Assembly (NCBI GenBank): GCA_913050645.1
Contig: CAJXAG010000004.1
Location: forward strand, 1 to 33,260
Direction: 5' to 3'
Source: an uncultured bacterium
Lineage (GTDB): Bacteria; Patescibacteriota; Minisyncoccia; Phycocordibacterales; UBA918
DNA length: 33,260 bases
A program made the position numbers and the translations under genes. The notes below the pieces were generated by a model. It saw only the letters and a program-made list of their open reading frames with translations. It did not search any database and was not told where the DNA came from. How positions within the stretch are numbered: position 1 is the stretch's first letter; each line of letters begins with the position of its first letter. This document shows, piece after piece, positions 1 through 33,260 of the stretch.

Positions 1-110
1 GAGCTTCTGCGAAGTATACCCAACTCCTAATGAAGTTAGGGCTGGGCAATCCAGAGTGTTTATGATTGTTATAGCTCTGTTGTTGAGTTTTAATGAGCAT
101 AGGTGCCAGA
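1..110. repeat. Partial copy of the REP/MITE-like repeat family seen again at 11.46-11.78 kb and 19.56-19.71 kb
   Basis: Shares gagcttctgcgaag...caatccaga and atagctctgttgttgagttttaat.ag.ataggtgcc with 11704-11780; ttaatgagcataggtgcc (90-107) is the exact reverse complement of 11601-11618. Confidence 0.7.
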
Positions 111-196
111 GTGTTGTTTGACAGACCTCTATTCTCCGCGTCTTCTGCGCTTCGCGCTCGTTTTAGTGCTTCTGCGCATGGTACTATTCTCCTCAT

Positions 197-2383
197 ATGA
201 AAGATATGTTACAGGCGTTGGTGTTCGGAGGTCTTTTCCTTATCCCATTTCTGCCCCTTTATGTAGAAAATGATTTTTTCTTCCCATTTATCACTGGTAA
301 AAACTTTGCGTTTAGAATAATTGTAGAAATTGTTTTTGCCTCATGGGTACTCTTAGCACTTGCCGATGTGAAGTATCGGCCAAAGTTCTCTTGGATTTTG
401 CCAACGTTTGGTAGTTTGCTTGTGGTAATGTTCTTCGCAAACCTATTTGGCGAGTATCCACTTAAGAGCTTTATGAGCAACTTCGAGCGTATGGATGGCT
501 ACATCACACTCGTGCATGTATTTATGTACACAGTGGTGCTTGGTAGTGTGCTGACTACACAAAAGCTTTGGTCATACTTCTTGCATACCTCAGTGGTAGT
601 GGCGCTTTTAGTGGCACTGTATGGCCTTGGACAGCAGGCGGATATTTTTGAAGGCGGACGTGATCGTGTGGACTCACGGCTTGGTAATGCTGCATACATG
701 GCGGTGTATATGCTCTTCCACATCTTCTTCGTGGCGTTCTTAGCATTGCGCAGCAAGGTGACTGCATATCGTATCGGATATGCAGTTGTGGGTCTCATTC
801 TTGCGTATACGCTTTTGCAGACTGGTACGCGTGGTACATTTCTTGGTTTTATAGGTGGTATGGGAGCTGCGGTTGCGTATGTTGCACTCTTCGGTCGCCG
901 GGTCCCGGAACTGCGGAAGTACGCTATTGGCGGGATCTTCGCCTTGATTGTAGCGGTTTTGGTATTCATCGGTGTGCGTGATGCTGACTTTATGCAGCAA
1001 GGACCACTGAAGCGTATTGCAAACATCGATCTACAGGCAGACCTTGTGGTGCGTGGCACTATCTGGGGTATGGCATGGGAAGGTGTGCAAGAGCGACCAT
1101 TGCTTGGATGGGGGCAAGGTAACTTCAGCTATGTCTTTAATGAAAAGTACGAACCGTCACTGTATGCACAGGAACAGTGGTTTGACCGTGTCCACAACAT
1201 CTTCTTCGACTGGTTGGTTGCTGGCGGTTTCTTAGGCTTCATCGCGTACTTCTCGATTATGGCGGCGCTGGTGTACTACTTGCTCATTCGACCGATTTTT
1301 ATGCATAAAGAGTCGTCGTTTAGTGTGCTTGAAAATGCTGTGTTGCTTGGCCTTTTGGTAGGGTACCTCATGCACAACCTCGTGGTGTTCGATAACATCA
1401 TCAGCTATATCTTCTACGGTACACTTCTTGCGTTGGTGCATATGCGTGTAGCAAAACCAATGGAAAAAGTGGAAAAATTCAGCATTGACCAGAAGATGGT
1501 GACCCAGTTTGCTGCACCGATTGTGATTATTGTCACCGGTTTTGGTATGTATTTTATGAATGTACCAGGCATCAGGGCAGCGGGAGATATCATCGATGCG
1601 ATGACTGCCCCTACGGTAACCGAACGTCTGGTGGAGTTTGACAGTGCGATCAGACAAGAATCTTTTGCAAATCAAGAGATTGTTGAGCAGTTGGCACAGC
1701 AAGCAATGCAGATTATTCGCAATCCGAACATTCCACCAGAAGAGAAGCAGACTATTGTCATGCGGGCTGAGCTTGAGCTTCTGAAACTGGCCGATGAGAA
1801 GCCGGGTGATGCGCGTATTCACAACTTTATCTCAGCTTTTTACCGTGCGATTGGTGCGATGGATAAGGCTCGAGAACAGGCAGCCATTGCAGTGAGTTTC
1901 TCTCCTGAGAAGCCGTCTCTACTTGCCGAACAGGCGATTGTGGAGTTGCAGGCAGGTCAAGCTGAACCCGCAGAAGAATTTTTGCAGAAAGCATTTGAGC
2001 TTGAAGAGCGGAATACACAGGTGCGGGTACTCTACGCAGCGACACTTATGCAGACCGGAAAGTTTGCACAGGCAAAAGAACTCGTAGGTGATGAGTATAA
2101 AGAGCAGTTTGCGATGAACGACTACGCACTGTCTTCTACTGAAGCTGCTGGTCAGTTCGCATATCTTGCTGAGCTCTTTGAAATACGTGTAGAGAATCAA
2201 CCAAGCAATCCGCAACATCGGACAAGTCTCGCATTCATTTACAGTCAGCTTGGAGACCGTGAAAGCGCGATTGCAACACTCCAAAAAGCGTCTGAGGCTA
2301 TTCCAACGTTTGAGGAACGAGCACAGTGCTACATCGGAAATCTAGAGGCTGGTAATGCGCCAGGGGAAGGGTGTGACCAGTAG
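197..2383 (+). CDS. O-antigen ligase/polymerase-like (Wzy/WaaL-type) polytopic membrane protein with C-terminal TPR region
   Basis: 728 aa, many TM segments, GWGQGNF and RVHNIFFDWLVAGGFLGF motifs typical of the O-antigen ligase family, then TPR-like helices (EKPSLLAEQAIVELQAGQAEPAEEFLQKAF...). Confidence 0.82.
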   Translation: MKDMLQALVFGGLFLIPFLPLYVENDFFFPFITGKNFAFRIIVEIVFASWVLLALADVKYRPKFSWILPTFGSLLVVMFFANLFGEYPLKSFMSNFERMDGYITLVHVFMYTVVLGSVLTTQKLWSYFLHTSVVVALLVALYGLGQQADIFEGGRDRVDSRLGNAAYMAVYMLFHIFFVAFLALRSKVTAYRIGYAVVGLILAYTLLQTGTRGTFLGFIGGMGAAVAYVALFGRRVPELRKYAIGGIFALIVAVLVFIGVRDADFMQQGPLKRIANIDLQADLVVRGTIWGMAWEGVQERPLLGWGQGNFSYVFNEKYEPSLYAQEQWFDRVHNIFFDWLVAGGFLGFIAYFSIMAALVYYLLIRPIFMHKESSFSVLENAVLLGLLVGYLMHNLVVFDNIISYIFYGTLLALVHMRVAKPMEKVEKFSIDQKMVTQFAAPIVIIVTGFGMYFMNVPGIRAAGDIIDAMTAPTVTERLVEFDSAIRQESFANQEIVEQLAQQAMQIIRNPNIPPEEKQTIVMRAELELLKLADEKPGDARIHNFISAFYRAIGAMDKAREQAAIAVSFSPEKPSLLAEQAIVELQAGQAEPAEEFLQKAFELEERNTQVRVLYAATLMQTGKFAQAKELVGDEYKEQFAMNDYALSSTEAAGQFAYLAELFEIRVENQPSNPQHRTSLAFIYSQLGDRESAIATLQKASEAIPTFEERAQCYIGNLEAGNAPGEGCDQ

Positions 2384-2391
2384 CAAACTGT

Positions 2392-3414
2392 ATGGTACGC
2401 ATTGAGCAAAATGTAATACTCAAAGACTACACGACACTTCAGGTTGGTGGTCCTGCAGAGTATTTTGCTGTAGTTACCTCTGAGAAGGAACTGGATGAGG
2501 CGGTCGGCCATGCACAGCAAGAAGGGCTAGCGGTGACAGTGCTCGGTGGCGGTTCAAACATGCTCGTTTCAGACGAAGGTGTTGATGGCTTGGTAGTAAA
2601 AATGGATATCAATCCTGAGTTGGTACAAGAAGCAGGGGAGGGCACCGTCTTGGTGACTGCGGGTGCCGGCATGGAGTTTGATGACCTGGTTGCACGGAGT
2701 GTGCAACAAGGACTTTGGGGCCTTGAAAACTTATCGCATATACCTGGGTCTGTGGGTGCAACACCGGTGCAGAATGTGGGTGCATACGGGGTAGAGGTGA
2801 AGGATGTGATAACGCATGTGCGCGTGTATGATACGCTTGCACGGAAGTTTGAAGTGTTTACCGCTTCTGAGTGCCAGTTTGGGTACCGAGATTCTTTCTT
2901 CAAAACTCCGGAAGGTAAGCACTATGTCATTGTTTCGGTGACGTATCGCTTATGTCAGGATCCGCTTCCAAAACTTATATACAAAGATCTTGCGGCTTTA
3001 TTTGAGGGAACAAAACCGGCACTTTCTGAAATTCGTGACGCTGTAATTGAAATCCGTAGCAAAAAGTTTCCAAATTGGAAGACTGTGGGTACTGCAGGAT
3101 CATTCTTTAAAAACCCGATTATACTGCGTGAACAGTTTGTGAAGCTCCAAGAGCAATATCCTGAAATGCCATACTATGAAGTCGATGCTACACGCGTAAA
3201 GATACCTCTTGCGTGGATACTCGATAAAGTGCTCTATCTCAAAGGAGAAGGTACTACGAAGGTGGGACAGTATGCAGGGCAGGCATTGGTACTTATAAAT
3301 AAAGGAGCAGCAACAGCAACAGAGATAGCAGAGCACGCCAACAGCCTAACTGCAAAAGTGAAAGAAAAAACTGGAATCGATGTACAGTGGGAAGTGACAA
3401 AGATTGGCTTTTAG
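2392..3414 (+). CDS. murB: UDP-N-acetylenolpyruvoylglucosamine reductase
   Basis: LQVGGPAEYF, GGGSNMLVSDEGVDGLVV, LSHIPGSVGATPVQNVGAYGVE, GTAGSFFKNP: MurB signatures. Confidence 0.93.
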   Translation: MVRIEQNVILKDYTTLQVGGPAEYFAVVTSEKELDEAVGHAQQEGLAVTVLGGGSNMLVSDEGVDGLVVKMDINPELVQEAGEGTVLVTAGAGMEFDDLVARSVQQGLWGLENLSHIPGSVGATPVQNVGAYGVEVKDVITHVRVYDTLARKFEVFTASECQFGYRDSFFKTPEGKHYVIVSVTYRLCQDPLPKLIYKDLAALFEGTKPALSEIRDAVIEIRSKKFPNWKTVGTAGSFFKNPIILREQFVKLQEQYPEMPYYEVDATRVKIPLAWILDKVLYLKGEGTTKVGQYAGQALVLINKGAATATEIAEHANSLTAKVKEKTGIDVQWEVTKIGF

Positions 3415-3426
3415 AGAGTGGTGATT

Positions 3427-3469
3427 ACAAATGAAGCGCGATGTCCAAAGGACATCGCGCTTCATTTGT
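3427..3469 (+). terminator. Perfect 20-bp stem/3-nt loop hairpin downstream of murB (no T-tract)
   Basis: acaaatgaagcgcgatgtcc-aaa-ggacatcgcgcttcatttgt, exact inverted repeat. Confidence 0.5.
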
Positions 3470-3493
3470 CCCCACAGTGTCACCATCAGGCTC

Positions 3494-3513
3494 TTGTGCA
3501 CAGCAGTGCACAA
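3494..3513. repeat. Short perfect inverted repeat TTGTGCAC-AGCA-GTGCACAA
   Basis: 8-bp perfect arms with 4-nt spacer upstream of the H1-like gene. Confidence 0.4.
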
Positions 3514-3610
3514 CGCGATAATAAAGACAAGCAGACATCTCTCGGGTGGGTGGACAGTTCTTTGTATGAGAAGTCAGCGGTCGAAAGTTATTCATAAAAA
3601 GTAACTACAT

Positions 3611-3874
3611 ATGCCAGCAAAAAAGAAGGCAACACGTAAGACTCCCGCAAAGCGGAAGCCTGCAGCAAAGAAGACAGTTCGTAAGGCAGCCAAGAAGGCT
3701 CCGAAGAAGACCGCAAAGCGCACTGTAAAGAAAGCTGTAAAGAAGAAGGCTCCAGCTAAGCGAAAGCCTGCAGCGAAGAAGAAGCCAGCAAAGCGTACTG
3801 CAAAAAAGGCTGTACGAAAAACAGCACGCAAAGCGACAAAGAAAAAAGCAGCAACTCGTAAAAAGAAGAAATAG
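3611..3874 (+). CDS. Histone H1-like Lys/Ala-rich DNA-binding protein
   Basis: 87 aa, almost entirely K/A/R/P/T with repeated AKRKPAAKK and KRTAKKAVRK-type units; resembles H1 C-terminal tail/Hc2-like bacterial proteins. Confidence 0.75.
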   Translation: MPAKKKATRKTPAKRKPAAKKTVRKAAKKAPKKTAKRTVKKAVKKKAPAKRKPAAKKKPAKRTAKKAVRKTARKATKKKAATRKKKK

Positions 3875-3897
3875 CAACGAGTAACATGCACAGAATG

Positions 3898-3919
3898 ACC
3901 GCTCTCCACAGCGGTTTTT
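3898..3919 (+). terminator. Rho-independent terminator after the H1-like gene
   Basis: accgct-ctccac-agcggt followed by tttt. Confidence 0.7.
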
Positions 3920-4034
3920 CTGTACGCTGTGAAGTGTTACCAGGCATAAGGGTCATGTTGCTAAGTAGAATCATGCCTTACAGGAACTGTTTAGGTTATC
4001 AATATTTTTCATACTCTAAAATATTAGTTAACCT

Positions 4035-4170
4035 CTTGCAAAAGTGCTTAGGCACTTTCTCACACTTCGTGCAGCTTCCACTAAGCACATCCTTCTTACA
4101 GAAGCGGTATACCTTTTGGAAATCATAGATTTCTCAAAAGGTCTTGCGAAAGTGTATAAACACTTTCTCA
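4035..4170. repeat. Two direct-repeat hairpin units flanking a third hairpin in the secA leader
   Basis: cttgcaaaagtgcttaggcactttctcac (from 4035) and cttgcgaaagtgtataaacactttctcac (from 4143), each an internal hairpin; ccttttggaaatcatagatttctcaaaagg (4112-4141) between them. Confidence 0.6.
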
Positions 4171-4293
4171 CCCCGGACTCACTCGTTTTTAACTTTTTAG
4201 GAGTTAAAAACATCGCTCCGTCTCAAAAAGCTAGAAAAACGCCCGTAGGGGCGCGTTTCTTTATCGCTTTTTGCGTGGTATGATAGCCGGACT

Positions 4294-6810
4294 ATGTCAT
4301 TTTTAGACCGTTTTTTTGGACCTTCGTACGAGAAGGAATTGAAGTCATTACAGGCTGTGGTGGACGAAATCAATGCTGCAGAAACTGAAGTTGAAAAGCT
4401 TACCGATGCACAGCTGAAAGAAACTGCGCAGAAGTACAAGACACAAATTGCTAAAGGGGCATCACTTGATGATGTGCTTGTTGCGATGGCTGCACGAACC
4501 CGTGAAGCTGCAAAGCGTACACTTGGTTTACGCCCCTACGACGTGCAACTGGTGGGCGGTATTTTGCTTCATCGTGGGAAGATTACCGAAATGCGTACTG
4601 GTGAGGGTAAGACGTTAGTCGGGACGATCCCCGCAGCACTCAATGCACTTGCTGATGAAGGGGTGCACGTGATTACGGTAAACGACTACCTGGCACGACG
4701 TGATGCGGTGTGGATGGGGCAGGTACATGCAGCAATGGGTCTTTCTGTCGGTGTTATCAATCACGAACAGTCATACCTGTACGACGTAGGACACAAAGAA
4801 ATTGATGAAGAACGCGACGAGGCCGGGTCATACAAGGTGTTCTATGAGTTTCTTCGACCGTGTACACGAACTGAAGCATATGCTGCAGATATAACGTATG
4901 GAACTAACAACGAGTTTGGGTTTGACTACTTACGAGACAACATTGAATTTGAGACAGAAAACTTACGTCAGCGTGGGCATGCATACGCTATTGTTGATGA
5001 GATTGACTCAATTCTCATTGACGAAGCACGAACACCGCTGATTATTTCTGCGCCCGCACAGTCAGGAGAAGATCTGTACACAACCTTCACCGGTGTTGCG
5101 CGTCAGCTTAAGGAAGGCGAGCACTATGAACTTGAAGAGAAGCTTAAGGCTGTGACATTGACCGACGCGGGTATTGAAGCAGCAGAAAAAATGCTTGGCA
5201 TTGATAATATTTATACTGATAAAGGTATTAAGTATGTACACCACCTAGAGACTGCAGTCCGCGCAAAAGCACTGTATACACGCGATAAAGAGTACGTGGT
5301 GCGCGATGGTGAGGTGGTGATTGTTGACGAGTTTACGGGTCGCTTGCAGCCAGGGAGACGATGGTCAGAGGGGCTGCATCAAGCAGTGGAAGCAAAAGAA
5401 GGGGTTGCAATCCAAAAAGAATCTCGTACCTATGCGTCTATTACCTACCAGAACTACTTCAAACTGTACGGGAAGCTGTCGGGCATGACTGGTACGGCAC
5501 TCACCTCACAAGAAGAGTTTTATTCAGTGTATGGGCTAGATGTAGTACCCGTGCCAACGAATAAACCAGTGCAACGTATTGACCACTATGACCTTATTTT
5601 CCAAACGGTGGCAGGTAAACACGCAGCAGTAATCCGTAAAGTGAAAGAGCTGCACGAAAAAGGACAACCGGTTCTTATTGGTACTGCTTCTATTGAAACT
5701 AATGAGGAGCTATCAGCAGCCCTTACTAAGGCAGGTGTGACCCACACCATGCTCAACGCAAAGAATCACGAACATGAAGGAGAGATTATTGCTGACGCAG
5801 GAAAGATAGGGAAGGTGACACTTGCAACAAACATGGCGGGGCGAGGAGTTGATATTAAGCTTGGTGGTACTGAAGCAACCAAAGCGCAGACACAGGAAGT
5901 ACTCGACTTGGGTGGTTTGTTTGTACTTGGTACTGAGCGGCATGAGGCACGTCGTATCGATAATCAACTCCGTGGGCGTTCGGGGCGTCAGGGTGACCCA
6001 GGCGAGACACTGTTTATGGTTTCTATGGAAGATCAGCTCATGCGTGTGTTTGGAGGGGAACGCATCAAGAGTCTTATGGGTACGTTCGGTATTCCTGAAG
6101 ATCAGCCAATTGAAAATCGCATGATTAGCAAGCAGCTTGAAACTGCACAGTCTCGTATCGAAGGATTCCATTTTGATGCACGTAAGCAGGTACTTGCATA
6201 CGACAATGTGCTCAATCAGCAGCGTCAGAGCGTATACGAGCGCCGAGGCAAGCTTTTGCGCGGTTCCTTGGAGGAAGTTGACGCCGTTCTTGCAGAAGTA
6301 CTTGAGGCGGTGCCTGAGGCAACAGCAGTTGTGGAAGCTAAAAAGAAAGAGTTTTCAACAGAAATATGGAACGAGCTCTTTCGTAAGCTTGCACTGCAAA
6401 TGATTGACATTCTCTGGGTAGAACATCTGGAGGTGATGCAGTACACACGTTCAAGCGTCTCACTGCGTGCGTACGGACAGCGGGATCCACTGATTGAGTA
6501 TCGGAAAGAGGGTATCCGACTGTTTAAGGAGATGGAGGATGAAGTGCTGCATCGTATTGCCGGGGTGTTGCCACAACTACAGCCAGAAGCACTGCAGCGT
6601 GAAGAAGAGCAGCTTAGAAAAGCACGTGCGGCCGCACAGCGTTCAGGAGGAGAAAAGGCGACTATGCCTGCGAAGCAAGCTCCACGTACTGCATCTTCAC
6701 AGCCGGGGAGAAACGACGTGGTGACCATCACCAATGGCAGTGCATCGCAGACACTGAAATACAAAAAAGCACAGTCGTTAATTGAAACGGGTGAATGGAA
6801 ATTAAAATAA
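4294..6810 (+). CDS. secA: Preprotein translocase ATPase SecA
   Basis: 838 aa; MRTGEGKTLV Walker A, VDEIDSILIDEARTPLIIS, TATNMAGRGVDIKLGGTE-type motif, GRSGRQGDPG. Confidence 0.97.
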   Translation: MSFLDRFFGPSYEKELKSLQAVVDEINAAETEVEKLTDAQLKETAQKYKTQIAKGASLDDVLVAMAARTREAAKRTLGLRPYDVQLVGGILLHRGKITEMRTGEGKTLVGTIPAALNALADEGVHVITVNDYLARRDAVWMGQVHAAMGLSVGVINHEQSYLYDVGHKEIDEERDEAGSYKVFYEFLRPCTRTEAYAADITYGTNNEFGFDYLRDNIEFETENLRQRGHAYAIVDEIDSILIDEARTPLIISAPAQSGEDLYTTFTGVARQLKEGEHYELEEKLKAVTLTDAGIEAAEKMLGIDNIYTDKGIKYVHHLETAVRAKALYTRDKEYVVRDGEVVIVDEFTGRLQPGRRWSEGLHQAVEAKEGVAIQKESRTYASITYQNYFKLYGKLSGMTGTALTSQEEFYSVYGLDVVPVPTNKPVQRIDHYDLIFQTVAGKHAAVIRKVKELHEKGQPVLIGTASIETNEELSAALTKAGVTHTMLNAKNHEHEGEIIADAGKIGKVTLATNMAGRGVDIKLGGTEATKAQTQEVLDLGGLFVLGTERHEARRIDNQLRGRSGRQGDPGETLFMVSMEDQLMRVFGGERIKSLMGTFGIPEDQPIENRMISKQLETAQSRIEGFHFDARKQVLAYDNVLNQQRQSVYERRGKLLRGSLEEVDAVLAEVLEAVPEATAVVEAKKKEFSTEIWNELFRKLALQMIDILWVEHLEVMQYTRSSVSLRAYGQRDPLIEYRKEGIRLFKEMEDEVLHRIAGVLPQLQPEALQREEEQLRKARAAAQRSGGEKATMPAKQAPRTASSQPGRNDVVTITNGSASQTLKYKKAQSLIETGEWKLK

Positions 6811-6833
6811 TTTGATACAGGACTCCAGGTATC

Positions 6834-6879
6834 TAAAGACAAAGACAGAGGTCGGACACTCACCTTTGTCTTTATTTTT
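6834..6879 (+). terminator. Rho-independent terminator after secA
   Basis: taaagacaaag (6834-6844) pairs with ctttgtcttta (6864-6874), followed by ttttt. Confidence 0.7.
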
Positions 6880-6906
6880 ACATGATACTGTCGTACCATA
6901 GGGAAT

Positions 6907-7245
6907 ATGATTACTATTATTACAAAGGTTTTTGTGATTGCGTTGGCACTGGTAGTAACTGCGAATGTGCTCCCCGGGGTAGCGCTTGCAGGACCGTATG
7001 CTGCAATTATCGCAGCAATTATATTAGGCTTTCTGAATATCCTCGTACGTCCAGTGCTGATTGTACTCACACTTCCTATAACAGTGGTGACACTCGGCTT
7101 ATTTATCTTTGTTATTAACGCGGCGATGTTACTGCTGGTTGCATATTTTGTCGATGGGTTTGTAGTCTCAGGCTTCTGGATGGCGGTTTTGGCGTCATTG
7201 ATAATATCAGTCATTAGTACCGTGATTAATCGACTTATTACATAA
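6907..7245 (+). CDS. Small 4-TM phage holin family 4-like/YvlD-type membrane protein
   Basis: 112 aa, four hydrophobic segments; ILGFLNILVRPVLIVLTLPITVVTLGLFIFVINAAMLLLVAYFVDGF pattern. Confidence 0.75.
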   Translation: MITIITKVFVIALALVVTANVLPGVALAGPYAAIIAAIILGFLNILVRPVLIVLTLPITVVTLGLFIFVINAAMLLLVAYFVDGFVVSGFWMAVLASLIISVISTVINRLIT

Positions 7246-7247
7246 GC

Positions 7248-7874
7248 ATGTCCCGTGAGTTGCTCATTACAGCGCTTATATTCATCTTCTCTATGTTGCT
7301 CTTTGTTGTAGATACACCACTTGCGTATCTACAGACCCAGCTTCACAGCATGGGTCTTTTTAGCTATTTTGCATTCGTGCTCATGTTAACACTTGCAGTA
7401 GTCTTCATGCCGCTGACCGTCATGCCGATTATTCCGGTCGCAGCGACTGTTTTCGGAGCGTTTCCTACGGCACTTTTAAGTATCGTAGGGTGGACACTGG
7501 GTGGGAGTATCGCTTTTTTAATTGCACGCTATGCAGGAAGACCACTTTTACAACGTTTTTTTTCACTGCAAAAGCTCTCAGAAATTGAGGCAAAGATACC
7601 CAAGGAATCACATATCTGGCTAGTCATCATTTTACGTCTAGCACTGCCTGTTGACCTCGTAAGTTACGCATTAGGTTTAACGAAATCACTAGGTTTTTCT
7701 AGTTATTTCGTAGGAACCCTTATAGGGGTAAGCTGGTTTTCTTTTGCTTTTGCCTATATGGGTGAAGCCCTATCTACGGGGAATACAATGTTACTCCTGA
7801 AGTTCCTTTTGCCCTCAATCGCTATTTTTTCACTTGGGTGGTACATTCTGCATGTACGCAAGCGTGACAAATAG
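7248..7874 (+). CDS. TVP38/TMEM64 (SNARE-associated/DedA-like) family membrane protein
   Basis: 208 aa; LGGSIAFLIARYAGRPLLQRF and LRLALPVDLVSYALGLTKSLGFSSYFVGTLIG family pattern. Confidence 0.8.
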   Translation: MSRELLITALIFIFSMLLFVVDTPLAYLQTQLHSMGLFSYFAFVLMLTLAVVFMPLTVMPIIPVAATVFGAFPTALLSIVGWTLGGSIAFLIARYAGRPLLQRFFSLQKLSEIEAKIPKESHIWLVIILRLALPVDLVSYALGLTKSLGFSSYFVGTLIGVSWFSFAFAYMGEALSTGNTMLLLKFLLPSIAIFSLGWYILHVRKRDK

Positions 7875-7904
7875 TGTTCTATATGGTTTAGTATAGGCCA
7901 TTAT

Positions 7905-8879
7905 ATGTTTGTAGACGAGTTAGAGATATACGCAAAGGCTGGTGACGGAGGTGATGGCGTTGTGCGATGGAATCGCATGAAGTTTCGCCCTAAAGCAGGT
8001 CCTGGTGGTGGTAACGGCGGTAACGGAGGTGATGTATACCTACGGGCTGTTCGTGATCTCAATCGACTCTCTAAATACACTGGAGCAAAGAAGTTTACCG
8101 CCAAAGATGGTGAAGCTGGCCGTTCACAAAGCCAATGGGGGAAAGGTAGTAAAGATATCTATATTGAGGTACCAGTCGGATCACAGGTAACTGATGTTGA
8201 GCGAGATCGATCCTACGAACTCATGACTGAAGGTGAGGAGGTTTGTATTCTCAGGGGTGGTCGTGGTGGTCTTGGCAACGAGCACTTTAAGTCATCAACC
8301 AATCAGACTCCTGAGGAGTCCACTGAGGGGAAGCCGGGGGAGGAAGGCGTTTTCAAAATTGAACTAGCACTCTCTGCCGACGTCGGTCTTATTGGCTTGC
8401 CCAACGCCGGCAAGTCGACACTCCTTAATAACTTCACGAACGCATCTTCACAGGTCGGTTCGTATGCGTTTACGACACTGGAACCACACCTCGGTGATCT
8501 GTATGGGTATACTATCGCAGACATTCCTGGTTTGATCGAAGGAGCATCCGAAGGGAAGGGGCTTGGACACAAATTTTTACGTCATGTATCACGTACAAAA
8601 ATGCTTCTTCACCTTGTTTCACTGGAGCATGAGGACCCAATTTCTGAATATTTTAAGGTAAAAAATGAGCTAGCAAAATTCCAAAAGGAGTTAGCTGACA
8701 AAGAAGAGTGGATTATCTTCACTAAAAAAGACCTTGTGGATAGCCATATAATTGAAGAGGTATTGAAAGATATTGACAAACACAATAAACGTGTGTTTGT
8801 AATCTCTGAAAATGATGGTGAAAGTATCAAAGATGTACGCGATGCACTCACCGTACACCTAGGAAACGATCTCGAGTAG
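7905..8879 (+). CDS. obgE: GTPase Obg/CgtA
   Basis: Gly-rich Obg fold (AGDGGDGVVRWNRMKFRPKAGPGGGNGGNGGDVYL), GLPNAGKST, DIPGLIEGA; no C-terminal OCT domain. Confidence 0.95.
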   Translation: MFVDELEIYAKAGDGGDGVVRWNRMKFRPKAGPGGGNGGNGGDVYLRAVRDLNRLSKYTGAKKFTAKDGEAGRSQSQWGKGSKDIYIEVPVGSQVTDVERDRSYELMTEGEEVCILRGGRGGLGNEHFKSSTNQTPEESTEGKPGEEGVFKIELALSADVGLIGLPNAGKSTLLNNFTNASSQVGSYAFTTLEPHLGDLYGYTIADIPGLIEGASEGKGLGHKFLRHVSRTKMLLHLVSLEHEDPISEYFKVKNELAKFQKELADKEEWIIFTKKDLVDSHIIEEVLKDIDKHNKRVFVISENDGESIKDVRDALTVHLGNDLE

Positions 8880-8905
8880 CGAGATTTGTGATAGTATTAT
8901 CCGGT

Positions 8906-10318
8906 ATGAATGGATATAAAACAACAATTGGTATCGAAGTTCATGCAGAACTGAAGACAAAAAGCAAAATGTTCTGTGGTTGTACGAATGATCCGCACGC
9001 TGCAGAAGCAAATGCAAATGTTTGTCCTGTCTGTATGGCACACCCGGGGACACTCCCGACCGTTAACAAGGAGGCAGTGCACTTAGTAATGCAAATTGGT
9101 ACTGCAATAGGAGGTGAACTTGCACAATATAGTGAGTTTGATCGAAAGAACTACTTTTACCCTGACATTCCCAAGGCGTATCAGATCAGTCAGTATCAGT
9201 TCCCGTTTGTCTCAGGAGGTTCGCTTGCTGGAGTGGAGCTTACACGCATCCACTTAGAAGAAGACACTGCACGTAGTCAGCACGATGACGTAAACGAAAA
9301 AAGTTACGTTGACTACAACCGAGCTGGCGTGCCATTAATGGAGCTAGTGACTGAACCCGTAATCCATGATGCACAGACGGCAGGGAGGTTTGCTCGAGAA
9401 CTCCAGCTCTTACTTCGAACACTTGACGCATCGGATGCAAACATGGAGCGTGGTGAGATGCGTGTTGAGGCAAATATCTCTGTGAGTAAAACAGACACAC
9501 TAGGCACAAAGGTTGAAGTAAAGAATCTCAACTCGTTCAAGTCAGTGGAAGGCGCAATCGAATACGAGGTGAAACGACAGGTAGAACTCCTAGAGGGTGA
9601 CGGGACAGTTATACAAGAAACTCGTGGTTGGGACGAGAACCGGAACAAAACCTTTTCACAGCGAGTGAAGGAGTCAGCTGATGATTACCGATATTTCCCA
9701 GATCCTGATATCCCGAAGTTTAAACGATCCGAGATTCCTGAATTCTCGGAAGCTAGCCTATCCGAGATCTCGCTTGAAACACCTGAAAATAAAAGGCATT
9801 TTTACCGAGATCTCGGATTACCGGACGATCAAATTGAAATCGTCATTGCAGATACATTGCGTGATGCATTCATCAAGGAAACGACCAAAATGCTCTCAGG
9901 AAAGAAAGAAATTGCCACTATGGGTAATTACTTCACTTCCGACGTTTTAGGCATGTGTGACGCTGAAAACCTCACCTTAGAAGGGGTGCATGCAGAGCAA
10001 TTCGCTGCGCTCATTAAGCTTGTGGTTTCTGGTGAGCTAAACTCGCGTGTAGCAAAGGATCTACTTAAGGAAGCAGTCTTTGATGGACAGAACCCTCAAA
10101 AAATGGCTGAAGAACGTGGTTTATTGCAGAAGAATGCAGAAGAAGACCTTATCCCAATTGTTGACGCTATTATTGCCGAAAATGACTCTGTAGCTACAGA
10201 ATATAAAGAAGGTAAAGAGACCGCTCTGAAGTTCCTGATCGGACAAGCTATGAAAGCCACCAAAGGTGCTGCAAATCCAGGCGTGCTCACCGAGCTTTTC
10301 AATAAACGTATCAAATAA
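8906..10318 (+). CDS. gatB: Aspartyl/glutamyl-tRNA amidotransferase subunit B
   Basis: IGIEVHAELKTKSKMFCGC, CPVCMAHPGTLP, DYNRAGVPLMELVTEP, DYRYFPDPDIP. The ORF can extend to 8888 with GTG, but the MNGYKTTIGIEVHAEL start is better. Confidence 0.95.
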   Translation: MNGYKTTIGIEVHAELKTKSKMFCGCTNDPHAAEANANVCPVCMAHPGTLPTVNKEAVHLVMQIGTAIGGELAQYSEFDRKNYFYPDIPKAYQISQYQFPFVSGGSLAGVELTRIHLEEDTARSQHDDVNEKSYVDYNRAGVPLMELVTEPVIHDAQTAGRFARELQLLLRTLDASDANMERGEMRVEANISVSKTDTLGTKVEVKNLNSFKSVEGAIEYEVKRQVELLEGDGTVIQETRGWDENRNKTFSQRVKESADDYRYFPDPDIPKFKRSEIPEFSEASLSEISLETPENKRHFYRDLGLPDDQIEIVIADTLRDAFIKETTKMLSGKKEIATMGNYFTSDVLGMCDAENLTLEGVHAEQFAALIKLVVSGELNSRVAKDLLKEAVFDGQNPQKMAEERGLLQKNAEEDLIPIVDAIIAENDSVATEYKEGKETALKFLIGQAMKATKGAANPGVLTELFNKRIK

Positions 10319-10329
10319 GAACGTCATCC

Positions 10330-10366
10330 ACAAAAACCAGCCCTCGTGTGCTGGTTTTTGTTTTTG
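10330..10366 (+). terminator. Rho-independent terminator after gatB
   Basis: acaaaaaccagc-cctcgtgt-gctggtttttgt followed by tttt. Confidence 0.8.
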
Positions 10367-10389
10367 CGAACATGTATACTGATTGAAGT

Positions 10390-11439
10390 ATGAACTCCGT
10401 AAACGTTGATGGAAAAAACTATGTAAAAGCAAAGGATCTCGCCAGAGATCTCGGCTACACGGCAGACTATGTCGGACAGCTTTGTCGAGCGGGGAAGGTT
10501 GATGCACAGCTGGTGGGACGCAGTTGGTACGTAAATGAGGAGTCACTGCAGGAACACAAGCGTGGTCGCTACCGCAGTAACAAGCAAGAGACTATTAAAG
10601 AGGTTGCGCGAACACTGAGGGCAAAAGACGTTGACGACGATTCGCATAAAATAACAGTGCATCTTCAAGATGGTGAAGAGAATAAAAATGAAGGATATGC
10701 AAACCAATCGTTTTATACACGGGCAACTGCTCCGGCTACAGCTACAAAGTATCACACTGATGAAGCAGAACTTATTCCGGGTGCTGATAAAAATATCTCC
10801 AAAACCGGCAGGATCGGTGTGCGTTTAGCTGATGCGCAGAACCTAAAAATTACATCGAAAGGAAAAACGTTCGATTTTGACCCAACGCAACGACAACAGC
10901 TACGCTTTAGGGGAAAGCTTTCAGTTCTGGATGTCGAGGATGAGCTTGAAGTTGCCGACGAAGATGAACTTGAAGAAAAGAAGTTGTTGGATCAAAAAAC
11001 TGCATTTCAGAATCGGGTTGCACAAAAGACTTTTACCGGAGAAGTTTCAGAGATAAAAAATGATAAGGCTGAACGCAAGACAGCCGAAAAAACTAGTAAA
11101 ATCAACGTAAAACACCGACGTCCAACCACAAAGCGCAAGAAGCGCGACCTTCCCTTTGAGCATAACTCGCAGGGAGTGCTTAGTATGCAGCGTGAGCGGA
11201 TTGTAGGGAGAAATCCAGTTGGCGGTACGTTACGTGTAGATACACACGCTACTGTTGACCCTGTTTCTCCAGGAAGAAGGACCTTTTTAGTTGTTACAAC
11301 AACGCTTATGGCCATTATTTTAGGCGTTTTAGTGACAAGTGTGGAGCAAACAACCACTATAGTTAATGGTGAGGTGGTGGTGCGGTATACCCTGGATTTT
11401 GAAAATATTGTAGCTGCTGCATACGATGCATTTCGGTAG
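10390..11439 (+). CDS. HTH-domain protein with one C-terminal-region TM segment (membrane-tethered DNA-binding protein)
   Basis: N-terminal KAKDLARDLGYTADYVGQLCRAGKVDAQLVGRSWYV (excisionase/MerR-like HTH); charged linker; TM TFLVVTTTLMAIILGVLVTSV near the C-terminus. Confidence 0.65.
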   Translation: MNSVNVDGKNYVKAKDLARDLGYTADYVGQLCRAGKVDAQLVGRSWYVNEESLQEHKRGRYRSNKQETIKEVARTLRAKDVDDDSHKITVHLQDGEENKNEGYANQSFYTRATAPATATKYHTDEAELIPGADKNISKTGRIGVRLADAQNLKITSKGKTFDFDPTQRQQLRFRGKLSVLDVEDELEVADEDELEEKKLLDQKTAFQNRVAQKTFTGEVSEIKNDKAERKTAEKTSKINVKHRRPTTKRKKRDLPFEHNSQGVLSMQRERIVGRNPVGGTLRVDTHATVDPVSPGRRTFLVVTTTLMAIILGVLVTSVEQTTTIVNGEVVVRYTLDFENIVAAAYDAFR

Positions 11440-11447
11440 TACCCCTA

Positions 11448-11580
11448 AATCCATAAACTCTGTGTTGTATTAGCCGATCGCTTCGTTGGTACTGACGAAG
11501 ACGAAGAAAAAGCTAGTTTTTCGTCGTAGACGGCAGCAAAGCTGCCGTCTTTGTAAACAGAATGCGAAGCAATCCAGATC
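11448..11580. repeat. REP/MITE-like inverted-repeat element, copy A
   Basis: aatccataaactct...cgatcgcttcg ... cgaagaaaaagctagtttttcgtcgtagacggcagcaaagctgccgtc ... gcgaagcaatccaga; homologous to 19564-19707. Confidence 0.75.
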
Positions 11581-11600
11581 TTGTGGATTCAAGTGTAGTG

Positions 11601-11780
11601 GCACCTATGCTCATTAATTTTCTGGATCGCTTCGACAGTAGTCTCGCGAAGACGGAAAAACCAAAGGTTTTTCCGTAGACGGCAACAACGTTGCCGTCAT
11701 TGCGAGCTTCTGCGAAGCAATCCAGATCGTTTATTGTTGGAGCATAGCTCTGTTGTTGAGTTTTAATTAGTATAGGTGCC
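11601..11780. repeat. REP/MITE-like inverted-repeat element, copy B, with about 18-bp outer inverted repeats
   Basis: ggcacctatgctcattaa (11601-11618) vs ttaattagtataggtgcc (11763-11780), 2 mismatches; inner tctggatcgcttcg/cgaagcaatccaga; internal hairpins ggaaaaaccaaaggtttttcc and gacggcaacaacgttgccgtc. Confidence 0.8.
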
Positions 11781-11896
11781 GGTAGTACCGTTTGGGATTG
11801 TTTGAACGATATATCTCAGTTTTTAAGCGGGTTTTTTATCCCCATGCATGTCACCTAAAATACACGAAAAAGCTATAAAATATATAGTGATTTCGT

Positions 11897-12670
11897 ATGT
11901 CGAAGGAACTTGAAATTGATGGCGTCCGATTTGAATCTAGTGCATCTGTTGCGCAGCGTTTTAACTACACTCAAGACTACGTAGGGAGACTTGCGCGAGA
12001 AGGAAAAGTGACCGCTTCAAGAGTTGGTCGCTTTTGGTTTATTGATGTTTCATCTTTTGAGAAATTTATCGAAGACTCAGAAGAAGAAAAGCGGCAGCGT
12101 TCACAAGCGTTGCGTGAAGAGCGGAAGCAGGAGCGGGTGGCGGTTACAAGCAACGCATCAGCGTCTCGGGTCAAAAAGAAAAGGGTGATACAAGTACCAA
12201 CACGAACTCACACGTTCGCAGAACAATACGCAGCGCTGGCACAAGCAGTCGCGGTTGTGTTCTGCGGGCTTCTCGTGGGAGCGCTTGGATGGTCAGCACA
12301 AGAGCTTCAGCTTGCACAGCTGGAGCGTGGTGCTGGTGCAATTACAGCTCAGGTACAAGAAGTATTTGCACGCGTAAGTGATGTGGCCAAAGAGAACGTT
12401 ACTGTCTCAAGCTCTGTGCAGCAGGCTCTTGTTATAGAAGCGGCATTAGAAACATCTGTCTTTGCTGAGTTTCCAGTGCAGTCGTACGACAGAGAGTTTC
12501 TGCCGAACCTAGATACGACTGAGACTGACACGCTATATCCATTCTCCGATGAGACTCAGATGGTGCGTGAAGAGGATGGTGTGCAGGTTGTGCGCCCGGT
12601 TTTTGAAAGTACGACAGAAGAGGTTGAGTATCAAGTTTCAGCGCAGACGCTTAAGAAAACTACCAGGTAG
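11897..12670 (+). CDS. HTH-domain, single-TM membrane-tethered protein; paralog of 10390-11439
   Basis: SVAQRFNYTQDYVGRLAREGKVTASRVGRFWFI aligns with the 10390 HTH; TM AALAQAVAVVFCGLLVGALGW; extracytoplasmic C-terminal region. Confidence 0.65.
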   Translation: MSKELEIDGVRFESSASVAQRFNYTQDYVGRLAREGKVTASRVGRFWFIDVSSFEKFIEDSEEEKRQRSQALREERKQERVAVTSNASASRVKKKRVIQVPTRTHTFAEQYAALAQAVAVVFCGLLVGALGWSAQELQLAQLERGAGAITAQVQEVFARVSDVAKENVTVSSSVQQALVIEAALETSVFAEFPVQSYDREFLPNLDTTETDTLYPFSDETQMVREEDGVQVVRPVFESTTEEVEYQVSAQTLKKTTR

Positions 12671-12841
12671 CCTATGAATATTCTTAAAACACAACAGAAT
12701 ATTCTACGAAGCATCTGCGGAAAAGGTGCGACCTTAAGGATCTTCGCAGAAGCGGGTGTACGGTCTTTGCTTTTATACAGAAGGTCGAAAGGAAAAGGTA
12801 GGGTGCGATACAATGATACATATAATATGTATATGTATGCG

Positions 12842-13612
12842 ATGCGTATAGCTAGAGCAAGCTCTTTTTCTTTTGTGTTCCTGCTGCTAAGCGGTTTGGT
12901 AGCCAATGTGCAGGCGCAGGCACTGCCAAGTGCGGTGACTGTGAGCTTACTTGATAGCGTGAATGTTATTGAGGGGATGGTGGTATCTGCCCAGGAAGAC
13001 ACAGGAGCATATGTACTTTCTGGAAGTATCGACGATGCACAAGTGTATGGCGTCGTTGCTGCACAGCCACCAGTGGTTTTTGCAACTGAAGGAACAAACA
13101 CTTCGGTTATTACTGAGGGCATCGCGCTGCTGCGAGTGAATAACCAAGGAGGGGCAATACAGCGTGGGGACTTGTTGGTAACGTCCTTAGAAACCGGTGT
13201 GGCAATGAAAGCCTCGGAAGAACAGGTATATGTGTTTGCCATCGCGCTACAGGCGCTACAGGAAAGCCAGGGAGTGATTCAGGCTGAGATAGGTGCAGAG
13301 CGAGCGCAGTTGTTGCGTGCACAACAGCGAGAGATTGCAGCTGCAGCACTTGCAGAGGATCTGACAGTAGAAGACCCAAAGAAATTATCGTTTATCCGTG
13401 CCGCGATTGCGGTGCTGCTTGTGGTGGGTGCGCTTGGCTTCTTGCTCTACAGTTTTCGCTCACTGCTTACCCATGGTGTTGTTTCAGTGGGGCGTAACCC
13501 ACGTGCAAAGGGATCCATTATGACGTTTTCGTTTGCGAACTTTGTGTTTGCACTCATCTTATCTGCAGCAGTGGTATTTATTGCTGTTGCGGTACTGGTG
13601 TTGCCGTTGTAG
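12842..13612 (+). CDS. Secreted-type protein with extracytoplasmic domain fused to a C-terminal F-type c-subunit-like TM hairpin lacking the ion-binding carboxylate
   Basis: Signal peptide MRIARASSFSFVFLLLSGLVANVQAQA; C-terminal TM1 IRAAIAVLLVVGALGFLLYSF, loop SVGRNPRAKGSI, TM2 FANFVFALILSAAVVFIAVAVLVLPL. ORF extends upstream to 12674, but 12842 (or ATG 12827/12833) suits the signal peptide. Confidence 0.6.
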   Translation: MRIARASSFSFVFLLLSGLVANVQAQALPSAVTVSLLDSVNVIEGMVVSAQEDTGAYVLSGSIDDAQVYGVVAAQPPVVFATEGTNTSVITEGIALLRVNNQGGAIQRGDLLVTSLETGVAMKASEEQVYVFAIALQALQESQGVIQAEIGAERAQLLRAQQREIAAAALAEDLTVEDPKKLSFIRAAIAVLLVVGALGFLLYSFRSLLTHGVVSVGRNPRAKGSIMTFSFANFVFALILSAAVVFIAVAVLVLPL

Positions 13613-13642
13613 GTGCCTGACGATTTGCAACCCGCGTACGTA

Positions 13643-13684
13643 CGTTCGAAATTTCGTTCGCAATTGCGAACGAAATTTCGAACG
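13643..13684. repeat. Perfect 42-bp palindrome
   Basis: cgttcgaaatttcgttcgcaa|ttgcgaacgaaatttcgaacg: left half is the exact reverse complement of the right half, zero spacer. Confidence 0.95.
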
Positions 13685-14003
13685 CAAAAACGAGACTATG
13701 CGGTACACAATGCATCTAAGAGATATATACAGAGAACAATATACCTGTGTGTAGTTTTCCTTGGTGAAGTACCTGCTGCTACGGTAGTATAGTATAGAGC
13801 AGACTTAAAAATCCTACGCAGAGAAGATTCTGTTTTTTCTGCTCCGGTTCGTCGATGTATAAAATTCGGCCAAAAAATCACTAAAATTTATTACCGCACT
13901 ATAGTACGGCTCAAAATTTTATTCATTTTCTTTCTCGAATTTTAGACACTTTTGGAACTCGGAAGATTTCCAGGTCTGCTCTAGAAAAGCTTTTATATTT
14001 TAT

Positions 14004-14783
14004 ATGTTCTTTGGTTTTGAGATTCTTGTTGGGGTGTTCGTTGGAGTACTTATTGCGACCATTGTGGTGGTGGTTATTCAGATTCGCACGACCAGTCAGA
14101 TAAGTAAGTTGACCTTCCCAGCGTACGAGTACGCGATTAAAAAAGCTGAGGCTGAGGCTGATGCAATTGTGATTGATGCGCGTAAGAAAGCACGTGGGAT
14201 TATGATTGAGGCTGAAAAGGCAGGTCAGGCGATGGTAGGAAATTACGACACACAGGCGAATGGTATTCAAAAAAAATATGAAGCAGCACTCGCGCGACAA
14301 ACTGAAAAGGTAGTGCAGGAGTTTAAAGCAGGTGCTGCAGAGCAGGTGCAGAAGTTGTATGCGGTAACCAGCACTGCTGAAAAAGCAATTACCACTGAAC
14401 AAAAGAAGGTAACGGACAACGTAGTGCGTATTAACGCGTCGCTTGAAGAAGTGGCAACGAAGGCTGAACATCGTACGCAGGAGGTAATCAATGCACTTGA
14501 TAAGCGGCTTGAGCGTGTGGGTGCGGCCATTGAGGCATCGTTGAAGGAAACACAAGAAGGTGGAGCGAAGAAGCTACAGGAACACCTTGGTAGTTTGCAG
14601 GGCGTAGCTGACGATCATATCGAGGTGTACGCAGCGTCACGAAAGAAATTGCTTGATGCGCACATTGAGCAGCTGGTTGACGCAGTGGTCATGAAGGTTC
14701 TTCATAAGCAGTTGCCGGTTTCAGAACATGGCTCACTGGCCCGTGACGCACTTGAGGAAGCTAAGAGTAAACATATTCTATGA
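14004..14783 (+). CDS. F-type ATPase subunit b-like membrane-anchored coiled-coil protein (elongated)
   Basis: N-terminal TM (ILVGVFVGVLIATIVVVVIQI) then a long Ala/Lys/Glu helix; first gene in a b-delta-alpha-gamma-beta-epsilon ordered cluster. Confidence 0.6.
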   Translation: MFFGFEILVGVFVGVLIATIVVVVIQIRTTSQISKLTFPAYEYAIKKAEAEADAIVIDARKKARGIMIEAEKAGQAMVGNYDTQANGIQKKYEAALARQTEKVVQEFKAGAAEQVQKLYAVTSTAEKAITTEQKKVTDNVVRINASLEEVATKAEHRTQEVINALDKRLERVGAAIEASLKETQEGGAKKLQEHLGSLQGVADDHIEVYAASRKKLLDAHIEQLVDAVVMKVLHKQLPVSEHGSLARDALEEAKSKHIL

Positions 14784-15307
14784 TCACCGACACTTCAGCA
14801 CTACTACAAAAAATGCTGGAGAATACGTATGCCCAGGCGGATATGTATCGCCGTTTAAGTGTACTTCGGCAGTGTGTTGAGTATGCAGTTTTTACCGAGA
14901 CCAGCATGTCCTACGAAGAGGAGTGCACACTTTTTCTCTCAAAGCTTGATAATCGGGAAGATGCAATCGCAGTGCAGGCGTGGGGGGACGATGTCTTTCG
15001 TGCGTTTACAAAAAAGAACATCGGCAAGCTCATGCAGGAGTTGCAGGAGAAAGTAGATACGCTGCCGCTTCTGAAGCTGTATGTAGCGGTGGCGTTACCT
15101 GAAGAGGAGGTTGCGAAGATAGCAAAATGGTGTCGAGCGGAGGTGCGCGATGGTATGCTTTTGGATATGCAGGTTGATCCACAGGTTGCAGGTGGCTGTG
15201 CGTTTGTGTGGGACGATACACACCATGACTTCTCGTTTCATAGTCGCATGAAGGCAGTGCCGGGTGCAATCACACAGGAATTAGAGAAGTATGCGAAAAA
15301 CGAATGA
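14780..15307 (+). CDS. F1-ATPase delta (OSCP)-like subunit
   Basis: 175 aa; C-terminal VDPQVAGGCAFVWDDTHHDFSFHSRMKAV resembles delta 'DPSLIGGFVVRVGD..iDgSvrgqL'; position between b-like and alpha-like; ATGA overlap with upstream gene. Confidence 0.6.
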   Translation: MITDTSALLQKMLENTYAQADMYRRLSVLRQCVEYAVFTETSMSYEEECTLFLSKLDNREDAIAVQAWGDDVFRAFTKKNIGKLMQELQEKVDTLPLLKLYVAVALPEEEVAKIAKWCRAEVRDGMLLDMQVDPQVAGGCAFVWDDTHHDFSFHSRMKAVPGAITQELEKYAKNE

Positions 15308-16735
15308 TCGAGACTATGAAGTTGGCTTTGTAACGCACACCAAGCGGTACCTTTTGTCTATTGAAGGGTTGCCGTCTGCGAAGGTGAACGACTTGCTGAT
15401 GGATGATGAGGGTCATCTGGCGATTATACGTTCACTTGCCGATGATCACGTTTCTGCGTTGGCATTGTCAGCAACAGCGGGGCCAGGTGATCGCTACAGA
15501 TACTTTGAGGGTGACTTTATGTACTCGTGTGGGGAGCCGCTTTTTGGACGTATTATAAACGCACTGGGGGTACCGGTAGATGGAAGAGGCTCACTTCCGC
15601 CCGGAGACGTACCACTACGACTGGAGCTTGATGCGCCGGGGATTGAGCAGCGGGTACCGATTCATGAGCAACTGAATACCGGTGTGACCGTTGCGGACCT
15701 TATGATCCCGATTGCAAAGGGGCAGCGCCAGCTCTTGTTTGGGCCGATGCGTAGTGGAAAGACGACGTTTTTAACCGAGACGGTGCTGCAGCAGAAGTCG
15801 GAAGGGACAGTATGTATCTACGCGGTGCTTGGAAAACCAGTGGCTGGACTGCGGAAGGTAACGGACACCATTCTCGCGGGAGACGAGAAAGGAAAAGTGA
15901 TTGTGATCGCAGCACTGTCTGACGAGCCTGCGTCGATGATTGCACTCGCACCATCGGTCGCATATCTCTTAGCAGAGCACTATCGCTCACAGGGAGAGGA
16001 TGTGTTGGTGATCCTCGATGACCTTGATGCACACGCGAAGTATTTGCGTGAGATTGGTCTCTTAGAAGGACGGTTGCCGAGTAACGAATCGTACCCGGGA
16101 GACATTTTTTACCAACACGCCCACCTTATGGAACGCTCAGGACACTTTAATGAACAGCTTGGTGGAGGCTCGATTACATCGCTACCGGTGGTGCAGACTG
16201 ACCTGAAGAACTTCTCCGACCTGATTCCGACAAACCTGATGGCGTGTACTGATGGCCACTTTGCATTTTCGCCATCGTTGCGTGCTGAGGGTATCCATCC
16301 GTCGATCAGTATTGAACAGTCAGTAACGCGTGTAGGGCGACAGTCACAAGAGACGATGCAAAAGGAGCTCACCACAAAGCTACAGATTTTACTTGGAAGT
16401 TTTCGACAGCAGATCGAGTACGCACAATTTAGTGCGGACTTAAGTACACAGACAAAAGAGACACTTCGACGCGGTGCGATTGCCGAGGCATTGCTTCGGC
16501 AAGATCCGTATCGTCCTGTGGCAACCGGGGCGCAAGTCTTGCTTTTAGCATTGTTGTTCACCACGTTTTTTGACGGTAAGGATGTGAGTTATGTCACACG
16601 ATATAAACCAATCTTGCTTGAGACACTGGGATGGCATAAGTCATTTGCGCAGATGCGTACCGATGCACTGAAAAAAGCAGTGTACGATGATTTTATAGCG
16701 CAGCTACAAGCACTGTTGCCGGTGTTGGAAAAAGT

Positions 16736-16748
<13 letters not shown>
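15291..16748 (+). CDS. F1-ATPase alpha-like subunit (diverged)
   Basis: 485 aa; GRIINALGVPVDGRG, LLFGPMRSGKTTF (Walker A), YPGDIFYQHAHLMERSG, GGSITSLPVVQTDLKNFSDLIPTNLMACTDGH, SVTRVG (Arg finger). Confidence 0.88.
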
Positions 16749-19550
<2,802 letters not shown>

Positions 19551-19563
19551 GTCTTACAGTCCT

Positions 19564-19707
19564 GAATCCATACACTCTTTGCTACATTACTCGATCGCTT
19601 CGTGAACACTCGCGAGGACGACGAAAAAGGTAGTTTTTCGTCGTAGACGGTAGCAAAGCTGCCGTCTTTTTAAGCAGTATGCGAAGCAATCCAGAGTGTA
19701 TGGACTT
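19564..19707. repeat. REP/MITE-like inverted-repeat element, copy C
   Basis: tccatacactct (19567-19578) vs agagtgtatgga (19693-19704) perfect outer IR; cgatcgcttcg...cgaagcaatcc; internal hairpins acgacgaaaaa-ggta-gtttttcgtcgt and gacggtagcaaagctgccgtc. Confidence 0.8.
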
Positions 19708-19813
19708 TGGGTTACAGGGGCTATTCACTACTCACAAATTGTATGCAAACATTATTTTTACGGTTTGCGTGCATGCTATTATTAAGCGTAAGCAGGGCGG
19801 TTGTAGCTAATGT

Positions 19814-22800
19814 GTGAAGCTACAAACGTGTGATGGGCTACCGATCTGCAGGCGATACCCTATGCGTATCAATATACGGAATAAAGGTAAAACGCGTTTT
19901 GTACAACGTATGCTTTTGATAGGTATGCACCTTGCTCTTTGGGTGTTCCTCTTTTTTAATAGTACAACGTACGCACACGCTGCAGAAACAGAACCTTCTT
20001 TTGCTGATTCAACAAAATCAGTGATCCAGGAAGTATTCCGACAAATGGAGGGAGTCATGGCGTACACTGCACAGGCGATTGATGCTGTATTCTCAAGTAC
20101 CGTGCGTGCACAGCAGGAACAACAGGACGATGTTGGAGACATCGATATTCCTGATCCATTGCCGATTACCTCAACCCAATTTCCGTTAGCAGGTGTTGGT
20201 GTGGGTACGCTGATTATCAACGCGCCACTTTCCGTAACCAATACGCTGAGCGCAACCGGCGAGACATTTTTAGCCACTACCACCGTTGCGGGGTTATTGT
20301 CTGCAGAAGAGCTTGCACTTGAGGCGTTGTCGGTGTCGGGTCTGGTGAGTGCCGGAGCGTTCTCTGGCGGTCGACTTTCGATACAAGGTGCTGCACAGGT
20401 GGGGTCACTTGACGTCGCTGCTGCAGCCACACTTGCAGAGCTTTCGGTTTCTGGAGATACGTCAGTGAATGGTTTAACCATAAGCGGACAGGCGTTGGTT
20501 GCATCTCTCTTGGTTCAAGGAGCGACACAACTTACTGGACTTCTTGAAGCAGATGGTGGTATTAACACCAATGGTGCCGATGTTGATCTTGGAGATGGTT
20601 CTATCTTCGCTTCAAACATTGTGAATGAAGTCCTCGCAGGTGACGGTGTGACGATTACGGGTACTACTTCAGCACCGATTATATCGGTCGATCTTGATAG
20701 CGTGGTAACCGAAATAAATGGTGATTCCGGTGAGATTACCATTCGTGGCGGTACTGACATCAGTGTGAGTAACTTGCGTATTAACAATACTTCAGACCTT
20801 GCCAGTGTACGTGCGCGAGGAAGTTGTACAGACTGTATTACTGATAGTAACGTCGTGAACGCGCTGACGCTAACCGGCGGCACGATCGACGGTGTGATTA
20901 TTGGGTCAAGCACAGTTGCAGAAGCATTCTTCAGTGACGTGACGATTGGTACTACAACAGCTACCACTGCAAACTTTGCAGTGTTTGGTAGCGGGACTGC
21001 AAACTTTGGTGGAGGCATTAATCTCGATACAGGCTGTTTCTCAATTGGAGGTATTTGTGTAGCGTCTGCAGCCTCATCGACATCATATATAGGTCTGTTT
21101 GATACACCGAGCTCATTGCTTGCTGGGTCAATCCAGTATGCAAATGCATCAGGAACTGCATTGGTGCAATCTACAAACTTCGTGTTTGACGGGTCTGCGC
21201 TTGCAATCGGTACCACTACGCCAGCTGCAACCCTTACGGTCGAGGGAGACACGGCACTTACCGGAACAACAAGTGTTGTTGGTACCTTTAGTGCAACGGG
21301 TGGTGTAACACTCGGAGGCACTCTTGGTGTCACGGGCAGTACCACGATTTCAGACAGTCTGGTGGTGAACGCCAGCTCAACCTTTACTGACACGCTGACG
21401 GTAGGTAGCTTTGTGACGTTGCAATCTGATCTTTCAGTCATCGGAACGTCTACCATCGGTGGTGGCTTGGTGGTCAGTGGTGCAACGACGCTGTCTGATG
21501 CGATCACTATCGATGGTAACGTTTCCGTGCAAAATGGTGCCACATTCCGCCTGTATGATGCTGACAGCAGCAATTACGTTGCGTTTACGGCCTCCACATC
21601 GCTTGTGGGTAATACCACGTGGGTGTTGCCTAATGGTGACGGTAACGCTGATGAGGTGATGGTAACTGATGGAAGTGGAAACATCCGCTTTGAGCCAGTG
21701 AGTGCCATTGGAGGTGGGGTAACACAGTACACGAACCTTATTGATACACCCGCATCGTTTACTGCAGGGGCAATTCAGTACGTGAACGCAAGTGCAACAG
21801 CGATGACGCAGTCGGCAAATTTATCGTATGATGGTTCCTCACTTGCAGTTGGTACTCCAACATCAACAGCAACGCTTACGGTAGATGGTTCGGTTGATTT
21901 TGTTGCGTATGACGGAACGATTGACTTTAGCTATGATGATGCATCGAAACTTATAGGTGTGGGTACAGAAAGTCCGACTGATAAAATCACGCTGCAACGT
22001 GGATCGTTTACACAAATTGGTGGCTCTGCAGGAAATCTCTACAGCCCAACGCTTGAGAACACGGTTGGTATTGGTGATACAGCATATGATATTGAAATCG
22101 CTGGTAGTTACGCGTATGTAGTCTCTGATGTAACGGGTGACGAGTTTCATGTCTTTGATATCGGAGATGTGGCGCAGCCGAATGAAATAAGTAGTTTGAG
22201 TCTTCCTTCATATGGAAATGCGCTGACCGTCTCAGGTGGGTATGCATATGTGGTGACTGGTTTTGCTGGGGACGATTTTCATGTGATTGATATTTCTGAT
22301 CCACTCAATCCAAGTGAGGTTGATTCAGTCAATTTACTTGCTTCGGCAAATGATGTAGCCGTCTTGGGGAAGTACGCCTATGTAGTTACCGATGGGTTAA
22401 ATAGCAATTTCCAGGTTATTGATATTAGTATACCAACAGATGTGCGACAGATCGCGTCGACGTCGCTGCCTACCAATGCAACAGGTGTAGTCGTACAAGG
22501 AGATTATGCGTATGTGACATCAGAATCAGGAGGAACAGATTTTCATGTGATTGATATTTCTGATCCTGAGAACCCATCCGAGACTGATTCTCTTAATTTG
22601 GCTGATGCAGCAAATACCGTTGTGGTTGCAGAATCAGGACTGTATGCGTACGTGGGCACAAACTCGACAGGTGACGACGTGAGTGTGATTGATATTTCTG
22701 ATCCATCAAATATTAGTGAAGTCAATGGTATTAATCTCGGTGTGAGTGTAACGGGTATGAAACTTGTTGGTGATATTTTGTATGCATCGAGTCTTACTGC

Positions 22801-24100
22801 GGGCCAGGATGTACATGTGATTGATGTGTCGAGTCCTTCAAATCCTGTAGAGATTGGAGGTGCAGACCTCGGGAGCGGAAACACATATGCGGTAGCGGTT
22901 GTTGGTCAGTATGTCTATGTAACTTCAAATGCGGGTATTGTGGTGGTTGGTATCTCGGGTGTGAAATCGCAGTCAGTGCTTACTCGCTCGCTACAGACTT
23001 CAAACTTGTTTGTCGCAGGAGGTGCAAACTTTGTGAGCGACCTAACTGCACAAGGGTCTTTGTTTGCCGGTGGTGATATTCAGAGTACTGGTGTGTTGCG
23101 AATTTCAGGTACTGACGCTTCACATGTTTTGGGTGCGTTTAGTGTAGGAACGACATCAACAACCACCGGCCTTTTGGTTGACGGAACGATGCAAGCAACG
23201 AACTTGCTTGGTGGAGCGGTAAATCTCACTACTGACGCAAATGGCAATGTCATCCGTGACCCATCCGACGCACGCCTGAAAACTAACGTAGTGACGCTTG
23301 AGGATCCTCTTGAGTCGCTGTTGCAGCTACGGGGAGTACGCTATCAGTGGCGTGACAAAGAACGCTTTGGATATCAAGCTGAAATTGGTTTCATTGCACA
23401 AGAAGTCGACCTTGTGCTTCCAGAGGTGGTGCGTAAGGGAGGAGACTATTGGTCAATCAACACGCGGAACATTCTTGCAGTAGTTGTGGAAGCAGTGAAA
23501 GAAGTGTGGGCTGAGCTACAGGGAACACAGGATGAAGTTGATGATTTACGACAGCGTATCGGTCAGCTAGAAGCACAGCTTGGTGAGCCAAATGAGTACA
23601 AGGAGGAAGGTGAAGGAGAAGTATCGGGAGCGGAACAAGAAGATCTGCAGCATGAGACAGAACCGGAAGATGAATCGGAGGATCAAGAAAACCAGACGGT
23701 CGTCACAGAACCAATAAAGGAAAAAGAAGAAGACATTTCAGTGGGTGTTGGTGAAGAAAATCAGGAAGCGGAACCATCTGGTGCAGTTGAGACAGTTTCG
23801 GAGGAAGTAGCTGCTGAAGAAACAGAGGTCGCTGCGTCAAGTACTGAAACGGTAGTAATAAATGAAGAAGCGGATACAGAAGCACTATCGGGAAATGAAG
23901 CGGCCTCGGAGATATCAGAAGACCAGGAGCGTGCCGAAGTAGATTCAGTGATTGAGGCACAGCAAGAGGTTGTACAGGATGAGTCAGAACTACCTGAGGT
24001 GACGGCAGCAACAGAGGAAGAGACAGGCACCATAGATAAGGAAGTTACTGAAGCGGTTGAAGTTACAGAAGAAAATTCTACAGATCCTGGTGCTGTATAG
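19814..24100 (+). CDS. Giant secreted/surface fibre-like protein: repetitive N-terminal region, LVIVD-type 7-bladed propeller, Peptidase_S74 intramolecular chaperone domain, acidic C-terminal tail
   Basis: 1428 aa; hydrophobic leader MLLIGMHLALWVFLFFNSTTYAHA; seven YAYV..(F/V)HVIDI repeats; SDARLKTNVVTLEDPLESLLQLRGVRYQWRDKERFGYQAEIGFIAQEVDLVLPEVV; Glu-rich C-terminus. The annotated start may be a later ATG (e.g. MRINIRNKG at 19862). Confidence 0.85.
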   Translation: MKLQTCDGLPICRRYPMRINIRNKGKTRFVQRMLLIGMHLALWVFLFFNSTTYAHAAETEPSFADSTKSVIQEVFRQMEGVMAYTAQAIDAVFSSTVRAQQEQQDDVGDIDIPDPLPITSTQFPLAGVGVGTLIINAPLSVTNTLSATGETFLATTTVAGLLSAEELALEALSVSGLVSAGAFSGGRLSIQGAAQVGSLDVAAAATLAELSVSGDTSVNGLTISGQALVASLLVQGATQLTGLLEADGGINTNGADVDLGDGSIFASNIVNEVLAGDGVTITGTTSAPIISVDLDSVVTEINGDSGEITIRGGTDISVSNLRINNTSDLASVRARGSCTDCITDSNVVNALTLTGGTIDGVIIGSSTVAEAFFSDVTIGTTTATTANFAVFGSGTANFGGGINLDTGCFSIGGICVASAASSTSYIGLFDTPSSLLAGSIQYANASGTALVQSTNFVFDGSALAIGTTTPAATLTVEGDTALTGTTSVVGTFSATGGVTLGGTLGVTGSTTISDSLVVNASSTFTDTLTVGSFVTLQSDLSVIGTSTIGGGLVVSGATTLSDAITIDGNVSVQNGATFRLYDADSSNYVAFTASTSLVGNTTWVLPNGDGNADEVMVTDGSGNIRFEPVSAIGGGVTQYTNLIDTPASFTAGAIQYVNASATAMTQSANLSYDGSSLAVGTPTSTATLTVDGSVDFVAYDGTIDFSYDDASKLIGVGTESPTDKITLQRGSFTQIGGSAGNLYSPTLENTVGIGDTAYDIEIAGSYAYVVSDVTGDEFHVFDIGDVAQPNEISSLSLPSYGNALTVSGGYAYVVTGFAGDDFHVIDISDPLNPSEVDSVNLLASANDVAVLGKYAYVVTDGLNSNFQVIDISIPTDVRQIASTSLPTNATGVVVQGDYAYVTSESGGTDFHVIDISDPENPSETDSLNLADAANTVVVAESGLYAYVGTNSTGDDVSVIDISDPSNISEVNGINLGVSVTGMKLVGDILYASSLTAGQDVHVIDVSSPSNPVEIGGADLGSGNTYAVAVVGQYVYVTSNAGIVVVGISGVKSQSVLTRSLQTSNLFVAGGANFVSDLTAQGSLFAGGDIQSTGVLRISGTDASHVLGAFSVGTTSTTTGLLVDGTMQATNLLGGAVNLTTDANGNVIRDPSDARLKTNVVTLEDPLESLLQLRGVRYQWRDKERFGYQAEIGFIAQEVDLVLPEVVRKGGDYWSINTRNILAVVVEAVKEVWAELQGTQDEVDDLRQRIGQLEAQLGEPNEYKEEGEGEVSGAEQEDLQHETEPEDESEDQENQTVVTEPIKEKEEDISVGVGEENQEAEPSGAVETVSEEVAAEETEVAASSTETVVINEEADTEALSGNEAASEISEDQERAEVDSVIEAQQEVVQDESELPEVTAATEEETGTIDKEVTEAVEVTEENSTDPGAV

Positions 24101-24213
24101 ACGTTTGTAGTGTATATAACTTATCCACAAAGCGGAAGGTTGCGATGCTTTTTTGTATGGGGGCACTGTATAATTTAGTCATACTTAATAATCCTAAGTA
24201 GGCAATCTTAAAA

Positions 24214-24894
24214 ATGCACAACTTAAAAAAACAAAATCCTATAGTGGCTGCTCTAACAGCAACTATTGGCACCGCTGTAATCGCAGCAATGGCGTATTTA
24301 TTATTTGAACCAACTGCGATGCTTGCAGCAACTGACACGGATAGCTTTACCGTGCGTCAGGAAATTGGTGCTGAGATCTCATTCTCAACAGTATCAGGCG
24401 ACATCAATATGGGTGGTTCTGCAATCGGTGGTGCAACCGGTGGTAACCGAAATGGTTCAACAACAGTCGGTATTACTACTAACAATGCTGCCGGATATCA
24501 GCTTGATATCCAGTTTGAGAGCGCAAACGGTATGGAGCACCCAACGGAGACTGACTTTATTGATTACTATGCCACCACGTCACCTGACTACACCATGAAT
24601 CTCGGTGCAAACAGCAGTGGATTCGCATACTCAGTTTCATCAACAGCACCAACAAACTCAATCTCGTCGTTTGACAATAACGGTAGCTCATGTGGAGTTG
24701 GTTCAAATAAAAGCATCAGCAACTGTTATGTAATGCAGGGAACGCCGACATCTGGTGCAACAATTGTTAATACTACAGACACGGCAACTGACGAGCTTAC
24801 TACTATCGGGTTCCGGGTTATGGTTGCAGCAGGATCAGGTCTTGCGAACGGATTCTACTACGCAACAACAACATTAACCGCTACAACAAACTAA
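24214..24894 (+). CDS. Secreted beta-sandwich surface protein (WxL/pilin-like family)
   Basis: 226 aa; N-terminal hydrophobic signal; AATDTDSFTVRQEIGAEISF; GGNRNGSTTVGITTNNAAGYQLDI shares pattern with the 26076 gene. Confidence 0.6.
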   Translation: MHNLKKQNPIVAALTATIGTAVIAAMAYLLFEPTAMLAATDTDSFTVRQEIGAEISFSTVSGDINMGGSAIGGATGGNRNGSTTVGITTNNAAGYQLDIQFESANGMEHPTETDFIDYYATTSPDYTMNLGANSSGFAYSVSSTAPTNSISSFDNNGSSCGVGSNKSISNCYVMQGTPTSGATIVNTTDTATDELTTIGFRVMVAAGSGLANGFYYATTTLTATTN

Positions 24895-24990
24895 TAACGT
24901 CTCTAGGTAGTATCTAACGCCTACTGAGGTATCTACCAAACGTTAGCTTTCCTCGAAAAGCATGGATGTGTTATACTAGCAACTATAATT

Positions 24991-26079
24991 TTGAAGAAAA
25001 TGACTATAGATAAGCAGGTATCACTCACAAACGTTATTCTCGGAGCTGTTCTATTAACACTCATCGCTTTGCCGATGAGTGTTTTTGCGCAAAGCACAGC
25101 AACGAGTTCTTCTGACACAGAAGAAGTTGCGACTTCTACTGAAAAAATAGTAGCTACAGCACCCACAGTTGATCGTGTCTACGATAATTACAAACGTGAA
25201 GAATTGCCGCAGTCAAACAAAGTATTTAATGACTTTGTGGTAGGGCCTGGTCGTTTTTCCCTTGAGATCGCACCAGGGGAGAGTAAAACGGTTATTGTAA
25301 ATATTTCCAATCGTCTTGGCAGCAAACGTCTCTTCCAATTTGATGCTGAAGATATGACCGCAGGTGGTGGTGAAAATGAAGGAACGATCAAGCTCTTGGG
25401 TGATGAAGTTGGTCCATACACTATTAAAGATTACATATCAGTACCGTATGATCGCTTTTATATCGAAAACAACGAACGCGCAGTGGTGCCCGTGACGGTT
25501 TCTATTCCAGCTGACGCTGAACCGGGAGGTTTCTACGGTTCTATTTTGACAGAAGTGATGCCTGATGAAACACAGGTAGTTGAGGAGGATGTTGCTCCCA
25601 CAGCTCCGTTGGTAACGCGTATTGGTACACTTTTTTACGTAACAACACCAGGTGAGATCGCGCAAGAAGGTTCGTTGGTTGATTTTGCGACACTCCCTGA
25701 TAAGTCTTTCTATCTCGGAGGACCGGTTAATATGGGGATTGTATACGAAAATACTGGCTCAGTGCACCTTACACCGTACGGTACCGTTTCAGTTACCAAT
25801 ATTCTCGGAGATACAGTTGGTTTGGTTGAGCTTGATCCATGGTACGTCATGCCACAATCAGTGCGTACACGCGAAATATCTTGGGATCGAGAGTTTCTTC
25901 TCGGTCGCTATACGGTAACGGCTGACATCGAACGTGGATACGGAAATCAGACTGATACACTCTCTTTGGTTTTCTGGGTCTTTCCATGGAAAATAATCGC
26001 CACAGTGTTTGCAGGCGTCTTTATTTTCTTCCTGATTCTTCGGTTTATTCTGCGAAACTTTGAGTTTAAGCGTAAGTGA
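24991..26079 (+). CDS. DUF916-like (WxL-interacting) surface protein with C-terminal TM anchor
   Basis: VGPGRFSLEIAPGESKTVIVNISNRLGSKRLFQFDAEDM, VPVTVSIPADAEPGGFYGSILTEV, C-terminal TM IIATVFAGVFIFFLILRFIL + RNFEFKRK. Confidence 0.7.
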   Translation: MKKMTIDKQVSLTNVILGAVLLTLIALPMSVFAQSTATSSSDTEEVATSTEKIVATAPTVDRVYDNYKREELPQSNKVFNDFVVGPGRFSLEIAPGESKTVIVNISNRLGSKRLFQFDAEDMTAGGGENEGTIKLLGDEVGPYTIKDYISVPYDRFYIENNERAVVPVTVSIPADAEPGGFYGSILTEVMPDETQVVEEDVAPTAPLVTRIGTLFYVTTPGEIAQEGSLVDFATLPDKSFYLGGPVNMGIVYENTGSVHLTPYGTVSVTNILGDTVGLVELDPWYVMPQSVRTREISWDREFLLGRYTVTADIERGYGNQTDTLSLVFWVFPWKIIATVFAGVFIFFLILRFILRNFEFKRK

Positions 26080-26864
26080 TAGAGTACATGCGTGAGTTGT
26101 TCTTACTGGCTAGTTCTTCACTCATAGTTACACTCGTGATTGTTTCGTTGACTTCTGTAACAAATCTTGGGTATGCTCAGGTGATGAGTAGTACAAACTA
26201 TCAGATTCAAAGTGATAGTGTGAATTTTGGCGGTGGTTTTAGTAGCTCAACAAATTATCAGCTTGAATCAACCGGAGGTGAAATTGCAACTGGGGAATCA
26301 AGCAGTTCCAACTACGAAGTACGCGCTGGTTTTCAGCAAATGCAAGAGTCTTACATTGCACTCTCAGGCACTAGCAATGTTGACCTTGCACCATCTATTC
26401 CTGGTGTGTCAGGAGGATACTCAAATGGATCAACTACAGTCACAGTAGTCACTGATGCATCTGGCGGCTATGAGTTAACTATAGAAGCAGAGAATAGTCC
26501 TGCAATGCAAAGTGGTGTTAATACCATTGCTGACTACGTCCCGGGGGGAGCAGCAGCTGACTACGATTTTAATATCGGTGCAGCTGATGCATACTTCGGC
26601 TTCTCACCAGAAGGAGTCGATATTGTGCAGGCGTTCCTTGACGATGGGGGTGCGAGTTGTAATGAGCCGGCAGGTACTGATACTGCTGATACGTGCTGGG
26701 AAGGTCTGTCAACAACTGCACAACAAATCGCGTCTGATACAGGTGCAAACCATCCCGCAGGCGCCACCACAACGATAAAGTTTAGAGTGGGTATTGGTGG
26801 TTCTGTTGTGCAGCCTGTTGGTAGCTACGTTGCAACGACAACCATTACAGCAATTTCATTATGA
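26076..26864 (+). CDS. Secreted surface protein, paralogous in its C-terminal domain to 24214-24894
   Basis: SSTNYQ(I/L)(Q/E)S repeats, then GGYSNGSTTVTVVTDASGGYELTIEAENSPAMQ parallel to the 24214 protein; GTG start overlapping upstream stop or ATG at 26088. Confidence 0.6.
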   Translation: MIEYMRELFLLASSSLIVTLVIVSLTSVTNLGYAQVMSSTNYQIQSDSVNFGGGFSSSTNYQLESTGGEIATGESSSSNYEVRAGFQQMQESYIALSGTSNVDLAPSIPGVSGGYSNGSTTVTVVTDASGGYELTIEAENSPAMQSGVNTIADYVPGGAAADYDFNIGAADAYFGFSPEGVDIVQAFLDDGGASCNEPAGTDTADTCWEGLSTTAQQIASDTGANHPAGATTTIKFRVGIGGSVVQPVGSYVATTTITAISL

Positions 26865-28507
26865 TGATGTTTTATAGACTGCGACAATATGGTCTTTGGG
26901 TACTTGGAGCATTTTTTTGTTTTCCACTTTTTATATATGCAGCAAGTGACACTAATACATTTAGTGTGCGGCAGTTGGTGGGTGATGATTTTGCGCCACC
27001 AACAACCCCTGCGTTCATTACTGCAGTCCCAGTTGCTTCTACACAAATAGATGTTTCATGGGGTACTTCTACAGATGATTTTGCTTTTGGCGGATATCGT
27101 TTGTATCGAGACACGGTACATATTGCAACTACATCGCTTACTTCATACAGTGATACTGGCCTGACGCCAAGTACGACATACAGTTACACCGTTGAGGCCT
27201 ACGATCAAACGATGAAGATTTCTACCAGTACTGGTCCGGTTGCTACTACGACACTGCAAGCTGTGACACCTCCAGCAACCACAACACCGCCTTCCTCAGG
27301 TGGCGGAGGCAGACAGGTGAAATTGAACGAACTTTCAATTGACACAACTACTGACAGTGCGGTCTTTTCCTGGGAAACAAACGTGTATACCCGCTACGTG
27401 CTTCGTTGGGGGTTAAGCAGCTCATACGAGTTAGGGTTCGTACAAAGTGATGTCTATAAAAAAGATCACTTTACCCGTGTTGACGGTTTAAGTCCCGGTA
27501 CTGAGTATCAGTATGAGCTTGTGGGATATGACCGACAGGATAGGGAGTATGTACTCCGCCGTGATGTATTTAGAACAACCGATTTGCCAGATGAGACTGC
27601 GCCTGCAAACGTATCACATCTGCGGGCAACAGTGTCTGCGGACACTGTGTATCTTAGTTGGAAAAATCCATCTGAGACTGATTTTGCAAAGGTTCGTATC
27701 GTACGTAACTATTTCTTCTATCCACTGCGTCCAACTGATGGTTTTATTGTGTACGAAGGATCAAACGAGTCTGTGCTTGATGCTGATGCACTGCAGGAGT
27801 ATGAGCGACAGTACTACACTGTGTATACCTATGATACTCTCGGAAATATTTCCTCGGGTGCTGTGGTGCAGGCAGTGCGCGACGGGGTAGTGATACTTGA
27901 ACCGGATGTCCCTGATGTAGAGGGACAGGAAGATGATGATCGTGGTGGAAGTGGAGGTGGAGGTTCTTCTGATGACTCCGATGATGATACTGCAAGCACT
28001 ACAGATCCAGTGATAACAGAAACTATCTCATTCAGCGATGTCATATTTATACAGGATGGCTTCGTGCTCAATCATGGTAGCAACAACGTGGTGGTACGTG
28101 ATGATCTACCAGTAACTATTCAGCTTGCTGCTGACTTGCTCCCGAAGTATGCAAAAGCAGTAACGGTAACATTGCGTGATGGTAGTGATATACCACAGTC
28201 GTATATTTTACGAGCAAACAAGGCTCGTACCATGTATGAAACGCGCATTACAACATTGCCAGAAGGAACCTATTTTGCATTGTTTGCGATATACAATTTT
28301 GCGCAAAATGCTGAGACGGTGTTCCGCGGAGAAATTATTTCAGCGCCATATACAAACGTACTTACACAAGAACGAGAATCAGTTATTGTGAATCTTGTTA
28401 AAAATGAAAAAATTGTTACCTACGGTGCATTTCCTGGACTTCTCTTCTTATTGTTTATTATGTGGTGGTATTTGTTTGTGTTGCGCCGAACGCTTGAGGA
28501 TAATTAA
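26861..28507 (+). CDS. Fibronectin type III-containing surface protein with C-terminal TM
   Basis: FnIII-like VDVSWGTSTDDFAFGGYRLYRDTVHIATTSLTSYSDTGLTPSTTYSYTVEAYD; AASDTNTFSVRQLVG motif; C-terminal TM FPGLLFLLFIMWWYLFVL. Confidence 0.75.
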   Translation: MMMFYRLRQYGLWVLGAFFCFPLFIYAASDTNTFSVRQLVGDDFAPPTTPAFITAVPVASTQIDVSWGTSTDDFAFGGYRLYRDTVHIATTSLTSYSDTGLTPSTTYSYTVEAYDQTMKISTSTGPVATTTLQAVTPPATTTPPSSGGGGRQVKLNELSIDTTTDSAVFSWETNVYTRYVLRWGLSSSYELGFVQSDVYKKDHFTRVDGLSPGTEYQYELVGYDRQDREYVLRRDVFRTTDLPDETAPANVSHLRATVSADTVYLSWKNPSETDFAKVRIVRNYFFYPLRPTDGFIVYEGSNESVLDADALQEYERQYYTVYTYDTLGNISSGAVVQAVRDGVVILEPDVPDVEGQEDDDRGGSGGGGSSDDSDDDTASTTDPVITETISFSDVIFIQDGFVLNHGSNNVVVRDDLPVTIQLAADLLPKYAKAVTVTLRDGSDIPQSYILRANKARTMYETRITTLPEGTYFALFAIYNFAQNAETVFRGEIISAPYTNVLTQERESVIVNLVKNEKIVTYGAFPGLLFLLFIMWWYLFVLRRTLEDN

Positions 28508-28580
28508 GCTGTATCTACAGCGGATACTGACGTATCATTGGTGGTACTATACATAAGTTCTTAAAACACGTAATTTTTCT

Positions 28581-29618
28581 ATGGCAAAGATAGCAATTAA
28601 TGGCTTCGGTCGCATTGGACGCACGTTCTTTAAGATGGCACACGACCATCCCGACTTTGATATTGTCGCGATTAACGACTTGGGCGATGTGGAAAATCTA
28701 GCCTACCTCCTACGCTATGATACTGCGTATGGACACTCAGATATGACGGTCGAGACTGCGGATGATGCCTTGATTGTAAATGGGAAGAAAATAGCGTTTT
28801 TACAGGAACGTGATCCGAAGGCGCTCCCATGGGGTGTTATGGGTGTTGATGCAGTACTTGAAGCAACAGGTATTTTTGCCAGTTATGAGAAATCAAAAAT
28901 GCATCTTGATGCAGGTGCAAAGCGGGTGGTTGTTTCTGGACCAGTGAAGGATGATGCGGCAGCAGCGGGTGTAACTGGAGCGACGGTCTTAATGGGCGTA
29001 AACGACGCAATGCTTGCAACATGCCAGATAAGCTCCAACGCCTCGTGCACGACAAACGCCACCTCGCCAGTGGTGGCAATACTGAAAGAAACCATCGGTA
29101 TTGAAAAAGCTATTTTAAACACGGTGCATGCCTACACCTCAACACAAGCAATTGTTGATGGCCCTGCAAAAGACTTCCGAAAAGGACGTGCAGCTGCGCA
29201 GAACATCATCCCGACCTCAACGGGTGCTGCGGTAGCAACCACCATGGCACATACCGATCTTTCGGGGAAGTTTGATGGAATCGCAATTCGTGTTCCTGTG
29301 GCAGTTGGTTCAATAGTGGATGTGACGTTTATTGCGTCGAAGGAGACAACAGTAGAAGAGGTGAACAAATATCTCTCTGACGCGGCCGCAGATCAAAAGT
29401 GGAATAATCTCTTTGCAACAACTACTGAACCATTGGTGTCCTCAGACATCGTAGGGGCACGATATGCGGCGATTGCTGACTTGTCCATGACACGCGTGGT
29501 AGATGGAAACCTTGTGAAAGTACTTGCGTGGTATGACAATGAAACAAGTTATACACACACACTTATGGAACATGTAGCAATGGTGTCACGTTTCTTTAAT
29601 GCTAAGACAGGTGAATAG
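28581..29618 (+). CDS. gap: Glyceraldehyde-3-phosphate dehydrogenase, type I
   Basis: INGFGRIGRTFF, SSNASCTTNATSPV, NTVHAYTSTQAIVDGP, AWYDNETSYTHTL. Confidence 0.96.
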   Translation: MAKIAINGFGRIGRTFFKMAHDHPDFDIVAINDLGDVENLAYLLRYDTAYGHSDMTVETADDALIVNGKKIAFLQERDPKALPWGVMGVDAVLEATGIFASYEKSKMHLDAGAKRVVVSGPVKDDAAAAGVTGATVLMGVNDAMLATCQISSNASCTTNATSPVVAILKETIGIEKAILNTVHAYTSTQAIVDGPAKDFRKGRAAAQNIIPTSTGAAVATTMAHTDLSGKFDGIAIRVPVAVGSIVDVTFIASKETTVEEVNKYLSDAAADQKWNNLFATTTEPLVSSDIVGARYAAIADLSMTRVVDGNLVKVLAWYDNETSYTHTLMEHVAMVSRFFNAKTGE

Positions 29619-29665
29619 GGCTTGTCCCGTTAGACACCGCGGCTATAACAACTCGTAAAATTCTT

Positions 29666-30187
29666 ATGTCAGAGACAACGAACAATCAATCACCATCAGA
29701 ATATCCAGATGGTTCGCGAAAAGTGTCTAATGGGATGACTGTCTACTTTGGAACTGATCATGCAGGGTTTGAACTAAAAGAGATGCTTGTTTGGTATGTA
29801 CGTGACGAGCTTGGGTATGATGTGGTTGACTGTGGTGCAAAGGTATACGACAAAGATGATGACTATCCTGAGTTTATTGCTAAGGCAGCACAGGCAGTGG
29901 CACAGCAACCAACCAATCGTGGCATCATTCTCGGCGGTTCTGGGCAAGGAGAGGCGATGGTCGCAAACCGTTTTTTGGGGGTTCGTGCAACCGTGTATTA
30001 CGGTGGTACTCCAGAAATCATTTCACTTTCACGCGAACACAATGATGCAAATGTATTGTCGCTGGGTGCACGTTTTGTTTCAGAGGATGAAGCAAAAGAA
30101 GTTGTAAAAACATGGCTTGCTAAGGAGTTTTCAGGTGATGAGCGTCATATACGGCGGATTAAAAAGATTGATCAAACAACACGATAG
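29666..30187 (+). CDS. rpiB: Ribose-5-phosphate isomerase B
   Basis: FGTDHAGFELKEML, DCGAKVYDKDDDYPEF, GIILGGSGQGEAMVANR, SREHNDANVLSLGARF. Confidence 0.9.
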   Translation: MSETTNNQSPSEYPDGSRKVSNGMTVYFGTDHAGFELKEMLVWYVRDELGYDVVDCGAKVYDKDDDYPEFIAKAAQAVAQQPTNRGIILGGSGQGEAMVANRFLGVRATVYYGGTPEIISLSREHNDANVLSLGARFVSEDEAKEVVKTWLAKEFSGDERHIRRIKKIDQTTR

Positions 30188-30188
30188 T

Positions 30189-30857
30189 ATGCTGCCGATT
30201 ACCGTAGTTCCATCGTTACCTGCGGCGTCATTACGCGAAATTAAGCATTTGTGCAAGTCGCTAAAAGGAATTGCACGGGAAGTGCAGATCGATATTGTTG
30301 ACGGAGTGTACGTGCCACATACGTCATGGCCTTTTACAGAGCGTAAAGGCATGGGCGTGTTCTCTAAAATGCAAAAGTACACACAGGATTTTATGCTTGA
30401 GGTTGATTGTATGGTGCAAAAACCCGAGCAGTACCTCGATACGATTGCAGCACTTAACCCAAAGCGTGTATGTATCCATGTGGGAAGCACTGATGCATAC
30501 AGAGTAATTATTGAACATGCATACACACATGGGTATCATCTTGGCTTCGCATTCACCAACGATACGCCACTTGATGTGCTTGATGAGTATTTTGATGACG
30601 TTTCGTATGTACAGCTGATGGGTATTAAAGAAGTGGGACAGCAAGGGCAACCGTTTGATGAACGAACACTCACACGTGCATGTGCATTGCGCACTCGCTT
30701 TCCTGAGCTGGAGATAGCCGTTGATGGAAGTGTAAACGCTACTACAATGCCACGTTTGTATGCTGCAGGAGTTAATCGCTTTGCACCAGGGTCTGCCATT
30801 GCCAAGCAAAATGATCCAGCTATAGCCTATAAACAGCTACTGAGTCTCGTTACATAA
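30189..30857 (+). CDS. Ribulose-phosphate 3-epimerase-like TIM-barrel protein (diverged)
   Basis: VVPSLPAASLREI, QIDIVDGVYVPHTSWPF, AVDGSVNATTMPRLYAAGVNRFAPGSAI; ORF track start 30117 is in frame but 30189 ATG avoids overlap with rpiB. Confidence 0.78.
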   Translation: MLPITVVPSLPAASLREIKHLCKSLKGIAREVQIDIVDGVYVPHTSWPFTERKGMGVFSKMQKYTQDFMLEVDCMVQKPEQYLDTIAALNPKRVCIHVGSTDAYRVIIEHAYTHGYHLGFAFTNDTPLDVLDEYFDDVSYVQLMGIKEVGQQGQPFDERTLTRACALRTRFPELEIAVDGSVNATTMPRLYAAGVNRFAPGSAIAKQNDPAIAYKQLLSLVT

Positions 30858-30882
30858 GCAACAGGGTATAATTGAGGTACCT

Positions 30883-31779
30883 ATGTATTACTTATCCAAT
30901 GAAGATGTACGCAAAATGGAACTAAAAGCAAATGACATTCGTCAGAGTGTCATTGAGATGCTTGTTGCTGCCGGAAGCGGACATACTGCCGGTTCGCTTG
31001 ATATGGCGGATATTTTCACTCTTTTATACTTCAGTGTTTTAAAGCACGATCCAGATAATCCTACATGGGAAGAGCGTGATCGTGTGGTACTTTCAGCGGG
31101 ACATATCTGTCCGGTACTGTATGCAACCATGGCACACGCAAGGTACTTTCCAGTTGAAGAACTTGCAACATTGCGTAAGTTCGGAACACGTTTGCAGGGA
31201 CACCCCCACAGGACAGCGCTTCCAGGTTTAGAAAGCAGTTCAGGACCGCTGGGTAGCGGTCTCTCACAAGCGGTAGGCATGGCACTTGCTGAACGTATGG
31301 ATAATCCATACACGTCAAAGTTCGTGTACTGTATTGCTGGCGATGGAGAGCTCAACGAAGGGCAGATCTGGGAGGCAGCGATGCTTGCTGGGAAAGAACA
31401 GCTACATAACCTAGTGCTTATTGTTGACCGTAACGCTATTCAGATTGATGGATACACCAAAGATGTGATGCCACTTGAGTCATTACGCGATAAGTTTGAG
31501 TCATTTAACTTCCATGTGCAGGAAGTAGACGGTCACAATATCCGTACGGTCAATGACGCGATCGGGAAGGCACAGGGTATCTACAGTCAGCCTTCAGTGA
31601 TTATTGCGCACACTATCGCAGCAAAAGGAGTTGATGTGTTTGAGCGTGATTTCCGTTGGCACGGCAACCCTCCAGGGAAAGGACCTGAGGATCGCGTACC
31701 CAAAGGTGATCAAGCGAAGGTGGCGCTTGAGAAATTGCGTACATTAGGAGGAATGATAACCCCATCGGATCTTGATTAG
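30883..31779 (+). CDS. Transketolase, N-terminal (TPP-binding) subunit
   Basis: SGHTAGSLDMADIFTLLYF, GPLGSGLSQAVGMALAERM, GDGELNEGQIWEAAMLAG. Confidence 0.92.
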   Translation: MYYLSNEDVRKMELKANDIRQSVIEMLVAAGSGHTAGSLDMADIFTLLYFSVLKHDPDNPTWEERDRVVLSAGHICPVLYATMAHARYFPVEELATLRKFGTRLQGHPHRTALPGLESSSGPLGSGLSQAVGMALAERMDNPYTSKFVYCIAGDGELNEGQIWEAAMLAGKEQLHNLVLIVDRNAIQIDGYTKDVMPLESLRDKFESFNFHVQEVDGHNIRTVNDAIGKAQGIYSQPSVIIAHTIAAKGVDVFERDFRWHGNPPGKGPEDRVPKGDQAKVALEKLRTLGGMITPSDLD

Positions 31780-31810
31780 AGTATAGGTGTTAGTTTGTAG
31801 TGTACAGGTA

Positions 31811-32164
31811 ATGATTAAATCATTTAAAGATCTTGTGGTTTGGCAGAAATCATTCAATCTTGTCCAGGATGTCTATGCTGCTACTGAGCAATTGCCACAA
31901 TCCGAATTGTATGGCTTGTCAAGCCAGATAAGAAGGTCTGCAGTTTCTATTCCTTCAAATATTGCAGAGGGTTCAAAGCGTAGCACGAGCAAAGACTACA
32001 TACAATTTTTACGAGTCGCATATGGATCGTCAGCAGAGCTGGAAACTCAATTGTTGTTGGCCAAAGCGTTGTATAATATTGAAGTAGATGATCCGTTGGG
32101 TTTAGTTGAGGAAATACAGAAAATGTTACAGAGTCTTATAACCAAACTAATCACTAAAACCTAA
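31811..32164 (+). CDS. Four-helix bundle protein (23S rRNA intervening-sequence/S23-type, Avd-like fold)
   Basis: KSFKDLVVWQKSFNLVQDVYAATEQLPQSELYGLSSQIRRSAVSIPSNIAEGSKRSTSKDYIQFLRVAYGSSAELETQLLLAKAL: classic family pattern. Confidence 0.92.
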   Translation: MIKSFKDLVVWQKSFNLVQDVYAATEQLPQSELYGLSSQIRRSAVSIPSNIAEGSKRSTSKDYIQFLRVAYGSSAELETQLLLAKALYNIEVDDPLGLVEEIQKMLQSLITKLITKT

Positions 32165-32183
32165 CAACTAAAAACTAAAATAT

Positions 32184-33167
32184 ATGTTTGTAGATCATGT
32201 AGATAAAAAAGTATGTACGCCAGAGGTGGACATGATGCCAAACCGTAACGGATACGGTGAGGGTCTGAAGGAAGCTGGAGAGCGTGACGAGCGTGTGGTC
32301 GCGCTATGTGCTGACCTGACCGGTTCAACGCGCACGAATATTTTTGCCGATGCGTTTCCCGAACGCTTTGTGCAGGTAGGTATCGCTGAGCAGAATATGG
32401 CATCAGTAGCTTCAGGAATGGCAGCAATGGGGAAGATTCCGTTTATTGCATCATACGCAATGTTCTCACCAGGGCGTTCGTGGGAGCAGGTGCGTACTAC
32501 TATTGCGTACAATGAGTCAAATGTAAAAATCATTGGCGCGCATGCAGGTGTGTCAGTAGGACCAGACGGCGCGACACATCAGGCGATTGAAGATATGGCT
32601 ATTATGCGAGTGATTCCTGGTATGGTCGTAATCGCACCGTGTGATGCGATTGAAGCCAAGAAAGCAACACTTGCAGCTGCAGAGTATGACGGACCGGTGT
32701 ATATTCGTCTTGCACGAGAGAAGACCCCGGTGGTGACTACAGAAAGTTCGCCATTTACAATAGGCAAAGCAGAAGTGCTGTTTGAGAAAGATGCAGATCA
32801 TGAAAAAACCGTTGGGTTGGTAGTAACCGGAGTACTTGCGCATAACGCGCTTGAAGCTGCGCTGTTGTGTGTAAAGGAAGGGATCGGTGTGACGGTGCTT
32901 CATATGCCAACTATTAAGCCACTTGATACGGATGCGCTTGATACGCTTGCATCAGGCCATGACATCATTGTCACACTCGAGGAGCATCAGTGTGCAGGAG
33001 GCCTCGGTGGCGCAGTCAGTGAGCACTACAGCGAGAACAATCCAAAGCGCGTGGTGAAGATCGGTGTTTGTGACGAGTTCGGACAGTCAGGGGAGCCAGA
33101 GGAACTCATTGCACACTACGGTATGGACGCAACATCAGTAGCAGAAAAAATTCAAGGACTCTTTTAA
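32184..33167 (+). CDS. Transketolase, C-terminal subunit
   Basis: ALCADLTGSTRTNIFADAFPERFVQVGIAEQNMASVASGMA, SYAMFSPGRSWEQVRTTIAYNESNVKIIGAHAGVSVGPDGATHQAIEDMAIMRVIPGM. Confidence 0.92.
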   Translation: MFVDHVDKKVCTPEVDMMPNRNGYGEGLKEAGERDERVVALCADLTGSTRTNIFADAFPERFVQVGIAEQNMASVASGMAAMGKIPFIASYAMFSPGRSWEQVRTTIAYNESNVKIIGAHAGVSVGPDGATHQAIEDMAIMRVIPGMVVIAPCDAIEAKKATLAAAEYDGPVYIRLAREKTPVVTTESSPFTIGKAEVLFEKDADHEKTVGLVVTGVLAHNALEAALLCVKEGIGVTVLHMPTIKPLDTDALDTLASGHDIIVTLEEHQCAGGLGGAVSEHYSENNPKRVVKIGVCDEFGQSGEPEELIAHYGMDATSVAEKIQGLF

Positions 33168-33176
33168 AAAAACAAA

Positions 33177-33208
33177 GAAAAGCCTGAGGCAGGGCCTCAG
33201 GCTTTTTT
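33177..33208 (+). terminator. Rho-independent terminator after the transketolase C-subunit gene
   Basis: aagcctgaggc-agg-gcctcaggctt + tttt. Confidence 0.85.
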
Positions 33209-33260
33209 GTTACACCTAAAAACCTCCGGCTTCAGCCGGAGAGTACGTTTGAAGGCAACG

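Follow-up and report, generated by a model that had tools for sequence, protein, structure and literature searches.

Rotary ATPases pump ions or make ATP, and the flagellum is turned by ion flow. The N-ATPases (alternate F1F0; TIGR03305/TIGR03324) form a second F-type operon beside the main ATPase and keep subunit a and an ion-binding c ring. In mycoplasmas, F1-like X0 ATPases act together with surface machinery (PMC12994834, PMC11864180). For the Type 2 G1-ATPase of Mycoplasma mobile, which is a gliding motor, it has been proposed that rotary motion passes via 12-TM and 2-TM proteins (TM, transmembrane helix) to the surface (PMC11864180). A mycoplasma protein with a signal peptide and two C-terminal TMs has been proposed to be a peripheral stalk (PMC3369863).

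The locus compared with these systems here lies in the window, the whole stretch of 33,260 nucleotides that was analysed, which is a complete contig (C4) of a 1.0-Mb Patescibacterial genome (G000). It encodes a fusion protein with a C-terminal hairpin and a second cluster of F1-like subunits, with the following features.

11897 to 12670, plus strand: HTH_17 protein with a TM, immediately preceding the fusion gene; in distant relatives its counterpart forms part of the c-like protein.
12842 to 13612, plus strand: c-derived fusion protein of 256 aa, with signal peptide, outside domain and two-helix C-terminal hairpin (homologues at 50 loci).
12842 to 12919, plus strand: predicted signal peptide MRIARASSFSFVFLLLSGLVANVQAQ (hydropathy and inference).
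12920 to 13378, plus strand: outside beta-rich domain, also present in very large Patescibacterial surface ORFs.
13391 to 13447, plus strand: TM1 of the c-like hairpin, residues 184-202, with the Gly repeat of canonical c mostly lost (hydropathy, structure prediction, alignment).
13490 to 13510, plus strand: polar loop GRNPRAK on the cytoplasmic side, with RNP present in each of 51 homologues (alignment).
13544 to 13600, plus strand: TM2, residues 235-253, with a Leu codon (13553-13555) at the place of the c-ring carboxylate (hydropathy, alignment).
14004 to 14783, plus strand: b-like protein with one N-terminal TM and a long coiled coil, presumed to form the peripheral stalk (assigned on position and architecture, family matches being weak).
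14780 to 15307, plus strand: delta-like protein, OSCP C-terminal region (PF00213, E 0.0038; NF009964, E 1.1e-4).
15291 to 16748, plus strand: alpha-like protein, Arg finger SVTRVG kept.
16736 to 17575, plus strand: gamma-like protein (PF00231, E 7e-22).
17572 to 19287, plus strand: beta-like protein, Walker A GGAGVGKT and catalytic GER kept, N-terminal extension of about 105 residues.
19284 to 19550, plus strand: epsilon-like protein, beta-sandwich domain only, lacking the C-terminal inhibitory helices; a 13-residue segment is kept.
19814 to 24100, plus strand: giant surface protein encoded downstream of epsilon, a candidate partner, with LVIVD repeats and a Peptidase_S74 chaperone.

Among known systems, the mycoplasma Type 3 F1-like X0 ATPase (MMCAP2_0575-0581 / MSC_0618-0624) comes closest. 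Both have an extra cluster of alpha-, beta-, gamma- and epsilon-like genes apart from a true F1Fo, and both are linked to surface proteins (MIB-MIP in mycoplasma). In the window genome, the ordinary F1Fo genes lie on contigs C10 and C26, with one subunit a and one canonical c. The architecture of MMCAP2_0577/MSC_0620 also resembles that of the fusion, with a signal peptide, a large outside part, two C-terminal TMs and a short loop. However, no c homology has been reported for this mycoplasma two-TM protein. The window cluster has b- and delta-like genes and no 12-TM gene; in mycoplasma a 12-TM protein is present and neither b nor delta has been recognised. For the Patescibacterial alpha and beta, ordinary F-type models give higher scores than MSC_0618/0619 do; the NCBIfam models MSC_0618, MSC_0619, MMOB1660 and MMOB1670 gave 353, 197, 268 and 371 bits, below their cut-offs of 570, 520, 600 and 850 bits.

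The M. mobile Type 2 G1-ATPase is similar in that an F1-like ATPase is proposed to transmit rotation to the surface. It differs in being a chain of twin motors whose beta extension is long; in Patescibacteria this extension is shorter, and the cut-off of the MMOB1670 model is not reached. With N-ATPases the cluster shares the position of a second F-type system beside the main ATPase, but it did not reach the cut-offs of the N-ATPase NCBIfam models and has no linked subunit a or ion-binding c. The first-pass annotation, made from the sequence of the window, regarded the fusion and its ATPase linkage as undescribed. In agreement with this, we found no description of such a system in Patescibacteria in open-access papers, subscription papers and preprints being outside the scope of the search.

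The fusion gene and the F1-like cluster

Translation and hydropathy confirmed the ORF, its two C-terminal TMs and the c-like loop as first annotated. The hydropathy peaks of the fusion protein are at residues 3-21 (a signal-peptide-like N-terminus), 184-202 and 235-253, and the predicted topology puts the loop (in full, VGRNPRAKGSI) on the inside, as had been proposed. A longer frame of the ORF starts at 12674 and encodes 312 aa. The ORF at 12842-13612 is a real gene; a pseudogene reading was considered and set aside.

Two HTH_17 proteins with one TM each are encoded upstream of the fusion (10390-11439 and 11897-12670). In several distant, class-level relatives, an HTH_17 domain and a TM start the fusion ORF itself and replace the signal peptide, and HTH_17 also begins several large downstream ORFs in related loci. 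A perfect 42-base palindrome, present as a single copy in the genome, lies between the fusion and b-like genes (13643-13684). A transcript hairpin at this palindrome could set the ratio of the fusion to the F1-like subunits.

Very large surface ORFs of Patescibacteria, a few of them with Peptidase_S74, contain the outside domain as well, and 7 of 17 members match the phage minor capsid protein XM1 gp53 weakly, under the cut-off (best E 3e-5). Its first description as phage-fibre-like is thus partly right. We make no claim on the fold of the domain because the full-length AlphaFold2 model is poor beyond the hairpin (mean pLDDT 46.7), and colicin matches to this part were discarded as meaningless. 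In genomes G262, G128 and G230, the fusion is directly preceded by another ORF, about 540 aa long, that carries this outside domain as well (L069 4526-6133, L064 4673-6343 and L062 3146-4768, in the fusion orientation).

The genes of the cluster usually follow the order fusion, b, delta, alpha, gamma, beta, epsilon; some loci have another order or carry epsilon on the other strand. The epsilon-like gene is on the strand opposite to the rest of the cluster in L064, L065 and L069 (family f81). The beta Walker A, the beta catalytic Glu and the alpha Arg finger are kept in 29/29. The non-catalytic Walker A of the alpha-like protein is altered or lost in L064, L065, L066, L069-L071 and L128. F-type models give far higher scores for the alpha and beta of the cluster than FliI/SctN models do. 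In a beta tree, the F1-like sequences form one clade separate from the canonical beta of the same genomes (support 100/99); lacking an outside reference and containing one long branch of canonical beta, the tree does not show where this clade arose. No subunit a was found in the fusion/F1-like clusters that were read, and canonical a and c are encoded elsewhere.

Downstream of the cluster there is often, though not always, a large surface ORF, either an S74/LVIVD protein or one like it. In the window, the S74 protein is followed at 24214-28507 by a WxL-interacting-like protein, two small surface proteins, an fn3 protein and then gapA. The ORF order after the S74 protein is the same in G024 (L024 10457-14803).

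Relationship of the hairpin to subunit c

Single-sequence searches with the fusion hairpin (Pfam, NCBIfam, ORF-level) gave nothing decisive. The best fusion match to PF00137 (ATP-synt_C) was 18.7 bits, with single sequences remaining under the cut-off of 24 bits; the c homology is visible at the profile level only. A profile of 18 hairpins searched against all PDB chains (177,635 distinct sequences) gave 23 matches to E = 10, every one of them an F-type c (best E 1.1e-4). With 30 hairpins, 26/26 matches were F-type c and the best E was 6.5e-6. When the hairpin profile was compared by hhalign with 20 canonical c sequences from the same genomes, the probability was 96% and E was 1.8e-9, with the RNP loops aligned. 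AlphaFold2 predicted a helical hairpin with its turn at RNP (pLDDT 82 for the hairpin alone), and c chains led the Foldseek lists; the E-values were weak, as is expected for a short hairpin. The c-like hairpin that had been read from the window was thus recovered by the profile search, the profile-profile comparison and the structure prediction. These comparisons show that the fusion hairpin is homologous to, and descended from, the F-type subunit c.

Each of the 51 homologues examined, which come from 50 loci, retains the RNP loop (RNP-x-A/S). The position 20 residues after the loop Arg is Glu in 20/20 canonical c sequences checked in the same genomes and is acidic in 0/51 fusion homologues (Fisher p = 4e-18, with kinship between rows ignored). 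In an alignment of 30 sequences (A6), this position is Leu in 13, Ile in 9, Val in 6, Thr in 1 and Phe in 1. The ion carboxylate is lost throughout the fusion family, in line with the first-pass annotation. In the window protein, Arg218+20 is Leu238 (codon 13553-13555), which is the Leu294 of the long frame that was originally noted in place of the c-ring carboxylate. The accompanying remark that TM2 has no acidic residue at all is correct for the window protein but does not extend to the edges of the family. Many distant members have a Glu at +9, at the cytoplasmic end, and one member has a Glu at +14; neither is at the depth of the ion site. The helix-1 Gly repeat, GPAIGIG in canonical c of the same genomes, is largely absent from the fusion, as had also been observed.

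In summary of the comparison with the F-type subunit c (PF00137), the fusion is alike in its hairpin homology, RNP loop and predicted topology. It differs in having no carboxylate and in the loss of most of the Gly repeat. It also carries a signal peptide and an outside domain and has no linked subunit a.

A candidate surface motor

We propose that the locus encodes an ATP-driven, ion-uncoupled F1-like rotary motor in which a c-derived ring carries a surface domain, and we give this reading a probability of roughly 0.6. It is close to the first-pass reading of an ion-dead rotor ring with an outside cargo domain, which the checks that were run supported. An extra F1-like motor together with an ion-dead c-derived protein suggests an ATP motor that turns or actuates the surface, not an ion pump. 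The fusion hairpins would assemble as a c-like ring with their RNP loops docked on gamma/epsilon. ATP hydrolysis by alpha3beta3 would then turn the gamma-epsilon-ring assembly against the b-delta stalk. No ions would pass, and torque or a conformational change would reach a crown of outside domains. With neither an ion site nor a subunit a, the work would reach the outside domains and the partners they have at the surface, for example the large S74-type protein downstream. Candidate purposes are attachment, movement, and the release or assembly of a surface fibre.

In E. coli, one segment of epsilon faces the c loop; the epsilon-like protein retains this segment and has lost the inhibitory helices, which favors the motor reading. 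The kept catalytic residues, the lost ion carboxylate, the two-way linkage of fusion and F1-like cluster, the separate beta clade and the precedent of the mycoplasma F1-like X0 ATPases favor it as well. Counting against the motor, the absence of subunit a leaves no evident means of holding the stator beside the ring. Counting against the S74 protein as the partner, some loci lack this neighbor, and these genomes are rich in S74 proteins. If the motor reading is true, an F-type rotor driven by ATP has been repurposed for mechanical work outside the cell, and the locus offers a testable model for force transmission across the membrane in the mycoplasma F1-like X0 motors. It would also be a candidate for a machine at the cell surface of Patescibacteria, many of which resist cultivation and, it is thought, live attached to other cells. 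More tentatively, rotary ATPases with an ion-stripped c-ring and outside domains may serve across the phylum as an ATP-driven turntable for Patescibacterial surface fibres, and the X0 of the mycoplasma gliding and antibody-evasion motors may be the same solution with its two-TM protein as the ring.

The Gly repeat packs the c helices, and with most of it lost the ring may be looser, smaller or absent. This loss agrees with a static anchor, in which one or a few hairpins fix the F1-like complex at the membrane via the gamma/epsilon loop and a conformational signal caused by ATP hydrolysis takes the place of continuous rotation, with no full ring; the mycoplasma X0 also has no recognised ring. 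However, gamma-, epsilon-, b- and delta-like parts are all still present, which speaks for a rotor and a stator, and the RNP loop is invariant, which leaves the anchor unlikely, though the strongest of the alternatives. An export or translocation device, with the F1-like ATPase driving transport or assembly of surface proteins and a c-derived pore or ring as its membrane part, would fit the S74, WxL-interacting-like and fn3 surface proteins encoded downstream and the translocation role discussed for mycoplasma. We consider it improbable, because the gamma-like subunit should fill the F1 center as in rotary enzymes and because alpha and beta resemble F-type models far more than FliI/SctN.

Linkage to F1-like genes and spread

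The fusion adjoins F1-like genes in 48/50 loci; the remaining two (G230, G990) have a contig end shortly behind the fusion. Proximity to F1-like genes, which the first-pass annotation had named as a check, is seen wherever the contig continues. Among 398 genomes of the order, the fusion occurs in 16, all of which have the delta-like gene (Fisher p about 1e-27, kinship ignored). The only order genome with a delta-like gene and no fusion is G025, in which the contig starts 278 bases before the b-like gene. A delta-like match in G456 belongs to an ordinary ATP synthase whose c has Glu at +20, and it was treated as a positive control, not as a member.

All three samples, drawn at the level of order, class and phylum, contain the fusion family. 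At phylum level, a match of about E 1e-24 or better that reaches into the hairpin is present in at least 63 of 384 genomes, by hand count among the matches listed. The 20 phylum-sample loci that were read behave like the others, with the RNP loop, no carboxylate and F1-like linkage.

Genomes with the fusion usually also have a canonical F1Fo or A/V-type ATPase. This co-occurrence would allow the fusion to be a regulatory or decoy subunit that enters the ring of canonical c and thereby inhibits or adjusts the ordinary ATP synthase. Such a role is very improbable, as the fusion has its own F1-like cluster beside it wherever the flanks are readable, and several genomes have an A/V-type c only. 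Furthermore, G511 (100% complete) has the fusion and the F1-like cluster but lacks canonical c, a and beta, which shows that the system does not borrow an ordinary ring. G230, in which canonical c went undetected, was not counted as a genome without F1Fo because canonical beta is present. Chance resemblance of an unrelated two-TM hairpin with an RNP loop, which the sub-threshold Pfam score of the single sequence might suggest, is hardly credible given the profile matches to c subunits only among the PDB sequences, the hhalign probability and the F1-like linkage at nearly all loci.

In four loci (L136, L137, L139 and L140, from G189, G174, G025 and G262), the genome combines the F1-like cluster with an A/V-type double-hairpin c and has no F-type subunit a.
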